A program made the position numbers and the translations under genes. From contig CANOFW010000005.1 of NCBI GenBank assembly GCA_947565425.1, positions 1-64,000 on the forward strand: a stretch of 64,000 bases of DNA. The letters run 5' to 3'. The notes beneath the pieces are model-generated. The model did not search any database. It had not been told where the DNA came from and worked only from the letters and a program-made list of their open reading frames with translations. This document shows, piece by piece, positions 1 through 64,000 of the stretch (the first letter of the stretch is position 1; each line of letters starts with the position of its first letter). The DNA is from an uncultured Lachnospiraceae bacterium (GTDB lineage Bacteria > Bacillota > Clostridia > Lachnospirales > Lachnospiraceae).

Positions 1-243
1 GTAAACCGAAGCTGGGAGGATGCCTTAGGTCACCTACCGCAGCCAAAGAAGTAAAAAGACCTAAGGAGGGACCATATGGCATGAGGGGGGACCCAGCGGA
101 GCTGGGGAGAGTCCTGATGCCTCTAATCGTAGCCAAAGAAGTAAACCGAAGCTGGGAGGATGCCTTAGGTCACCTACCGCAGCCAAAGAAGTAAACCGAA
201 GCTGGGAGGAGCCCTGATGCCTCTTACCTCAGCCCAAGGAACA
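1..243 (+). repeat. Block of 45-nt repeat units (family shared with tcdA 3' end)
   Basis: Four copies of a 45-nt unit lie at 9-53, 99-143, 149-193 and 199-243. Units at 9, 149 and 199 are preceded by the spacer AACCG, and bases 1-50 recur exactly at 141-190. A leader GACCTAAGGAGGGACC (58-73) is shared with 38577-38592. The stem CCCAGC-GGA-GCTGGG at 92-106 becomes CCCAAC-GGA-GTTGGG at 38591-38605, a compensatory change that keeps the pairing. Read in one frame the units give peptides such as KLGGCLRSPTAAKEV and ELGRVLMPLIVAKEV. I do not recognise the family. Confidence 0.85.
3..194 (+). CDS. Possible C-terminal tail of a gene cut by the window start
   Basis: The frame beginning at base 3 is open from the window edge to a TAA at 192-194. 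It is made wholly of the 45-nt repeat family. The first two units (9-53 and 99-143) are read in the same frame as the units that form the tail of TcdA at 38598-38687; the third unit (149-193) falls out of frame because the 50-bp period is not a multiple of three. It could be the 3' end of an upstream gene extended by repeat insertion, or simply a chance open frame in a repeat. No function can be given. Confidence 0.25.
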   Translation, partial: KPKLGGCLRSPTAAKEVKRPKEGPYGMRGDPAELGRVLMPLIVAKEVNRSWEDALGHLPQPKK

Positions 244-283
244 AAATAAGTAATAGTGAAGGATAAGAATAGGAGGAATTAAT

Positions 284-595
284 ATGGCAGTGATTAAGAT
301 TACCGCAGACAATTTTGAAGAAGAGGTTGTAAAAAGTGATGTGCCGGTCTTGGTAGATTTCTGGGCGCCATGGTGCGGACCGTGCCAAATGCAAGGGCCG
401 GTGGTAGATGAAGCGGCGCAAGAATTTGCCGGGAAATTGAAAGTAGGCAAGCTCAATGTAGACGAGGAAGGTTCTCTTGCACAGAAATATAGTGTTATGA
501 GCATACCTACGCTGATTCTTTTCCACAATGGAGAAGTGTTGAAGAAAGAGATGGGATTTCATTCATTAGAAGAAATTAAGACAATGATACCTTGA
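284..595 (+). CDS. trxA: Thioredoxin
   Basis: A 103-residue cytosolic thioredoxin that reduces protein disulfides using electrons from thioredoxin reductase. The active site WAPWCGPCQ is near residues 28-36 and the cis-proline loop SIPTLILF follows in the second half, both as in the family. Length is typical. The ATG at 284 has a strong RBS (AGGAGG) about 7 bases upstream. It stands alone, between the repeat block and a terminator at 622-655, so it is probably monocistronic. No thioredoxin reductase gene is adjacent. Confidence is high from the intact redox motif and full length. Confidence 0.95.
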   Translation: MAVIKITADNFEEEVVKSDVPVLVDFWAPWCGPCQMQGPVVDEAAQEFAGKLKVGKLNVDEEGSLAQKYSVMSIPTLILFHNGEVLKKEMGFHSLEEIKTMIP

Positions 596-621
596 CGAGA
601 TTCCATGTAGTGTTTATAATG

Positions 622-655
622 AAGAGCAGTTACCATGTGTAGCTGTTCTTTTTTC
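622..655 (+). terminator. Rho-independent terminator of trxA
   Basis: AAGAGCAGTTA (622-632) pairs with TAGCTGTTCTT (640-650) around a 7-nt loop and is followed by a T-rich run. It sits 27 bases after the trxA stop. Confidence 0.75.
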
Positions 656-728
656 TTTTCTCAATTTAGAATCGTTTATACATCGTTAGAAATGAAATCC
701 ATCCCGTTTCAAGAAGTAAAACATAAAA

Positions 729-816
729 GTAACTATTTAGAACCTCGTGCCACAGACATGCCAGCTACAAATTGGAAGGTCTGACCTTCTATTTCCATGG
801 GATTCTCAATAGTTAC
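729..816. mobile_element. 88-bp miniature inverted-repeat element, IS66-like ends
   Basis: The element starts GTAACTATTTAGAA and ends TTCTCAATAGTTAC, so its ends are inverted repeats beginning with GTAA. It is flanked by ACATAAAA (721-728) and AAATAAAA (817-824), an 8-bp near-perfect direct repeat. GTAA ends with 8-bp target duplications are known for the IS66 family. The same end sequence bounds the 702-bp element at 43367-44068. It carries no gene and lies just upstream of the recA promoter. The 597-900 gap otherwise holds only the trxA terminator, the recA promoter and the SOS box. Confidence 0.6.
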
Positions 817-829
817 AAATAAAAAACAG

Positions 830-858
830 TTGACAACCTATATAAATTGTATTAGTAT
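830..858 (+). promoter_or_regulatory. recA promoter
   Basis: TTGACA (830-835), a 17-base spacer and TAGTAT (853-858) form a sigma-A type promoter. The SOS box at 869-882 lies where transcription would start, as expected for repression by LexA. Confidence 0.75.
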
Positions 859-868
859 ATGAAATATA

Positions 869-882
869 CGAACATAAGTTCG
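869..882. promoter_or_regulatory. LexA (SOS) box upstream of recA
   Basis: The palindrome CGAACATAAGTTCG matches the Gram-positive SOS box, GAAC-N4-GTTC with flanking C and G. It lies 19 bases before the chosen recA start and just downstream of the -10 box. This implies DNA-damage induction of recA, and of recX if co-transcribed. Confidence 0.9.
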
Positions 883-900
883 CGGAAAGGGAGATTAGAT

Positions 901-2091
901 ATGGCAAAAGAAGATAAATCAAAGACATTAGATATACCAGGAACAAAGGAAGATAAGCTGAAAGCGTTGAGTGCAGCTATTGCTAAGATTGAGAAGGATT
1001 ATGGCAAGGGCTCTGTGATGAAGCTTGGGGATTCTGTCAAGGGTATGAATGTGGAAGCGGTGCCTACCGGATGTCTCAGCTTAGATTTGGCGCTGGGGGT
1101 CGGCGGCGTTCCTAAGGGCAGAATTGTGGAAGTGTACGGTCCAGAATCAAGCGGTAAGACGACAGTGGCATTACATATGGTGGCAGAGGTACAGAAGAAT
1201 GGTGGAATTGCAGGATTTATTGATGCAGAGCATGCCCTGGATCCTGTATATGCTAAGAATATAGGGGTAGATATTGATAATCTTTATATTTCCCAGCCGG
1301 ATAACGGAGAACAGGCGTTGGAGATTACAGAGACAATGGTGCGTTCCGGCGCTGTGGACATTGTAATTGTGGATTCTGTTGCAGCATTGGTGCCGAAGGC
1401 AGAGATTGACGGAGACATGGGGGATTCTCATGTGGGCTTACAGGCACGCCTTATGTCTCAGGCATTGCGTAAATTGACGGCAATTATCAGCAAGACGAAT
1501 TGTATTGTTATATTTATCAACCAGCTCCGCGAGAAAGTTGGCGTTATGTTCGGTAGTCCAGAAACGACTACCGGAGGGCGTGCGTTAAAGTTCTACTCTT
1601 CTGTTCGTCTGGATGTCAGAAGAGTTGAGACTTTGAAACAGGCAGGAGAATTTATTGGTAACCGCACGAGGGTTAAGATTGTTAAGAATAAGGTTGCCCC
1701 GCCCTTTAAGGAGGCAGAATTTGATATAATGTTTGGTCAGGGAATCTCTAAGGAAGGGGATATCTTGGACAATGCAGCAGAACTTGGAATTATCAGCAAA
1801 TCGGGGGCATGGTTTGCATATAATGGTGGGAAAATCGGACAGGGACGAGAGAATGCCAAGCAGTATCTACGGGAACATGTAGATATTTGTCAGGAAGTAG
1901 AGGAGAAGGTTCGTGCGCAGGTTCTGGCAAATGACGCCGACGCAGAGGAGGAAGAGGTTAAGAACGGAGAGTCTGACACAGCCGGTACAGGGAAAGCAGA
2001 AGCTAAGAAAGCGGAGTCGGGTAAGGAAGAAGCGAAGAAAGAGCCTAAGAAGGAAGCGTCAGCGAAGAAAGATTCTGAGGAAGGCAAATAG
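901..2091 (+). CDS. recA: RecA recombinase
   Basis: A 396-residue RecA, the ATP-dependent strand-exchange protein that also triggers LexA self-cleavage. Walker A (GPESSGKTT) and Walker B ([12 protein letters not shown]) are present, as are [14 protein letters not shown] and the loop region [12 protein letters not shown]. The start at 901 has AAAGGGAG upstream; an earlier in-frame ATG at 859 overlaps the -10 box and SOS box and cannot be right. After about residue 345 the protein ends in a long low-complexity tail rich in Glu, Lys and Ala, longer than in most RecA proteins. recX follows directly, and the upstream SOS box predicts damage control. Confidence 0.97.
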
Positions 2092-2092
2092 A

Positions 2093-2698
2093 ATGCAGAT
2101 TGTACAGATTGTGGAACTGGATAAGAAGCGTGTACGGGTTCGTCTGGATGATGGGTGTAGTTTTCCTTTGTATAAGGGAGAGAAGAAGCAATATGGTTTG
2201 CAGGAGGGAGGGGAGCTCTCCCAGGAACAGTTTGAGGAAATACGCAGGGAAATCCTCATTAAGCGGGCGCGCAGAAGGACAATGCATCTTTTAGAAAAGA
2301 TGGATCGGACAGAGAATCAGCTTCGGACAAAGCTTCGGCAAGGATACTACCCGGAAGATGTAATAGAAGATGCTCTTAGTTATGTGAAAGGTTATCACTA
2401 TGTGGATGATCTGCGTTATGCGCAGAATTATGTGAGATGTTGGAAAGAGAAAAAGAGCCGCAGGATGCTTCAGATGGAATTACAGAACAAAGGTGTTTCT
2501 AAAGAGTGGGTACAGCAGGCATTGGACGAGGAGTATCAGCAGGAGAATGAGCAGGAGCAGATTTTAACATGGATTCAGAAGAAGAATTATTCTCCTGAGA
2601 CGAGTGATATAAGAGAAAAGCACAGGATTTACCAATTTCTTATGCGAAAAGGGTTTTGCTCGCATGACATATTGCATGTTTTAGACCACTTGACATGA
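2093..2698 (+). CDS. recX: RecX regulatory protein
   Basis: A 201-residue RecX-type protein that binds RecA filaments and modulates recombinase activity. The helical triplet pattern is visible: RTENQLRTKLRQGYYPEDVI, then DLRYAQNYVRCW, then SRRMLQMELQNKGV. ATG 2093 begins one base after the recA stop codon, with AAGG inside the recA 3' end as the RBS. A longer frame reaching back into recA (1913) is only overlap and is not used. Direct linkage to recA supports co-transcription and the same SOS control. The N-terminal part (residues 1-60) is a typical less conserved extension. Confidence 0.9.
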   Translation: MQIVQIVELDKKRVRVRLDDGCSFPLYKGEKKQYGLQEGGELSQEQFEEIRREILIKRARRRTMHLLEKMDRTENQLRTKLRQGYYPEDVIEDALSYVKGYHYVDDLRYAQNYVRCWKEKKSRRMLQMELQNKGVSKEWVQQALDEEYQQENEQEQILTWIQKKNYSPETSDIREKHRIYQFLMRKGFCSHDILHVLDHLT

Positions 2699-2841
2699 GG
2701 AAGAAAAAAGTATAAAATCAATATGTTGTTATTCATGTCTTTAGATTGCATATCATGGGTGCAGTTTATTGCATATGGCATATTAGAAACGAGAACGTTT
2801 TTTTATATGTACAATGATAACTAAATAAAGGAGGTGCTCCT

Positions 2842-4389
2842 GTGCTAGGTGTAATTATCGCTGTAGTTGTCACGTTAATTATTGCGGTGCCTATTACCTA
2901 CTTTGCTACGGTTGCGTATCGCAAGCGTGTCGCAGATTCCAAGATTGGAAGTGCGGAGGAGAAGGCAAGGGAGATAATAGATGAAGCTGTAAAGACTGCG
3001 GAAGACAAGAAGCGGGAATCCATGCTGGAAATCAAGGAAGAGTCCATTCGCAGTAAGAATGAGTTGGACAAGGAGATTAAAGAACGCCGGAATGAGATTC
3101 AGCGCAATGAGCGGCGTATTATCCAGAAAGAAGAACATTTGGATAAGAAATTAGAGTCCATTGAAAAAAGAGAAGCAGGTTTTGCAGCGAAGGAAGAAGA
3201 GATTAACCGGCAGAAGACAGAAGTTGCACAACTACATGAGAAACGCGTACAGGAACTGGAAAGAATCTCAGGATTAACCTCTGAACAGGCAAAAGATTAT
3301 CTTTTAAAAATGATTGAAGATGATGTAAAGCTTGATACTGCAAAATTAATCAAAGAAATGGAAATCAAAGCAAAAGAGGAAGCAGGAAAAAAGGCGAGAG
3401 AATATATCGTAACAGCAATACAGAAATGTGCTGCCGACCATGTGGCAGAGACTACAATTTCTGTAGTACAGCTTCCGAATGATGAGATGAAAGGAAGGAT
3501 TATTGGTAGGGAAGGTCGCAACATCAGAACTCTGGAAACCATGACAGGTGTGGATCTGATTATCGATGATACCCCGGAGGCAGTTATATTGTCCGGGTTT
3601 GATCCAGTTCGTCGGGAAGTGGCAAGAATTGCTTTGGAAAAATTGATTGTGGATGGGCGTATCCATCCTGCAAGAATCGAAGAAATGGTAGAGAAAGCGC
3701 AAAAAGAAGTCGAGACCATGATTCGGGAAGAGGGAGAAGCGGCAACGCTGGAAGTTGGAGTACATGGTATTCATTCAGAACTTGTTCGTCTGCTTGGAAA
3801 GATGAAGTTTCGGACAAGCTATGGGCAGAATGCTTTAAAGCATTCTATCGAGGTAGCTCAGCTTTCAGGCTTATTGGCGGCAGAAGTGGGTGTGGATGTG
3901 AGATTAGCGAAGCGTGCTGGTTTACTCCATGATATTGGTAAATCTGTTGACCATGAGGTGGAAGGCTCCCATATTCAGATTGGCGTAGACTTGTGTAGAA
4001 AATACAAGGAAAGCGCTATGATTATTAATGCAGTTGAAGCGCATCATGGAGATGTAGAACCAGAGTCTCTGATTGCATGTCTTGTACAGGCGGCAGATGC
4101 TATATCGGCAGCACGGCCAGGTGCAAGGAGAGAGACGCTGGAAACATATTCCAACAGGCTGAAACAATTAGAGGATATTGCGAACGGTTTCAAGGGTGTG
4201 GATAAATCATTTGCTATTCAGGCAGGCAGGGAGATTCGGATTATGGTAGTTCCTGACCAGATTGGTGATGCTGATATGGTTCTGTTGGCGCGAGATATTT
4301 CCAAACAAATCGAGAATGATTTGGAGTATCCGGGACAAATTAAAGTCAATGTGATTCGAGAGTCTCGTGTAACAGATTATGCCAGATAG
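2842..4389 (+). CDS. rny: Ribonuclease Y
   Basis: A 515-residue membrane-anchored endoribonuclease that starts mRNA decay. It has one N-terminal membrane segment (about residues 2-22), a long charged coiled coil (about 35-190), a KH RNA-binding domain with [15 protein letters not shown] (about 217-231), and an HD domain with [10 protein letters not shown]. Length matches the family. The start is GTG at 2842, with AAGGAGGTG upstream. The gene stands alone between recX and an exceptionally strong terminator at 4407-4472. All known catalytic motifs are intact. Confidence 0.97.
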
Positions 4390-4406
4390 AAGGTTTAAGG
4401 GGCGGT

Positions 4407-4472
4407 AAAAATTCCCCTGAAAGATAAAGCTCTGGGCTTGTGCCCAGAGCTTTATCTTTCAGGGGAATTTTT
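4407..4472. terminator. 31-bp perfect-stem terminator after rny
   Basis: Bases 4407-4437 and 4442-4472 are perfect inverted repeats (31 bp) separated by a 4-base loop, TTGT. The stem begins with AAAAA and ends with TTTTT, so it can act in both directions. The stem is unusually long for an intrinsic terminator. Confidence 0.9.
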
Positions 4473-4648
4473 GTCATGCTATAGTGCAATGAACGCCTAT
4501 GTCATGCTTATTGTGCAGATATGCCCACAAGTGTCGTTATTTCCTGTGGTATAATAAAACAACTTTATTGGAAATATTTAAGGAAAGGAGAACCCATATG
4601 CAAAGATGGGAAAGATATCATGGGCTTGTAGAGAGAGGAGGAAAAAGG

Positions 4649-6182
4649 ATGGAAGCAAATAAAAAGAAACTGTTATCGTTGATTATGGTATTTGCTATTA
4701 TTTTTACTTCGGTGAATATACCGTCTGTCATGGTGGATGCAGCAAAAACGGTCCGGGTTAAGAAGGTTCAGATTACGAAGCCGAAAAAGAACAGTATCAC
4801 GCTGAAAAAGGGCGCAACGTTTCATATAAAAATTAAGGTTACGCCTAAGAAAGCAAAGAATAAGCGTGTGGGTTACAAGACAAGCAATCGTAAAATTGTA
4901 ACTGTTACGTCAAAGGGTAAGATTAAGGCTGTGAAAAATGGCAACAGCAGCGGACGGAAGTGGCAAAAAGGCAGCCTGTAAGGTTACGGTAAAGAATGGC
5001 TTAACCGTATGGTGCTGGGATGAAAGCTTTAATGGATATGCCATGAAAGAAGCCGGGGAAATATATCGGAAAACACATTCAGACTTTGACCTGAAAGTTG
5101 TTGACATTTCCTGGGGGGATATTTTAGGATAATTGGAGGAAAGTTTAAGGAGAGGTACATATAGTAATCTACCTGATATTATTCTGGTGCAGGATAATGC
5201 ATTTCAAAATAGTGTTATTTCTTATCCTAATGCATTTAAAGAACTAACGCGCAGCGGTATTGATTTCTCTGATTTTAGTGCGGCAAAGACAGCTTATTCT
5301 GTTGTAGGCGGCAAGAATTATGGTGTTCCCTTTGATAACGGCGCTGTCATTGCATGTTATAGGACGGATTATCTGCAACAAGCCGGTTTTACCGTTGATG
5401 AGTTCACAAATATAACATGGGATGAGTATCTTGAAAAAGGAAAAACTGTTCTTGAGAAAACGGGCAAGCCGCTGCTTTCCTGCATGGCAGGTGAATCGGA
5501 TATAATTATGATGATGCTTCAGTCTTGCGGAGTTTCCCTTTTTGACGAGAATGGAAATCCTGTAGTCGTGGGAAATGAAACATTAAAGAGAACCATGGAA
5601 ATGTATGCTGCCTTAGTAAAAGCGGGCGTGTTAGTCGAAGCAGATAGCTGGGAACACTATATTGAAAATATAGACGAGGATAAAGTGGCAGGCGTTATAG
5701 ATGGATGCTGGATTATGGCTTCCATTCAGCAGAATACAAAACATAGAGGCAAATGGGCAGTTACCAATATGCCTAAATTGACAGGCGTTGACGGAGCAAC
5801 CAATTATTCTAACAATGGTGGTTCTTCTTGAGCTGTCACCAGTAATTGCCAAAATGTTGGGCTGGCAACTGATTTTTTGGCAAGTACATTTGCAGGAAGC
5901 CAAAAACTGTATGAAACAATTATCAGTTGTGGCGCTTTAGCTACTTACCTGCCTGCGGGCGAGTTGGATGTATATAAAGAGCCGCAGGTTTTCTATGGCA
6001 ACGACGCTGTATTTGCTAAAATTGTGGAGTATGCAAAACAAACGCCAAGTATCAATACAGGTATTTATTACTATGAAGCGCGTGATGTTGTGGCAGAGGC
6101 GCTTAGAAGAGTTATAGCCGGAGCCGATATAAACGGAGAGCTTCAAGCGGCACAGCAGACGTTGGAATCTATTATGAAATAA
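4649..6182 (+). pseudogene. Broken secreted Ig-like/solute-binding protein gene
   Basis: Reading through the lesions gives a signal peptide (MEANKKKLLSLIMVF...), a Big_2 Ig-like domain (KKVQITKPKKNSITLKKG to SNRKIVTVTSKGKIKAVKNG), then a family 1 extracellular solute-binding protein (LTVWCWDESFNGYA, PDIILVQDNAF, YGVPFDNGAVIACYRTDYL). There is a frameshift near 4937-4950, an in-frame TAA at 5130-5132 (likely from a Lys codon) and an in-frame TGA at 5829-5831 in GGSS*AV (likely from Trp). After the frameshift everything stays in one frame to 6182. ATG 4649 has GAGAGGAGG upstream; ATG 4598 also has an RBS. No permease genes are near. An Ig-like domain in front of a binding protein is unusual. 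Confidence 0.85.
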
Positions 6183-6217
6183 AGGGGTGGGCGCCTCCGA
6201 AAAATTAAATAACGAAA

Positions 6218-6256
6218 AGTCTCAGCCCCGGTCAATAAAGGGTTGAGGCTTTTTTA
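6218..6256 (+). terminator. Terminator after the solute-binding pseudogene
   Basis: AGTCTCAGCCC (6218-6228) pairs, with two G-T pairs, with GGGTTGAGGCT (6240-6250), followed by TTTTTAT. Confidence 0.75.
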
Positions 6257-6321
6257 TCTTACAGGAAAGACTGTGTCACGCTAAAACACGCAAGTGTCAT
6301 TTCTATAAGATAAAAACAATT
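6251..6321. repeat. Hairpin repeat, copy 1 (partner at 19889)
   Basis: TTTTTATCTTACAGGA at the left end mirrors TTTCTATAAGATAAAAA at the right end. The right end continues into CAATTA, as does the second copy at 19889-19956. It lies in the 305-base gap before the Nudix gene. The rest of that gap (6322-6487) shows no further feature I can name. Confidence 0.55.
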
Positions 6322-6487
6322 ATGAGCGCTCGTGCGATAGGATGCCTGCCATAATATACGACGGACAAAAATGCTTGGAATTTTAAATGAAAAGGAGTAG
6401 AATAGATAAATGAAAAACAAAGAGCGCTGGGAGAGCGCTTAGGGTTTTGGAGCAGTCAAATAAATATATTAGAAACGGAGAAAAACT

Positions 6488-7048
6488 ATGGGATTGCCAT
6501 TAATGAAACGGGTAAAAAGAGAATTGGAGCATAAAGGAGCTATTTTGGATATCTATACGGATTATATGGAATTCCCGAATGGTAGGATTGAGAAATGGGA
6601 TTATGTCGAACATCGCAAGGGTGCGGCGGCTGTCATTCCGATATTGCCGGATGGCAGAGTATTGATGGTACGTCAATACCGGAATGCATTGGAGCGTGAG
6701 ACCCTGGAGATACCCGCGGGCTCTAGGGATTCTGTGACAGAGCCTACAATAGAATGTGCCTCCAGAGAACTAGAAGAAGAGACAGGGTATCGTTGCGACC
6801 ATCTGGAATTCCTGCTTTCTTTGCGGACAACTGTTGCATTTTGTAATGAGATGGTTGATGTATATTTGGCTAGAGATTTGGTGCCCACAGAACAGCATTT
6901 GGATGAAGGAGAGTTTATCGAATTAGAGGCGCATCCTTTGCAGGAATTGTGTGATATGATTTATCAGGGCACGATTCAGGATGGCAAGACGGTAGCGGCA
7001 ATTTTGGCATATAAGGACAAGTATGGCAAGAAAATGGACAGGGAATGA
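6488..7048 (+). CDS. Nudix hydrolase, ADP-ribose pyrophosphatase type
   Basis: A 186-residue cytosolic Nudix enzyme, most like NudF/ADP-ribose pyrophosphatase, which cleaves ADP-ribose to AMP and ribose 5-phosphate. The upstream strand VLMVRQYRNALERETLEIPAG is typical of that subfamily, and the Nudix box follows with ECASRELEEETGY. ATG 6488 has GGAG 8 bases before it; MKRVKRELE six codons later is an alternative. It is followed at 62 bases by spoIIM, the same neighbourhood seen in other clostridia. Substrate is inferred from subfamily motifs, not shown. Confidence 0.88.
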   Translation: MGLPLMKRVKRELEHKGAILDIYTDYMEFPNGRIEKWDYVEHRKGAAAVIPILPDGRVLMVRQYRNALERETLEIPAGSRDSVTEPTIECASRELEEETGYRCDHLEFLLSLRTTVAFCNEMVDVYLARDLVPTEQHLDEGEFIELEAHPLQELCDMIYQGTIQDGKTVAAILAYKDKYGKKMDRE

Positions 7049-7110
7049 ATTTTCAGATACGCCCCGGCATAAGATAGAAAAAAGAGTGTTGAGAATTGTA
7101 TAAGGAGCGT

Positions 7111-7746
7111 ATGAAAAGATTATTACAATTACATTATAGGCGGCAGGAAGGAATGTCAAAGAGCAGGTCATTATGGGCACGCTTTATACAGGGCAGTCTT
7201 CTGGGGACCTTTGCGGCAGGGATTTTGCTGGCAAACTTGATGGGAAGGGAAGCTGTTTCCAATGCAGGAATTTTAAATGATTATTTTGTGGAAAAATTTC
7301 AATACACAGAAGTAAGCTCAGAAAGTTTATTTTTCTATATTATCGGGGAGCGTGTGCCCTTGCTGCTCCTTTTGCTGGCGTTGACATTAACTACGCTTGG
7401 AGTGGTTGGAGGAATTCTCATGTTGGGTTGGCAGGGATTTTCTGTAGGCTTTATGCTCTCCACGGCTATTGCAAAATATGGCGTGAAGGGAATACTTTTG
7501 GTATTGGGAGGTTTATTTCCACAATATATCTGCTATATGCCGGTCTATATCCTCTATTGTTATCTTGCGAATTATCTGCGTCAAAGACTGAGCAAGGACA
7601 GGATAGGCAATGGCTCAGACCGCGGTTATATTGTGGGAGCGTGGCTGGTGGCGGCAGCAGGGCTTTTGCTGTTGTTTGTGATGGGGATTTTCTTGGAAAG
7701 TTATGTAAATCCTCTGATTTTAAAAAAAATATTAAAAATTTTTTAA
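7111..7746 (+). CDS. spoIIM: Stage II sporulation protein M
   Basis: A 211-residue integral membrane protein of the SpoIIM family, which with SpoIID and SpoIIP forms the DMP complex for septal peptidoglycan degradation during engulfment in the mother cell. Membrane segments are visible at about residues 25-42, 90-115, 120-145 and 180-200. The start ATG 7111 has AAGGAG just upstream; a TTG at 7096 in the same frame has no RBS. It lies between the Nudix gene and xerD, a common clostridial order. The protein looks complete. Its presence points to a spore-forming lineage. Confidence 0.88.
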   Translation: MKRLLQLHYRRQEGMSKSRSLWARFIQGSLLGTFAAGILLANLMGREAVSNAGILNDYFVEKFQYTEVSSESLFFYIIGERVPLLLLLLALTLTTLGVVGGILMLGWQGFSVGFMLSTAIAKYGVKGILLVLGGLFPQYICYMPVYILYCYLANYLRQRLSKDRIGNGSDRGYIVGAWLVAAAGLLLLFVMGIFLESYVNPLILKKILKIF

Positions 7747-7838
7747 CAAAATTTTACAATATGTAGATAGAGAAAAAGTGATAAAGACGACATCTTGTGG
7801 AACCCCATAAAAGCCCGAAAATAAGACGAAAAATCCAT

Positions 7839-7867
7839 TTGATTTTCTCTAAAAATGTTATTATAAT
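7839..7867 (+). promoter_or_regulatory. Promoter of the xerD remnant
   Basis: TTGATT (7839-7844), a 17-base spacer and TATAAT (7862-7867), 55 bases before the xerD start. Confidence 0.6.
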
Positions 7868-7922
7868 GGTAATTGTCGGAAGGATTTTTATGACATAAAA
7901 TGATAGATGGGGTAGTTGAGTT

Positions 7923-8672
7923 ATGACAGAAATAATACAAAAGTTTGTCCTATATATGAAAGAGGTACGTAAGACTTCAGAGAATACTGTGCTCTCCTAC
8001 GAGCGCGATTTAAAGAAAATGAATCAATTTTTTACAGAACAGGGTATTCAAAGTATAGGGCAGATTACGGACACAGCATTAAATTCCTACATCCTTTTTT
8101 TAGAGAGCCAGGGAAGAAAACCATCCACTATTTCCAGAAATATTGCGTCTATGAAAGCTTTTTTTCTGTATTTACAGAGAGAAGGATATGTCAAACATAA
8201 CATTGCCGAGGAGTTGAAAGCGCCCAGAGTGGAGCGCAAGGCGCCTACCGCATTATCAGAGGAAGAGACGATGCGGCTACTAGAGCAGGCAGCAGGGGAT
8301 TCTCCCAAGGAGCTGCGCGATAGAGCGATGTTGGCTTTGCTCTATGCTACCGGGATTCAAGTTTCTGAATTGATTTCTTTGAAGTTATCAGACGTAAATT
8401 TACAGATGGAATATCTCGTCTGCACAGACAATAGCAGGGAGCGAATTATACCCTTTGACGCCTTGGCAAAGCAGGCGCTGGAAGCATATCTTGCACAAGG
8501 GCGCGCACCTTTGCTTTCCGGTGGAGACAGCGCATATTTGTTTACAAATTGTTCTGGACAGGTGATGAGCCGCCAGGGATTTTGGAAATTAGTGAAGTCT
8601 TACGGTAAAAAGGCAGGTATCACTGGTGAGTTGACAACACATACGCTGCGTCGCTCAGCTATGGGGATTTAA
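7923..8672 (+). pseudogene. xerD: Decayed XerD-type tyrosine recombinase
   Basis: A 249-residue XerD-like protein with an intact N-terminal core-binding domain (IIQKFVLYMKEVRKTSENT) and part of the catalytic domain. The family length is about 290-300. The usual first catalytic Arg in TGLRVSE is Gln here: TGIQVSE, codon 146, CAA where CGA is expected. The GKGxKER turn that carries the catalytic Lys reads CTDNSRERIIP. The protein stops after HTLRRSAMGI, so the last conserved His/Trp and the nucleophilic Tyr are missing. Bases 8673-8800 encode nothing like the lost end in any frame. Synteny after spoIIM supports xerD ancestry. It cannot be an active recombinase unless the sequence is wrong here. 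Confidence 0.85.
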
Positions 8673-8802
8673 ACTTGCATATATGGAATATCTTACTTAT
8701 AAAAGAGCGAACATATATGGCGTCCTTCCGTTATGAAGATGTAAACATACATAATATATTGCGTTATGGGAGGGGAAGAGCGTATCTCCCTCCCAATGCA
8801 TA

Positions 8803-9831
8803 TTAGTTCATTTCTGCAATGTGATAAATCAATTCTTCCGATTCCTTCCAGCCAAGGCAGGGATCGGTAATAGATTTTCCATAAACATGTCCGCCGACTT
8901 TCTGGCATCCGGGTTCAATGTAACTTTCAATCATCACACCCTTCACTAACTTATGAATTTCTGGAGAAATTTTACGGTTGTGCATGATTTCTTTGACAAT
9001 ACGGATTTGTTGCTCATACTGTTTGTTGGAATTGGAATGATTGGAGTCAATAATGGCGGCATGATTTTTTAAATCCATTTTATCATACATTTGTATGAGA
9101 CGCTCTAAGTCCTCATAATGATAATTGGGGATGCATACGCCGCGTTTGTTGACGGCCCCACGCAACACAACGTGAGTCAGGGGATTGCCACTGGTATCCA
9201 CCTCATATCCGCGGAATACAAAATGATGCGGATGCTGTGCAGCATATACAGAGTTGAGCATAACAGAATAATCGCCGCTGGTAGGGTTTTTCATGCCGGC
9301 CGGGACATCGAATCCGCTAACGGTAAGGCGATGCTGTTGGTCTTCTACGGAGCGTGCACCGATAGCAACGTAAGAGAGAAGGTCTTCTACATAAGGCCAA
9401 TTTTCCGGGTAGAGCATTTCGTCTGCGGAGGACAGCCCGCTCTCCTCTAATGCCCGAATGTGCATTTTGCGCATAGCAATCAATCCTGCGACCATATCCG
9501 GTCGTTTTTCCGGGTCTGGTTGATGGGCAATGCCTTTGTAGCCTTCTCCCGTGGTTCGCGGTTTGTTTGTGTAGATGCGTGGGACAAGTACCAGGCGGTC
9601 TTTTACTTTCTCTTGCACTTTGCTGAGGCGATTGATATAATCACAGACCGAATCTTCGTTATCTGCCGAGCACGGACCGATAATGACTAAGAATTTGTCG
9701 GAGTCGCCGGTGATGATATCGCTGACCATTTGGTCGCGTTCTTGCTTTGTGCGCGTGGCTGTTTTGGAAAGTCCATATTCCTGTTTGATTTCTTCCGGGC
9801 TTGGAAGTTGTTTGATAAATGTAAAACTCAT
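8803..9831 (-). CDS. aroF: 3-deoxy-7-phosphoheptulonate (DAHP) synthase
   Basis: A 342-residue class I (AroF/G/H type) DAHP synthase, which joins phosphoenolpyruvate and erythrose 4-phosphate as the first step of the shikimate pathway. Motifs: IIGPCSADN (substrate site), PRTTGEGYKG, IDSNHSNSNK and the C-terminal SITDPCLGWKESEELI, all characteristic. Length is normal. It is the second gene of an aroE-aroF pair on the minus strand, 63 bases after aroE. A GC-rich hairpin at about 8767-8800 follows it. Feedback sensitivity to aromatic amino acids cannot be told from sequence. Confidence 0.95.
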   Translation of the reverse strand: MSFTFIKQLPSPEEIKQEYGLSKTATRTKQERDQMVSDIITGDSDKFLVIIGPCSADNEDSVCDYINRLSKVQEKVKDRLVLVPRIYTNKPRTTGEGYKGIAHQPDPEKRPDMVAGLIAMRKMHIRALEESGLSSADEMLYPENWPYVEDLLSYVAIGARSVEDQQHRLTVSGFDVPAGMKNPTSGDYSVMLNSVYAAQHPHHFVFRGYEVDTSGNPLTHVVLRGAVNKRGVCIPNYHYEDLERLIQMYDKMDLKNHAAIIDSNHSNSNKQYEQQIRIVKEIMHNRKISPEIHKLVKGVMIESYIEPGCQKVGGHVYGKSITDPCLGWKESEELIYHIAEMN

Positions 9832-9894
9832 ATGAATAACTCCTTTTTCTATAAATGAAATGAATCGTAAAGTTTCATGATATGTTCCATAATT

Positions 9895-10764
9895 TTAAGA
9901 AGAAAAATATTGTTGCTTGATAATTTCCGTGGGCATTTCCTGTCCGGTCCAGCACTGAAAAGCGGCGGCACCTTGATAGAGAAGCATATACATGCCGTTA
10001 AAGCAGGGACAGCCTTGTTCGCTTGCCTGTTTCATCAGCATGGTCTCTCTGGGATTGTAGATAATGTCTGAAACAATCAAGCTCTCATGCAGTATGGATG
10101 AGTCGGCAATTGGACTGGCAGAACTGTTGGGAGCCATGCCGACGCTGGTTGCATTGGTTAGAATGGCGCTCTCGCCAATACTTTCGGCAAGGAGAGCAGA
10201 ATCTTCAATATCCAGAAGGCGAATGTGGCACCCTGTTTCAGATGCCACGCGCTGACAGAAATTGGCGGTCTTGTCCCAGGAGGCGTTTTGGCGTTTGAAC
10301 ATATCTATAGAAGAAACGCCGTCCAGAGCTGCCTGCACACAGATGGCTGTGGCTGCGCCGCCCGCGCCTAAAAGAGTCATTTTCTTGTCAATGATATTAT
10401 AACCAGCATCCGCGACAGAGCGCATATACCCGACGCCGTCGGTGGTATGGCCGATTAGTTTGCCGTCTCTCACAATTACCGTATTTACCGCGCCGGCAAG
10501 CCTTGCGGCGGGGGTCAGTTCGTCTAAATATGGCAAAATATGTACTTTTAAAGGCATGGTAAGGTTGAAGCCGCAGATACCGGCTGCCTTTAAGCCCATA
10601 ACAGCGTCATGCAAATGTTCGGGTGTTACATCAAAAGCAAGGTATACATAGTCGAGCCCAAGCAAACGGAAAGACGCGTTGTGCATCTGCGGAGAGATGC
10701 TGTGTGATACCGGGCTGCCTAAGAGCGCGGTCAGTTTTGTTTTTCCAGTGATTTCATAATCCAT
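9895..10764 (-). CDS. aroE: Shikimate dehydrogenase
   Basis: A 289-residue NADP-dependent shikimate dehydrogenase that reduces 3-dehydroshikimate. Motifs: substrate-binding GSPVSHSISPQMHNASF, the catalytic-lysine segment FNLTMPLK, HTTDGVGYM and the dinucleotide loop GAGGAATAI. The start at 10764 (MDYEITGK) has AAGGTG five bases upstream; a longer frame from 10794 has none. It leads an aroE-aroF operon with a good promoter at 10798-10826. This pairing puts two shikimate steps under one control. Confidence 0.93.
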   Translation of the reverse strand: MDYEITGKTKLTALLGSPVSHSISPQMHNASFRLLGLDYVYLAFDVTPEHLHDAVMGLKAAGICGFNLTMPLKVHILPYLDELTPAARLAGAVNTVIVRDGKLIGHTTDGVGYMRSVADAGYNIIDKKMTLLGAGGAATAICVQAALDGVSSIDMFKRQNASWDKTANFCQRVASETGCHIRLLDIEDSALLAESIGESAILTNATSVGMAPNSSASPIADSSILHESLIVSDIIYNPRETMLMKQASEQGCPCFNGMYMLLYQGAAAFQCWTGQEMPTEIIKQQYFSS

Positions 10765-10797
10765 AGGTTCACCTTTTTTCATTTTTGTGTTCAATCT

Positions 10798-10826
10798 ATC
10801 TTAAAATATTCTAAAAAATATGTCAA
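10798..10826 (-). promoter_or_regulatory. Promoter of aroE-aroF
   Basis: On the minus strand TTGACA (10826-10821), a 17-base spacer and TAAGAT (10803-10798). Confidence 0.7.
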
Positions 10827-10839
10827 TGCATAATAGCCC

Positions 10840-10867
10840 GCTTTAAAAATTAAGGCTGAATAGTTAC
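10840..10867 (+). mobile_element. Solo end of the IS66-like element
   Basis: AAAAATTAAGGCTGAATAGTTAC repeats, with little change, the right end of the 702-bp element (44046-44068). No matching left end GTAACTATT is found nearby. Similar 18-bp stretches (CAATCTATCTTAAAATAT at 10792 and CAATTTATCTTAAAATAT at 10867) flank this remnant in direct orientation. Likely a deleted relic. Confidence 0.5.
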
Positions 10868-10947
10868 AATTTATCTTAAAATATCTCGAAGAATGTGTTA
10901 TATTATAGGAAGATAAGATGAAAGGAAGAAAAGGAGAAGGAGAAAAT

Positions 10948-13098
10948 ATGAATAAAAAAAGAACGTTATTGTCCATAGTACTGTCGCTGATACTCATGGT
11001 AAGTCCGGTGCTGCCGTGGGCAGAGATTACTGTTTTTGCACAAAATATTCAGACGCTTACCATAGAGGATAAGAACTTTTATGATGGGCTGAAAAAATGT
11101 CTTGCACCTAATATTATTAATAATTATGGCGCAATGGTTGCCAATGACGACGAAAATCAGACAATCACTTTGGATCTGGAGAAGGTCAAATACTTTAAGA
11201 TACAGAGAGCGGACATGACGGTGGACAATTCCCGGAGCGTGTTAGAGACGTTGCTTGCTAATTGCACGAAATTGGAAGTAATTGGCCTGGAAAGATGTGA
11301 CCTGAGTGAATTAGATTTTTCTCTTCTCAATAATAAGGACACGCTGACTAGTTTGCATTTGGTCTCCTGTCAGATGAAAGAGATTCCTGATTTAACGTTA
11401 CCGAACTTAAAGACCATATGCCTGTCCAAAAATGACTTTTCTGCGGAAGGCGCCTGTGATAATCTTACGCAGAATAAATTGCCGAGTTTGGTCCGTTTGT
11501 GGTTGGATGACTGCGCAATCTCAGATATTGATTTCGTAAAAAATCTTGGGAAACTCGAGGATTTGTCTTTGGGAGATAACAAGCTTACGGATGATTCTGT
11601 GACGACGTTGATTGGCATGAGCAGCCAAAATTTGTCGGAACTACAGAGCCTTAATCTGGGCAAAAAGGTTCATACGGGTATTGGAGAGATTAGTTGGGTA
11701 AATTTGGACAGTGAGAATAATTTTACAGATTTGGCGTCTTTGGCGGCACTTCCAACACATTTTACGCGGTTGAAAGAGTTAGATTTATCGAGTCTTAGAA
11801 TTACTTCGTTACAAGAATTTGTCAATATAAGAGATGACGTCAGTATTGATTTTAGAAAGAACAGAATAGATGATTTTACAGGCTTGAACCGCAATGCAAA
11901 ATTTGATTTGGCTTCGCAGAATATTTCTCTTTCCGGTGATTTTGTTGCCGGACGGGAAAGTGAGCTGCCGGAACTGATCAAAAGAGTGCTGGATAAGAAT
12001 GATGTGCTTGCCGGGACCTTGAGCTATAATAATTGTAGTATTTCGGAAGATGGAACAAGCATTTTCATACAGCCGGATGCAAGTTCGGCGTATGTGGCTG
12101 TGGAGAGTGGGAAATTGAACGATTCAGAGATTCGATTTAATTTTAAGAAAGTCCCTTCTTATACGATTCCGCAAAACTTAACGGCTGCGGTAGGCGATAC
12201 GCTTGCAAAGGTTGTCTTGCCGGCTGGTTTTACATGGAAGGATTCTTCTCTTTCAGTAGGCGCAGAGGGAACAAATACATTCAAGGCTGTTTACACACCG
12301 AAGGATTTAGACAGGTATGTTGTTGTTGATGATATTGACGTATCCGTAATCGTTAAGGCACCCGTAACGGGGCCGACAGAGCCAACGGAACCGACGGAGC
12401 CATCGAATCCAACGGAGCCGACGGAGCCATCGAAGCCAACGGAGCCGACAAAACCGACAGAGCCATCGAAGCCGACAGAACAGGAAAAGAAGGAACAGGA
12501 AAAAAGGGAACTAATGTTAAATGCGCAACTGAAAGTAAGGCAGAAAGGCAAGAAGATTTATATTTCCTGGGGAAAAGTGTCTGGGGCAGACGGATATGAT
12601 GTCTATGTGCAGTATTGTTTTAAAGATTTTAGCGAAAGATCCATCACACCGGTAAAGAACGGTAAGAGAACAAAAGTGACAGTGAAGAAGATTAATGGTA
12701 AAAAGTTGGATTTAAAGAAGTTCTTTAAAGTTTATGTGCGTGCTTATAAGTGGTCGGGAGGGAAAAAAGTAACGCTTGCAAAGACGATCGACGTTCATGT
12801 CGTTGGCAACAAGAACGCAAAGTTCACAAATGTAAAAGCGGTCAAGGTAAAGAAAAATTCTTACACATTAAAGAAAGGCCAGACGGCAGCCATTAAAGCA
12901 AGTACGGTCTTAGTCAGTAAGGGCAAACGGCAGCTCACCAATAAGCACGCCAAAGAGTTTCGCTATGCCACAACCAATAAAAAGGTTGCAACCGTGTCGA
13001 AGAAGGGGAAGATTAAGGCGGTAGGTAAGGGTTCCTGCACGATTTATGTCTATGCCAGAAATGGATATGCGAAGAAAGTAAAAGTGAAAGTCAGGTAA
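10948..13098 (+). CDS. Secreted leucine-rich-repeat protein with Ig-like C-terminus
   Basis: A 716-residue extracellular protein of unknown role. Residues 1-32 are a signal peptide (MNKKRTLLSIVLSLILMVS). Leucine-rich repeats cover about 90-330 (LEVIGLERCDLSEL, LTSLHLVSCQMKEIP, LEDLSLGDNKLTDD). A Thr-Glu-Pro/Ser-Lys-Pro linker lies at about 474-512, then a fibronectin-like domain (KIYISWGKVSGADGYDVYV) and a C-terminal Big_2-like domain (ATTNKKVATVSKKGKIKAVG). No LPXTG motif is seen, so attachment may be non-covalent. ATG 10948 has GGAG upstream. It is monocistronic. A surface adhesion or binding role is inference. The Ig-like domain resembles those of the pseudogene at 4649 and the protein at 59007. 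Confidence 0.85.
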   Translation: MNKKRTLLSIVLSLILMVSPVLPWAEITVFAQNIQTLTIEDKNFYDGLKKCLAPNIINNYGAMVANDDENQTITLDLEKVKYFKIQRADMTVDNSRSVLETLLANCTKLEVIGLERCDLSELDFSLLNNKDTLTSLHLVSCQMKEIPDLTLPNLKTICLSKNDFSAEGACDNLTQNKLPSLVRLWLDDCAISDIDFVKNLGKLEDLSLGDNKLTDDSVTTLIGMSSQNLSELQSLNLGKKVHTGIGEISWVNLDSENNFTDLASLAALPTHFTRLKELDLSSLRITSLQEFVNIRDDVSIDFRKNRIDDFTGLNRNAKFDLASQNISLSGDFVAGRESELPELIKRVLDKNDVLAGTLSYNNCSISEDGTSIFIQPDASSAYVAVESGKLNDSEIRFNFKKVPSYTIPQNLTAAVGDTLAKVVLPAGFTWKDSSLSVGAEGTNTFKAVYTPKDLDRYVVVDDIDVSVIVKAPVTGPTEPTEPTEPSNPTEPTEPSKPTEPTKPTEPSKPTEQEKKEQEKRELMLNAQLKVRQKGKKIYISWGKVSGADGYDVYVQYCFKDFSERSITPVKNGKRTKVTVKKINGKKLDLKKFFKVYVRAYKWSGGKKVTLAKTIDVHVVGNKNAKFTNVKAVKVKKNSYTLKKGQTAAIKASTVLVSKGKRQLTNKHAKEFRYATTNKKVATVSKKGKIKAVGKGSCTIYVYARNGYAKKVKVKVR
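12370..12482 (+). repeat. Tandem repeat coding for a Pro/Thr/Glu linker
   Basis: Imperfect 9- to 24-nt repeats of the type ACGGAGCCGACGGAGCC encode runs such as PTEPTEPSNPTEP and PSKPTEPTKPTEP. Such linkers separate surface-protein domains and vary in length by slippage. Confidence 0.85.
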
Positions 13099-13128
13099 CA
13101 GGTAACAGCAAATCATTTTAGAAAAACA

Positions 13129-13157
13129 TTGAATTTTCTACAGAAGTATATTAAAAT
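13129..13157 (+). promoter_or_regulatory. Promoter of nfnAB
   Basis: TTGAAT (13129-13134), a 17-base spacer and TAAAAT (13152-13157), 52 bases before the nfnA start. Confidence 0.55.
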
Positions 13158-13208
13158 AAGAACGTTACAGAAATTTATTTGGAAGATTACTAAGACGGAG
13201 GTTCAAGT

Positions 13209-14096
13209 ATGTACCCAATCGTAAAGAAGAGAAAGCTGGCGGATAAGATTTTTCTTATGGACGTCGAGGCGCCGCGTGTGGCGAAGTCCTGTCTGCCTGG
13301 ACAATTTGTTATTGTAAAAATGGATGAGGAGGGCGAACGTATTCCGCTTACCATCTGCGACTATGACAGGGAAGCAGGAACGATCACTATAGTATTTCAG
13401 ACTGTGGGAGCGTCCACGCAGAGGATGGAAAGCTTAGAAGAGGGAGATCATTTCCAGGATTTTGTAGGACCTCTTGGCTGTGCATCGGAGTTGACAGAAA
13501 TGCCAATAGAAGAGCTGAAAAAGAAAAAGATTGTATTTATCGCCGGAGGCGTGGGAACTGCGCCGGTATATCCGCAGGTAAAATGGCTTCATGAAAACGG
13601 CGTAGGCTGTGACGTAATCATGGGTTCTAAGACGAAGGATTTGCTGATCTTGGTAGATGAGATGGAAAAGGTAGCTGAAAATTTATATGTAACTACCGAT
13701 GATGGAAGCTATGGTTTCCACGGAATGGGAACAAATCAATTAGAAGAGTTAGTAAATAAAGGAAATACATACGACCAATGCATTGCCATCGGGCCGATGA
13801 TTATGATGAAGTTTGTCTGCCTGCTGACAAAGAAGCTGAATATCCCGACCATTGTTTCCCTGAATCCGATTATGGTTGACGGAACAGGAATGTGCGGCGC
13901 ATGTCGTGTGACTGTGGGAGGCAAGGTGAAGTTTGCCTGCGTAGACGGACCGGAATTTGACGGCCATCTGGTAGATTTCGACCAGGCGATGAAGCGTCAG
14001 CAGATGTATAAGACGGAGGAAGGAAGGCAGATGCTTAAAGTTCAGGAGGGGGATACCCACCACGGCGGATGCGGACATTGCGGAGGTGACAAATAA
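13209..14096 (+). CDS. nfnA: NADH-dependent ferredoxin:NADP+ oxidoreductase, small subunit
   Basis: A 295-residue subunit of the electron-bifurcating transhydrogenase NfnAB, which couples NADH and reduced ferredoxin to NADP+ reduction in the cytosol of anaerobes. It has a ferredoxin-reductase fold: FAD-binding RIPLTICDYD, a pyridine-nucleotide segment IVFIAGGVGTAPVYPQ, and a [2Fe-2S] segment VDGTGMCGACRVTV followed by FACVDGP, fitting the one-Asp, three-Cys ligand set of the family. The C-terminus is Cys/His/Gly-rich (HHGGCGHCGG). Its stop overlaps the nfnB start by one base. Often labelled sulfide dehydrogenase or glutamate-synthase-like subunit; pairing with nfnB supports the Nfn call. Confidence 0.9.
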   Translation: MYPIVKKRKLADKIFLMDVEAPRVAKSCLPGQFVIVKMDEEGERIPLTICDYDREAGTITIVFQTVGASTQRMESLEEGDHFQDFVGPLGCASELTEMPIEELKKKKIVFIAGGVGTAPVYPQVKWLHENGVGCDVIMGSKTKDLLILVDEMEKVAENLYVTTDDGSYGFHGMGTNQLEELVNKGNTYDQCIAIGPMIMMKFVCLLTKKLNIPTIVSLNPIMVDGTGMCGACRVTVGGKVKFACVDGPEFDGHLVDFDQAMKRQQMYKTEEGRQMLKVQEGDTHHGGCGHCGGDK

Positions 14097-15481
14097 TGGA
14101 TGTGATGAAGAAAGTACCAGTAAGAGAACAAGAGCCCAAGGTGCGTGCAACGAATTTTGAGGAAGTGTGCCTTGGTTATAATAAAGAAGAGGCGATGGAA
14201 GAGGCAGAGAGATGTCTGAACTGTAAAAATGCACAGTGTGTCAAGGGATGTCCGGTCTCCATAGATATCCCGGGATTTATTTCTCAGATTAAAGAGGGAA
14301 ATTTTGAGGAGTCCTATCAGGTAATCAGCGAAGCAAGCGCCCTTCCAGCAGTTTGCGGCCGTGTATGTCCGCAGGAGAGCCAGTGCGAAGGAAAATGTAT
14401 TCGCGGTATCAAGGGCGAGCCTGTTTCCATTGGTAAACTGGAGCGTTTTGCGGCTGATTGGGCAAGGGAGAATGACATCAAGCCGCAGCCGGCAACCGAG
14501 AAGAAGAATCACAAGGTGGCCGTGATTGGTTCTGGTCCTGCCGGTCTGACTTGTGCCGGCGATTTGGCAAAGATGGGCTATGATGTGACGATTTTTGAAG
14601 CGCTGCATGAACCGGGCGGAGTTTTAATCTATGGAATCCCAGAGTTCCGTCTGCCTAAGAGCGCAGTTGTGGCAAAAGAGATTGAAAATGTTAAGTCCTT
14701 GGGCGTTAAGATAGAGACGAATGTGGTAATTGGTAAGGCAGGCACTATAGACGAGCTTATGGAAGAAGAGGGCTTTGAAGCTGTATTTATCGGTTCTGGC
14801 GCAGGACTGCCAAGATTTATGGGCATTCCGGGCGAGCAGGCGAACGGCGTATTTTCTGCCAATGAGTTCCTGACCAGGAATAATCTGATGAAAGCGTTTA
14901 AGGAAGAGTACGATACACCGATTATGAAGGGCAAGAAAGTTGCCGTGGTAGGCGGTGGAAACGTTGCCATGGATGCGGCAAGGACGGCTTTGCGTCTCGG
15001 TGCGGAAGTACATATCGTCTATCGAAGAAGCGAGTCGGAGCTCCCGGCAAGAGTGGAGGAAGTGCACCATGCCAAGGAAGAGGGCATTATTTTTGATTTG
15101 CTGACGAATCCCACGGAAATTTTGGTAGACGACAATGGCTGGGTGAAAGGCATGACCTGCATCCGCATGGAGCTTGGCGAGCCGGATGAATCTGGCAGGA
15201 GAAGGCCGGTAGAAGTGAAGGGTTCGGAATTTGAGTTAGAGCTTGATACGGTTATCATGTCCCTGGGAACCTCACCTAATCCATTAATTTCTTCGACCAC
15301 CAAGGGTCTGGATGTCGACCGCAGGCAGTGTATTGTGGCGGAGGAAGAAAATGGAGCCACCAGCAAGCCAGGCGTATTTGCCGGCGGAGACGCCGTGACA
15401 GGAGCGGCAACCGTTATTCTTGCCATGGGTGCAGGAAAAGCAGCGGCAAAGGGCATTGATGAATACCTTTCCGCGAAATAA
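14096..15481 (+). CDS. nfnB: NADH-dependent ferredoxin:NADP+ oxidoreductase, large subunit
   Basis: A 461-residue GltD-like flavoprotein subunit of NfnAB. The N-terminal [4Fe-4S] motifs are CLNCKNAQCVKGCPVSIDIP (about 42-61) and CGRVCPQESQCEGKCIRG. An FAD site (VIGSGPAGLTCAGDLA) and an NADP(H) site (VVGGGNVAMDAARTALRLGA) follow, then the GltD-type end ATVILAMGAGKAAAKGIDEY. It starts inside the nfnA stop codon (TAATG), so translation is coupled. No large glutamate synthase gene is adjacent, which argues against a GltD role. Confidence 0.92.
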   Translation: MDVMKKVPVREQEPKVRATNFEEVCLGYNKEEAMEEAERCLNCKNAQCVKGCPVSIDIPGFISQIKEGNFEESYQVISEASALPAVCGRVCPQESQCEGKCIRGIKGEPVSIGKLERFAADWARENDIKPQPATEKKNHKVAVIGSGPAGLTCAGDLAKMGYDVTIFEALHEPGGVLIYGIPEFRLPKSAVVAKEIENVKSLGVKIETNVVIGKAGTIDELMEEEGFEAVFIGSGAGLPRFMGIPGEQANGVFSANEFLTRNNLMKAFKEEYDTPIMKGKKVAVVGGGNVAMDAARTALRLGAEVHIVYRRSESELPARVEEVHHAKEEGIIFDLLTNPTEILVDDNGWVKGMTCIRMELGEPDESGRRRPVEVKGSEFELELDTVIMSLGTSPNPLISSTTKGLDVDRRQCIVAEEENGATSKPGVFAGGDAVTGAATVILAMGAGKAAAKGIDEYLSAK

Positions 15482-15496
15482 AAAGCAATGATTCAG

Positions 15497-15534
15497 CCGG
15501 GAACGTCGCGGGCTTATCGCTGCGGCGTTCCCGG
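15497..15534 (+). other. GC-rich hairpin between nfnB and the flavodiiron gene
   Basis: CCGGGAACGTCGC (15497-15509) pairs with GCGGCGTTCCCGG (15522-15534) with one G-T pair. There is no T-run, so it may be a processing or attenuation hairpin, or an mRNA-stability element within an nfnAB-fprA transcript. Confidence 0.6.
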
Positions 15535-15567
15535 AACTGAGAGAGTGATAGAAGGAGGAAGAGTACA

Positions 15568-16734
15568 ATGAAAGACGTGACTATTACAGATACAATCAAA
15601 TATATAGGGGCAGACGACAAGGACATCGACTTATTTGAGAGCCAATATGTGGTGCCAAATGGGGTGTCTTATAACTCCTATGTTATTTTGGATGAAAAGG
15701 TAGCAGTCATGGATACTGTAGACGCCAGAAGAGGCGAGGAATGGCTGGCAAATTTAGAGCAGGCATTGAATGGTAGAGACGTAGATTATCTTATCGTTTC
15801 TCATATGGAGCCAGATCATGCAGCCAATGTGCAGAAACTTGCAGAGAAATATCCCAAGATGGTAGTGGTGGGCAATGCTAAGACATTCCCTATGCTTGGA
15901 CAGTTCTTTGATATTGATTTGTCAGAGCGTTCTTTGACTGTCAAAGAAGGGGATACCTTGAAGTTGGGAAGTCACGAACTGACATTTGTGATGGCGCCCA
16001 TGGTGCATTGGCCTGAGGTTATGGTTTCCTATGAGAGTTCTGAGAAAATCCTCTTTTCCGCAGACGGCTTTGGAAAATTTGGCGCGTTAGATACAGACGA
16101 GGATTGGGCGTGCGAGGCAAGACGTTACTATTTCAATATCGTCGGCAAATACGGCGCACAGGTGCAGGCATTACTGAAAAAAGCGGCAGGGCTGGATATC
16201 CAGATGATTTGCCCGCTGCATGGACCGATTTTAAAGGAGAACCTGGAGTATTATATTGGCAAATATCAGATTTGGAGCAGTTACGAGCCGGAAGATGAGG
16301 GAATTCTCGTGGCATATGCTTCCATTCATGGAAATACCGCTAAGGCAGCTAAGAAATTAAAAGAAATCTTAGAAGTGAAAGGTGCGAAAAAGGTGGCAAT
16401 TACCGATTTGTCCAGGGACGATATGGCAGAAGCCATTGAAGATGCGTTCCGTTACGATAAGATGGTGTTGGCGGCAGCAACATATGACGGCGGAATTTTC
16501 CCCTGTATGGAGGACTTTCTCCATCATTTAAAGAGCAAGACCTACCGTAAGCGTACGGTTGCCCTCATGGAGAATGGCTCCTGGGCGCCGGTGGCAGCTA
16601 AGAGTATGCGTACGCTCTTAGAGCAGATGAAGGACATTACCATCTGTGAGAAGGTCGTAACGATGAAGTCTGCCATGAAGGAAGCAACGATCGCAGATAT
16701 GGAAGCGCTTGCGGACGAGCTGCTTGCGAAATAG
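15568..16734 (+). CDS. Flavodiiron protein (A-type flavoprotein)
   Basis: A 388-residue flavodiiron protein of the FprA type, which reduces O2 to water (or NO to N2O) and protects anaerobes. The metallo-beta-lactamase domain carries every diiron ligand: HMEPDH, then VHWPE, SADGFGKFG and CPLHGP. The C-terminal flavodoxin domain (from about residue 255, GILVAYASIHGNTAKAA) binds FMN. Length is normal, and there is no rubredoxin fusion. It follows nfnB by 86 bases with only a hairpin between, suggesting that electron supply by NfnAB and oxygen defence are linked. RBS GGAGG precedes ATG 15568. Confidence 0.93.
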   Translation: MKDVTITDTIKYIGADDKDIDLFESQYVVPNGVSYNSYVILDEKVAVMDTVDARRGEEWLANLEQALNGRDVDYLIVSHMEPDHAANVQKLAEKYPKMVVVGNAKTFPMLGQFFDIDLSERSLTVKEGDTLKLGSHELTFVMAPMVHWPEVMVSYESSEKILFSADGFGKFGALDTDEDWACEARRYYFNIVGKYGAQVQALLKKAAGLDIQMICPLHGPILKENLEYYIGKYQIWSSYEPEDEGILVAYASIHGNTAKAAKKLKEILEVKGAKKVAITDLSRDDMAEAIEDAFRYDKMVLAAATYDGGIFPCMEDFLHHLKSKTYRKRTVALMENGSWAPVAAKSMRTLLEQMKDITICEKVVTMKSAMKEATIADMEALADELLAK

Positions 16735-16764
16735 AGATAGCTCATCAAAATATTGACATGAAAA

Positions 16765-16810
16765 GCAACGGCGGAATTGTTTTTTAAAAGCAATTTTGTC
16801 GTTGTTTTTA
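16765..16810 (+). terminator. Terminator after the flavodiiron gene
   Basis: GCAACGGCGGAATTG (16765-16779) pairs with CAATTTTGTCGTTGT (16791-16805), with G-T pairs, followed by TTTTTAT. Confidence 0.75.
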
Positions 16811-16826
16811 TCTTTTATGATAAAAT

Positions 16827-16855
16827 TGAAGACAATTGAAAATCTCTCTCGTTAT
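16827..16855 (+). promoter_or_regulatory. Possible ECF-type promoter of the sigma-factor operon
   Basis: TGAAGA (16827-16832), 17 bases, then CGTTAT (16850-16855) loosely resembles ECF promoters (TGAAC with CGT). A TATAAT at 16853-16858 overlaps it but has no -35 at the right distance. Self-regulation of the sigma operon is inference. Confidence 0.3.
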
Positions 16856-16890
16856 AATAAACAGACAGATAGAAAAACGATCCCCTGACA

Positions 16891-17442
16891 GTGGAAAGCA
16901 AGGATCAGACTGGGGAAAAGGAGGCGGATAGAATCGATAAGGAAGAATATTTTAGCTATCTTCTGGATACATACGAGCGGCTGGTATATTCCATTTGTTA
17001 TAAGATGACGGGGAACCAGTTTGACGCAGAAGATTTAACGCAGGAAACTTTTTTATCCATTTATAAAAATCTTGCCACCTTTGAACAGGAGTATGAAAAG
17101 GCTTGGGTGTGCAGAATTGCCACCAACAAGGGGCTGGATTTCCTGAAAAGCGCCAAGCGGCGCAGTGAACCAAAAGAAGATACGTATTTTGAAGAATTGA
17201 AGGACCAGAAGGCAAGCCCCGAGGAAGCATATTTGCAGCAGGAATCCAAGGAGTATGTTTACACTATCTGTCAAAGCCTGAAAAGTCCATATAAGGAAGT
17301 TGCAACAGAACATTTCTACCGGGAGAAGACGGCAAAGGAAATCGCGTCGGAGACGGATAAGGGAATTAAGACGGTCCAGACTCAGATTTACCGGGCCAAA
17401 GCAATGATACGCAAGATGATAGAAGGGAGGACAATCAGATGA
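16891..17442 (+). CDS. ECF-family RNA polymerase sigma factor
   Basis: A 183-residue extracytoplasmic-function sigma factor. Region 2 is YERLVYSICYKMTGNQFDAEDLTQETFL, shown here by its core DAEDLTQETFL with WVCRIATNKGLDFL. Region 4 is KEVATEHFYREKTAKEIA with GIKTVQTQIYRAKAMIRK. The GTG at 16891 gives a full region 2 but has a weak RBS, so the exact start is uncertain. The next gene, an anti-sigma factor, overlaps by 4 bases (ATGA), the classic arrangement for a sigma/anti-sigma pair sensing envelope stress. The trigger is not visible. Confidence 0.9.
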   Translation: MESKDQTGEKEADRIDKEEYFSYLLDTYERLVYSICYKMTGNQFDAEDLTQETFLSIYKNLATFEQEYEKAWVCRIATNKGLDFLKSAKRRSEPKEDTYFEELKDQKASPEEAYLQQESKEYVYTICQSLKSPYKEVATEHFYREKTAKEIASETDKGIKTVQTQIYRAKAMIRKMIEGRTIR

Positions 17443-18047
17443 CAGAAGGGAAAAACGGGATAGTAAGACAAGCGGAAAACAGATGTCATATTACAAAAGA
17501 ACAATTCTGTGACTGGCTGGCAGGCGAGATGCCTTCCGACAAAGAGGCGGAATTCTTGGAACATGTTGGGAATTGTACGTTTTGTGCGCATCAGTTTGCA
17601 GACTGGATGGAAGCGCCGCCAGATTTACCTGTAAGTCAGACAAAGACTGTCCAGGAAATTTCCATGAATCAGACAGGGCTGCTGAATCCTCCGAGATATC
17701 TAAAGGAAGAAATCATGCAGCGGAGGCAGCGAGCGGGCGTGCAAATGAGCGTGCAAGTCAGAGAGAAGTCGCGGCAGATGCAGTTATTTATGTATAGCCT
17801 GAAAGTAGGAATGGCGGTGATGACATCTATATTTTTGCTGCTGCTGACAGCGGATGTTCAAAATTTGCAGCCGCAAACAGTCCGTGAATGGAGGACAGAG
17901 CAAATGCAGCAGAAGCAGGAGGCGGACAGCCGGGAAGAGAGGGTGAGCATTGCCGATACATTAAATCAAAAGAGCGGGGAAATTTCCGGTTTTTTATGTG
18001 ATATAAGTAATGGATTGTTCCGCATGGGACTAGATGAAACAGAATAA
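17439..18047 (+). CDS. Membrane-bound anti-sigma factor, zinc-finger type
   Basis: A 202-residue partner of the sigma factor. The N-terminal cytosolic domain has the zinc-binding anti-sigma motif HVGNCTFC (H-x3-C-x2-C, about residues 44-51). A single membrane segment follows at about 127-145 (VGMAVMTSIFLLLLTA), and the C-terminal part lies outside. Its start overlaps the sigma gene stop, so the two are made together. It would hold the sigma factor inactive until a signal releases it. The extracellular part shows no known sensor domain. Confidence 0.85.
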   Translation: MTEGKNGIVRQAENRCHITKEQFCDWLAGEMPSDKEAEFLEHVGNCTFCAHQFADWMEAPPDLPVSQTKTVQEISMNQTGLLNPPRYLKEEIMQRRQRAGVQMSVQVREKSRQMQLFMYSLKVGMAVMTSIFLLLLTADVQNLQPQTVREWRTEQMQQKQEADSREERVSIADTLNQKSGEISGFLCDISNGLFRMGLDETE

Positions 18048-18070
18048 GAAAGGAATCAGGAGGTAACAAG

Positions 18071-18688
18071 ATGACGAGGAAGAAAAGCGGTTTTTTAACC
18101 TTTTGCTTTTCCCTGATACCAGGCGCAGGGGAAATGTATATGGGGTTTATGAAACAAGGCATTAGTATTATGGCAGTCTTTTGGCTATTGATATTTTTGG
18201 CGGCATTTTTTGGCATGGGGCCGTTGTTGTTTATTCTGCCAATTCTGTGGTGCTACAGTTTTTTCAATGTGCATAATATCAGAGGGATGTCGGATGAGGA
18301 GTTTTATGCATTGGAAGATGATTATCTGTTCCATTTGAATGACAATGCGTTCTGGGGTAGGTTGAGAGGAAAACAGAGCAATCTTTTGGCGGCAGTGCTT
18401 ATCATTATCGGTGTGGTAATTATGTGGAATCGTTTGGCAGACTATATGAGATGGCTGCTTCCGGATTCTGTATATTGGTACATTATGGATGATATCCCGC
18501 AGTTGGTGATTGCAGTATTGCTAATCTGGTGCGGCATTTACCTGATACGCGGTAAGAAAAAAGAGTTGGACAGCGAGGCTCCGAAGCAGAAAATATATGA
18601 TATACCGGCAGAATCGCAGATGAAAGCAGAAGAGAATCTTATGAGACAGACAACAGACGATGGCAAGCTGATGGACCGGGAGGGATAG
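18071..18688 (+). CDS. TM2-like integral membrane protein
   Basis: A 205-residue membrane protein of unknown role. Residues 1-65 resemble a TM2 domain (LIPGAGEMYMGFMKQGISIM, with two closely spaced membrane helices). Two more segments lie at about 110-125 and 145-165, followed by a charged cytosolic tail. It is 23 bases after the anti-sigma gene and 4 bases before the next gene, so it belongs to the sigma operon and may be an effector or accessory of the envelope response. RBS AGGAGG precedes ATG 18071. Confidence 0.7.
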   Translation: MTRKKSGFLTFCFSLIPGAGEMYMGFMKQGISIMAVFWLLIFLAAFFGMGPLLFILPILWCYSFFNVHNIRGMSDEEFYALEDDYLFHLNDNAFWGRLRGKQSNLLAAVLIIIGVVIMWNRLADYMRWLLPDSVYWYIMDDIPQLVIAVLLIWCGIYLIRGKKKELDSEAPKQKIYDIPAESQMKAEENLMRQTTDDGKLMDREG

Positions 18689-18692
18689 CAAT

Positions 18693-18995
18693 ATGAGAAT
18701 CAGAAGAGTTGGAAGTATCACTTGTGGCATGGTGATGATTATATTTGGAGGATTGTTTTTGGTACACATGTTTTATCCGCCATTGTCCCTAAGTTTGATT
18801 ATGAAATTGTGGCCGTTGATTTTAATTGCCCTGGGATGTGAGATGCTTCTTGCCAATGTGCGCAAGGGGGAGGAGCAGGAGGAAGTGTTAAAATACGATG
18901 GGGGAGCAATTTTTCTGGTATTTCTGCTGACGTGCTTTTCTGTAGGTATGGGCATCATAGAATGGTTTATGAGTAATATGAACGCGTGGTATTGA
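18693..18995 (+). CDS. Small LiaI/LiaF-type membrane protein
   Basis: A 100-residue protein with three likely membrane segments (about 7-26, 32-50 and 70-90). The pattern SITCGMVMIIFGGLFLVHM with LWPLILIALGCEMLL matches the LiaF transmembrane (DUF5668-like) domain found in cell-envelope stress systems. RBS GGGAGGGA lies before ATG 18693. It ends the four-gene sigma operon, before a terminator at 19002-19033. Confidence 0.7.
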   Translation: MRIRRVGSITCGMVMIIFGGLFLVHMFYPPLSLSLIMKLWPLILIALGCEMLLANVRKGEEQEEVLKYDGGAIFLVFLLTCFSVGMGIIEWFMSNMNAWY

Positions 18996-19001
18996 AACGG
19001 G

Positions 19002-19033
19002 GCCAAGATGGGGAAATCCTGTCTTGGCTTTTT
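19002..19033 (+). terminator. Terminator of the sigma-factor operon
   Basis: GCCAAGA (19002-19008) pairs with TCTTGGC (19022-19028), followed by TTTTT. Confidence 0.8.
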
Positions 19034-19216
19034 CCGTATATCAGTGCGACAGACGATTTGGGTTAATTGTAAACGAAATTCTATAACAATTGCAAAATAG
19101 TACCACAATAAATACAAGTTATCCCAGAACGAGGAATTTGAGCATGATCTGGTGTATAATTTGGTAAAGAATCTGGCGGGTAATCGCCTTCAAATTTCAA
19201 AGGAGGAAATTTATTT

Positions 19217-19408
19217 ATGGCTAATTGTGAAAATAGCAGACCGTGTCCTTGTACATATGACTGCCCGAGACATGGGAAATGTTGCGAATGTGTGGCGCAT
19301 CACAGGGATCATGACGAGGGTGTACCCGGGTGTTTCTTTTCCAAGGAGGCGGAGGCTACATATGATAGGAGCATTGAGGCGCTCTGTCGTGACAAGGGTA
19401 TTCTTTAA
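19217..19408 (+). CDS. Small Cys/His-rich protein (DUF6485-like)
   Basis: A 63-residue protein with eight cysteines: MANCENSRPCPCTYDCPRHG, then KCCECVAHH, GCFF and EALCRDKG. The spacing suggests metal binding (zinc or iron-sulfur). I recognise it as like the small DUF6485 proteins found in Clostridia; function is unknown. RBS AAAGGAGG lies 7 bases before ATG 19217 and a TATAAT at 19155-19160 may be its -10 box. A longer overlapping frame from 19152 is not used, because it lacks an RBS and the Cys pattern. Confidence 0.75.
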   Translation: MANCENSRPCPCTYDCPRHGKCCECVAHHRDHDEGVPGCFFSKEAEATYDRSIEALCRDKGIL

Positions 19409-19459
19409 GTGTGGATTTAGAGTGGGAACTTTATAGGAATAGAGAATAAGGAGAGAATT

Positions 19460-19804
19460 ATGCCATTTATTAACTCAAGAATCAGCGTGACAATGACAGA
19501 GCAGCAAAAAGAATCCTTAAAAGAGCAATTGGGAGAAGCAATTTCCATTATTCCGGGAAAGTCAGAACAATGGCTGATGCTGGAATTTGCCGATAACTGT
19601 GATTTGTATTTTTAGGGAGATAATACGCTTCCTACGGCTTTTGTGGAGATCAAAGTGTTTGGCAGCATCCACCAATACTGCCTGGATAAGATGACAAAGA
19701 CAGTTTGTGATATTTATGAATCATGTTTACAGATTAAGAAAGACCATATATATGTAAAATATGAAGAAAGCAGTGAGTGGGGCTGGAATGGCAGTGATTT
19801 TTAG
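19460..19804 (+). pseudogene. MIF/tautomerase-superfamily gene with an in-frame amber stop
   Basis: With one read-through this is a 114-residue protein of the tautomerase/MIF superfamily: it begins MPFINSRISVTMTEQQKE (Pro after Met is the catalytic residue), then PGKSEQWLMLEFADN, and ends HIYVKYEESSEWGWNGSDF. A TAG at 19613-19615 replaces codon 52, where an Arg or Lys (DLYFxGD) is expected. The rest stays in frame to the stop at 19802-19804. RBS AAGGAGAG lies before ATG 19460. Most likely a recent nonsense mutation; a sequencing error or suppression cannot be excluded. Confidence 0.8.
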
Positions 19805-19857
19805 TATCTTGACAGTCTAATTATACTATGGTAATTTATTAAGAGGGCATACATGTG

Positions 19858-19893
19858 GCAGCAGGTAAGACAATGCTTATCTGCTGTATTTTT
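19858..19893 (+). terminator. Terminator after the tautomerase pseudogene
   Basis: GCAGCAGGTAAG (19858-19869) pairs with CTTATCTGCTGT (19876-19887), followed by ATTTTTAT. Confidence 0.75.
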
Positions 19894-19956
19894 ATTCTAT
19901 TAGGAAAGACCTAGTTAAGCGAAAGCGTGAAAGAGTATTTCCTAATAAGATAAAAA
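19889..19956. repeat. Hairpin repeat, copy 2 (partner at 6251)
   Basis: TTTTTATTCTATTAGGAAA at the left end mirrors TTTCCTAATAAGATAAAAA at the right end, followed by CAATTA as in copy 1. It lies just upstream of the symporter gene. Confidence 0.55.
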
Positions 19957-19985
19957 CAATTAACAAAGGAAGAGGAGTGAAGAGT

Positions 19986-21476
19986 ATGATTGAGATGGTT
20001 GAGAAGATTAACGGCGCCATTAATGGATTCGTCTGGGGCATTCCAATGTTGGTGCTCCTGGTGGGTACGGGAATTTTGATGACTGTGCTGACAAAGGTTT
20101 TCCAGATTTCGCATTTTGGATATTGGATGAAGCATACGTTGGGCAGCATCTTTACCGACAGGCATATTACGAAACATACTGGTACAGAGGATAAGTCGAT
20201 TTCTCAGTTCCAGTCGTTATGTACGGCGCTGGCGGCTACCATAGGAACCGGCAATATCGTGGGTGTTTCCAGTGCTTTGATTTTCGGCGGTCCGGGCGCT
20301 ATTTTCTGGATGTGGATTGTGGCGTTCTTTGGCATGATGACGAATTATTCAGAGAATGTCCTTGGTATCTATTACCGCAAGAAGAATGAGAAGGGCGAGT
20401 GGAGCGGAGGCGCCATGTATTATCTGAAGGATGGCTTGGGCGCAAAGAAGGGCATGAAAGGCGTTGGCGCAGTTTTGGCAGTGCTGTTTTCCTTATTCTG
20501 TCTGCTGGCATCCTTCGGCATTGGCAATATGAGCCAGATTAACTCCATTGCCGGTAATATGAAAGCAGCTTTTCACATTCCTACGCTTGCCACAGGTATC
20601 GTGTTGATGATTCTTGCCGGACTGGTTATTTTGGGCGGTATCAAGAGGATTGCTTCTGTGACTGAGAAGTTAGTGCCGGTGATGGCGCTGTTGTACATAG
20701 TGGGCGCTTTGGTGGTATGCGCGTTGAATATCAATCAGTTTGGCGCAGTATTTGCTTCTATTTTTAAGGGAGCATTTGCTATGAAAGCTGTGGGCGGCGG
20801 TATTGTTGGTTCCGGTATTAAGCTGGCGATTACCTGGGGTATGAAGCGCGGTGTATTCTCTAATGAGGCGGGTCTTGGTTCTTCCGTTATGGTGCATTCT
20901 AGTTCTAACGTAAAGGAACCAGTGCGTCAGGGGATGTGGGGTATCTTTGAGGTGTTTGCAGATACGATTGTTGTCTGTACCTTGACGGCGTTTGTGGTAT
21001 TGTCTTCCGGTCTGGTAGATTTGAATACCGGCGAAGTGTTAAGCAGTTCGGAAGGTTCTGCTCTGGTGGGTGAGGCATTTTCCAAAGTGTTTGGTTCTTT
21101 GGGACCAGCATTTATTGCGGTGGCGATTCTGCTGTTTGCATTTTCCACGGTTCTTGGCTGGAGCCATTATGGGACCAAGGCGTTTGAGTATCTCTTTGGC
21201 TCAAAGGCGACGATTATTTACCGCGTGATATTTATTGTATTTATTGTCTTTGGAGCGACTATGAATTTGCAATTGGCATGGGACCTGTCAGATACGTTTA
21301 ACGGTTTGATGGCTATTCCCAACTTAATAGGTGTGCTGACGTTGTCGCCAGTTGTAGTTAAGATTACAGCCAATTATGTACAGCGAAAGATAAAAGGAAA
21401 CAAAGTGACGCCTATGTTATCCGCTTTTCCAGAGATTCAGAAGGAACAGGAAAAAGCGCTTGATGAAAGTGATTAA
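19986..21476 (+). CDS. Sodium:alanine/glycine symporter (AGCS family)
   Basis: A 496-residue transporter with about ten membrane helices, of the alanine/glycine:cation symporter family. Typical segments are the start INGFVWGIPMLVLLVGTGI, TALAATIGTGNIVGVSSAL, MKRGVFSNEAGLGSSVM and WSHYGTKAFEYLFG. It takes up small neutral amino acids with sodium; the exact substrate cannot be told. ATG 19986 is chosen because GGAAGAGGAG lies 9 bases before it, whereas the in-frame GTG 19977 sits on the RBS. It is monocistronic, ending at a strong two-way terminator at 21522-21577. Confidence 0.93.
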   Translation: MIEMVEKINGAINGFVWGIPMLVLLVGTGILMTVLTKVFQISHFGYWMKHTLGSIFTDRHITKHTGTEDKSISQFQSLCTALAATIGTGNIVGVSSALIFGGPGAIFWMWIVAFFGMMTNYSENVLGIYYRKKNEKGEWSGGAMYYLKDGLGAKKGMKGVGAVLAVLFSLFCLLASFGIGNMSQINSIAGNMKAAFHIPTLATGIVLMILAGLVILGGIKRIASVTEKLVPVMALLYIVGALVVCALNINQFGAVFASIFKGAFAMKAVGGGIVGSGIKLAITWGMKRGVFSNEAGLGSSVMVHSSSNVKEPVRQGMWGIFEVFADTIVVCTLTAFVVLSSGLVDLNTGEVLSSSEGSALVGEAFSKVFGSLGPAFIAVAILLFAFSTVLGWSHYGTKAFEYLFGSKATIIYRVIFIVFIVFGATMNLQLAWDLSDTFNGLMAIPNLIGVLTLSPVVVKITANYVQRKIKGNKVTPMLSAFPEIQKEQEKALDESD

Positions 21477-21521
21477 TCTTCCAGAATGAGTGCGGGAAAT
21501 ATTAGGAATAATTCATATTTT

Positions 21522-21577
21522 TATATCAAAAAATCAGACCTGCCCAGTAAGTTTGAGGGGTCTGATTTTTTGATATA
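21522..21577. terminator. Bidirectional terminator between convergent genes
   Basis: A perfect 19-bp stem, TATATCAAAAAATCAGACC (21522-21540) with its complement at 21559-21577. It serves the symporter and the minus-strand DUF2752 gene. Confidence 0.92.
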
Positions 21578-21596
21578 TCTTTTGTTCAACGGTTGT

Positions 21597-21971
21597 TTAC
21601 AAGAAATTGCGCACCACGCCATGACCTAAAAGCAGCACAATGCTGCTGTAAAGGATGATGTGTTGCCAGCGTTTGAGCTTTTTCGTTCCGTCCTGTACAT
21701 AAGTCACCGCACTTCCTAAGAAGACGGCGCCCAGCGGTACAAGCAGCAGGAATAGCATCGGATTGAACAGAAATGCTCTGCGGAAATCAAATCTCATCAG
21801 TGCAAGGCACATGCGGGTGGCGCCGCATCCCGGACATTGAAAGCCAGTGGTTGTATAAATTGGACACGGAATAGAGATTCCTGTATAATTGATAAATATT
21901 CCGTATAACAAACCTACTGTCAGAATGCAAGAGGTGTATGTAATAATCCGTAATAAACGCTTTTTTTTCAT
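21597..21971 (-). CDS. DUF2752 membrane protein
   Basis: A 124-residue membrane protein with about three helices and the DUF2752 signature CPGCGATRMCLALMRFDFRR, preceded by a hydrophobic Cys-Pro segment (ISIPCPIYTTTGFQCPG). The function of the family is unknown. It lies three bases after the DUF4234 gene, so the two form an operon; this pair occurs together in other Clostridia. Length is normal for the family. Confidence 0.85.
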   Translation of the reverse strand: MKKKRLLRIITYTSCILTVGLLYGIFINYTGISIPCPIYTTTGFQCPGCGATRMCLALMRFDFRRAFLFNPMLFLLLVPLGAVFLGSAVTYVQDGTKKLKRWQHIILYSSIVLLLGHGVVRNFL

Positions 21972-21974
21972 GGA

Positions 21975-22316
21975 TTATGCTAGTTTGTTCAATTCATTTT
22001 GCATAAGTGCATATGCAACGATGCCAAATCCAAACAGGCACAGTAGGAGATATGCAATACCACTGCTGTTAGAGGAAATACCGCGGTCCGTTTTCGCTTG
22101 GTCAATCTTCTCGCCTTGCCGATATGCCCAGTACAGACCATAAATATTACAAGTTACAACCGTTAGAAGGAAAGCGATGACGCCCGAGGTGTCTCCTCCA
22201 TTTTTAGAAATCGTATTCGTCTCGTCTGTAAGGCAGATGAACCAATAGATACTATAAATGCCGCATGTCACGAAAGACAAGAGAATGCATACGGCAATGT
22301 TCCTGTTTTCAATCAT
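21975..22316 (-). CDS. DUF4234 membrane protein
   Basis: A 113-residue protein with three likely membrane segments and the DUF4234 patterns LLSFVTCGIYSIYWFICLTD and VVTCNIYGLYWAYRQGEKID. Function is unknown. It is the first gene of a two-gene minus-strand operon with the DUF2752 gene, driven by a promoter at 22352-22379. Two GIY/IYGLYW repeats suggest internal duplication of a helix-turn unit. Confidence 0.85.
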   Translation of the reverse strand: MIENRNIAVCILLSFVTCGIYSIYWFICLTDETNTISKNGGDTSGVIAFLLTVVTCNIYGLYWAYRQGEKIDQAKTDRGISSNSSGIAYLLLCLFGFGIVAYALMQNELNKLA

Positions 22317-22351
22317 AAGTGTTCTCCTTTCATTTTCAAGCCTACGTCACT

Positions 22352-22379
22352 ATTATAGCATATAGGGGTTTTTTGTCTA
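22352..22379 (-). promoter_or_regulatory. Promoter of the DUF4234-DUF2752 operon
   Basis: On the minus strand TAGACA (22379-22374), 16 bases, TATAAT (22357-22352). Confidence 0.6.
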
Positions 22380-22415
22380 CCCTTTAAAAAAGTGTAAACT
22401 CAAATCTGCGCAAAC

Positions 22416-22444
22416 TTGCCAAAATCCAAGATATATCATATAAT
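22416..22444 (+). promoter_or_regulatory. Promoter of murE and following genes
   Basis: TTGCCA (22416-22421), 17 bases, TATAAT (22439-22444), 35 bases before the murE start. Confidence 0.7.
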
Positions 22445-22479
22445 AAGCTGAATACCCATTTTAGAAAAGAGGAATGACA

Positions 22480-23940
22480 ATGGAGCGATTGGAAAAACTG
22501 TTAGAACGTCTGGACTATACGGTAGTGCAGGGGAACACGGATATAGAGATTACGGAGTTGGTGTACGATTCCAGGAAGGTGAAGCCGGGATGTCTGTTTG
22601 TCTGCATTAGGGGAACGGTTGTGGATGGGCATACATTTGTCGAAGAGGTGGCAAAGAAAGGCGCCGCAGCCATCTTGGTGCAGGAAGATGTCAAGGCGCC
22701 GCAGGATATCACTGTGGTGAAGGTGGCAGATAGCCGATATGGGCTGGCGCTTCTGTCTTGTGCATGGTTCCATTATCCGGCAGAGAAATTAAAGGTGATC
22801 GGCGTCACAGGAACGAAAGGCAAGACCACGACTACCTACATGGTAAAGTCCATCTTGGAAAATGCAGGCTATAAAGTGGGATTGATTGGCACGATTGAAG
22901 CCATTATCGGGGATAAAGTGATTCCCGCAAACAATACGACGCCGGAGTCCTGGGTTGTACAGAGCTATTTTCAGCAGATGGTGGATGCGGGTTGTCAGTG
23001 TGTGGTGATGGAGGTATCTTCCCAGGGGCTGATGATGCACCGTACAGCGGGCATTCCTTTCGAGATTGGTATTTTTACGAATATTGAGCCAGACCATATC
23101 GGACCGGGCGAGCATTCCTCTTTTGAAGAATATATGAGCTGCAAAGGCTTATTGTTCCGGCAATGTAAGGTGGGCATTGTCAATGTGGACGACAAACATT
23201 GGCAGCAGGTGCTAGAAGGGCATACCTGTGCTTTGGAGACATTTGGATTTTCTGAGGAGGCGGATTTGCGGGCAAGAGAGCCGCAGCTTGTGAAGCGTCC
23301 GGGATATTTGGGAGTTTCTTATCAGGCAGCAGGTCTGGTAAATGCTGCTATTGAAATTGATGTGCCTGGTAAGTTCAGCATTTATAATTCTCTGACGGCA
23401 ATTGCCATCTGCCGCCATTTTAACGTGACGACGGACGACATGAAAAAAGCGTTAAAAGAGGCGAAGGTCAAAGGACGCATTGAAATGGTGAAAGTTTCAG
23501 ACAACTTTACGTTGATGATTGATTATGCACACAACGCTATGAGCTTAGAGAGCTTGCTTACAACGCTCAAAGAATATAAGCCTGCCCGTCTGGTGTGTCT
23601 GTTTGGATGCGGGGGGAACCGTTCCAAACTCAGGCGCTATGAGATGGGGGAAGTGTCTGGCAGGCTTGCCGACTTGACGGTAATTACCTCGGATAATCCC
23701 AGATTTGAAGAGCCGCAGGCAATCATAGATGATATTAAGGTAGGTATCGCAAAGACTGACGGCAAATATGTGGAAATATTGGACAGGAAAGAGGCGATTC
23801 GTTACGTGATTGCCAATGGCCAGCCAGGGGATGTAATTGTCCTTGCCGGTAAAGGGCATGAGGATTACCAGGAAATTGAGGGAAAGAAGTACCCTATGGA
23901 TGAGCGGGTGTTGATTCAGGAAGTGTTGCAGGAGTTATAG
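22480..23940 (+). CDS. murE: UDP-MurNAc-tripeptide synthetase (meso-DAP adding)
   Basis: A 486-residue Mur ligase that adds the third peptide residue to UDP-MurNAc-L-Ala-D-Glu in the cytosol. The ATP loop is GVTGTKGKTTTTYMVKS, the substrate segment NNTTPESWVVQ, and the specificity motif DNPRFEEP, which marks meso-diaminopimelate enzymes. This fits a DAP-type wall. ATG 22480 is preferred over ATG 22474 because AAGAGG sits 7 bases before it. It leads the long co-directional run into priA; the gap to priA is 2 bases. Confidence 0.93.
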   Translation: MERLEKLLERLDYTVVQGNTDIEITELVYDSRKVKPGCLFVCIRGTVVDGHTFVEEVAKKGAAAILVQEDVKAPQDITVVKVADSRYGLALLSCAWFHYPAEKLKVIGVTGTKGKTTTTYMVKSILENAGYKVGLIGTIEAIIGDKVIPANNTTPESWVVQSYFQQMVDAGCQCVVMEVSSQGLMMHRTAGIPFEIGIFTNIEPDHIGPGEHSSFEEYMSCKGLLFRQCKVGIVNVDDKHWQQVLEGHTCALETFGFSEEADLRAREPQLVKRPGYLGVSYQAAGLVNAAIEIDVPGKFSIYNSLTAIAICRHFNVTTDDMKKALKEAKVKGRIEMVKVSDNFTLMIDYAHNAMSLESLLTTLKEYKPARLVCLFGCGGNRSKLRRYEMGEVSGRLADLTVITSDNPRFEEPQAIIDDIKVGIAKTDGKYVEILDRKEAIRYVIANGQPGDVIVLAGKGHEDYQEIEGKKYPMDERVLIQEVLQEL

Positions 23941-23942
23941 CA

Positions 23943-26180
23943 TTGTACGCGAACATCATTATAGATATTTCTCATGAAAAACTGGATAAGACTTTTCAGT
24001 ACAAGGTGCCGCAGGAACTGAGAGAGAAGATTGCCGTGGGTATGCAGGTAGAGGTGCCGTTTGGCAGCGGCAACCGCAGGAATACAGGGTATGTTGTGGA
24101 ACTGACCGATGAACCAGAGTATGATGTTACCAGGTTGAAAGAAATTGTCGGCGTCGTAGAGGGGAGCATTCCCATTGAATCCCACCTGATTGCCCTTGCC
24201 GGCTGGATGCGGGAGAATTATGGCGCGACCATGAATCAGTCGTTGAAGACGGTGCTGCCAGTGAAACAGAAGGCAAAGGTGAAAAAGCAGCGTTTGGTAC
24301 GGCTGGCTTTGGATAAGGGTGAAGCAAAAGAAAAGCTTGCTCTGTTCCAAAAGAAACATCATACAGCGCGGGCAAGGCTGTTATCCAATTTAATGGAGCA
24401 AAGTCCTCTGCCATATGAAGCGGTGACCGGGAAACTGCATATTACGGCGACGGTTATTCGCGCCATGGAAGAGATGGGAGTTCTCATTGTGGAGGAGAAA
24501 CGCGCCTACCGCAGTCCTTTCGGGGAGATGACGCAGGGAGGCGGCAGAGTTGTGCTCAACGAGAGGCAGAGGGAAGTTGCAGCGCGCGTGTGGGAAGATT
24601 TCTCGCAGGGACAGCGGCATACCTATTTGCTCCACGGTGTCACCGGGAGCGGTAAGACGGCTGTATACATAGAGATTATAGAGAAAGTGGTCAGTACAGG
24701 CGGGCAGGCAATCGTGTTGATACCGGAGATTGCGCTGACGTATCAGACGGTACTTCGTTTTTTTCAGAGATTTGGCGAGCGCGTGTCAATTCTTAATTCT
24801 AAGATGTCTCAAGGAGAGCGGTATGATCAGTTTGAGCGGGCAAGGAATGGAGAGCTGGATGTGATGATTGGCCCGCGCTCTGCATTGTTTACGCCGTTTG
24901 CCAGATTAGAAATGATTATTATTGATGAGGAACATGAGACAAGCTATAAGAGTGAGACTGTGCCTCGTTATCATGCCAGGGAGACGGCAATTGCACGCGC
25001 CAAAATGATAGGTGCAAGTGTACTTTTAGGTTCCGCCACACCGTCTATTGAGAGTTATTACCACGCGAAAAATGGCGATTATATACTTTTGCAACTGGAT
25101 AAGCGAATTGAAGAAAAACCTTTGCCGACGTGTTATACGATAGATTTAAGGGAAGAATTAAGACAAGGCAACCGCTCTATTCTCAGTGAAAAATTGCAGG
25201 AGTTGATGGAGCAGCGGTTAGAAGAGCGTCAGCAAATTATGCTGTTTCTCAACCGCCGGGGGCTTGCCGGCTTTGTTTCATGTCGCGCCTGTGGCCATGT
25301 GATGAAGTGCCCCCACTGCGATGTTTCACTTAGTCAGCATACAGGCGGCAAATTGGTTTGTCATTATTGCGGTTACACGCAGAGCGTGCCGCAGACTTGT
25401 CCGGAGTGCAGTTCTAAGTATATCGGCGGTTTTAAGGCTGGCACCCAGAAGATTGAAGAGATTGTAACAAAGCGTTTTCCGAAAGCGCGGGCGCTGCGTA
25501 TGGATTTGGACACCACCCGCAGCAAAGACGGCTATGAGAAGATTTTATCGGCATTTGCCAACCAGGAGGCCGATATTCTGATCGGAACGCAGATGATTGT
25601 CAAAGGGCATGATTTTCCCAATGTCACGCTGGTGGGCGTGCTGGCAGCAGATTTGTCTTTGCATATCAGCGATTTTCATGGCGCGGAACGGACGTTTCAG
25701 TTGCTTACACAGGCAGCGGGACGCGCAGGGCGCGGAGACTTGCCGGGTGAGGTCGTTATTCAGACATATAGTCCGCAACACTATGCGATAGAACTTGCCG
25801 CGAGACAAGATTACGAAGCGTTCTATGAGATGGAGATTGCTTACCGTAACTTGGCGCATTATCCGCCCTGCGGACATATGTTGATGATGATGGTTGCCTC
25901 GGTGGATGAGATGACGGCTATTTTAAGCATAGAGCTGTTGGCAAAAAAAGTCCGTCAGGCGCAGGAAAAAGGGAAGTTGACAGGTTTACAGGTAATCGGT
26001 CCGGCAGATGCCGCTGTCGCCAAGATAAAGGACGTTTATCGCAGAGTGCTTTATTTCAAGCATCAGGAATACCGGACGCTTGTGCAGATAAAAGATGTGC
26101 TCGAACAGTTTATTAGTCGCCACCGGGAATTTCAAAGTGTGGCGGTACAGTTTGATTTTGACCCGGTGAATGGGTTTTAG
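23943..26180 (+). CDS. priA: Primosomal protein N' (replication restart helicase)
   Basis: A 745-residue PriA helicase that reloads the replisome at stalled forks. The N-terminal DNA-binding domain begins MYANIIIDISHEKLDKTFQY. Walker A is GVTGSGKTAVY and Walker B IIIDEEHE. Zinc-binding cysteines are in CRACGHVMKCPHC and CHYCGYTQSVPQTCPEC, and motif VI is QAAGRAGRG. The start is TTG 23943; its RBS (AGGAG) is in the end of murE, 8 bases away, giving tight coupling. All helicase motifs are intact and length is normal. Confidence 0.95.
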   Translation: MYANIIIDISHEKLDKTFQYKVPQELREKIAVGMQVEVPFGSGNRRNTGYVVELTDEPEYDVTRLKEIVGVVEGSIPIESHLIALAGWMRENYGATMNQSLKTVLPVKQKAKVKKQRLVRLALDKGEAKEKLALFQKKHHTARARLLSNLMEQSPLPYEAVTGKLHITATVIRAMEEMGVLIVEEKRAYRSPFGEMTQGGGRVVLNERQREVAARVWEDFSQGQRHTYLLHGVTGSGKTAVYIEIIEKVVSTGGQAIVLIPEIALTYQTVLRFFQRFGERVSILNSKMSQGERYDQFERARNGELDVMIGPRSALFTPFARLEMIIIDEEHETSYKSETVPRYHARETAIARAKMIGASVLLGSATPSIESYYHAKNGDYILLQLDKRIEEKPLPTCYTIDLREELRQGNRSILSEKLQELMEQRLEERQQIMLFLNRRGLAGFVSCRACGHVMKCPHCDVSLSQHTGGKLVCHYCGYTQSVPQTCPECSSKYIGGFKAGTQKIEEIVTKRFPKARALRMDLDTTRSKDGYEKILSAFANQEADILIGTQMIVKGHDFPNVTLVGVLAADLSLHISDFHGAERTFQLLTQAAGRAGRGDLPGEVVIQTYSPQHYAIELAARQDYEAFYEMEIAYRNLAHYPPCGHMLMMMVASVDEMTAILSIELLAKKVRQAQEKGKLTGLQVIGPADAAVAKIKDVYRRVLYFKHQEYRTLVQIKDVLEQFISRHREFQSVAVQFDFDPVNGF

Positions 26181-26219
26181 ATAATACGCATACAATGAAT
26201 AACAAGAGGAGGAAATGAT

Positions 26220-26696
26220 ATGGCAGTGCGTAACATCCGTCAGATGGGCGACGGAATATTAAATAAGAAGTGCAGGGAGATCAAGGCGGTAACACCGCGA
26301 ATCCAGGAATTAATCGACGATATGCTGGAGACAATGTATGAGGCAAATGGCGTAGGACTGGCGGCGCCGCAGGTAGGCGTGTTAAAACGTGTTGTTGTTG
26401 TCGATATAGGGGATGGTCCCATTGTGCTGATTAACCCGAGGCTGATGGAGTCGAGCGGGGAGCAGACTGGCGAGGAAGCCTGTCTGAGCGTGCCCGGAAA
26501 ATATGGGATTGTTACACGTCCCATGCATGTAAAAATTGAGGCTTGGGACGAGGATATGCAGCGCATGGAACTGGAAGGGGATGAACTTTTAGCGCGCGCG
26601 TTCTGTCATGAGATTGAACACTTGGACGGTCATATGTATGTGGAAAAAGTAGAGGATGGGCTGCATGAAGCAGTCTATGAGGAGGAAGACGAATGA
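26220..26696 (+). CDS. def: Peptide deformylase
   Basis: A 158-residue metalloenzyme that removes the N-formyl group from new proteins. The three motifs are complete: GVGLAAPQVG, EACLSVPGKYG (with the metal-binding Cys) and HEIEHLDG (two metal-binding His and the catalytic Glu). ATG 26220 has AGGAGG upstream. Its stop overlaps the fmt start (ATGA), coupling formylation and deformylation genes, as in most bacteria. Confidence 0.95.
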   Translation: MAVRNIRQMGDGILNKKCREIKAVTPRIQELIDDMLETMYEANGVGLAAPQVGVLKRVVVVDIGDGPIVLINPRLMESSGEQTGEEACLSVPGKYGIVTRPMHVKIEAWDEDMQRMELEGDELLARAFCHEIEHLDGHMYVEKVEDGLHEAVYEEEDE

Positions 26697-27676
26697 AAAT
26701 AATCTTTATGGGGACGCCGGATTTTTCCGTAGGAACTCTTGAGGCGTTGCTTGCGGCCGGGCACGAGGTGACGCTGGCTGTTACCCAGCCAGATAAGCCC
26801 AAGGGCAGAGGAAAAGCCATGCAGTTTTCCGCGGTCAAAGAGGCTGCGCTAGCCCATGAAATTGAAGTATACCAGCCCAAGCGCGTGCGAGAAGAAGCTT
26901 GTATTGAGTATCTCAGAGGATATGAGGCAGATATCATTGTGGTTGTGGCATTCGGACAGATTTTGCCCAAGGAGATTCTTGAGATGCCACGATATGGGTG
27001 TGTCAATGTACACGCCTCCTTGTTGCCTAAATATCGTGGGGCGGCGCCTATTCAGTGGGCGGTAATCAATGGTGAAACGGTGACCGGTGTTACGACCATG
27101 CGTATGGACGAAGGGCTGGATACCGGGGATATGATTCTAAAGGAAGAGGTAACGCTTGCGCCAGAGGAGACGGGGGGAAGCCTTTTTGAACGTCTGGCGA
27201 CAGTTGGCGCAAGTCTTTGCGTCAAAACGCTGGAGGCGATTGAAAAGGGGACGGCCGTTTACACGCCGCAAGATCATACGTTAGCCACCCATACGACGAT
27301 CATCAAAAAGCAGCTCGGGGAAATTGACTGGCAGAAATCGGCACAGGAGATTGAGCGTTTGACCCGGGGACTGAATCCTTGGCCAAGCGCCTACACTTAT
27401 TTGAATGGAAAGACGTTAAAGATTTGGCGGGCGTCTGTAGTGGGGCAGGAAGAGGCAGACAAAGAAAGATTGGTTCAACCGCAGGAGCCAGGGGGAGCAA
27501 AGCAGATGGAACCCGGATGCATTGTGGAAGTGACGAAAGAAAGTATTGATGTTCAGACAGGACAGGGGCGTTTGCGGCTTTTGGAAGTGCAGTTAGAAGG
27601 TAAGAAACGGATGTGTGCAGATGCATTTTTGCGGGGATTTCAGATAGAAGCAGGATGCAGGCTTGGAAAGGAGTGA
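26693..27676 (+). CDS. fmt: Methionyl-tRNA formyltransferase
   Basis: A 327-residue enzyme that formylates initiator Met-tRNA using 10-formyl-tetrahydrofolate. Motifs: the start MKIIFMGTPDFSVGTLEAL, substrate segment VNVHASLLPKYRGAAPIQWA, and DTGDMI. The C-terminal OB-like domain holds RLTRGLNPWPSAYT. A Glu/Gln/Gly-rich stretch at about 255-270 (EEADKERLVQPQEPGG) is an extra loop. It overlaps def by 4 bases and is followed by a zinc-peptidase gene. Confidence 0.95.
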   Translation: MKIIFMGTPDFSVGTLEALLAAGHEVTLAVTQPDKPKGRGKAMQFSAVKEAALAHEIEVYQPKRVREEACIEYLRGYEADIIVVVAFGQILPKEILEMPRYGCVNVHASLLPKYRGAAPIQWAVINGETVTGVTTMRMDEGLDTGDMILKEEVTLAPEETGGSLFERLATVGASLCVKTLEAIEKGTAVYTPQDHTLATHTTIIKKQLGEIDWQKSAQEIERLTRGLNPWPSAYTYLNGKTLKIWRASVVGQEEADKERLVQPQEPGGAKQMEPGCIVEVTKESIDVQTGQGRLRLLEVQLEGKKRMCADAFLRGFQIEAGCRLGKE

Positions 27677-27681
27677 TTCGT

Positions 27682-28395
27682 ATGCCATTTTACGGATATG
27701 GATTTTATTTTGACCCAACATATATTTTAGTGATTATTGGAGCAGTAATTTGTCTGGCGGCGTCTGCGCGGGTGAAACTTACCTTCCGCAAATATAACCG
27801 GGTGCGCAGTATGTCTGGTATGACCGGTGCGCAGGCGGCGGAGCGCATTTTGCGCGCGGCGGGCATTCATGATGTGAGTATCGAACATGTTTCCGGGGAT
27901 TTGACAGATCACTATGATCCCAGGCGCAAGGTACTGCGTCTTTCCGATAGTACTTACGGTTCAGCTTCCGTGGCAGCCGTGGGAGTAGCGGCGCATGAAT
28001 GCGGACATGCTATTCAGCACCAGAAATCTTATGCCCCCTTGACGATTCGCGGCGCTATCGTACCGGTGGCAAATTTTGGTTCCGCGGCGGCATGGCCGTT
28101 GATTATTATTGGAATGTTTATCAGCAGCAATACAGGAACGTTGTTGATTGATATCGGGATTATCTGTTTCTCTCTGGCCGTAATGTTTCAACTGGTGACG
28201 CTTCCCGTGGAATTTAACGCTTCCAGACGAGCAGTGCGCATTTTAGGTGAGACCGGTATTCTGGATTCACAGGAATTGAGAAGTACAAGAAAAGTCCTCG
28301 GCGCGGCAGCACTGACTTATGTGGCAGGCGCGGCAGCCGCTATTTTACAGCTTTTGCGTCTCGTGTTATTGTTCGGAGGAAGAAATGACGACTGA
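27682..28395 (+). CDS. Membrane zinc metallopeptidase, YugP-like
   Basis: A 237-residue neutral zinc metallopeptidase of the YugP family. It has membrane helices at about 12-28, 125-145 and 150-170, the catalytic HECGHAIQH motif (H-E-x2-H) and downstream ASRRAVRIL. The substrate is unknown. ATG 27682 has AAGGAG 8 bases upstream; a longer in-frame start at 27613 lies inside fmt and is not used. It overlaps the rsmB start by 11 bases. It is commonly found between fmt and rsmB in Clostridia. Confidence 0.88.
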   Translation: MPFYGYGFYFDPTYILVIIGAVICLAASARVKLTFRKYNRVRSMSGMTGAQAAERILRAAGIHDVSIEHVSGDLTDHYDPRRKVLRLSDSTYGSASVAAVGVAAHECGHAIQHQKSYAPLTIRGAIVPVANFGSAAAWPLIIIGMFISSNTGTLLIDIGIICFSLAVMFQLVTLPVEFNASRRAVRILGETGILDSQELRSTRKVLGAAALTYVAGAAAAILQLLRLVLLFGGRNDD

Positions 28396-29779
28396 GGTAA
28401 ATTTGCGGGAACTGGTGTTGGAAGTTCTGCTTGCCGTAACCAGGGATCAGGAGTACAGCCATACGGTTATCCGAGGGATGATGGACAAGTACCAATACTT
28501 GGGAAAGCAAGAGAGGAGCTATTTAAAGCGTGTGTGCGAGGGAACTTTGGAGCATATGATTTGGATTGATTATGTGATAAACCAATTTTCCAAAATCAAA
28601 GTAAATAAAATGAAGCCACAGATTCGTTGTATATTGCGTAGCAGCGTATATGAATTGAAATATATGGACGCTGTTCCGCCGTCGGCTACCTGTAATGAGG
28701 CGGTAAAGCTTGCCAGGAAGCGGGGATTTCATAATTTGAGCGGTTTTGTAAACGGCGTGCTCAGGAACATTAGCCGCAATTTAGGCAATGTGTCTTTGCC
28801 GGACGAAAAGCGGAATCTCCTACAATATCTATCCGTAAAATACTCCGTACCGGAGTGGATGATAGAAATGTGGCAGGAGGCATATTCACAGGAGCAAATA
28901 GAGTCATTTCTGGGCGCTTTTCTTGTAAAGCCTCCGACTTCTGTGCGTGTTAATCCGTTGAAATCAACAAAAGAAGAACTCAGGCAGGAGCTTACTTTGG
29001 AAGGGATTACCGTGCGGGACAATAAAGAAGTTCCGGGAGCGTTGTATCTGGAAAATTATGATTTCCTGGGCAAACTTGCGTCATTTCGGGCGGGGAAATT
29101 CTATGTGCAGGATGTAAGCTCCATGCAGGTGGCGTTGTGGGCGCAGCCGAAGCCCGGAGATTATATTCTCGATGTCTGTGCGGCGCCTGGCGGCAAGAGC
29201 ATTCATCTGGCGGAAATGCTTTGGCAGGCGGAGAACCAGCAGGCGGAAATACTCGGTAAGAAGGAGAATCAACAGGCGGAAATACTTGGTAAGAAGGAGA
29301 ACCAGCAGGCGGCAGTTTCTGGTACAGTGGAAGCCAGGGATTTGACAGAATATAAGGTTTCTTTGATTCAGGACAATATAGAAAGATGCGGGCTTGTCAA
29401 TATGCGTGCCGTACAAGCGGACGCCAGGATATTGGACGAGACGCAGATAGGAAAAGCGGATATTGTTGTTGCGGACTTGCCCTGTTCAGGTCTAGGCGTG
29501 CTTGGCAGGAAAGCGGACATCAAATACAGGGTCACTATGGAGGATTGCCATGCGTTGTGCGAGTTGCAGCAAGAAATCTTACATACCGTGCAGCAGTATG
29601 TAAAGCCGCAAGGCATATTGCTATATAGTACCTGTACAATTAACCCTATGGAAAATGAGGAAAATGTCAAATGGTTTCTCAAAGAGCATCCTGATTTTCG
29701 GTTGGAGAGACAGCAGCAGATGTTGCCTGGAAGGGGACAAAATGATGGATTTTTCTTGGCAAAGCTGCAAAAACAGTGA
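28385..29779 (+). CDS. rsmB: 16S rRNA (cytosine-967-C5)-methyltransferase
   Basis: A 464-residue SAM-dependent methyltransferase that acts on 16S rRNA C967. It has an N-terminal NusB-like RNA-binding domain (about 1-150) and a catalytic domain with DVCAAPGGKSIHLAEML (motif I), the DLPCSGLGVLG segment (motif IV, Pro-Cys) and STCTINPMENEENV (motif VI Cys). Between motif I and the next strand an insert of about 30 residues is made of three copies of an 11-residue unit (ENQQAEILGKK), coded by 29231-29325. This insert is absent from standard RsmB. ATG 28385 overlaps the peptidase gene. Confidence 0.93.
   Translation: MTTEVNLRELVLEVLLAVTRDQEYSHTVIRGMMDKYQYLGKQERSYLKRVCEGTLEHMIWIDYVINQFSKIKVNKMKPQIRCILRSSVYELKYMDAVPPSATCNEAVKLARKRGFHNLSGFVNGVLRNISRNLGNVSLPDEKRNLLQYLSVKYSVPEWMIEMWQEAYSQEQIESFLGAFLVKPPTSVRVNPLKSTKEELRQELTLEGITVRDNKEVPGALYLENYDFLGKLASFRAGKFYVQDVSSMQVALWAQPKPGDYILDVCAAPGGKSIHLAEMLWQAENQQAEILGKKENQQAEILGKKENQQAAVSGTVEARDLTEYKVSLIQDNIERCGLVNMRAVQADARILDETQIGKADIVVADLPCSGLGVLGRKADIKYRVTMEDCHALCELQQEILHTVQQYVKPQGILLYSTCTINPMENEENVKWFLKEHPDFRLERQQQMLPGRGQNDGFFLAKLQKQ
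29231..29325 (+). repeat. 33-bp tandem repeat inside rsmB
   Basis: Units at 29231-29263 and 29264-29296 match at nearly every base; a third at 29297-29325 is diverged at its end. The unit is a multiple of three, so the frame is kept and adds ENQQAEILGKK blocks between two catalytic motifs. Confidence 0.9.
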
Positions 29780-29842
29780 GATTGTCTGGAGAGAAGAAAG
29801 GGAAATCTATCGGAGGTTTTAGAAAAGAGAAAGCAGGCGGGA

Positions 29843-30898
29843 ATGGAAAGGGAAATGCAATACTCTGCAAAACAAGATATTAAATCGTTGAATCAAAAGG
29901 AATTGGAAAATCTTTTCGTGTCATTTGGAGAGAAATCTTTCCGGGCAAGGCAGGTTTATCATTGGATGCATGTCAAGCATGCAACATCGTTTGATGAAAT
30001 GAGCAATATTTCCAAAAGCTTCAAAGAGAAGTTAGAGGAATGCTGTGCGTTGACGGTGCTTCGGCAGAAGTTGGTACAGCGTTCTACATTAGATGAGACG
30101 GCAAAGTATCTCTTTGAGCTGGCGGATGGAAATATGATTGAGAGCGTACGCATGAAATATAAACATGGAAACAGCGTATGCATTTCCTCACAGGCAGGCT
30201 GTCGTATGGGCTGCCGTTTCTGCGCGTCTACGCTCGGTGGTCTGACGCGCAACCTGACTCCGGCTGAAATGTTGGATCAGATTTACCGGATTCAGGAGGA
30301 TATTGGCGAGCGCGTTTCCCATGTAGTTGTAATGGGGACAGGGGAACCCTTGGATAATTATGATCATTTGTTAAAATTTCTGGAATTGCTTTCGGATGAG
30401 AATGGGCTTAATATCAGCCAGCGCAATATTACGGTATCGACCTGTGGGATCGTGCCGAATATGCGAAAGCTCGCAAAAGAGAAGCTACAGATTACATTGG
30501 CAATTTCACTGCATGCTTCCTCGCAGGAAAAGCGTGAGGAGTTGATGCCGGTGGCAAGAAAGTATGGGATTGATGAGCTGTTGAAAGCGTGTGAAGAGTA
30601 TTTTGTGCAGACCGGGCGGCGTATTACGTTTGAATATAGCCTGGTGGGTGGGGTTAATGACCAGCCCCAAGATGCAAGGAAGCTTGCGGGGCTGATTCGG
30701 GGATTGAACTGTCACGTCAATTTGATTCCGGTCAATCCCATTAAAGAGAGAGCATATGTGCAGCCCGCAGGACAGGCAGTCATGGATTTCAAACAGATAC
30801 TTGAAAAGCAAGGGATAACTGTGACAGTGCGAAGAGAAATGGGAAGAGATATTGACGGCGCCTGCGGACAGCTCAGAAGAAGACAGATGAACAAGTAA
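29843..30898 (+). CDS. rlmN: Dual-specificity RNA methyltransferase RlmN
   Basis: A 351-residue radical-SAM enzyme that adds a C2 methyl group to adenosine in 23S rRNA (A2503) and some tRNAs. The [4Fe-4S] cluster motif is CRMGCRFCAS (C-x3-C-x2-C, about residues 118-125). The SAM-binding GTGEPLDNY, STCGIVP and the C-terminal DGACGQLRRR with the catalytic Cys are intact. ATG 29843 is used; its RBS is weak. An internal ATG 29855 is possible. It lies 63 bases after rsmB. Confidence 0.93.
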   Translation: MEREMQYSAKQDIKSLNQKELENLFVSFGEKSFRARQVYHWMHVKHATSFDEMSNISKSFKEKLEECCALTVLRQKLVQRSTLDETAKYLFELADGNMIESVRMKYKHGNSVCISSQAGCRMGCRFCASTLGGLTRNLTPAEMLDQIYRIQEDIGERVSHVVVMGTGEPLDNYDHLLKFLELLSDENGLNISQRNITVSTCGIVPNMRKLAKEKLQITLAISLHASSQEKREELMPVARKYGIDELLKACEEYFVQTGRRITFEYSLVGGVNDQPQDARKLAGLIRGLNCHVNLIPVNPIKERAYVQPAGQAVMDFKQILEKQGITVTVRREMGRDIDGACGQLRRRQMNK

Positions 30899-30905
30899 GT
30901 ATGAC

Positions 30906-30934
30906 TTGTTCTTTTAAAAGCATTGTGCTAAAAT
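30906..30934 (+). promoter_or_regulatory. Promoter of prpC-prkC-rsgA-rpe-thiN
   Basis: TTGTTC (30906-30911), 17 bases, TAAAAT (30929-30934), 44 bases before prpC. It allows the signalling genes to be transcribed apart from the murE-rlmN run. Confidence 0.55.
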
Positions 30935-30977
30935 ATTTATGTATGTTCAGAATTGTTGAAGAAAGGAAGGCAAAACC

Positions 30978-31703
30978 ATGAGGGCTTTTTCCAGGACGGA
31001 TACGGGGAGAAGACGGGAAATGAATCAGGACTATATGTATACCTCCGAAATGCCGGTTGGAAATTTGCCTAATCTGTATGTGTTAGCAGACGGCATGGGA
31101 GGCCATAATGCGGGGGATTACGCTTCGCGGTATACAGCGGAGACGATTGTGCAGTCCGTGCAGACAAGCAAAGAGACGTCGCCCATTGTGATTCTGCGGG
31201 ATGCCATATGGAAGGCGAATCAGGCGGTGGTTGAGAAGTCCAGGACAGACATTGATCTCGAAGGGATGGGAACTACCGTTGTGGCGGCGACTGTTATGGG
31301 TTGTGAATTGTGCGTGGCGAACGTGGGTGACAGCCGCTTGTATATTGCCGGAGAATATTTGGAGCAGATTACAAGAGATCACTCCTATGTGCAGGAAATG
31401 GTGCGCAGAGGAGAGTTGAGGCCAGAAATAGCAAGGATTCATCCCGACCGAAATATTATTACGCGCGCTGTGGGTGGCGGGCCGGAAATAGAGGTTGATT
31501 TTTTCGAGGTCAATTTGCGGGAGAATGACAGGATTCTGATGTGTTCTGACGGATTGACAGATATGCTGGAAGACAGGGAAATTTTTGAAATTATCCGGGC
31601 AGGGACTGACAGTGCAGGCATTGTCGATAGGTTGGTTAATATGGCGAACCAATATGGAGGCAATGACAATATCACGGTTATTTTGACGGAGCCGTTTATG
31701 TGA
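30978..31703 (+). CDS. prpC: PP2C-family protein phosphatase (PrpC/Stp)
   Basis: A 241-residue metal-dependent Ser/Thr phosphatase that reverses PrkC phosphorylation. Motifs: RREMNQDY at the start, LADGMGGHNAGDYAS, CSDGLTDMLE and the C-terminal GGNDNITVIL, which contain the Mn2+-binding aspartates. It lies 19 bases before prkC. It is the cognate phosphatase by position and family. RBS GAAAGGAAGG precedes ATG 30978. Confidence 0.95.
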   Translation: MRAFSRTDTGRRREMNQDYMYTSEMPVGNLPNLYVLADGMGGHNAGDYASRYTAETIVQSVQTSKETSPIVILRDAIWKANQAVVEKSRTDIDLEGMGTTVVAATVMGCELCVANVGDSRLYIAGEYLEQITRDHSYVQEMVRRGELRPEIARIHPDRNIITRAVGGGPEIEVDFFEVNLRENDRILMCSDGLTDMLEDREIFEIIRAGTDSAGIVDRLVNMANQYGGNDNITVILTEPFM

Positions 31704-31722
31704 TAGGATGTTGGAGGTAAGA

Positions 31723-33816
31723 ATGTTAAAAGAGGGAATCTTTATTGCGGATAGATATGAGATTGTAGGGAAAGTCGGAACCGGAGGCATGGCGGATGTC
31801 TATAAGGCAAAAGACCATACGCTGGGGCGTTTTGTAGGCATTAAAGTGCTGAAACAGGAGTTTTCTGAGGATGTGAACTTTGTGACTAAGTTCCGCACGG
31901 AGGCACAGTCTTCGGCAGGGCTGGAACATCCCAATATTGTCAATATTTATGACGTAGGAAGCGAAAATGCCATTCATTACATTGTCATGGAATATGTGGA
32001 AGGCATTACACTAAAGACGTATATAGAGAAAAAGGGGCAGCTCTCCTTTAAGGAAGCGGTGAGTATTGCAATCCAGGTGGGAAGAGGGATTGAGTCGGCG
32101 CACAACAAGCATATTATTCATCGTGACATCAAGCCGCAAAATATCATTATTTCTACAGAAGGCAAAGTGAAAGTGACTGATTTTGGCATTGCGCGGGCGG
32201 CAAGCAGCAATACCATCAATTCTGATGTGATGGGATCGGTACATTATGCATCCCCGGAGCAGGCGCGCAATGGCTTTGTAGATGGCAAGAGTGATATCTA
32301 TTCGCTGGGAATTGTTATGTATGAGATGGTGACCGGGCGCGTGCCGTTTGATGGGGAATCAACGGTGGCCATCGCCATCCAGCATCTACAGGAAGAAATG
32401 GTAAAGCCCAGCGCTTATGCGCCGGATCTGCCTGTTAGTTTAGAAAAGATTATCATAAAATGCACGCAGAAAAGTCCAGATAGGCGCTATGATAGCATTG
32501 GAGATCTTCTCATTGATTTAAAAAAGGCATTAATTAGTCCCAATGAGGATTTTGTAGTGATGGTTCCTCTAGGACAACAAGACAAGACGAAAGTGATGCG
32601 GCAGGAGGAAGTGGAAAGCATCAAGGAGCAGACGCGAAATATGTATTACGAGGATGCCGCGGAGGATCCTCAGGAAGAGGAAGAAGATATAGAGGAAGAG
32701 GATGACGAGGATGACAGTGGTTTCCTCAATCCTAAGATGGAAAAAGCAGTGACGATTATGGGTATTGTTGCCGCGGTAATCATTGTCGCTATTATTATAT
32801 ATATTGTGGGCAGCTTCTTTGGACTGTTCCGTTTTGGCGGAGGGAACAAGGATAAGGATGAAGATGTGAAGCAGGAAGAAGTTGTGGAGCCGGAAGATGA
32901 GGAAGAAGACGCGGATAATCAGGTGGAAATGATTGACGTAAAGGGCAAGACATTTGAAGAGGCAAAAGACGCCTTGAATAGTATTGGCCTTGGTATTCAG
33001 AAAGCAGGCGAGGAATCCTCAGACACTTATGCGCAAGGGCAGATTGTTAGCCAGAGTGTTGAGGTTGGTGTCAAGGTAGATAAAAATACAATGATTCAGG
33101 TTACGATTAGCAGCGGTGTAGGAGAAATTGACGTCCCGAGCGTACTGGGGCTTGATAAAGATACTGCGGAAGCGAAGTTGGAAGAATATGGATTTATTGC
33201 AAATACGAAGTTTGAGTACAGTGAGTCCGTGGCAAATGGAATGGTAATTTCCCAGTCACCGGAAGCAGGTGGCAAAGCAAAGAAGGGCGATACGGTGACG
33301 ATTAACGTCAGCCGGGGAGTTGAGCCTATTGTAATGATAAATGTTCTTAACAAGCCGGAGGCGGAGGCGAGAGAAGCATTATCAAACCTGGGACTCAATG
33401 TGACGACAAATTCAGACTACAGCAACGATGTACCGGAAGGGTGTGTTATCAGCCAGAGTGTTGTGGAGGGTAAGTCTGTGGAGAAAGGCGCGACCATTAC
33501 ATTGGTGATCAGTCTTGGCAGGCGGAGTACGTTCTATTCCCTGAATAATTATTCTATCAACAAACTGCCGGAGATTCCTGCGGATGCTACCAGTGTGAAG
33601 GCGGTAATTACCTTATATAGATCCGAAGGCGAAGATGTAATCAATACCTGGACGGCTACCTCCTTCCCATTTGCCATCAATCAGGGGAACATTGAGAACA
33701 GCTCTCAGGGCTATATCATTATCGACTGGGAGTGGCATTATCTGGATGATGAGGGCATAGATGTTGTTCAGACGGAGACAACGGAGATAGATAATATCAC
33801 TTTTACGCAGAATTAA
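31723..33816 (+). CDS. prkC: PASTA-domain Ser/Thr protein kinase (PrkC/StkP)
   Basis: A 697-residue membrane kinase that senses muropeptides or lipid II and controls growth and germination. Kinase domain at about 10-270: GKVGTGGMADVYKAKD, HRDIKPQNIII, VTDFGIARA and the activation loop MGSVHYASPEQA. An acidic juxtamembrane stretch leads to one membrane helix (about 343-365). Three PASTA domains follow (about 402-465, 466-534, 535-600; for example VSQSVEVGVKVDKN), then a C-terminal domain of about 97 residues without known homology to me. ATG 31723 has TTGGAGG upstream. Linked to prpC and rsgA. Confidence 0.95.
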   Translation: MLKEGIFIADRYEIVGKVGTGGMADVYKAKDHTLGRFVGIKVLKQEFSEDVNFVTKFRTEAQSSAGLEHPNIVNIYDVGSENAIHYIVMEYVEGITLKTYIEKKGQLSFKEAVSIAIQVGRGIESAHNKHIIHRDIKPQNIIISTEGKVKVTDFGIARAASSNTINSDVMGSVHYASPEQARNGFVDGKSDIYSLGIVMYEMVTGRVPFDGESTVAIAIQHLQEEMVKPSAYAPDLPVSLEKIIIKCTQKSPDRRYDSIGDLLIDLKKALISPNEDFVVMVPLGQQDKTKVMRQEEVESIKEQTRNMYYEDAAEDPQEEEEDIEEEDDEDDSGFLNPKMEKAVTIMGIVAAVIIVAIIIYIVGSFFGLFRFGGGNKDKDEDVKQEEVVEPEDEEEDADNQVEMIDVKGKTFEEAKDALNSIGLGIQKAGEESSDTYAQGQIVSQSVEVGVKVDKNTMIQVTISSGVGEIDVPSVLGLDKDTAEAKLEEYGFIANTKFEYSESVANGMVISQSPEAGGKAKKGDTVTINVSRGVEPIVMINVLNKPEAEAREALSNLGLNVTTNSDYSNDVPEGCVISQSVVEGKSVEKGATITLVISLGRRSTFYSLNNYSINKLPEIPADATSVKAVITLYRSEGEDVINTWTATSFPFAINQGNIENSSQGYIIIDWEWHYLDDEGIDVVQTETTEIDNITFTQN

Positions 33817-33826
33817 GGAAGCTGAT

Positions 33827-34708
33827 ATGCAGGGAAAGATAATAAAAGGTATTGCCGGTTTCTATTATGTGCATGTGGCAGGGATAGGAATTTTTGAGTG
33901 CAAGCCGAAAGGAATTTTCCGAAAAGAAAAAATAAAACCGTTGGTGGGAGATAATGTTGAGATGGAGCTTCTTGATTCTCAGGAAATGAAAGGGAATATC
34001 ACCGAGATCTTCACCAGGAAAAATGAACTTATCCGCCCGGCGGTGGCAAATATTGACCAGGCGTTGGTAATTTTTGCCGCAGATAAGCCCAAACCGAATT
34101 TTAACTTGCTGGACCGCTTTCTGATTACGATGGAGCAGCGGCAGGTGGAGACGATAATCTGTTTTAATAAGCAGGATCTTGTGGGGGCGGATGAGCTTTA
34201 TAATCTCAGGACAATCTATGAACCTTGTGGGTATCAGGTTTTGTTAGTCAGCGCTAAAATGCAGGAAGGATTAGGGGAAATCCACCATGTGCTAGAGGGC
34301 AAGACGACAACGGTAGCAGGGCCTTCGGGCGTGGGAAAATCCTCTCTGATTAATCTGCTCTCGCCCGAGGCAGAAATGGAGACGGGTGAGCTGAGTGATA
34401 AGATTGCCAGGGGAAAGCATACGACCCGGCATTCCCAGCTTCTATATATTGATCAGGAAACTTATATCATGGATACGCCTGGATTTAGTTCTCTGTATCT
34501 TACAGAGATTGAGAAAGAGGAGCTTGGACGTTATTTCCGAGAGTTTGAAACGTATGAGCCGTATTGCCGATTTCAGGGATGCAGCCATACCCATGAGCCA
34601 GACTGCGGGGTGAAGGCGGCGCTGGCTGAAGGGAAGATTAGCTCCGTACGGTATGATGATTATGTGATGCTCTATGAAGAGCTGAAAAACGTTAGAAAAT
34701 ATACTTGA
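33827..34708 (+). CDS. rsgA: Ribosome small-subunit GTPase RsgA
   Basis: A 293-residue circularly permuted GTPase for late 30S assembly. An OB-fold N-terminus (about 1-70) precedes the GTPase: G4 CFNKQDLV, then SAKMQEGL (G5), then G1 GPSGVGKSSLIN, and G3 MDTPGFSS, the permuted order. The C-terminal zinc knuckle has CRFQGCSHTHEPDC. It starts 10 bases after prkC and is followed by rpe, as in many Firmicutes. Confidence 0.95.
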   Translation: MQGKIIKGIAGFYYVHVAGIGIFECKPKGIFRKEKIKPLVGDNVEMELLDSQEMKGNITEIFTRKNELIRPAVANIDQALVIFAADKPKPNFNLLDRFLITMEQRQVETIICFNKQDLVGADELYNLRTIYEPCGYQVLLVSAKMQEGLGEIHHVLEGKTTTVAGPSGVGKSSLINLLSPEAEMETGELSDKIARGKHTTRHSQLLYIDQETYIMDTPGFSSLYLTEIEKEELGRYFREFETYEPYCRFQGCSHTHEPDCGVKAALAEGKISSVRYDDYVMLYEELKNVRKYT

Positions 34709-34762
34709 ATAAAAATTGATAGCAGTGGCTGAGCGCCCTGGGGTATGAAAAGGAGGAGGAAG

Positions 34763-35410
34763 ATGAACTGTTTATCACCATCTATTTTGGCAGCAGATAT
34801 TTCCTGCTTGGGGGAACAAATTAAAACGATTGATGCGGCGGGTGCACAGTATGTTCACATTGATATTATGGATGGACATTTTGTGCCCACGCTTTCCTTT
34901 GGCACGCCGGTGATAAAATCAATCCGGGGACTTACGGAGCGTATTTTTGATGTGCATTTGATGATGGATGAGCCAATTCATCTGATTGATGAAATGGTCG
35001 ATTGTGGCGCGGATATCATAACGGTTCATGCGGAGGCATGTACCCATCTTGACCGCACGATTGAAAAGATTAAGGAGAGCGGCGTGCTGGCATCGGTCGC
35101 TCTTAATCCGGCGACCGATTTAAGCTGCTTGGACTATATTCTTCCCAAGTTGGATATGGTATTGTTGATGACGGTCAATCCTGGGTATGGCGGACAGAAG
35201 TATATCCCCTATCTGACAGAGAAGATTCGCGATTTGCGGCAGATTGTGGAAAAACGTAATCTGAAGACGGATATAGAAGTAGACGGCGGTGTTACCCTGC
35301 ATAATGTGCGGGAGATATTGAATGCTGGGGCAAATATCATCGTGGCTGGTTCGGCAGTCTTTCATGGGGATGTGAGGAGTAATGTAGAAGCGTTCCTGAA
35401 AGTTATGTAA
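34763..35410 (+). CDS. rpe: Ribulose-phosphate 3-epimerase
   Basis: A 215-residue TIM-barrel enzyme of the pentose phosphate pathway, interconverting ribulose 5-phosphate and xylulose 5-phosphate. Motifs: LSPSILAADISCLGEQ, VHIDIMDGHFVPTLSFG, DVHLMMDEP, MTVNPGYGGQKYIP and EVDGGVTLHN, which carry the metal-binding His/Asp and phosphate loop. ATG 34763 has AGGAGGAGG 5 bases upstream; the earlier in-frame ATG 34745 has no RBS. Its product could receive xylulose 5-phosphate from the xylulokinase at 61631. Confidence 0.95.
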   Translation: MNCLSPSILAADISCLGEQIKTIDAAGAQYVHIDIMDGHFVPTLSFGTPVIKSIRGLTERIFDVHLMMDEPIHLIDEMVDCGADIITVHAEACTHLDRTIEKIKESGVLASVALNPATDLSCLDYILPKLDMVLLMTVNPGYGGQKYIPYLTEKIRDLRQIVEKRNLKTDIEVDGGVTLHNVREILNAGANIIVAGSAVFHGDVRSNVEAFLKVM

Positions 35411-35431
35411 GGACCAGAAAGAGGAAAGAAA

Positions 35432-36088
35432 ATGCAGTCATTGATTATCAGCGGCGGGAGCCTGGACATGGAATTTGCCCTTTCATATATCGAGAAATAT
35501 TCTTTTGACGTGCTGATTGCAGCCGACAGGGGTATGGATTTTTTCTATCAGCAAGCGATGATGCCGGATTATGTTGTGGGCGATTTTGATTCCGCAGACC
35601 CGGATATTTTGCAATATTTCCAAAGTTTGGAGGAAGGACAAAGACCTGTCATATTACGGTTTCAGCCGGAAAAAGATGAGACGGACACAGAGCTAGCTAT
35701 GCGTATAGCAATGGAAAGGGGCTGCGACACGATTCATCTTTTGGGCTCAACTGGAAGCCGTGTGGATCATATGTTGGGCAATCTCCATTTGCTGGGGGCA
35801 GCTATGAAACAGGGCGTAGAATGTAGAATGGTGGATGCGAATAATCGCATCTGCATGGTTTGTCAGGGGCTAACTATAAAGAGAGAGGAGCAGTATGGCA
35901 AGTATGTTTCGCTATTTCCATTTACGCCCCGAGTTGAAGGGCTGACACTGACTGGCTTTCAATACCCATTGGAGGATTATACATTGGAGTGTTACCATTC
36001 TATTGGCGTGAGCAATGAGATTATCGCTAAGGAGGCGGTAATTACGTTTCGAGAGGGTGTGCTGCTGGTTGTAGAGTCGAAAGATTGA
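35432..36088 (+). CDS. thiN: Thiamine diphosphokinase
   Basis: A 218-residue enzyme that converts thiamine and ATP to thiamine diphosphate. Signature segments: ISGGSLD, AADRGMDFFYQ, DYVVGDFDSAD, EKDETDTELAMRIA and GSTGSRVDHMLGNLHLL. It ends the conserved run prpC-prkC-rsgA-rpe-thiN, 21 bases after rpe. Its product is the cofactor of transketolase, which uses the rpe product. RBS AGAGGAAAG precedes ATG 35432. Confidence 0.93.
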   Translation: MQSLIISGGSLDMEFALSYIEKYSFDVLIAADRGMDFFYQQAMMPDYVVGDFDSADPDILQYFQSLEEGQRPVILRFQPEKDETDTELAMRIAMERGCDTIHLLGSTGSRVDHMLGNLHLLGAAMKQGVECRMVDANNRICMVCQGLTIKREEQYGKYVSLFPFTPRVEGLTLTGFQYPLEDYTLECYHSIGVSNEIIAKEAVITFREGVLLVVESKD

Positions 36089-36135
36089 TACCGCATGTTG
36101 CGGGTGGAAATATTTGATAGTAAGAGGTGTAAAAA

Positions 36136-36717
36136 ATGGACAAGTTACGGATGCTTGTGAAAGCAATTTATGCTGGTTTTGCGATAGGCATAGGCGGTAT
36201 TATTTATTTGACGGTGGATAATAGAGTGTTGGCTTCGTTATTTTTCAGTTTTGGATTGTCAACGATTGTCACGCAAGGATTTCAGCTCTACACGGGCAAA
36301 ATAGGCTTTGTCAAAGAGTGGAAAGAGATGCCGGACATGTTGATAATTCTGGCAGGTAATTTTGTGGGAACTTTTATAGCGGCAATATTAGCGAAAGCTG
36401 CCAATTTAGGTATTGACAGTACGCAGATGGTACATAAAAAATTAGATAACAGCCTTTGGCATGTATTTTTGTTAGCAGTATTTTGCGGCGTAATGATGTA
36501 TTTGGCAATTGACAATTATAATAAGAGTAAGAATATTGTATTTGTGGTAGCCGCGGTGATGATCTTTATATTGTCCGGGTTTGAACACTCCATTGCCAAT
36601 ATGTTTTATTTTGAGATGGCAAACGCTTACAGTTTGAAATCACTGCTCTATATTCTGGTGATGGTTGTGGGCAATGGCGTTGGTGCGAAGGTTTTCGGAT
36701 TAATGCCGAAAGGATGA
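36136..36717 (+). CDS. Formate/nitrite-type channel, short form
   Basis: A 193-residue membrane protein of the formate/nitrite transporter (FNT) family with about six helices. The family features GFAIGIGGIIYL and SGFEHSIANMFYF (helix 5 region) are clear, but it is shorter than FocA (about 280). The first helices and connecting loops are compact. Substrate is uncertain (formate, nitrite, hydrosulfide or another small anion). RBS AAGAGG precedes ATG 36136. The following DUF4430 gene is 92 bases away. Confidence 0.8.
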   Translation: MDKLRMLVKAIYAGFAIGIGGIIYLTVDNRVLASLFFSFGLSTIVTQGFQLYTGKIGFVKEWKEMPDMLIILAGNFVGTFIAAILAKAANLGIDSTQMVHKKLDNSLWHVFLLAVFCGVMMYLAIDNYNKSKNIVFVVAAVMIFILSGFEHSIANMFYFEMANAYSLKSLLYILVMVVGNGVGAKVFGLMPKG

Positions 36718-36809
36718 ATCATTTGATTGTTAAGCTCTGCGGTGGGAGGAAATCTCTGGCGGCAGAACAGAATAACAATAGTAACAAATATATGAAAAAG
36801 GAGAAAAAT

Positions 36810-37268
36810 ATGAAAAAGAAAATCACAAACAGATATTTACCATTGTTCTTTTGTATCATGCTTGTTGTATCAATGGCCTTGTTTACGACAGGGTGTAACG
36901 GCGGGAAGAAGGATGCGACTTCTGATTCAGGAACAGCAGAGGGCGTAAAGGTTGAGGGCAGTGTTCTGGGAGAAGGCGAAACGCAGTTCACATTTATTGT
37001 AGTAGACGCTGAGAACAATGAGACGGAATTTGAAATCCATACAGATAAGAAAACAGTAGGTGAAGCGCTTTTGGACGTTGGACTGATTGCCGGTGAAGAA
37101 GGCGATTATGGACTTTATGTCAAAACAGTCAATGGGATTACCATGGATTTTGAGGAAGATGGCGCTTATTGGGCGTTTTATGTTGGTGATGAATATGCTG
37201 CTACAGGTGTTGATTCTACAGAGATAGAAGAGGGAACAGCTTACTCCTTTAAAGTGGAGAAACAATGA
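36810..37268 (+). CDS. DUF4430 lipoprotein
   Basis: A 152-residue secreted lipoprotein. The signal peptide ends in the lipobox LFTTGC (Cys about residue 27). The rest is a DUF4430 domain (TVGEALLDVGLIAG, YGLYVKTVNGITMDF, YWAFYVGDEYAATGVDS), a fold related to the beta domain of cobalamin-binding intrinsic factor. ATG 36810 has AAAAAGGAG 6 bases upstream. Its stop overlaps the next gene (ATGA), an ECF S-component, so the two are probably a surface-capture and membrane-uptake pair. Confidence 0.85.
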   Translation: MKKKITNRYLPLFFCIMLVVSMALFTTGCNGGKKDATSDSGTAEGVKVEGSVLGEGETQFTFIVVDAENNETEFEIHTDKKTVGEALLDVGLIAGEEGDYGLYVKTVNGITMDFEEDGAYWAFYVGDEYAATGVDSTEIEEGTAYSFKVEKQ

Positions 37269-37780
37269 AACTGACGATCAAAGAGATTGCTGTTTTTGGG
37301 ATGCTTGGAGGCGTAATGTATGTTTCCAAGATGCTCATGGAGCTTTTACCAAATGTACATTTGCTCGGTGTGTTCATTATTGCTTTTACTGTGGTGTACA
37401 GGCAGAAAGCGTTATATATTATTTATACCTATGTGTTTCTAAACGGCATTTTCAGCGGCTTTGCGGCTTGGTGGATTCCATACTTGTATGTGTGGACGGT
37501 TCTGTGGGGGGCAGTTATGCTGCTTCCCCGACGGATGCCAAGAAAAGCAGAGCCGTTTGTTTATATGGCGGTTTGTGCAGCTCATGGTTTTTTGTTTGGA
37601 ACCCTGTATGCGCCCGCACAGGCAATCCTATTTGGATTAAGTTTTCAAGGGATGGTGGCATGGATTATTGCTGGGTTGCCTTGGGATTGTATGCATGGAA
37701 TCAGTAACTTTTTTTGTGGAATCTTGATTATGCCCTTAATCTATGCGTTGCGGTTTGCGGAGAGAAATACCGTACACTAG
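37265..37780 (+). CDS. ECF transporter S-component
   Basis: A 171-residue membrane protein with about six helices, like the substrate-binding S-components of energy-coupling-factor transporters for vitamins or metals. The N-terminal MLGGVMYVSKMLMEL segment and the conserved C-terminal helix fit the family. No EcfA ATPase or EcfT gene is in the window, so it would use a shared group II module. The substrate is unknown; coupling to a DUF4430 lipoprotein suggests a corrinoid or related ligand, which is inference. Confidence 0.78.
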   Translation: MKLTIKEIAVFGMLGGVMYVSKMLMELLPNVHLLGVFIIAFTVVYRQKALYIIYTYVFLNGIFSGFAAWWIPYLYVWTVLWGAVMLLPRRMPRKAEPFVYMAVCAAHGFLFGTLYAPAQAILFGLSFQGMVAWIIAGLPWDCMHGISNFFCGILIMPLIYALRFAERNTVH

Positions 37781-37901
37781 TGTCTTGTCCATCTGACATG
37801 GATGTCCTTCTACTGCGTCAAATTTTCTGGTTGCATGTAGCGAGGCACGGGGAAAGTTTCTGAGAAAGCAGAAGAGATGCAGGAAAAAGGAGTGTAAATA
37901 G

Positions 37902-38693
37902 GTGCAGACACAATTTTCAAGAACAGAACTGTTGTTAGGAGAAGAGTCTATGGCAAGGTTGTCTCGCGCTAGAGTCGCCATTTTTGGTGTCGGCGGCGTG
38001 GGCGGATATGTGTGCGAGGCTCTTGTGCGCAGCGGTGTGGGGGCATTCGACTTAATTGATAATGACAAGGTTTGCCTGACAAATTTAAACCGGCAGATTA
38101 TCGCCACACATCAGACAATTGGCAGATACAAAACGGACGTGATGAAAGAGCGGATGATTTCTATCAATCCGCAGGCGGATATCCGACTTCATCGGTGCTT
38201 TTTTCTGCCGGCAAATGCAAATGATTTTCCATTTGCCGAGTACGATTACATCGTGGATGCCGTAGATACTGTTACGGCGAAAATCGAGCTTGTGATGCAG
38301 GCACAGAAATACCAAGTTCCTATTATCAGCAGCATGGGAGCAGGCAATAAATTAGACGGCAGCCGTTTTCAGGTTACCGATATTTATAAGACGAAGGTTT
38401 GTCCGTTGGCAAAGGTCATGCGCAGAGAGTTGAAAAAGCGCGGAGTGAAAAAATTGAAAGTAGTTTATTCTGAGGAACAGCCAGTTATGCCATTGGAGGG
38501 AGAAAAGAGAACACCGGGAAGCGTATCGTTTGTGCCTTCCGTGGCGGGATTGATTCTTGCCGGTGAGGTTGTAAATGACCTAAGGAGGGACCCAACGGAG
38601 TTGGGGAGAGTCCGGATGCCTCTTGCAGGAGCCAAAGAAGTAGAGTTGGGAGGAGTCCGGGTGCCTCTTGCAGGAGCCAAAGAAGTAACTTGA
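37902..38693 (+). CDS. tcdA: tRNA threonylcarbamoyladenosine dehydratase with repeat-derived tail
   Basis: A 263-residue E1-like enzyme that cyclises t6A37 in tRNA with ATP. Motifs: ATP loop VAIFGVGGVGGYVCEALVRSG, DNDKVCLTNLNRQ, DAVDTVTAKIEL and SSMGAGNKLDGS. The family core ends with SVAGLILAGEVVNDL at about residue 226. The final 37 residues come from a repeat (38577-38690): RRDPT, then ELGRVRMPLAGAKEV and ELGGVRVPLAGAKEV, then T-stop. GTG 37902 is the start. This tail is absent in normal TcdA; the enzyme core is complete, so activity is likely. Confidence 0.92.
   Translation: MQTQFSRTELLLGEESMARLSRARVAIFGVGGVGGYVCEALVRSGVGAFDLIDNDKVCLTNLNRQIIATHQTIGRYKTDVMKERMISINPQADIRLHRCFFLPANANDFPFAEYDYIVDAVDTVTAKIELVMQAQKYQVPIISSMGAGNKLDGSRFQVTDIYKTKVCPLAKVMRRELKKRGVKKLKVVYSEEQPVMPLEGEKRTPGSVSFVPSVAGLILAGEVVNDLRRDPTELGRVRMPLAGAKEVELGGVRVPLAGAKEVT
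38577..38690 (+). repeat. 45-nt repeat units at the tcdA 3' end
   Basis: The leader GACCTAAGGAGGGACC (38577-38592) and two tandem 45-nt units (38598-38642, 38643-38687) belong to the family at 1-243. Each unit codes 15 residues in the tcdA frame. The stem CCCAAC-GGA-GTTGGG (38591-38605) is conserved by compensatory change relative to 92-106. A second, partial leader GACCTAAGGAGAGG starts at 38692 and overlaps the RBS region of larE. Confidence 0.88.
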
Positions 38694-38711
38694 CCTAAGG
38701 AGAGGTTCACT

Positions 38712-39530
38712 ATGAGGCATTCGACAAGACAGCAGTTAGAAAAGTTAGAGGATTTGAAAAATTATTTGCGGCGGCTGCATTCTGTGGCTGTGGCATTTTC
38801 CGGAGGCGTAGATTCTACATTTCTCTTAAAAGTTGCCGCAGATGTCTTGGGGGAAAGAGCAATTGCGGTGACAGTCGATTCCCCATTTTTTCCCGGGAGG
38901 GAATCTGACGAGGCTAAGGCTTTTTGCAGGACGCAGGGAATACGGCAAGTTGTATGTGAACTCAGGGTGTTGGAGATTGCGGAGGTTGCGCGTAATCCCA
39001 AGAACCGTTGTTATTACTGTAAGAAGGAGATTTTTTGTCAGATTTGTGCCATTGCACAAGAGCACGCGATGGAATATGTCATAGAAGGTTCTAATACGGA
39101 TGATGACGGCGATTACCGTCCGGGGATGCGTGCTGTGGCAGAGCTTGGTGTTAAAAGTCCCTTGAAAGCATGTCGATTGTCAAAAGCGGATATTCGTGCA
39201 TTGTCTCAATATTTGGGACTGCCTACTTGGGAGAAACCGTCTTTTGCTTGTCTTGCTTCTCGTTTCGCCTATGGAGAGCAGATAACAGCGGAGAAGCTAA
39301 AGATGGTAGAGCAGGCGGAGCAGCTTCTATTTGACTTGGGATTTCGCCAGTTTCGTGTGCGCATCCATGGCAGGATGGCGCGGATTGAAGTGGAGTCGCG
39401 GGAGTTTGCGAGGGTTATAGAAGATACAGTTAGGGGAGAGATAACGGAGAAGTTCAGGGAGTATGGGTTTACCTATACATCGCTGGATTTGCGCGGGTAT
39501 CGAATGGGGAGTATGAATGAGGAATTGTAG
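38712..39530 (+). CDS. larE: ATP-dependent sacrificial sulfur transferase LarE-like
   Basis: A 272-residue PP-loop enzyme of the LarE family, which supplies sulfur for the nickel-pincer nucleotide cofactor of lactate racemase and other enzymes. The PP-loop is VAFSGGVDSTFLLKVAAD. CYYCKKEIFC and the conserved PSFACLASRFAYG carry cysteines; the latter Cys is the sacrificial residue in LarE. The extra C-x2-C suggests a cluster-bearing variant that recycles sulfur. larA, larB and larC are not in the window, so the target enzyme is unknown. RBS AAGGAGAGG precedes ATG 38712. Confidence 0.85.
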   Translation: MRHSTRQQLEKLEDLKNYLRRLHSVAVAFSGGVDSTFLLKVAADVLGERAIAVTVDSPFFPGRESDEAKAFCRTQGIRQVVCELRVLEIAEVARNPKNRCYYCKKEIFCQICAIAQEHAMEYVIEGSNTDDDGDYRPGMRAVAELGVKSPLKACRLSKADIRALSQYLGLPTWEKPSFACLASRFAYGEQITAEKLKMVEQAEQLLFDLGFRQFRVRIHGRMARIEVESREFARVIEDTVRGEITEKFREYGFTYTSLDLRGYRMGSMNEEL

Positions 39531-39639
39531 GAAAATTGAGGAATGAAAGGTAAAATTGACGGGTAAGATAGAAGAAAAAGTGATGATATACTGCACGTCA
39601 AATAAATTTGCCGCTTAGTAAAAAAACAGGAGGGTGAAA

Positions 39640-40974
39640 ATGCTATTAAAGTATATTGTGAGTAATTTTATGTCAATAGGGCATCCCGTTGAATTTAGCA
39701 TGTTCCCTACATCAGAAAACGTGGAAGAGCGTTTGGTGAAAAGAATTGACACGAAAGCGGGAGAATGGAAAATTTTAAGGAGGGGAGGTTTTTTTGGACC
39801 CAATGCCTCTGGAAAGACGACGTTCATTAAGTCTCTGCATTTTGCCAAGAACTTTATTGTAAATGGACAGAAGAGTGGAAAGGGGACAGGAATTAATCAA
39901 TTCAGGGGAAATATTGAAGAATTAGAGACGAAGTCTCTGTTTCAGTTTATGTTTTATTTGCAGGGGGAGGTCTACGAATATGGTTTTTCGTTGGGTACAG
40001 AACAGGTCTATGAAGAATGGCTGATGGTTTTGACAGAAAAAGGGTTTCAGCCTTTATTTGCAAGGCAGACGTCGGAAGAAGGAAAGACGCAGATTGAAAT
40101 TGAATCTAGGTTTGCGCGAAATGGTTCAAAAGAACGGAACCTGATAGAAGTGTTAAAAGACAGTATCGGTGAGAATCAGAAAAATCAGCTATTTCTATAT
40201 AAGCTATACGACAATGGTGTGAAAAGGGTTCAATGCATCATTGAGTGGTTTCAGCATTTAAAGATTATTTTTCCTAAGTCGAAGGTTCAGGGATTGCCTT
40301 TGCGTATGGATAAAGACGACGATTTTCGTAGATTCATTTTAGATAGTTTAAAAAATATGGATACTGGTGTGGCAAATATTTTAGTTGTCAGTGACGTTAT
40401 GGATTTCCGTAATTTTATAGAAAAGCTCAATATTCCAAACGAGATTGTAAGCCAGGTTGAAGACATGAGGAATGGAATTTTAACGTTTGCCGGAAAATAT
40501 TTTATATTTGGAGAAGGAGAGAAACGGCAGACCTTATTGGTGCAGATCAAATTTGAGCATATGTTGAATGGGGAGATTGTACCCTTTAATGTGGAAGAGG
40601 AATCAGATGGAACAAGGCGTTTATTGGATTTGTTGCCGATTTTATTTTCTTTGAGCAAAAATAGACAGGATATCTATTTTGTGGATGAGATAGACCGCAG
40701 CCTGCACACGAAGTTGTCCCAGCATTTGTTGAGAGAATTTTTGAAAGGTTGTGAAGATACTGATAGCCAGATTGTATTTACCGCCCATGACGTCAACCTT
40801 ATCAATCTCGAGGAATTCGGGCAGGATGAAATTTGGTTTGTGGAAAAAGACGGGAATGGAGAATCGCATTTCAGGCCATTTTCTGATTTCGAGATACAAA
40901 AGGGACAGGATGCGTTAAGAGCATATTTGAATGGACGGTTCGGTGCGGTGCCGCTGATAAAGGGGGAGATATAG
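39640..40974 (+). CDS. AAA-family ATPase, RloA/AbiLi-like
   Basis: A 444-residue ATPase of the AAA_21 (ABC-like/OLD-like) type. Walker A is GPNASGKTTFIKSL (about 48-61), the signature-like stretch EEESDGTRRLLDLLPI, Walker B IYFVDEIDRSLH and the switch FTAHDVNLI. ATG 39640 has AGGAGGG 5 bases upstream; GTG 39634 sits on the RBS. The stop overlaps the rloB start by one base. Such ATPase plus RloB pairs are known as abortive phage infection (AbiL) and restriction-linked Rlo genes. No restriction-modification gene is nearby. Confidence 0.85.
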   Translation: MLLKYIVSNFMSIGHPVEFSMFPTSENVEERLVKRIDTKAGEWKILRRGGFFGPNASGKTTFIKSLHFAKNFIVNGQKSGKGTGINQFRGNIEELETKSLFQFMFYLQGEVYEYGFSLGTEQVYEEWLMVLTEKGFQPLFARQTSEEGKTQIEIESRFARNGSKERNLIEVLKDSIGENQKNQLFLYKLYDNGVKRVQCIIEWFQHLKIIFPKSKVQGLPLRMDKDDDFRRFILDSLKNMDTGVANILVVSDVMDFRNFIEKLNIPNEIVSQVEDMRNGILTFAGKYFIFGEGEKRQTLLVQIKFEHMLNGEIVPFNVEEESDGTRRLLDLLPILFSLSKNRQDIYFVDEIDRSLHTKLSQHLLREFLKGCEDTDSQIVFTAHDVNLINLEEFGQDEIWFVEKDGNGESHFRPFSDFEIQKGQDALRAYLNGRFGAVPLIKGEI

Positions 40975-41744
40975 TGGGAATTATTCTTACAAGCAGAATA
41001 CCGTATACCTTGGCAAATCCATTGCGCCCTAAGAGGCCGGCAATCAGTAAGATTATTTTTCTTTCCATGGAAGGAAGCGTCACGGAGGAAGAATATTTTA
41101 CATGGATTTCTCAATTATTTGATGAGGTTAAAACAAAGATTCAGTTTATATCGGTGGCGGAGGATGCAGTCCATACAAGAGAAAAGAATCGGACAAAAGA
41201 GCAGAGAAGTATGTTGGGAAAGAGTAAACCCAAACAATTGGTGGAGAAGATAGAGCAGTTTAAAATAGAGCAAAGTGAGAAATACCAGTTTGATAAATAT
41301 GAAGATGAATTCTGGATTGTTTCAGATATTGATGATAATTTGTCTGATTATGCGATTGAAAATCTGCATCAGGCATTAGAGCTTTGTGACGAAAAGGGAT
41401 ATGGTTATGCCATCAGTAATCCATTTTTTGAATTGTGGCTGTTATTACACCATGATGACATCACAGAAGAAGATAAATGTTATGCTGTGACAGAGGAACA
41501 TGCTTATGAAAAAACTAGCCACTTTCGGGAAAGGCTTAGAGATTGCGGGGCGCCGTTACAGGATTCCAAACATATCAGAGGAGAAGACTATACGAAAGAG
41601 AAAGTGATTCAGGCAGTCGAGAGGGCGAAAGCGTTACATACAGACAGAGAAGGGCGGTATCCCCAATATCTTGCAACGACTGTGTATCAATTGTTAGATA
41701 AAGTATTAGGGATGGCAGACAGGAATAAGATTTTATTAAGCTAA
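40974..41744 (+). CDS. RloB-family protein, putative TOPRIM nuclease of the AAA/RloB pair
   Basis: A 256-residue RloB-like protein. Motifs: FLSMEGSVTEEEYFTWI (Gly-x2-Thr-Glu block), WIVSDIDDN (Asp-x-Asp) and SNPFFELWLLLHHDD, the RloB signature and a TOPRIM-like acidic set. The N-terminal 20 residues are basic. It starts GTG 40974 inside the stop codon of the ATPase gene, with GGGGGAGA upstream, so the two are translationally coupled. It is likely the toxic effector of a phage-defence pair; function here is inference from the family. Confidence 0.83.
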   Translation: MGIILTSRIPYTLANPLRPKRPAISKIIFLSMEGSVTEEEYFTWISQLFDEVKTKIQFISVAEDAVHTREKNRTKEQRSMLGKSKPKQLVEKIEQFKIEQSEKYQFDKYEDEFWIVSDIDDNLSDYAIENLHQALELCDEKGYGYAISNPFFELWLLLHHDDITEEDKCYAVTEEHAYEKTSHFRERLRDCGAPLQDSKHIRGEDYTKEKVIQAVERAKALHTDREGRYPQYLATTVYQLLDKVLGMADRNKILLS

Positions 41745-41773
41745 TTCAACAACCCGAAAAGGAGGATAAGAGA

Positions 41774-42307
41774 ATGTCTAATCAAGTATTGGAAATAATG
41801 AAAAGAAGGAGTTCGGCAAGAGCGTACAGCGAGGTGAAGCCGACAAAAGAGGAACTCGATATCATTTTAGAGGCGGGATTACAGGCGCCGACCGGTATGA
41901 ACCGGCAGGAAATAAGGTTTTCTGTATTAAATGGCGCTCACCCGATTCTGGAAGAGTTAGATGAGGAAAAGCGAAAACTGCGTGGACAGGAAAAACAGCC
42001 CCACAATTTTTACTATGAGGCTCCGGTACTGATTTTCCTCAGCGCAGAGGATGGATTTAAGTGGAGCAAGGTAGATGCCGGAATTGCAGTGCAGAATATG
42101 ACGTTGGCTGCGGAAAGCCTTGGTCTTGGCAGTTTAATTATCGGCTGTGTCTATGACGCGTTGCATGGCGAGAAAAAAGAGTATTTTTCACAGGCGCTTC
42201 AGATACCGGAAGGTTATTCATTTGAAATCGCTTTGGCGGTAGGGCATAAGTTGGATGATAAAAAACCGCATGAATATAATGCGGATAATCAAGTGACGGT
42301 ATTGTAA
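41774..42307 (+). CDS. Nitroreductase-family flavoprotein
   Basis: A 177-residue FMN-dependent oxidoreductase. MKRRSSARAYSEVKPTKEEL and LQAPTGMNRQEIRF at the start, and the DAGIAVQNMTLAAESLGLGS segment, are typical of the family. The substrate is unknown (quinones, nitro compounds, flavins or others). It starts 29 bases after rloB with AGGAGG upstream and could be in the same transcript, but relation to defence is not implied. Length is short-normal. Confidence 0.88.
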   Translation: MSNQVLEIMKRRSSARAYSEVKPTKEELDIILEAGLQAPTGMNRQEIRFSVLNGAHPILEELDEEKRKLRGQEKQPHNFYYEAPVLIFLSAEDGFKWSKVDAGIAVQNMTLAAESLGLGSLIIGCVYDALHGEKKEYFSQALQIPEGYSFEIALAVGHKLDDKKPHEYNADNQVTVL

Positions 42308-42381
42308 AGTTTGCAGGCGTCCGTGAACGCTAGCAGTCTGAAATGCATATGATAAGGCAAATGTTAAAAAGGAATATGATG

Positions 42382-43287
42382 ATGTATTTTGACAGTAAAT
42401 GCAATTGTAGCTGTATGCCGGACATCAATAAAAATGACGAGGCGTTTCCGCCGCAGCACCAAAACCGTCAGCCCGGATTTGAATATGTCATGAATCCGCA
42501 GCCTGTTTCGGAGTGTGGAAAAATGTGCCGCAAATTGGAACATAAAGTGGCTTTGATTACAGGCGGCGATAGTGGAATAGGAAGGGCAGTCGCTTATGAT
42601 TTTGTCAAAGAAGGGGCTTGTGTTGCCATTGTCTATTATGATGAAGAGCTGGATGCGAAAGAAACTGCGGAGAGAATAAGGGAGCTAGGCGGTAAATGCC
42701 TGCTTATGCGCGGAGATTTAAAGGACAGAAATTTTGTCGAGTATTGCGTAGAGAGGACGATTGATCATTTTGGAAAATTGGATATCCTGGTAAATAACCA
42801 TGCGGTTCAGTTTGTCCAACGCAGTATCATGGATATCTCGCAGGAACAGTTAGAATGCACGTTCAGGACAAATGTGTTTTCATTTTTTTATTTGATTCAG
42901 AGTGCGCTGCCGTATATGGGAGAAGGCAGCAGCATTATTAACACAACATCTGTGACGGCTTATCAGGGGAATAAAGACTTGATAGATTACAGTGCAACTA
43001 AGGGCGCGATCGTAGCCTTGACAAGATCGCTTTCCCTGTCGCTTGCAGACAAAGGAATTAGGGTAAATGGAGTTGCGCCGGGGCCGATCTGGACGCCATT
43101 AATTCCAGCGTCTTATTCCGCTGAGGAGGTCGCTACATTTGGTAAGAAAACCTCCCATGTCCCAATGAATAGGGCGGGGCAGCCATGTGAAGTTTCTCCC
43201 TGTTATGTATTCCTTGCCTCGGATGATTCCAGTTATATGACAGGACAGGTGCTTCATCCCAATGGCGGCACAATCGTAGGCTCTTGA
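42382..43287 (+). CDS. Short-chain dehydrogenase/reductase
   Basis: A 301-residue SDR of the YghA/YhdF-like class (long N-terminal arm). A Cys-rich start (MYFDSKCNCSCMPDINKND) is followed by ALITGGDSGIGRAVAYDFVK (NAD(P) loop), LVNNHAVQF, and the catalytic TTSVTAYQGNKDLIDYSATK with Ser, Tyr and Lys. The C-terminal GGTIVGS is typical. Start choice: the RBS AAAAAGGA (42366-42373) suits ATG 42382 best; ATGs at 42343, 42376 and 42379 are possible. Substrate unknown. A strong terminator follows at 43301-43342. Confidence 0.88.
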   Translation: MYFDSKCNCSCMPDINKNDEAFPPQHQNRQPGFEYVMNPQPVSECGKMCRKLEHKVALITGGDSGIGRAVAYDFVKEGACVAIVYYDEELDAKETAERIRELGGKCLLMRGDLKDRNFVEYCVERTIDHFGKLDILVNNHAVQFVQRSIMDISQEQLECTFRTNVFSFFYLIQSALPYMGEGSSIINTTSVTAYQGNKDLIDYSATKGAIVALTRSLSLSLADKGIRVNGVAPGPIWTPLIPASYSAEEVATFGKKTSHVPMNRAGQPCEVSPCYVFLASDDSSYMTGQVLHPNGGTIVGS

Positions 43288-43300
43288 AGAATGATATAGA

Positions 43301-43342
43301 AGAAGCATCCTGCACAAGAACGATAGCGGATGCTTCTTTTTT
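43301..43342 (+). terminator. Terminator of the SDR gene
   Basis: AGAAGCATCC (43301-43310) pairs with GGATGCTTCT (43328-43337), followed by TTTTT. Confidence 0.88.
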
Positions 43343-43366
43343 GGGCGGCTATGTGAGAAAGCATCC

Positions 43367-44068
43367 GTAACTATTCAGCCCTAATTTTTTGCACAGCCCT
43401 ATTCTATAGAACTTTTATATTTATAGAATATAAAAATACTTATGGGAACCATTTGTTTCCAGCAGATTCCCCCTCCATACAGCCACCAGGAAACGTGACT
43501 GGATTTTTAGCATCCCTAGCTCCGGGGATGGACGGATTCTATTAATTCCCTCCCATTCAAACTCGGTTTTCCTTCTAGCCGGAAGGTATCGCGGGCCGAA
43601 ACTGTTTTTCTGGGGGAGGAAGCTCTTCGTGCGTTTTCCTTGCCAGCGGCATAAAAGCACCAATGGGTATGCACGATGACCTGTCTGAGCGGCTGCCGCA
43701 AGGCAGTTTTAAAATCAGACAGTCTTTCCTGCGGCAGCTGCGAGTTTCAGCGGCATACCCTAATCGAAGGTGGTTGTTGCCGCTGTTAGGAAAACCAGAA
43801 GGGTTGTCCGTGAAGAAAAACAGTTTCCGTTCCCACGATACTTTTACAGAGGAAAGGAAAACCTCAGACAGTGAATTGGAAGGGAATACATTCCGTTCAT
43901 CTCCCGGAGGCAAGGGATGCACAAAATCCCTCAAATGTTTCCCTTATGGCAGTATGGAGGGGGAATCTGTAAAAAGCATATATATTGCCCATAAGTATTT
44001 TTGCACAACAGCATAGAAAGTTCTATGGAATAGGGCTGTCATATAAAAAATTAAGGCTGAATAGTTAC
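43367..44068. mobile_element. 702-bp palindromic IS66-like non-autonomous element
   Basis: Begins GTAACTATTCAGCC and ends GGCTGAATAGTTAC, flanked on both sides by AAGCATCC (43359-43366 and 44069-44076), an 8-bp target duplication. IS66-family elements have GTAA ends and 8-bp duplications. The two halves are inverted copies over nearly the whole length, for example CAGATTCCCCCTCCATAC (43463) against its complement near 43951-43968, and AAACTGTTTTTCT near 43599 against AGAAAAACAGTTT near 43815. The centre is near 43710. It has no transposase and no convincing gene; the open frames at 43575-43934 and 43663-44016 mirror the palindrome. Confidence 0.85.
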
Positions 44069-44120
44069 AAGCATCCTTAAAAATTTCAACTTCAATATTC
44101 CCAAATGACGACAGATATGG

Positions 44121-44126
44121 TATAAT
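44121..44126 (+). promoter_or_regulatory. -10 box of ychF
   Basis: TATAAT (44121-44126) lies 98 bases before the ychF start. The expected -35 position reads TTCCCA (44098-44103), a weak match. Confidence 0.4.
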
Positions 44127-44224
44127 AATAAATCACACTGAATAATTCAATCATTGATACAGAAAATTATAGAGAAAGGCCGGAACCCTTATAAACTAAG
44201 GGGTTGTGGACAGGTAAGGGTAAA

Positions 44225-45322
44225 ATGAAATTAGGCATCGTGGGCTTGCCCAACGTAGGAAAAAGTACATTATTTAATTCATTGACGAAGGCGGGAGCAG
44301 AATCTGCAAATTACCCATTTTGTACGATTGATCCCAATGTGGGCGTCGTGACAGTACCGGATGAACGACTGAAAAAGCTGGGAGACTTGTACCATTCCAA
44401 GAAGGTAACGCCGGCTGTCATTGAATTTGTAGATATTGCAGGACTTGTCAAAGGCGCCAGCAAGGGAGAGGGACTGGGTAACCAGTTTTTATCAAATATT
44501 CGTGAGGTAGACGCGATTGTTCATGTGGTGCGTTGTTTTGAGGACAGTAATATTGTTCATGTAGACGGCAGTATCAATCCGGTGCGCGATATTGAGACGA
44601 TTAATCTGGAACTGATTTTTTCTGATATAGAAATCTTAGAGCGGAGGATTGCCAAGACCAGTAAGGGCGCAAGAATGGACAAGACTTTGGCGAAAGAATT
44701 GAATCTTTTGGAGCGTGTGAAAGCGCATCTGGAAGACGGTCGGCTGGCAAAGAGTTTTGAGACCGAAGACGAGGACGAGCAGGAGTGGTTCGCGGGATAT
44801 AACCTGCTGACTGCCAAGCCGGTGATCTATGCGGCGAATGTGTCGGAGGATGATTTGGCAGAGGATGGCGCCGGCAATGCATTTGTGCAAGAAGTTAGGA
44901 AGAATGCTGCTGAAGAGAATTGTGAAGTATTCGTTATCTGCGCCCAGATTGAGCAGGAGATTGCAGAGCTGGATGACGAGGAAAAGTCTATGTTTTTGGA
45001 GGAACTGGGCTTGGAGGAATCCGGTCTTGAGAAATTGATTAAGGCAAGTTACAGCCTGTTGGGGCTGATTAGTTACCTGACCTCGGGGGAGGATGAGACG
45101 CGCGCATGGACGATTAAAAAAGGCACCAAAGCGCCTCAGGCAGCAGGGAAAATTCATACAGATTTTGAGCGTGGTTTTATCCGCGCAGAGGTAGTCAATT
45201 ACCAGGATTTGCTGGATTGCGGTTCTCTGGCGGCGGCAAAAGAGAAAGGTTTAGTCGGACTGGAAGGAAAAGAATACGTGGTAAAGGATGGAGACGTGAT
45301 TTTGTTCCGGTTTAACGTGTAG
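44225..45322 (+). CDS. ychF: Redox/translation GTPase-like ATPase YchF (OBG family)
   Basis: A 365-residue YchF, a universal OBG-family ATPase that binds ribosomes. P-loop GLPNVGKSTLFNSLTKAGAES, then DPNVGVVTVPDERL, VDIAGLVKGASKGEGLGN and the ATP-specific ANVSED in place of the GTPase NKxD motif. The TGS C-terminal domain has TRAWTIKKGTKAPQAAGKIH and EGKEYVVKDGDVILFRFNV. ATG 44225 has AGGTAAGGG upstream. It is monocistronic, and its upstream region carries the palindromic element. Confidence 0.95.
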   Translation: MKLGIVGLPNVGKSTLFNSLTKAGAESANYPFCTIDPNVGVVTVPDERLKKLGDLYHSKKVTPAVIEFVDIAGLVKGASKGEGLGNQFLSNIREVDAIVHVVRCFEDSNIVHVDGSINPVRDIETINLELIFSDIEILERRIAKTSKGARMDKTLAKELNLLERVKAHLEDGRLAKSFETEDEDEQEWFAGYNLLTAKPVIYAANVSEDDLAEDGAGNAFVQEVRKNAAEENCEVFVICAQIEQEIAELDDEEKSMFLEELGLEESGLEKLIKASYSLLGLISYLTSGEDETRAWTIKKGTKAPQAAGKIHTDFERGFIRAEVVNYQDLLDCGSLAAAKEKGLVGLEGKEYVVKDGDVILFRFNV

Positions 45323-45326
45323 AGTC

Positions 45327-45371
45327 CTGTGTAACTCCGAGAATGAGTTCGCAGGGGAACCCTTTTTCTAT
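45327..45371 (+). terminator. Possible terminator of ychF
   Basis: CCTGTGTAACTC (45327-45338) pairs loosely with GAGTTCGCAGG (45346-45356), and CCCTTTTTC follows at 45360-45368. The pairing has a mismatch. Confidence 0.45.
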
Positions 45372-45422
45372 TATTTAGTAAGGGGATTTCATGAGAACTG
45401 GTTTGAAAGGAGTTATACAAAA

Positions 45423-46775
45423 ATGAAAGCAGAAAGCAAGAGATTTTACCAATCCCTGATGGCATTGGTTTTGCCAATTACATTACAGAATTTTATTACG
45501 AATGCCGTGAATTCCGCGGATGTGTTTATGCTGGGGTATGTGGGACAGACGGAATTGTCCGCAGTATCTTTGGCAAATCAATTTCAGTTTCTTTTGTCTG
45601 GAGTGTTCTTTGGGATTTCTTCAGCTGTAGTCATGCTTGCTTCCCAGTATTGGGGTAAGAAGGACACGGATTCCATACAGGCGGTTATGGGCATTGCAAT
45701 TAAGATAGCATTTGTTATCACAGGGCTTTTGGCAATTGGTTCCGTTTGTATGCCAGAGACGCTTATGAGGATTTATACGGATAATGAAACGTTGATTTCT
45801 ATCGGTACTTCTTATCTGCGGATTGTGGGAATGTCTTATGTGTGTATGAGTTTTTCGCAAGTATATCTCTGCGCGCTCAGAAGTATGGAACGGGCGCAGA
45901 TAAGTACGGCAATCAGCGCGGTTGCACTGTTGTCCAATATCGTCTTGAACGCAGTATTTATTTTTGGTATTGGCGGCGCGCCTAAGCTGGGTGTAATCGG
46001 CGTCGCTGTGGGGACGACAACGGCGCGCGTGCTGGAACTGTTGCTCTGCCTGGCTGATGCGGTACGAGGCAAGATATTCCGCATCAATTTAAAGATTATG
46101 TTTGGCAAACATAAAATGCTGTTTGCTGATTTCTGTAAATACTCCATACCGGCGTTAATTAATGACTTTGCATGGACATTGGCATTTTCCATGTATTCGG
46201 TGATTATGGGACATATGAATGCTGATGTGGTGGCAGCAAATTCGGTAGTATCAACCGTCCGCAATTTGTGTATGATCATGGGATTTGCGCTGGGATCTGG
46301 CGCTTCGGTGCTACTTGGCATAGAAATTGGCGAGGGAAGAATCGAAGATGCCAGACGGGACGCCAGGAAATCCTGTTATGTAACGCTTGTAGTTGGGATT
46401 GCAACGGGTATTTTAATATTGTTACTGCGGCCCCTTGTATTTATGTGCTTTTCCCTGACGGATCGCGCGGCAGGGTATTTGAATATCATGCTCTGGATTA
46501 GCTCCTATTATGTGGTGGGGCAGGCGATGAATACGTTGCTGATTTCCGGTGTTTTCCGTGCCGGCGGCGATTCTAAGTTCGGCATGATTTGCGATATCAT
46601 TGTTATGTGGGGAATCAGCGTGCCCTTGGGGTTCCTCTGTGCATTTGTTTGGAATCTTCCGCCGATGGCAGTATATTTTATCCTCTGTCTGGATGAATTC
46701 TGGAAGATTCCGGCGGTGTATATTCACTACAAGAAATTTGGCTGGCTAAAAGATATTACCAGGGAATTTGAGTAG
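45423..46775 (+). CDS. MATE-family efflux transporter
   Basis: A 450-residue membrane exporter with twelve helices of the MATE family, cation-coupled. The two pseudo-repeats begin QSLMALVLPITLQNFITNAV and FADFCKYSIPALINDFAWTL. Typical segments are SADVFMLGYVGQTELSAVSL and VSTVRNLCMIMGFALGSGAS. The substrate (drug, metabolite) cannot be told. ATG 45423 has AAAGGAG upstream. It is monocistronic, followed by two hairpins at 46798-46836 and 46848-46879. Confidence 0.92.
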   Translation: MKAESKRFYQSLMALVLPITLQNFITNAVNSADVFMLGYVGQTELSAVSLANQFQFLLSGVFFGISSAVVMLASQYWGKKDTDSIQAVMGIAIKIAFVITGLLAIGSVCMPETLMRIYTDNETLISIGTSYLRIVGMSYVCMSFSQVYLCALRSMERAQISTAISAVALLSNIVLNAVFIFGIGGAPKLGVIGVAVGTTTARVLELLLCLADAVRGKIFRINLKIMFGKHKMLFADFCKYSIPALINDFAWTLAFSMYSVIMGHMNADVVAANSVVSTVRNLCMIMGFALGSGASVLLGIEIGEGRIEDARRDARKSCYVTLVVGIATGILILLLRPLVFMCFSLTDRAAGYLNIMLWISSYYVVGQAMNTLLISGVFRAGGDSKFGMICDIIVMWGISVPLGFLCAFVWNLPPMAVYFILCLDEFWKIPAVYIHYKKFGWLKDITREFE

Positions 46776-46797
46776 CAGTTGTTATTATAGTAAACGC

Positions 46798-46836
46798 AGG
46801 AAACGAATCAAAACGCAAATGTTTTGTTCGTTTCCT
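46798..46836 (+). terminator. Hairpin after the MATE gene
   Basis: AGGAAACGAATCAAAAC (46798-46814) pairs with GTTTTGTTCGTTTCCT (46821-46836) with one bulge. No T-run follows, so it may be a processing hairpin rather than a terminator. Confidence 0.5.
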
Positions 46837-46847
46837 ATATGTATGAG

Positions 46848-46885
46848 AGGCATATCAGATGTGTAAGTCTGGTATGCCTTTGTTG
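46848..46885 (+). terminator. Second hairpin after the MATE gene
   Basis: AGGCATATCAGA (46848-46859) pairs with TCTGGTATGCCT (46868-46879), then TTGTTG. The rest of the gap to 47077 is AT-rich leader of the GH43 gene, without a promoter I can place with confidence. Confidence 0.5.
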
Positions 46886-47076
46886 TATTAATATTAAAAA
46901 ATATAAAAAACTAAATATAATTAATCTTTTTTCGTGCATTTCCTATAGTTTTTGGGGATGAAAAAAAGGTATATATGTGTAACAATTATATCACATTCAT
47001 AAAAATCAGGAGAATTGCGGATATTTCCTTGTGGAATGTTTACAATATCTCCTACCAAAGAAAGGAGTTTTGCATA

Positions 47077-50000
47077 GTGAGGAAGGCACTGAAAAACAGA
47101 TGGAAACGTGTCTGTTCTGTAATTTTGGCGGCGGCGATGGTAGTTACCATGTTCCCGGCAGATGCGCAGGCAGCCACATCGTCATCAGCAAATGCTGATG
47201 GGACGTTCAATAATCCGGCGGTTTATGCGGATGTACCGGATATTGACATTATACGCGTGGAGGATGCGTATTATATGGTCAGCACGACCATGCATTTATC
47301 TCCGGGATGCCCGGTGATGAAATCAACGGATCTCGTAAACTGGGAAATCGTTAATTATGTATACGATATTCTGGGTGATTCGGATGAGATGAATTTGAGG
47401 AATGGCAAGAGCATGTATGGCAACGGCCAGTGGGCCAGCAGCCTGAAATATCATGGCGGCAAGTATTATGTAGCGTTTAACTCCAACACTACTGGAAAAG
47501 CTTACATATACACCACCGATGATATTGAGAATGGTTCCTGGACAAAGACGGAACTGAATGGTTTCTTCCATGATATGTCATTATTCTTTGATGACAATGG
47601 AAAGGGCTATATCCTCTATGGCGGCGGAGCAATCAAATGTGCAGAGTTGTCTGATGATTTTAAGACAGTGAAGAAAGATACGGAGAAGACACTGTTTGAC
47701 GTGACAAAAGACACAGGAGAGACGCATTTTACAAGCGGATTGTTATGTGAGGGAACACATATCATGAAGAAAGACGGTTATTATTATGTGTTCAATATCG
47801 GTTGGCCGACCGGTCATCCGCGTCTGGAAATGTGTCATAGAAGTAAGACGTTCCCCAGTACAGAATGGGAGAGCAAGATTATTTTGGAAGCTAATTTCCA
47901 GAACAATGGCGTCAATGCAGGCGTAGCGCAGGGAGCTGTTATCGATACTCCAGACGGCAAATGGTATGGTTTCATGTTCCAGGATCACGGTGCAATCGGA
48001 CGTACTCCGGTTCTTACGGATTGTGTTTGGAAAGATGGCTGGCCAATGCTTGGCAAGGACGGCGATGGCAAGACTGTGGAAGCAACTATGAAACTTCCCG
48101 CAGCAGGCAGCAGCACAAAATCTCTGGTGAAGTCTGACGAGTTCTACAATGATGCAGAGCACAGAGAATTTGCAGCACAGGCGGCAAGCGCAGAAGAACA
48201 GACAGTGATGGCGCCAGAAGAAGCGGCTGCACCGCAAGAACAGACAGCGTCTGTAACAGAACAGCCAGTAAACGCTCCGGCAGCAGAAGAAGAGCCGGAG
48301 ATGGAGACGGTAGAGCTGATTGAAAATAGAGACTTTGAAGACGGCACTGCAACTGGCTGGCAGGGATTTGAAGGTGGCGAGATAGAAGTTGTGTCTGAGG
48401 ACACAGAAGGCGGTGCGAACAAAGTACTCAAAGTAACAAGGGATAGGTCTTCCGCCAGCGCTATGTATGATCTGACCGGCAGGCTGAAAAAAGGAACTAC
48501 ATATACAATCAAGTTTAAAATGAAATACGATGGCGAGAATGTCATCGCAAAGAAGAAATTTGATGTTAGGTTCCAGAATGGTCCTAATTACCAGTATCGT
48601 CCGCTTGTTCAGACAATTGAACTGGAAAAAGGCGTATGGCAAGAATTTACGATGACTTATACGGCGGCAGATAACGGGGATTTTGCATTTGGCACGGATA
48701 AGAATTATTTCTACATCGAAGGCAATGGATACGCAGATGCGACTGGTGCAGCAAAAGATCCTGCCACACATCTGATGGATTATTATTTAGACGATGTATC
48801 TATTACGTTTGAACAGCCTAAGGGAGGCGATAATCCTGGCGGCGGAGATGACAATCCGGGAGGAAACACGCCAAACGCAGATGTTATTCAGTTGATTACA
48901 AACGGCGACGTTGAAACAGGAACGACAGACGGCTGGAGCATTACGCCAGGTGAAACAGGCGGTAAATTAGAAGCAGTTACGACAGATAAGGCAAACGGCG
49001 AGTACAGTCTCTTTGTTTCAGAGAGAACAGCGATGGGCGTAGGCGCTTGCCAGGATGTCAGCGGTAAGATGGAAGTGGGCAAGAAATACACGATTTCTGG
49101 TAAGCTGAAATACACCACAGGACCAGCTACCAAGCAGTTCTATGTGACGATTCAGCATGGTCCGAACTACCAGTATCGCCAGAACATGATGTCGATTAAC
49201 GCTAAGAAAGGCGAATGGGTAGAATTTAAGGGCGAATGGACAGCGGCTGACAAAGGCGATTTTGAATTTATGCCCGATCAGGTTCATGTATTCGTGGAGA
49301 CACCGTGGGCGGCAAGCATTGATCCGGAAAAAGATTTGATGAACTATTACCTGGATGATTTTTCTATGACGGTTCCCAGCGACAATATGGCAGGCGACGG
49401 TTCCTTTAATTCCGGTATCGGTCCCTGGGGCGCTTTTGAAGACAAAGGAACGGCAGAGGTTGTTGCAAATGGACGCGGCGGCGCTGATGATAAATGTTTG
49501 AAGATCAGCGGACGTACGAATAACTGGAACGGTGCAGGCCTTGTATTTGGCGATAAGATGACGCCGGGCAATACATATAAGATTAAAGCATGGGTGAAAT
49601 ACGATGCGGCAACGCCGGCACAGCAGAAGTTCTCCTTTACGATGAAAGGTTTAAAGGGAAGCGGGACAGACCCAAGCTATTCTGCTATGGCAGAAGGAAA
49701 CGCGAAGAGCGGCGAGTGGACGGAATTTACAGGCACCTGGACGATGCCAGAGGATGCAAATATCTCGGCAGATGCTTATCCTTGGACATTGTATGTAAAT
49801 ACCAATGAGCCTGGTCCGACATTTATGGACTTCTATCTGGATGATGTAGTTATTACGGAAGAAAAGCCTGACAAAGAGCCGGCAGAGAACGGAGAACATG
49901 ACTACAATGGTTCTAACTTAGACCTTGTATGGCAGTGGAATCATAATCCGAACAACAACAACTGGTCGCTGACTGAGCGTGACGGATGGTTGAGATTAAA

Positions 50001-53000
50001 GACAGGAAGCAAGGCAACCAGCCTGTTGAACGCAAGGAACACATTGACGCAGAGAACTTTTGGTCCGGCTTGTTCTGGTACGATCAAGATGGATATCAGC
50101 AAGATGGAAACAGGAGATGTGGCAGGCCTTGGCTCTCTTTCCTTCAAATATGGCTACATTGCAGTTAAGAAAGAGGCAAATGGCGCGAAACTTGTGATGG
50201 TAGACGCCTCCGCAAACAATACGGAGACGAAAGAAGATAACCCGATTGAAAAGGCAAGCGTAGACTGCACAGGAACTACCGTATATCTGAAGGAAGATTT
50301 CAATTATGCAGGAAATGCGAACGGCAGCGACAAAGATACCGTAAGCTTCTACTACAGCTTTGATGGAAGAACCTGGAAACAGTTAGGCGATAAGATGAAG
50401 ATGAGCTATGAGCTGGTACATTTCATGGGCAGCAAATTTGCGATCTTCAACTATGCGACCAAGAAAACAGGCGGATATGTAGATGTTGACTACTTCCGCG
50501 TATCCGATCAGCTTACCGGAGCAGAGACATTACCGGGAAGCGCGCTTGCAGCAACAATGAGCGCAACACAAGAGGTTAGCGGTGTTATTGGCACAGAATG
50601 CGAAGCAAAACTGAACCTTGACGCGTTGAAAGCAGAAGGACACAAGAATTTGCAGGCATCCATTGCTGTTCCAAGCATTATGGAAGTGAGGGATGTAATC
50701 TTCAATAACGCAGCGATAAAAGGTAAGGCAGAATATACGTATCGGAATGGCAGATTGACCATTAAGGTTACAGGTGATGATATCTCCTTTGAGGCAGCAG
50801 ACAAATTATTTGCAACTATCAAATTGAGACTGAAGAACTATGCGACAAAGGACGAGACAGTAGAGTTGCGTGCAGATTACATTCAGGTAGATGGTGTGGA
50901 CGCATATGATACTGACAACTGCAAGGCTCCTGTTAATTTGAAGTATTTAGATACGAAAGCGATTGCTAAGAAGTTAGGTTACGGCAATCCAATCTTCACA
51001 CAGGCGTTTGGCGCAGACCCCTATGCAATGGAATATGACGGCAGAGTTTATGTCTATATGACGGCAGACGCTTATCAGTATGATGCAAATGGCAACTTAT
51101 TAGATAATAACTTCAGCTATATCAATACTTTGCGAGTTGTTTCTTCCGCAGATTTGATGAACTGGACAGACCACGGCGAGATTGCAGTGGCAGGACCGAA
51201 CGGCGCGGCAAAATGGGCGAACAACTCCTGGGCTCCGGCGATTGCGCATAAGGAAATTGACGGCAAGGAGAAGTTCTTCCTCTACTTTGCAGACGGCGGC
51301 TCCGGTATCGGCGTATTGGAGGGTGACAGCCCCTTAGGTCCCTGGAGCGATCCGCTTGGACAGAAATTGTTCCCGACGACGTATCCGACAGAGGGCGTGC
51401 CGTGGTGCTTTGACCCGGCGGTATTAGTAGACAGCAAGGGCGACGGATACATTTATTTCGGCGGTGGAATACCTGGAAATCCACCTTCCACTGAACAGAT
51501 TAATAACCCAAATTCAGCAAGAGTTGCGAAACTGGCACCGGATATGGTTCATGTAGAGTCGAAAGACGGCAAACCTTACATAGAGAAGATCGACGCGCCT
51601 TGTATGTTTGAGGACAGTGGTATCTTTGAATATAATGGAAAGTATTACTACTCCTATTGCTCCAACTTCTCAAGTCCGCATCTCCCAGGCAATCCGGGAT
51701 TTGGTAACATCTGTTACATGGTAAGCGACGACCCGATGGGACCGTTCACCTATGCAGGAGAGATTTTCTCGAACCCGAGCGTATGGTTTGGCACCGGTGG
51801 AAATAACCATCATGCGACCTTCGTATTCGAGAACAAGAGCTACTTTATCTACCATGCGCAGACGGTATCGAAAGAAGAAGGAAAAGACAAGGGTTACCGT
51901 TCTACCCACATTGACAATATTGAGATGAACAAGGACGGAAGCATTAAGACTATCAAAGGAACCCGTGAGGGTATCAGCCAGCTTCATGTATTGAATCCTT
52001 ATGAGAGGATTGAGGGTGAGACGATTGCCTGGAATGCAGGCGTGAAAGTAGAGTCCTGTAAGGAACCGGGCAAGTTGTATGACAAGTATAACACAGCATT
52101 GACGGATTTACAGGACAAAGACTGGACGTCTGTTGCACAGTTAGAGTTTGGTGAATATGGCGCTACAGGCTTCAAGGTATATGCAGCTTCCGCTAAGGGT
52201 GGAAAGATTGAAGTGCGTATGGACAGCCCGGAGGGAACTTTGGCAGGTACCATAGATGTTCCGGCGACAGGCGGCGAGGATAAATACCAGTTAGTAGAAG
52301 GTAAGCTGGATACAGCAATTACCGGAACAAGGAATGTATTCCTGGTATTCCGCGGCTCTGCGACAGAGAATATCATGAATGTCGATTATTTTGAGTTTGT
52401 GGAAGCGTCTGCAAAAGAACAGTTAGCATTAGATATCAGCAAAGCAGAGCAGCTCTTAGCAGGACTTACTGGTGATGCGAAGACAAAATTGCAGGCAGCT
52501 ATCAATGCAGCGAAGGCTGTACTGAATAAGACAGGCGCAACACAGGCAGAGATCGAAAAAGCGCTTGCAGACTTGAAGGCAGCCGTAGACGAAACGCAGA
52601 AACCTGCCGGAGATAAACTGAGCGCTAAGATTGCAGAGGCAGAGAAACTTCTTGCGAAGCTCTCAGGCACAGCGAAGACGAAATTGCAGGCAGCGATTGA
52701 CGAGGCTAAGAAAGTATTGAATGATCCGAAGGCAGATGAGCAGGCATTCAATGAAGCCTTGACGAAGCTTAGCCAGTCCATTAAGGAAGCTGAGGGAGGC
52801 ACAAGCGTTACACCGCAGCCGCCGAAGGTAAATGAGAGCTTTACTGCATCGAATGGACTTAAATATAAGATTACTGCTTACAGCAGTAAGGCTAAGAATG
52901 TGACGGTGACAGGAATCAGCAAGAAAGTCACAAGTATTACAGTTCCGAGTACTGTGGTCTATAAGAATGTGACCTTCAAGGTAACGGCGATTGGCAGTAG

Positions 53001-53604
53001 CGCCTTTACAAAGCAGAGTTCCTTAAAGAATGCAACGATTGGCAAATATGTCACCAGCATTGGTACGAAAGCATTCTACAACGACAAGAAGCTGGCGAAA
53101 GTGACCTTCAAGGGAACGGCAGTGAAGACGATTGGCAAAGACGCCTTTAAGGGTATCAAGAAAGGCGCATCCTTCGCTATGAAGAAGACTTTCACCTACA
53201 AGAGTATCAAGTATAAGATTACGAAGAGCACTACATCTGTAAAACAGGTGACAGTGACTGGAACAACCAAGAAGAACATTACAAGCCTGAAGATACCGGC
53301 AACGGTAAAATATAATGGTTTAAGCTTCAAGGTGACAACAATTGGCAAGAATGCATTTAAGAACAAGAAGAGATTAAAGAGCGTAACAATTGGCAAGTAT
53401 GTCAAGAGTATTGGTTCTGGTGCATTCCTGGGCGACAAGAAGCTCGCAAAAGTGAAGTTCAGCGGAACAGCGATCAAGAAAATTAACAAGAATGCGTTCA
53501 AGGGCGTCAAGAAGAATGCAACATTTAGCATTAAGAAGTCTAAGAGAACATACTTGAAAAAACTTTTAAAGAAGGCGAGCACGAAAAATTTTAAAGTAAG
53601 ATAA
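47077..53604 (+). CDS. Giant secreted enzyme with two GH43 domains
   Basis: 2175 residues, secreted (signal about 1-34, ending DAQAA). GH43 domain 1 (about 40-345) resembles beta-xylosidase/arabinofuranosidase: VPDIDIIRVEDAYYMVSTTM, LLCEGTHIMKKDGYYYVFN. An Ala/Glu/Gln linker leads to three CBM4_9-like modules (about 412-598, 603-771, 771-934; ENRDFEDGTATGW, TNGDVETGTTDGW, GDGSFNSGIGPW). Then a GH43 C2-like beta-sandwich (942-1145), a cohesin-like domain (1151-1290), GH43 domain 2 (1302-1642; TQAFGADPYAMEYDGRVYVY), a CBM6-like module (1643-1778), two FIVAR repeats (1782-1908) and BspA-like LRRs (1922-2175). GTG 47077 has AAAGGAG upstream. No LPXTG. Arabinoxylan breakdown is inferred. Confidence 0.88.
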   Translation: MRKALKNRWKRVCSVILAAAMVVTMFPADAQAATSSSANADGTFNNPAVYADVPDIDIIRVEDAYYMVSTTMHLSPGCPVMKSTDLVNWEIVNYVYDILGDSDEMNLRNGKSMYGNGQWASSLKYHGGKYYVAFNSNTTGKAYIYTTDDIENGSWTKTELNGFFHDMSLFFDDNGKGYILYGGGAIKCAELSDDFKTVKKDTEKTLFDVTKDTGETHFTSGLLCEGTHIMKKDGYYYVFNIGWPTGHPRLEMCHRSKTFPSTEWESKIILEANFQNNGVNAGVAQGAVIDTPDGKWYGFMFQDHGAIGRTPVLTDCVWKDGWPMLGKDGDGKTVEATMKLPAAGSSTKSLVKSDEFYNDAEHREFAAQAASAEEQTVMAPEEAAAPQEQTASVTEQPVNAPAAEEEPEMETVELIENRDFEDGTATGWQGFEGGEIEVVSEDTEGGANKVLKVTRDRSSASAMYDLTGRLKKGTTYTIKFKMKYDGENVIAKKKFDVRFQNGPNYQYRPLVQTIELEKGVWQEFTMTYTAADNGDFAFGTDKNYFYIEGNGYADATGAAKDPATHLMDYYLDDVSITFEQPKGGDNPGGGDDNPGGNTPNADVIQLITNGDVETGTTDGWSITPGETGGKLEAVTTDKANGEYSLFVSERTAMGVGACQDVSGKMEVGKKYTISGKLKYTTGPATKQFYVTIQHGPNYQYRQNMMSINAKKGEWVEFKGEWTAADKGDFEFMPDQVHVFVETPWAASIDPEKDLMNYYLDDFSMTVPSDNMAGDGSFNSGIGPWGAFEDKGTAEVVANGRGGADDKCLKISGRTNNWNGAGLVFGDKMTPGNTYKIKAWVKYDAATPAQQKFSFTMKGLKGSGTDPSYSAMAEGNAKSGEWTEFTGTWTMPEDANISADAYPWTLYVNTNEPGPTFMDFYLDDVVITEEKPDKEPAENGEHDYNGSNLDLVWQWNHNPNNNNWSLTERDGWLRLKTGSKATSLLNARNTLTQRTFGPACSGTIKMDISKMETGDVAGLGSLSFKYGYIAVKKEANGAKLVMVDASANNTETKEDNPIEKASVDCTGTTVYLKEDFNYAGNANGSDKDTVSFYYSFDGRTWKQLGDKMKMSYELVHFMGSKFAIFNYATKKTGGYVDVDYFRVSDQLTGAETLPGSALAATMSATQEVSGVIGTECEAKLNLDALKAEGHKNLQASIAVPSIMEVRDVIFNNAAIKGKAEYTYRNGRLTIKVTGDDISFEAADKLFATIKLRLKNYATKDETVELRADYIQVDGVDAYDTDNCKAPVNLKYLDTKAIAKKLGYGNPIFTQAFGADPYAMEYDGRVYVYMTADAYQYDANGNLLDNNFSYINTLRVVSSADLMNWTDHGEIAVAGPNGAAKWANNSWAPAIAHKEIDGKEKFFLYFADGGSGIGVLEGDSPLGPWSDPLGQKLFPTTYPTEGVPWCFDPAVLVDSKGDGYIYFGGGIPGNPPSTEQINNPNSARVAKLAPDMVHVESKDGKPYIEKIDAPCMFEDSGIFEYNGKYYYSYCSNFSSPHLPGNPGFGNICYMVSDDPMGPFTYAGEIFSNPSVWFGTGGNNHHATFVFENKSYFIYHAQTVSKEEGKDKGYRSTHIDNIEMNKDGSIKTIKGTREGISQLHVLNPYERIEGETIAWNAGVKVESCKEPGKLYDKYNTALTDLQDKDWTSVAQLEFGEYGATGFKVYAASAKGGKIEVRMDSPEGTLAGTIDVPATGGEDKYQLVEGKLDTAITGTRNVFLVFRGSATENIMNVDYFEFVEASAKEQLALDISKAEQLLAGLTGDAKTKLQAAINAAKAVLNKTGATQAEIEKALADLKAAVDETQKPAGDKLSAKIAEAEKLLAKLSGTAKTKLQAAIDEAKKVLNDPKADEQAFNEALTKLSQSIKEAEGGTSVTPQPPKVNESFTASNGLKYKITAYSSKAKNVTVTGISKKVTSITVPSTVVYKNVTFKVTAIGSSAFTKQSSLKNATIGKYVTSIGTKAFYNDKKLAKVTFKGTAVKTIGKDAFKGIKKGASFAMKKTFTYKSIKYKITKSTTSVKQVTVTGTTKKNITSLKIPATVKYNGLSFKVTTIGKNAFKNKKRLKSVTIGKYVKSIGSGAFLGDKKLAKVKFSGTAIKKINKNAFKGVKKNATFSIKKSKRTYLKKLLKKASTKNFKVR

Positions 53605-53627
53605 TTTTTAATGTTATATGGTACAAT

Positions 53628-53655
53628 CATCTTTGCGCCGTAAGGCGCAAGGATG
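53628..53655 (+). terminator. Hairpin after the GH43 gene
   Basis: CATCTTTGCGCC (53628-53639) pairs with GGCGCAAGGATG (53644-53655) around GTAA with one G-T pair. Only a weak T-run follows. Confidence 0.55.
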
Positions 53656-53667
53656 GCTGTATTGTGA

Positions 53668-53778
53668 GGCTGTCTCTAGAGCCGTAGCTCTCCAAAGCAC
53701 ATACCGGAAAAAAAGCATCCCTTCCATTCATAAAATCTCCGGTATGGCTTCTGGAGCGCTAGGGCTTTGGAGACAGCT
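53668..53778. repeat. 110-bp inverted repeat before the sensor kinase
   Basis: The 41-base left arm (starting GGCTGTCTCTAGAGCC) mirrors the right arm (ending GGGCTTTGGAGACAGCT), with mismatches, around a 29-base loop; the inner part is ACATACCGGA with TCCGGTATGG. It may form a large RNA hairpin in the leader of the two-component operon or be a palindromic repeat. The remaining gap (53779-53922) shows no clear promoter. Confidence 0.6.
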
Positions 53779-53922
53779 TTCTTAAAGATAAAATCCTTTG
53801 ACTCGAAAGACATCTTCCTATGGCGCGGCTTTCCTTAAAAAACATTTATATTTGTGCGGATGGAAAAAAGACTGTTGTTTTTGTGGGAAATCTATTACAA
53901 TTAGTTAAAGAAGGAGGAGGAC

Positions 53923-55719
53923 ATGAAGAGAAAAGTACTTGCAAGATTAGATGACGTTAAATTTGGCGGGAAATTCCTTATTCTTTTTTTTGTCTGTGTA
54001 GTGATTCCCATGATTACGACCAATGGATATATTATTTGGAGCATGAAAAATGGCATGGACAAGGAGCAGAATCAGAGGGTGGAAAGTATGGCGCAGCGCC
54101 TGGAATTTGAACTTGCCGGAGAAATTGCCAAGCAGATTTCCATTGCAGATTACCTTGACCGTAACGTCACGCTACAGGAATTTTTGGAGACGGAATATGA
54201 AGACGCTTCTGCTTATTATGAAGCGTATGTGGAGTTGATGGAGAATCAGGTTATTCAGTATTATTATACGGCGCAGTCCACATATAACATTGTAATTTGT
54301 ACGGATAATGAGACAATCACCAATGGCACTTATTTTGTGCGCAGGCAGAGTGTGGAAAATAGTAAGTGGTATCGTGATTTTGTAGACAGCGGCAGAAATA
54401 TTTATTTGTATAGTTATTTTGAGGACGGGAAGGAATCATCAGGTTATATTGAGCGTGGCAGGCGTATTGTCCTCATTCAAAAGCTGCCACATTGCGGGAA
54501 AGATAATATAATTATGTTGGAAATGGATTATAATTCTCTGCTGGATAATATGGAGATGGTCTGCGAGGGGGTAGACGGGTATCTGTGTGCGGAAGATAAG
54601 ATTCTCTTGAGTACACGGGATAAGAATAGTAAAAATAGTGATTTTTGGGATTTGTCTGAAATTCAGAAAAAAGGATGTTTTCTTGAAAGCTCTTTGGATA
54701 TGTATGGGATGAAGATGAATATCTTCCTGACAGCAGATCGATTAGGGGTTTTTAACATTATAAAAAGGCAGATGACTTCTATTTTTCTGTTGTATTTGGC
54801 AAATTTGATTTTGCCGAGCCTGTTTGTGTATATACTGTACCGTTCGTTGCACGATCGGATTGAGCTGACACAGGAATATTTGGCGCGTATGGAGCAGGGG
54901 GTCTATGAGGTTATTCCCCTTGAGGAGGGCAAAGATGAGATTAGCGGGATGATACTTCGCTACAATTTAATGGCATTGCGTATCAAGGAGCTGGTAGAGG
55001 TAGTTTTTAAAAATAAAGAGCGCGAACAGGGGTTAGAGATTGCCAAAAGGGAAGCTGAGCTGAAAGCTTTACAGAGTCAGTTAAATCCCCATTTTGTTTT
55101 TAATGCTTTAGAGAGTATACGTATGCACAGCATTTTGAAACAGGAGACAGAGACGGCGCGTATTCTGGAGAGCTTTGCTATTCTTATGCGCAAGAATATT
55201 CAATGGAACAAGGATTTTGTTACAATAGAGGATGAGTGCGACAATGTAAGGAGATATCTTGAGATTCAAAAGTATCGTTTTGGAGACAGGCTGGAATTTT
55301 ACCTGCATGTACAGGAGGAATGTAAGGAGCGCATAATACCTAAATTTGTGCTCATTACGTTTGTAGAAAATGCCTGCGTGCATGGAATAGAAAAGAGTGT
55401 GGAGGGCGGCTCTATCACGGTAGTGGTGTCAGAGGATGAAAAAGACCTTTATTTTGAAATCATGGACGAGGGCAGCGGCATGGAGCCGGAGGAACTTGAA
55501 CGCTTGAGCGATATGGTAAAACAGGCGGATATTGAATACATTCAGAAGGCAGAAAAGAGTATCGGTATTGTGAATACGGTGGTACGAATGCATCAATATT
55601 ATGGGGAACAGGTACAGATTGACATCAATAGTACAGCACAGGAAGGAACGGAAGTTTGTATACGGCTTCCGAAAAACTATGGGGAAGATGACTTTGAGAA
55701 AGCAGGTGGGCGAGGATGA
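53923..55719 (+). CDS. Sensor histidine kinase, YesM type
   Basis: A 598-residue membrane kinase. Helices at about 18-38 and 286-308 enclose an extracellular domain of about 245 residues, with a HAMP-like region after the second helix. The His-kinase domain has SQLNPHFVFNALESIRMHS (phospho-His) and the N-box FVENACVHG, with DEGSGMEP and NTVVRMHQYYG. YesM/LytS-type kinases commonly regulate sugar uptake and carbohydrate enzymes. It overlaps its response regulator by 4 bases. RBS AAGGAGGAGG precedes ATG 53923. Confidence 0.92.
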   Translation: MKRKVLARLDDVKFGGKFLILFFVCVVIPMITTNGYIIWSMKNGMDKEQNQRVESMAQRLEFELAGEIAKQISIADYLDRNVTLQEFLETEYEDASAYYEAYVELMENQVIQYYYTAQSTYNIVICTDNETITNGTYFVRRQSVENSKWYRDFVDSGRNIYLYSYFEDGKESSGYIERGRRIVLIQKLPHCGKDNIIMLEMDYNSLLDNMEMVCEGVDGYLCAEDKILLSTRDKNSKNSDFWDLSEIQKKGCFLESSLDMYGMKMNIFLTADRLGVFNIIKRQMTSIFLLYLANLILPSLFVYILYRSLHDRIELTQEYLARMEQGVYEVIPLEEGKDEISGMILRYNLMALRIKELVEVVFKNKEREQGLEIAKREAELKALQSQLNPHFVFNALESIRMHSILKQETETARILESFAILMRKNIQWNKDFVTIEDECDNVRRYLEIQKYRFGDRLEFYLHVQEECKERIIPKFVLITFVENACVHGIEKSVEGGSITVVVSEDEKDLYFEIMDEGSGMEPEELERLSDMVKQADIEYIQKAEKSIGIVNTVVRMHQYYGEQVQIDINSTAQEGTEVCIRLPKNYGEDDFEKAGGRG

Positions 55720-57314
55720 TAAAAGTATTGCTGGTAGACGATGAGCAGTTTATACGCCAGGGGTTAAGGCATCTTGTGCATTGGGAGAAGTATGGTTGCC
55801 AGATTGTTGCTGAAGCGGAAAATGGTATGGACGCCATAAGTATTTTGGAGGAGAAGGATATTGATTTAGCGTTTGTAGATATCCGAATGCCGGGGATGAC
55901 CGGGATGGAGCTGATTGCCTATGCGCGGCGCAATCTGTATCGGCAGATTCGTTTTGTGATCTTGACAGGTTACGCGGAGTTTCAATATGCCAGGAAAGCC
56001 TTGCAGATGGATGTGATTGATTATATGCTAAAACCCGTACAGGAAGAAGAATTGATCCGTGTGTTGAACAGGGTCAATCAAGATTACTGTCGTCAAAGGC
56101 AGGAACAGCGTGACAAATATGATTTTCATGTGGCGTCTGTATTGACCGGTAAGTATTCTGAGAAAAACTTGCAACAAGTGAAAAGATATGTTTCAGAAGA
56201 AGGATTGGAGCGGTATGTAAGCTTTGAATTTGATAAGAATCATATAGAATTTGCTGCACTTAGCAGAAGCGAGCGGATAGAGCAGCAGAAAGAACTTGTG
56301 CATTATTTAAAGAGCCTGGTAGGAGGATTTGCATATTATGTGGTTCCCATGATGGAGACAGAAGAAGAATCTTTTGGAGCAGGAATGATATTGGCGCGTG
56401 TTTTATATGAGGAGGAGTATGATAGCGAAGAAGAATATCTGGAGCATCTACAAAAACGGGTGGCGCAGCACTTTGCCTGTCCGGTACAAGTGTATGCCGG
56501 TCAGAAAGCGGAATCTTTTGAACAGTTGTCGCAATCCTTTTTTTCCATCCGCGTGGCGCGTTGTCTGCATGGACTTGCGCAGGAGGAATCTCAGGTTCGG
56601 AACTATGAAAATTTTCGTCATCGCAAATCGTCCATGAGTATTCATGAATCAGATGTGGACAGACTTTTGGAGGCGGTAAAGAATAATCATCCTTCAGAAA
56701 TTGAAGCGAGTGCGGAGCGAGTGTTTGCACAAATTCGCAATAGCGATATGAATATGGAAATGGTGAATGCCAGTATTTACCATATTTTATATCGGTTAAT
56801 GGAGATGGTGCAGGAGTTTGATGATGAGACGAACCAGCAGGAAATACTGGAATATATTGGAAAAGAGTCTTTCAATAAAATGGTTCTTGCCGGGAGTACG
56901 GAAGAAATTACAGGCTTTTTCTTAGATTATGCCGGCTATCTGGCACAGGTGCGTACCCAGGAGTCCCGTAAGATTTTGGATCGAGTGGACGCCTATGTAC
57001 GGCAGAATTACATGGAGAAGATGAGTCTGAAGTCTCTGGGCGAATTATTCTATGTAAATAATGTCTATCTGGGACAGCTTTATAAGAAAAAATATGGGAT
57101 TGCTTTCAGAGATTACCTGAACAATCTGCGCATGGAGCGGGCACAGGAACTACTGGTGAATACAAATATGCGAATCTATGCGATTGCGGAGGAGGTTGGA
57201 TTTGGAAAGGCGGAATATTTTATAAATAAATTTGTGCAAATGTACAATATGACGCCGAATCAATATCGCATTCGTAACCGTAAGGCAGAAAGTGAGGAAA
57301 CAGATGAAGGATAG
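55716..57314 (+). CDS. Response regulator, YesN/AraC type
   Basis: A 532-residue regulator. The N-terminal receiver domain has KVLLVDDEQFIRQGL, the phosphorylated Asp in DLAFVDIRMPGMTG and MLKPVQEEEL. A middle region of about 260 residues is family-specific, and the C-terminal AraC-type helix-turn-helix pair is SLKSLGELFYVNNVYLGQLY and IYAIAEEVGFGKAEYF. It would bind DNA after phosphorylation by the upstream kinase. It overlaps both neighbours. Targets may include the lipoprotein gene behind it or the GH43 gene ahead of it (inference). Confidence 0.92.
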   Translation: MIKVLLVDDEQFIRQGLRHLVHWEKYGCQIVAEAENGMDAISILEEKDIDLAFVDIRMPGMTGMELIAYARRNLYRQIRFVILTGYAEFQYARKALQMDVIDYMLKPVQEEELIRVLNRVNQDYCRQRQEQRDKYDFHVASVLTGKYSEKNLQQVKRYVSEEGLERYVSFEFDKNHIEFAALSRSERIEQQKELVHYLKSLVGGFAYYVVPMMETEEESFGAGMILARVLYEEEYDSEEEYLEHLQKRVAQHFACPVQVYAGQKAESFEQLSQSFFSIRVARCLHGLAQEESQVRNYENFRHRKSSMSIHESDVDRLLEAVKNNHPSEIEASAERVFAQIRNSDMNMEMVNASIYHILYRLMEMVQEFDDETNQQEILEYIGKESFNKMVLAGSTEEITGFFLDYAGYLAQVRTQESRKILDRVDAYVRQNYMEKMSLKSLGELFYVNNVYLGQLYKKKYGIAFRDYLNNLRMERAQELLVNTNMRIYAIAEEVGFGKAEYFINKFVQMYNMTPNQYRIRNRKAESEETDEG

Positions 57315-58962
57315 GAGACTATGGCAAGTATGTGCCTTAATATTAGCGGTGGCTATCCTTGGATGTGCGTGCCGGTTATTCCCTATGAGCGGAGGACAGG
57401 AAGTAAAAGTGTTTACTGCTTTTATGGCAGTGCCGGGAGAGAATCATATGGAAGATACACGCCTCAAGGAGAAGATTGCCCAGTGTACGGGGGCGAGCGC
57501 GCAAGTAGAATTTTTGGGCGCTCAAACGCCGGAGGAGAAGATTGGAACGATTATTCAAACAGGGGAATATCCGGATTTCATCAATGGGGCGGATGCATCC
57601 AGTATGTTAATTGAAGCTGGTGCTTTGATACCGCTGGAAGATTACTTGAAGGACTACCCGGCATTGTATCAATATCTGACACCCAGGCAGTGGGAAACTC
57701 TGCGCAAGGAGGATGGGCATATCTATTATATTCCTCCGTTTGGTGTTGACTATGGGCATAATACACAGACCATGTTTTCTGGGGAAGCGTTTTGGATTCA
57801 GAAAAGGGTGCTCGAATGGGCTGATTTTCCTCAGATTAAAACCTTGGATGAATATTTTGCTTTGATTGCTTCTTATTTGGAAGAGAATCCACAGTCGGAT
57901 GGCAAACCCAATATTGGGTTTGAGATTTTATGTGACGACTGGAGATATTTCTGTCTGGAAAACCCGGCGATGTTCCTTGCGGGCTATCCCAACGAGGGAT
58001 GTGCCATTGTAGATCCCAAGACGCAGAAAGCGGCGGTTTATGATACAATTCCAGAGGCAAAGCAGTACTATCAGAAACTTTGTCAAATGTATAATCAGGG
58101 CGTCATTGACCCTGAGACGTTCACGCTTTCATATGCTCAGTATATTGATAAGCTTTCGGCGGGGAATGTGCTGGGATTTGTAGACCAATATTGGCAGATT
58201 ATGGACGCCCAGAATAGCCTTTATGTGTTTGGGTGGGAGGATCGGACATATGTTCCGCTTGCTATTACAGCGAATGAGGAAATTGAGAGCCAATATAACT
58301 GTACAGAACCGAACATAAATGTTGGGGCGGGCTTGGGAATCTCCGTGGATTGCGAGGATGTGGAGGGAGCTTTGCAGTTTCTGAACGACCTTCTGACGCC
58401 GGAGCTTATGATCTTGCGGTTTTGGGGAGAAGAGGGAGTTGATTATGAGGTTGACGATGCGGGAGTATTTTATCGCACAAAAGAGCAGAGAGAGAATTGG
58501 AGAAATGGAGACTATATAAAGGCAAACCGCTGTGATTACACCTATTTTCCGGCTTATGAGGGGATGCTTGCTGACAATATTAATACAGTGCTTCCGGCAG
58601 AACAGCCGGGGGAATATTATGAGAAACTTTCACCTTACGATAAGAAAGTGCTGGATGCATATGGATTTCAGACCTGGAAGGAATTTTTGGGTGAGGAGTT
58701 GGAAGGAAGCGCCTGGTTCCCCTTGTATTCCTGCGTAGCAGACTGGCCTGCGGACAGTGATTATGGGAAAGCGAAAGCGGAGATGGAGCGCATCAAACGA
58801 TTGTGGCTTCCCAAAGTTATCATGTCTTCTGAGGAGGAATTTGAGGAATGTTGGGCTGATTATATGCAGGACTATGCAGATAATGTAGACGTGGAAGCGT
58901 ATGTAAACCAGCTCAACCTGGAAATTGAAAGACGAGTGGAGGCGTCTCAAAATGAAAAGTGA
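57304..58962 (+). CDS. Extracellular solute-binding lipoprotein
   Basis: A 552-residue lipoprotein of the extracellular solute-binding family. The signal sequence ends in AVAILGCAC, with the lipidated Cys at about residue 21. The binding-protein features are EYPDFINGADASSMLIEAGA, GHIYYIPPFGVDYG and a later lobe (GLGISVDCEDVEGALQFLND). ATG 57304 overlaps the regulator by 11 bases; a GTG at 57292 sits on the RBS. No ABC permease genes adjoin. It may be a sensory partner of the kinase or a component of an ABC importer coded elsewhere. Substrate probably a sugar or oligosaccharide. Confidence 0.85.
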   Translation: MKDRRLWQVCALILAVAILGCACRLFPMSGGQEVKVFTAFMAVPGENHMEDTRLKEKIAQCTGASAQVEFLGAQTPEEKIGTIIQTGEYPDFINGADASSMLIEAGALIPLEDYLKDYPALYQYLTPRQWETLRKEDGHIYYIPPFGVDYGHNTQTMFSGEAFWIQKRVLEWADFPQIKTLDEYFALIASYLEENPQSDGKPNIGFEILCDDWRYFCLENPAMFLAGYPNEGCAIVDPKTQKAAVYDTIPEAKQYYQKLCQMYNQGVIDPETFTLSYAQYIDKLSAGNVLGFVDQYWQIMDAQNSLYVFGWEDRTYVPLAITANEEIESQYNCTEPNINVGAGLGISVDCEDVEGALQFLNDLLTPELMILRFWGEEGVDYEVDDAGVFYRTKEQRENWRNGDYIKANRCDYTYFPAYEGMLADNINTVLPAEQPGEYYEKLSPYDKKVLDAYGFQTWKEFLGEELEGSAWFPLYSCVADWPADSDYGKAKAEMERIKRLWLPKVIMSSEEEFEECWADYMQDYADNVDVEAYVNQLNLEIERRVEASQNEK

Positions 58963-59006
58963 GCGTTTGACTTGTCGGCATTCTTCCCCGGTATGTTTTG
59001 GTTAGT

Positions 59007-60017
59007 TTATGTTACGATAATGCGCATACGGCTTTTAACACCGTCTTCGGTGGCATAGATATATGCTTTGCCAACATCGTTTGCGGTCACCACACCATGT
59101 TCATCAACGGTTGCAACGCAGGTGTTAGAGCTGGAGAAGGAGGGGCTGTTGCCCGATGAAACAAAGACTTTGACGGTCTTCTTTTTACCGACGGTAAGTG
59201 TGAGAACATCTTTCTCAAACTGAACCGTCGGTTTTTTTACAGTAATCTCACAACGCTTGCTCACGCCGTCCACGGTTACGGTAATTGTGGCTTTGCCGTT
59301 TTTGATGGCGGTCACAGTGCCGTATTCATCGACTGTGGCAACGCTTTTTTTGTTGCTTTTCCATTGGGGAATGCTTCTTGAGGAGGATTTGACCGTCAAG
59401 CGGATTTGCTGCTTGCGGTAGATAGAGGCAGTGTGTTTATTAAGCGTGAGCGTTGGCTTTCGCACTGTCACGCGGCAGGTTGCCGTTGTCTGGTCTGCTT
59501 TGGCGGTAATGATTGCCGTGCCAGGCTTCTTTGCCGTGATATACCCGTATTCGTCGACTGTGGCAATGCTCTTTTTGTCAGAACGATAGGTAACGGGATG
59601 GCCATTAGAAGTTTTTGACGTCAATCTTTTCGTATAGCCATTTTCCAGAGAAATGCTTTTTGCGCTTAAATGAATGGTGGTTTTTGTCACTTTTACCGTG
59701 CAGGTAGCCTCGCCGTTTTTTATTTTCGCTTTGATTTTAGCGGTTCCAGCAGCTTTAGCGGTAATTTTGCCATAAGTATTGACCGAGGCAATTTTACTGC
59801 TGCTGGAAGTGAAGGATGGTTTTTTCCCATTGGAGGTAACGGCAAGAAGGTAAAATTCATCGCCAATTTTCAAAGTCCTGGAAGAAGTATTTAAGATTAC
59901 AAATCCCAAATTGGGCGATGCATGAACTGGGAGTGACTGATTCATGAAAAGCAGCATTGTGGCTGCTAGGATGAGTACAGCAAAGGCTGTGTGTAAGAAA
60001 TGTTTGTTGTGTGTCAT
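59007..60017 (-). CDS. Secreted protein of four Big_2 Ig-like domains
   Basis: A 336-residue secreted protein on the minus strand: a signal peptide (MTHNKHFLHTAFAVLILAA) then about four Big_2 domains repeating the pattern SNKKSVATVDEYGTVTAIKN and KPGTAIITAKADQTTATC. No catalytic domain is seen. The start at 60017 has AAGGGGGAA upstream; the frame from 60065 is longer but has none. It is monocistronic and converges with the binding-protein gene 44 bases away. Possible surface or matrix protein. Confidence 0.85.
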   Translation of the reverse strand: MTHNKHFLHTAFAVLILAATMLLFMNQSLPVHASPNLGFVILNTSSRTLKIGDEFYLLAVTSNGKKPSFTSSSSKIASVNTYGKITAKAAGTAKIKAKIKNGEATCTVKVTKTTIHLSAKSISLENGYTKRLTSKTSNGHPVTYRSDKKSIATVDEYGYITAKKPGTAIITAKADQTTATCRVTVRKPTLTLNKHTASIYRKQQIRLTVKSSSRSIPQWKSNKKSVATVDEYGTVTAIKNGKATITVTVDGVSKRCEITVKKPTVQFEKDVLTLTVGKKKTVKVFVSSGNSPSFSSSNTCVATVDEHGVVTANDVGKAYIYATEDGVKSRMRIIVT

Positions 60018-60079
60018 AGAATTCCCCCTTTGTGGGGGAAGAATGCCGACAAAAATCACAAACAAGTTGTGATTTATTT

Positions 60080-60108
60080 AATATAGCATGCGATGGGAAA
60101 TTTGTAAA
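60080..60108 (-). promoter_or_regulatory. Promoter of the Big_2 protein gene
   Basis: On the minus strand TTTACA (60108-60103), 17 bases, TATATT (60085-60080). A small inverted repeat AAATCACAA with TTGTGATTT (60054-60075) lies in the leader. Confidence 0.55.
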
Positions 60109-60196
60109 GAGAGAATTTTTTAAGTTTCCCCATTTTTTGTTATAACCTATATTTTAGTACTGTGCATATACAAAATGAGAAAAATTTAAAAGAACT

Positions 60197-61216
60197 TTAG
60201 ATATTTTCCCGAATGCGGATATCGGTATCTACATATTGGAATTCTTCTTCCGGCATAATTCCTTCCAAAAGGTAACGTGAGAGCAGCTCTAAAGGGCGAT
60301 AGCCTTGCAAAAACGGTTGTTGGCAGATTGTTGCAGTAACGACGCCTTGCCGGATTAGTTCAGCGGTGGTTGTCACATTGTCAAAAGTAAATATTTTTAT
60401 TTTTTTAGAGAGATTGAGTGAAAGTACGGCACGGCAGCCACCATAAACTCCGCCTGCCATAAAGTATAATGCGTTAATTTCCGGGTGATTTGTGAGCAGT
60501 GCGGTTACTTTGCGGTAGCTTTCTTCGTCATCATCATAATTTTCCACGATATCTTCTATAATTTTAATATGTGTAAAATGCTCCCCAATGGTTTTGCGAA
60601 AGCCGGCAATCCTGTCGGTGTGGCAAAGCACATGGGAAGAACCAATGATAATACCTACAATCACGTCTCCGAAAGTCATGCGCCCCAACAGGCCGGCGGC
60701 AGTCTGTCCGGAAAGGAAATAATTGCTTCCTACATAGGAAAGACGTTTGGAAGCGATATCTGTATTCGTAGTGATTACGGGTATGCCTTTTTCACAGAGT
60801 CGATTGATTTCAGCAGCAATGGAGGGCGCATTGAATGGAGAGATGACAAGTCCATGGATCCCCTCATGCTCCAACTCCCATATGGCATTTTTCTGGCAAT
60901 CCTCATCGAAAGACACCTGGCGTACCAGTACTTGACAATTGTAGCCAGACAGTTCCTCTGCTTTGGCGTGGACGCCCTTTAATACTTCCTGAAAGAAGGG
61001 GTTCGTATCTTGAAACAGAATGACACCGAGCTTTAAGTTTTTCTTTTGGGCAGCAAGCATTAACCCTGCTTTGTTGGGCTGATAGTTGAGCTTTTCAGCA
61101 ATTTTTAATATTCTTGCAGCCGTGTCAGGATTCACGGAACCCCGGTGGTTCAATACTCTGTCTACCGTACCTCTTGAGACACCGGCTAAAACAGCAATTT
61201 CCTTCATGGTTGCCAT
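60197..61216 (-). CDS. LacI-family transcription regulator
   Basis: A 339-residue repressor. The N-terminal helix-turn-helix is MATMKEIAVLAGVSRGTVDR with VLNHRGSVNPDTAARI, and the C-terminal sugar-binding domain (about 65-335) is of the periplasmic-binding-protein type (KLGVILFQDTNPFFQEVLKG, GIHGLVISPFNAPS, TTNTDI). The start at 61216 has GGAGG before it. It is divergent from xylB and probably controls it; candidate sites are 61311-61339 and 61598-61609. The effector sugar is not known. Confidence 0.92.
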   Translation of the reverse strand: MATMKEIAVLAGVSRGTVDRVLNHRGSVNPDTAARILKIAEKLNYQPNKAGLMLAAQKKNLKLGVILFQDTNPFFQEVLKGVHAKAEELSGYNCQVLVRQVSFDEDCQKNAIWELEHEGIHGLVISPFNAPSIAAEINRLCEKGIPVITTNTDIASKRLSYVGSNYFLSGQTAAGLLGRMTFGDVIVGIIIGSSHVLCHTDRIAGFRKTIGEHFTHIKIIEDIVENYDDDEESYRKVTALLTNHPEINALYFMAGGVYGGCRAVLSLNLSKKIKIFTFDNVTTTAELIRQGVVTATICQQPFLQGYRPLELLSRYLLEGIMPEEEFQYVDTDIRIRENI

Positions 61217-61310
61217 GCCAAACCTCCATGCGAAACAGTTTTTAGAATAATTACAAGGTATATATGAGTGTGGCACCCTCATTTGACTTTGTGCGATAAC
61301 TCTTAACACA

Positions 61311-61339
61311 GTGTTTAGAGTGAAAATACACTAAAACAC
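61311..61339. promoter_or_regulatory. Inverted repeat in the regulator's own leader
   Basis: GTGTTTAGAGTG (61311-61322) and CACTAAAACAC (61329-61339) are near-mirror arms with a short loop. It lies just downstream of the regulator promoter, where a repressor could block its own gene. Confidence 0.4.
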
Positions 61340-61345
61340 AAGAAT

Positions 61346-61374
61346 ATTATAAGTTACTTTAATATATAAGTCAA
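61346..61374 (-). promoter_or_regulatory. Promoter of the LacI-family gene
   Basis: On the minus strand TTGACT (61374-61369), 17 bases, TATAAT (61351-61346). Confidence 0.65.
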
Positions 61375-61516
61375 ATTTTCTCTAGTTTGAGATGTTCCAT
61401 TTCGTAAATTTATTGTACCAAGCTGGGGTCTCGCACGAACATAATATTTTAATGGAAAGTTTTCGTCTTGAAGTGAGAACAGTCGTAGAAAACTGCACAA
61501 ACAGCACAAGAAGATG

Positions 61517-61587
61517 TTGTAAAAATTGCATAAAAGTTTTGGATAATAGGAAAAAGCATTGTAAAAGTTGAATAAAAGGATTATAAT
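61517..61587 (+). promoter_or_regulatory. xylB promoter region with a duplicated -35 block
   Basis: TTGTAA (61559-61564), 17 bases, TATAAT (61582-61587). The 20-base block TTGTAAAAGTTGAATAAAAG (61559-61578) is repeated with two changes at 61517-61536, followed there by GGATAAT, which may be a second promoter. The 61216-61631 gap holds this, both operators and the regulator promoter; 61380-61516 shows nothing further. Confidence 0.65.
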
Positions 61588-61597
61588 GAATAAAACC

Positions 61598-61609
61598 GTG
61601 CACGTGCAC
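61598..61609. promoter_or_regulatory. Candidate LacI-type operator of xylB
   Basis: The perfect palindrome GTGCACGTGCAC has the central CG of LacI-family operators and lies 11 bases after the -10 box, within the start of the transcript. The regulator gene is divergent next door. Confidence 0.6.
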
Positions 61610-61630
61610 ACAATATGGAAGGAGGCGTTT

Positions 61631-63100
61631 ATGAATTACATTGGCATAGATCTTGGAACATCGGCAGTCAAACTTTTGCTTATGCAGGAGGATGGTAAGA
61701 TTTTAAAGATTGTGAACCGCGAGTATTCAATCAGTTTCCCCAAACCCGGCTGGTCGCAGCAGAATCCGCAGGACTGGTATCGCGAGACAATAGCAGGGTT
61801 AAAGGAACTTTTGTCAGACAGTGATAAGTCGCGGGTGGCGGGAATTAGTTTCGGTGGACAGATGCATGGGTTGGTGATTTTGGACGAGAATGACGAGGTC
61901 ATCCGCCCAGCAATTTTGTGGAACGATGGACGGACAGCAGAAGAATCGGCGTATTTGAATCAAGAAATCGGTAAGGATAAGTTGTCAAAATATACGGCGA
62001 ATATCTCTTTTGCTGGATTTACTGCGCCCAAGGTTTTGTGGTTGAAAAAGCATGAGCCAGAGAATTATGCAAGGATTCGTAAGATTATGCTACCCAAAGA
62101 TTATCTGGCATATTGTTTGAGCGGCGTTCATTGCAGCGATGTTTCGGATGCTTCGGGGACTTTGTTTTTTGATGTGGAGCATCGCTGCTGGTCGGAGGAG
62201 ATGTGTGAAATCTGTGGCGTGAAAAAGGAGTGGCTGCCGAAAGTTTTTGAGAGCTACGAGGCGGTGGGCACACTGAAGCCGGAGCTTGCGGCAGAGCTGG
62301 GAATTTCTGAGAAGACCGTGATTGCGGCGGGAGCCGGAGATAATGCGGCGGCGGCAGTCGGCACGGGAACGGTCGGGGATGGAAGTTGCAATATTTCTCT
62401 GGGGACAAGTGGGACGGTGTTTATTTCCACGGAGAAATTTGGTGTGGATAGTAACAATGCTCTCCATTCTTTTGCACATGCGGACGGCAGCTATCACCTG
62501 ATGGGTTGTATGCTCAGTGCGGCTTCTTGCAATAAGTGGTGGATGGATGAGATTATTGGTACAAAAGATTATGCCAGCGAGCAGCAAGGAATTCAAACAT
62601 TGGGGGAGAATCATGTGTATTTCCTGCCCTATTTGATGGGGGAGCGTTCCCCTCACAATGATCCGGATGCGCGAGGAGCTTTTATTGGATTAACGCTGGA
62701 TACTGCGCGGGAGGATATGACGCAGGCTGTTTTAGAAGGCGTGGCATTTGCACTTAGAGATTCTCTGGAAGTTGCTAAGTCTTTGGGCATCGAGGTCACA
62801 CGGACGAAGATTTGCGGTGGAGGAGCCAAGAGTCCGCTATGGAAGAGGATTTTGGCAAATGTTCTTGGTACCTGCGTGGATGTGCCGGAGAATGAGGAAG
62901 GGCCGTCTATGGGCGGAGCTATGCTGGCAGCGGTGGCCTGTGGAGCCTATAAATCGGTAGAAGAAGCAGCACAGGCAATTGTAAAAAGGAAAGAGACGAT
63001 AGAACCGGAGCCGGAGCTTGTTACATTATATGAGAGGCGTTATCAGCAGTTTCGGGCAATATATCCCATTTGCCGTCCGCTATTCCAACAGTTAAAATGA
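61631..63100 (+). CDS. xylB: Xylulokinase
   Basis: A 489-residue FGGY-family sugar kinase that phosphorylates D-xylulose. The start YIGIDLGTSAVKLLLMQEDG holds phosphate-1, with GGQMHGLVILDENDE, the substrate loop LWNDGRTAEES, the phosphate-2 site SLGTSGTVFIS and the adenosine segment ICGGGAKSPLWKRILANVLG. ATG 61631 has AAGGAGG 7 bases upstream; the frame from 61568 lies in the promoter. It leads an operon with the isomerase. FGGY enzymes can differ in substrate, so xylulose is likely but not certain. The product enters the pentose phosphate pathway via rpe. Confidence 0.92.
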   Translation: MNYIGIDLGTSAVKLLLMQEDGKILKIVNREYSISFPKPGWSQQNPQDWYRETIAGLKELLSDSDKSRVAGISFGGQMHGLVILDENDEVIRPAILWNDGRTAEESAYLNQEIGKDKLSKYTANISFAGFTAPKVLWLKKHEPENYARIRKIMLPKDYLAYCLSGVHCSDVSDASGTLFFDVEHRCWSEEMCEICGVKKEWLPKVFESYEAVGTLKPELAAELGISEKTVIAAGAGDNAAAAVGTGTVGDGSCNISLGTSGTVFISTEKFGVDSNNALHSFAHADGSYHLMGCMLSAASCNKWWMDEIIGTKDYASEQQGIQTLGENHVYFLPYLMGERSPHNDPDARGAFIGLTLDTAREDMTQAVLEGVAFALRDSLEVAKSLGIEVTRTKICGGGAKSPLWKRILANVLGTCVDVPENEEGPSMGGAMLAAVACGAYKSVEEAAQAIVKRKETIEPEPELVTLYERRYQQFRAIYPICRPLFQQLK

Positions 63101-63180
63101 CAGAGTGGCAGATAAGTTTTTACAGGGGGATTCCTCTGTGCAAGCTGTAAATATAGAAAAAAATGGAAGGAGAAAACAGA

Positions 63181-64000
63181 ATGAATAACATGCCCAAGGA
63201 GAAAATCGGACTCGTTGCGGTGAGCAGAGACTGCTTTCCTATGACGCTTTCGGAGAACAGGAGGAAGGCCGTGGTAAAGGCATTCCAGGAGAAGTATGGA
63301 GACATCTACGAATGTCCCGTTTGCGTGGAAAATGAGATCCATATGCGAAAGGCTCTTGCGGACATCCGTCAGGCAGGATGTAATGCGTTGGTAGTATACC
63401 TGGGGAATTTTGGTCCGGAGACGCCGGAGACTTTGTTGGTGAAAGAATTTGATGGTCCGGCAATGGTTATCGCTGCGGCGGAGGAGACAGGAGACAATTT
63501 GATTCAAGGTAGGGGAGATGCATATTGCGGTGTACTCAATGCCAGCTATAACCTCAAACTGCGCAATCTGAAAGCGTATATCCCGGAATATCCGGTGGGG
63601 ACGGCAGAAGAATGTGCGGACATGATTTCTGAGTTTGCACCGATTGCGCGGGCAATTATTGGGCTGAATAGTCTGAAAATTATTTCTTTTGGTCCCCGGC
63701 CCCAGAATTTCCTGGCCTGCAATGCCCCCATTAAGCAGCTCTATAATCTGGGCGTGGAGATTGAGGAGAATTCAGAGCTTGATCTCTTTGAGGCTTTTAA
63801 CAATCATGCAGGAGACGGCAGGATTCCCGATGTTGTGGCTGAGATGGAGAAGGAACTTGGTGCAGGCAATAAGAAGCCGGAGATTCTTACAAAATTGGCA
63901 CAGTATGAGCTCACCCTCATGGATTGGGTGGAGGAACACAGAGAAAGCCGAGACTATGTGGCGATTGCCGGTAAGTGCTGGCCGGCGTTCCAGACGCAGT
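63181..64000 (+). CDS. L-fucose/L-arabinose isomerase-family protein, 3' end cut off
   Basis: A frame open from ATG 63181 to the window end, 273 codons so far. It begins MNNMPKEKIGLVAVSRDC and continues SENRRKAVVKAFQEKYGDI, LGNFGPETPETLL, NSLKIISFGPRPQNFLACN and GKCWPAFQTQ. It matches the FucI/AraA sugar-isomerase superfamily in Clostridia. RBS GGAAGGAG lies 8 bases before the start. It is 80 bases after xylB and likely in the same operon, so it may supply a ketose for the kinase. Family membership is clear, exact substrate is not. Confidence 0.8.
   Translation, partial: MNNMPKEKIGLVAVSRDCFPMTLSENRRKAVVKAFQEKYGDIYECPVCVENEIHMRKALADIRQAGCNALVVYLGNFGPETPETLLVKEFDGPAMVIAAAEETGDNLIQGRGDAYCGVLNASYNLKLRNLKAYIPEYPVGTAEECADMISEFAPIARAIIGLNSLKIISFGPRPQNFLACNAPIKQLYNLGVEIEENSELDLFEAFNNHAGDGRIPDVVAEMEKELGAGNKKPEILTKLAQYELTLMDWVEEHRESRDYVAIAGKCWPAFQTQ

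Follow-up and report, generated by a model that had tools for sequence, protein, structure and literature searches.

Between an SDR gene and the housekeeping gene ychF, the window analysed here (a stretch of 64,000 nt from an uncultured gut bacterium of the Lachnospiraceae) carries a 702-bp palindromic element whose identity as a gene-less MITE, a non-autonomous transposon, is well supported. The reading we favour, with a probability of slightly under 0.6, is that it belongs to a MITE lineage with ISBst12-type ends that is under selection for hairpin formation in single-stranded nucleic acid. As judged from the sequences compared, its interior is conserved between species, a point that the preliminary description of this DNA missed.

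Inverted ends and a direct 8-bp duplication were both found where the preliminary description had placed a 702-bp element. The element lies 79 bp after the SDR gene and 156 bp before the ychF ATG, and so separates the two genes as had been proposed. Its features are given below, the + strand being the orientation of the best match to the tip model R1; row counts refer to alignment A1 (14 rows, three of them incomplete) and sequence counts to a tip set of 40 rows.

42343–43287, +: short-chain dehydrogenase (SDR) gene, upstream, ending 79 bp before the element
43302–43342, +: terminator-like hairpin after the SDR gene, read from the sequence
43359–43366, no strand: left copy of the 8-bp target duplication AAGCATCC, read from the sequence
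43367–44068, +: palindromic MITE, 702 bp
43367–43390, +: left terminal inverted repeat (GTAACTATTCAGCC...), 96% complementary to the right end
43391–43632, +: left arm of the palindrome, from fold and alignment
43559–43566, +: AAACTCGG, left-arm complement-type copy of the loop motif (AAACTCG in 13 of 14 A1 rows)
43633–43795, +: tip domain, the best conserved part and the region of model R1, from model matches and pairing counts
43681–43689, +: CTGTCTGAG, 5' side of the internal loop (UGUYUGA invariant, 40/40 sequences)
43742–43750, +: GAGTTTCAG, 3' side of the loop at 43681–43689 (GAGUU invariant, 40/40 sequences)
43761–43768, +: TAATCGAA, facing AAT at 43662–43664 as the 3' side of another conserved internal loop
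43796–44044, +: right arm of the palindrome, from fold and alignment
43862–43873, +: CCTCAGACAGTG, right-arm partner of AAACTCGG (CTC[AT][GA]ACA[GA]T in 14 of 14 A1 rows)
44045–44068, −: right terminal inverted repeat, complementary to the left end
44069–44076, no strand: right copy of the 8-bp target duplication AAGCATCC, read from the sequence
44098–44126, +: promoter-like site (extended −10) between element and ychF, not above shuffled background
44225–45322, +: ychF, downstream gene, with its ATG at 44225 (the ORF list gives TTG at 44204)

The terminal inverted repeats are 24 nt long, with GTAACTATTCAGCC identical at both ends. The longest internal ORFs, of 117 and 119 aa, matched no Pfam family at E values up to 0.1, in keeping with the earlier statement that no transposase lies inside, and no conserved protein was seen by eye in the arms, where alignment indels do not keep frame. 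Terminal inverted repeats, a target-site duplication, absence of a transposase gene and multiple copies, the hallmarks of a MITE, were thus all found, and the multiple copies suggest that the element is mobile. The left arm of the terminator-like hairpin at 43302–43342, which is unlisted by a hairpin scan that allows loops of 3–8 only, also holds the octamer AAGCATCC, about 50 bp from the duplication.

Folding into a single hairpin, as the preliminary description proposed, was borne out on either strand. Minimum fold energies were −356.1 and −347.5 kcal/mol for the two strands, whereas the shuffles averaged −190 and −189 (z = −22.3 and −21.0; 0 of 20 shuffles as low for each strand), and 257 of the 266 pairs in the minimum-energy fold cross the centre. 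The wording 'near-perfect palindrome' suits the ends and fails for the rest, where mismatches, bulges and internal loops are many. When the whole element is compared with its reverse complement, identity is 71% in an alignment of 748 columns, so the palindrome is imperfect except at its almost perfect ends.

The proposal that the ends are of IS66 type stood at the level of the family, where they resemble the ISBst12-type, single-ORF branch, and did not stand for classic IS66 ends (GTAAGCG). Within the genus, an IS66-family ORF occurs in elements that have GTAACNGTTCAG ends together with 8-bp duplications. The sister species G041 has three such elements of 1813 bp (L114, L117 and L119) with GTAACTGTTCAG ends (end sequence GTAACTGTTCAGAA) and perfect 8-bp repeats, and the 487-aa ORF of L114, the sole one of the three scanned, matched PF03050 at 162.5 bits and NCBIfam transpos_IS66 at 261 bits. 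Broken relatives are L091 in G018 (ends GTAACAGTTCAGAC, 9-bp repeat) and L113 in G042 (one end, GTAACAGTTCAGCC). Agreement of the focal ends with those of all five lies within the first 12–14 bases, with one to three differences, and does not extend over whole ends. In the accessible part of the source on ISDge4, a member of the ISBst12 group, that element ends in GTAACTGCTCAGCA/GTGACTACTCAGCA and is flanked by an 8-bp repeat (PMC12898284). The focal element resembles this group in its end sequence (compared with GTAACTGCTCAGCA of ISDge4) and 8-bp target duplication, and the single-ORF elements of the genus with a PF03050 domain have ends like its own; it differs in having no transposase ORF and in being palindromic along nearly its whole length. 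The duplication length noted earlier is consistent with an ISBst12-type IS66 derivative, the partner elements also having 8 bp except L091, which reads 9 bp.

An origin from classic IS66 (tnpA, tnpB, tnpC) was rejected, as the classic ends in the genus are GTAAGCG against focal ends GTAACTATTCAG. GTAAGCG end pairs were found at 6 of 29 IS66 loci scanned, 5 of them in the genus and there spaced about 2.5 kb; many loci gave no pair, the own C38 copy included. No IS66 with transposase sharing the focal ends was found in the own genome (G000, 93% complete): there were just two PF03050 hits, on C38 and C45, with no GTAACNNTTCAG end beside either. These two loci (L030 8606–9700 on C45 and L029 3982–4337 on C38) carry an IS66-like ORF of 313 aa and a right end CCCACCCATGAAAAGTAAC, and lie in inverted flanks CTGACGCTTAAA/TTTAAGCGTCAG. 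Ends similar to CCCACCCATGAAAAGTAAC bound some copies in G352, two of which also lie in inverted flanks. By their flanks, elements of the C45/C38 type look as if they preferred the loops of palindromes or terminators.

A DNA search of the own genome, in which 40 of 49 candidates were scored, gave 85 matching pieces at about 27 places by our count, besides one 23-bp piece. The central tip is held by 3 of these places, some places being cut by contig ends. Many copies keep both ends and have lost the palindrome centre: C12 consists of element positions 3–190 and 524–702, C1c of 10–190 and 527–702, and C23 of 1–163 and 516–702, while the shortest, at C7, measures 64 bp. Where adjacent pieces meet in C11, C16, C23, C1b, C1c, C12 and C21, they share 3–21 bp, which may reflect deletion between short repeats. 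At arm-diagnostic sites the centre is flipped relative to the ends, clearly in C1a and C21 and in parts of C9a, C4b and C34; recombination or template exchange between the arms therefore takes place. For C4b and C34 a reading as homogenised arms was discarded, as their deletions lie off centre, so that one 'half' crosses the tip. Scanning 41 loci, with output limited to end pairs with a flanking repeat, gave 16 flanking repeats (10 exact, 6 with one mismatch) over three GTAAC-ended families. In a crude ORF scan of the joined flanks of 19 copies, 14 had no ORF of at least 90 aa and five had one (C7, C1b, C46, C11 and C23). The same genome holds two further GTAAC-ended repeat families, one of 163–180 bp (L030 970–1147, L033 857–1036, L041 871–1033, L045 886–1048 and L049 851–1013) and one of 255–258 bp (L040 946–1203 and L050 935–1189), both with exact or one-mismatch 8-bp repeats.

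Long relatives of 694–702 bp, and one of 777 bp in which the alignment shows an internal insertion, occur in five other genomes of the genus (G011, G023, G016, G004 and G009), with 68–76% identity over the matched parts. A covariance model of the 165-nt tip matched 10 of 29 genus genomes, the own included, and in a family-wide sample the tip model matched 3 of 397 genomes, namely the own, G352 strongly and G130 weakly. G041 has the tip 14 times, with outer arms mostly decayed or differing. In G352, the one genome covered from a second genus, the tip is present at 18 places (of 35 matches, 17 merely repeat a place on its opposite strand); none of the 7 copies examined has a GTAAC end, and the ends are TTACTTTTCATGGGG-like where found. 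The loci were fetched by similarity to a family member, which favours intact copies. The exact tip pattern was found in 14 stretches, all titled Lachnospiraceae and 7 of them Lachnospiraceae bacterium 3-1. The viral_contigs collection, the one viral collection tried, gave 0 matches, and a viral source was set aside on this basis.

The four G130 tip matches score 36 bits or less and have loop letters in common with the family and different ends. They belong to palindromes at L202, L205, L208 and L210 (480 bp at L202, 242 bp at L208), whose ends are quite different and whose tips carry AACTGTCTGA / TCTGAGTTT; these palindromes may be distant relatives, a case of convergence, or unrelated. The literature searched, in which subscription journals are thinly covered, gave no description of this hairpin MITE family.

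Pairing within the hairpin is kept through changes on both sides. The consensus structures were derived from the very alignments tested, which biases the following counts in their favour. In A1, 170 of the 172 predicted pairs were used (columns 44–51 and 45–50 were left out); both-sided changes were found at 71 of these, and 96.4% of cells were paired, compared with 38–52% for slid pairing and 86% for shuffles. Further pair types in A1 showed no excess (123 versus 125.9 shuffled, with 418 of 500 shuffles as high). Of the G352 copies 10 of 18 entered the 40-row tip set, and of the G023 copies 4 of 7; the set excludes the weak G130 copies and also G044, since G017 has an identical element. Here both-sided changes were found at 15 of 24 pairs, with 98.5% of cells paired against 34–45% in slid controls. 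A mixed alignment that included truncated G352 rows lost the outer helices.

Close copies differed at A1 consensus pairs on one side only (22 differences in G023, 27 in G000, and 0 both-sided), whereas pairwise differences across the genus were both-sided 1695 times and one-sided 798 times. With structures folded per species, both-sided against one-sided differences numbered 10 and 60 in G023, 35 and 86 in G004, and 51 and 112 in G352, and G000 had 2 or 1 both-sided differences. The time pattern, one-sided in close copies and both-sided across the genus, is thus not clean. Both-sided changes were clustered in G004 and G016 (p 0.004–0.013), probably reflecting one shared event.

Between covarying pairs of the tip lies the internal loop UGUYUGA opposite GAGUU, invariant in all 40 tips; a stricter pattern, with two pyrimidines before GAGUU, held in 37. 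The letters AUCGAA of the second internal loop are kept at 40, 39, 38, 34, 34 and 35 of the 40 sequences, and the outer arms repeat the complement of the loop motif. A kink-turn is a bent, protein-binding helix in which tandem sheared G-A pairs follow a bulge. From the letters UGUYUGA/GAGUU alone, the tip loop may be kink-turn-like, with a bulge longer than usual. Covarying helices, an invariant asymmetric loop and GA on both sides liken the element to large structured bacterial RNAs and kink-turn motifs; it differs from such RNAs in its mismatches, which are strand-neutral overall, in matching no Rfam family in the focal region, and in that its transcript is hypothetical.

If the RNA of one strand were selected, G-U mismatches should exceed A-C. 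In G-U-free folds of both strands we counted 28 G-U and 29 A-C cells in 133 pairs, species-majority counts were 29 versus 27 and 10 versus 12 pairs, and 21 of the 133 pairs showed transversion-type changes. Because G-U and A-C mismatches balance, RNA-level selection is not established for the whole element, and overall the conserved feature is not the transcript of one fixed strand. RNAalifold energies (−182 for +, −155 for −) are biased by G-U and were replaced by those of the G-U-free folds (−138.5 versus −134.9). In the tip, G-U exceeded A-C in some counts (25 versus 6 cells; 8 versus 1 at species level, p = 0.039 uncorrected; 19 versus 7 in an earlier set). With G-U allowed and the predictions of both strands pooled, the species-level counts were 25 versus 21 (p = 0.66) and 12 versus 8.

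A known RNA family was rejected for the focal region, where Rfam 15 gave no match at gathering score and only a chance hit to Atu_C9 (12 bits, E 0.83). Across four related loci, all matches up to E 0.1 stayed below their gathering scores; these were a T-box next to a G352 copy and, over a G130 palindrome, a weak MIR6224. The T-box leader match, at L201 2024–2268 just beyond the G352 copy, scores 78 bits against a gathering score of 93. A promoter scan found no promoter-like site inside the element.

At the host locus, the same junction was found in none of the genus genomes compared. Clear matches to this SDR gene were limited to G011, G003 and G004, plus a 31-bp match in G001; no ychF lay within the 1.5 kb fetched at the SDR gene in G011 and G003, and the G004 contig stops within the gene. 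ychF is present in 28 of 29 genomes, the own included, and the alignment upstream of it, in two genomes, starts at window position 44163 (G016) and 44225 (G011). The promoter scan of the locus gave 3 sites, against a shuffled mean of 2.2. The effect of the element on the host locus is probably small, and the earlier suggestion of an effect on ychF is possible but unsupported. Elsewhere in the window, an AAA ATPase and RloB-like gene pair at 39634–41744 resembles AbiL (PADLOC AbiLi 243 bits, AbiLii 65 bits; Pfam RloB 114.5 bits), and a 2209-aa ORF at 46975–53604 with GH43, CBM_4_9, CBM_6, FIVAR and BspA-type repeats is likely, from its domains, to encode a large polysaccharide-degrading enzyme.

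The main rival to selection is a mutational process alone, in which template switching or arm recombination copies one arm onto the other and the hairpin has no function; we consider this rather unlikely. In the accessible parts of the sources, template switching homogenises repeat arms and inverts spacers (PMC8604942) and keeps RNA stems paired (PMC8794818). It would be in line with the balanced G-U and A-C mismatches, the transversion-type pair changes, the flipped centres of own-genome copies, the clustering of both-sided changes in G004 and G016, and some both-sided differences already seen among the close G023 copies when these are folded by species; the time pattern also fits slow template-switch correction. 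However, arm copying should erase the mismatched loop that stays unchanged in every tip between covarying pairs, unless its tracts are very short, and the consensus pairs of A1 show no both-sided change in close G000 or G023 copies. Selection is favoured because loops persist unpaired and unchanged beside covarying pairs, and a DNA-level process because the strand mismatches are balanced. A special case of selection for the hairpin is that the tip is a structured RNA cargo with a kink-turn-like loop, made from the + strand. The covarying helices and invariant loop shared by two genera, the same core with different ends in G352, and the G-U excess of the tip in some counts speak for this, but that excess nearly vanishes at species level when strands are pooled, the likeness to kink-turns is tentative and the bulge overlong, neither an Rfam family nor an internal promoter-like site was found, and few own-genome places hold the tip; we regard it as quite unlikely.

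Two further accounts fare worse. Recruitment of the element at this locus to regulate ychF, as terminator, insulator or stabiliser, draws on the position of a long hairpin between two co-directional genes; yet the element was not seen upstream of ychF in the two relatives examined (G016 and G011), this is one of about 27 family places, and a promoter-like site follows the element, which makes the account very improbable. The ends and duplication would equally fit an ordinary IS66 deletion derivative, palindromic through a chance inverted duplication and conserved nowhere inside, and MITEs are commonly IS derivatives according to the part of PMC10969869 available. The covarying tip in 10 of 29 genus genomes already contradicts this account, and the interior has no DNA match to the broken ISBst12-type element L091; it is the least credible of all.

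Under selection for the hairpin, an ISBst12-type transposase acting in trans would have inserted the MITE, whose ends place it with the single-ORF, ISBst12-type elements of the IS66 family, between the SDR gene and ychF, leaving the 8-bp duplication; we infer transposition in trans from the anatomy. The interior, where no sign of a transposase gene is seen, is a conserved hairpin over almost the full length of the element, and its tip domain carries two conserved asymmetric internal loops. A source lineage would be held to the fold across the divergence of the genus while inserted copies drift, as the pattern of differences suggests, with exceptions, and the most likely reason is selection for the hairpin in a read-through transcript or in exposed single-stranded DNA. 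Many of the other own-genome copies are shorter derivatives that lost the palindrome centre. Against this reading, the core in G352 has other ends. It is conceivable, though we lean against it, that a kink-turn-like hairpin module is the cargo of gene-less transposons with at least two end types in two Lachnospiraceae genera, and represents a new mobile structured nucleic-acid family (RNA or DNA hairpin) selected in its own right.

Eukaryotic foldback elements also have very long inverted repeats filling most of the element; the focal element differs in being bacterial and in having IS66-type ends and a conserved tip. With the prokaryotic MITEs QMITE1 and Chunjie, as far as the available part of the source describes them, it shares terminal inverted repeats, direct repeats, lack of a transposase and many size variants per genome, but it measures 702 bp against a usual 50–500 bp, and its interior is conserved across species and genera with compensatory changes (PMC10969869).

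MITEs are commonly seen as decayed transposons whose interior holds no information, whereas here the interior folds over most of its length and keeps its pairing through many two-sided changes. This leaves two views: selection acts on transposon hairpins for some function that is theirs, or very long palindromes stay paired over long periods through template switching. A copy-rich family, with intact, shortened and flipped members in one genome, makes the choice between selection and template switching testable.
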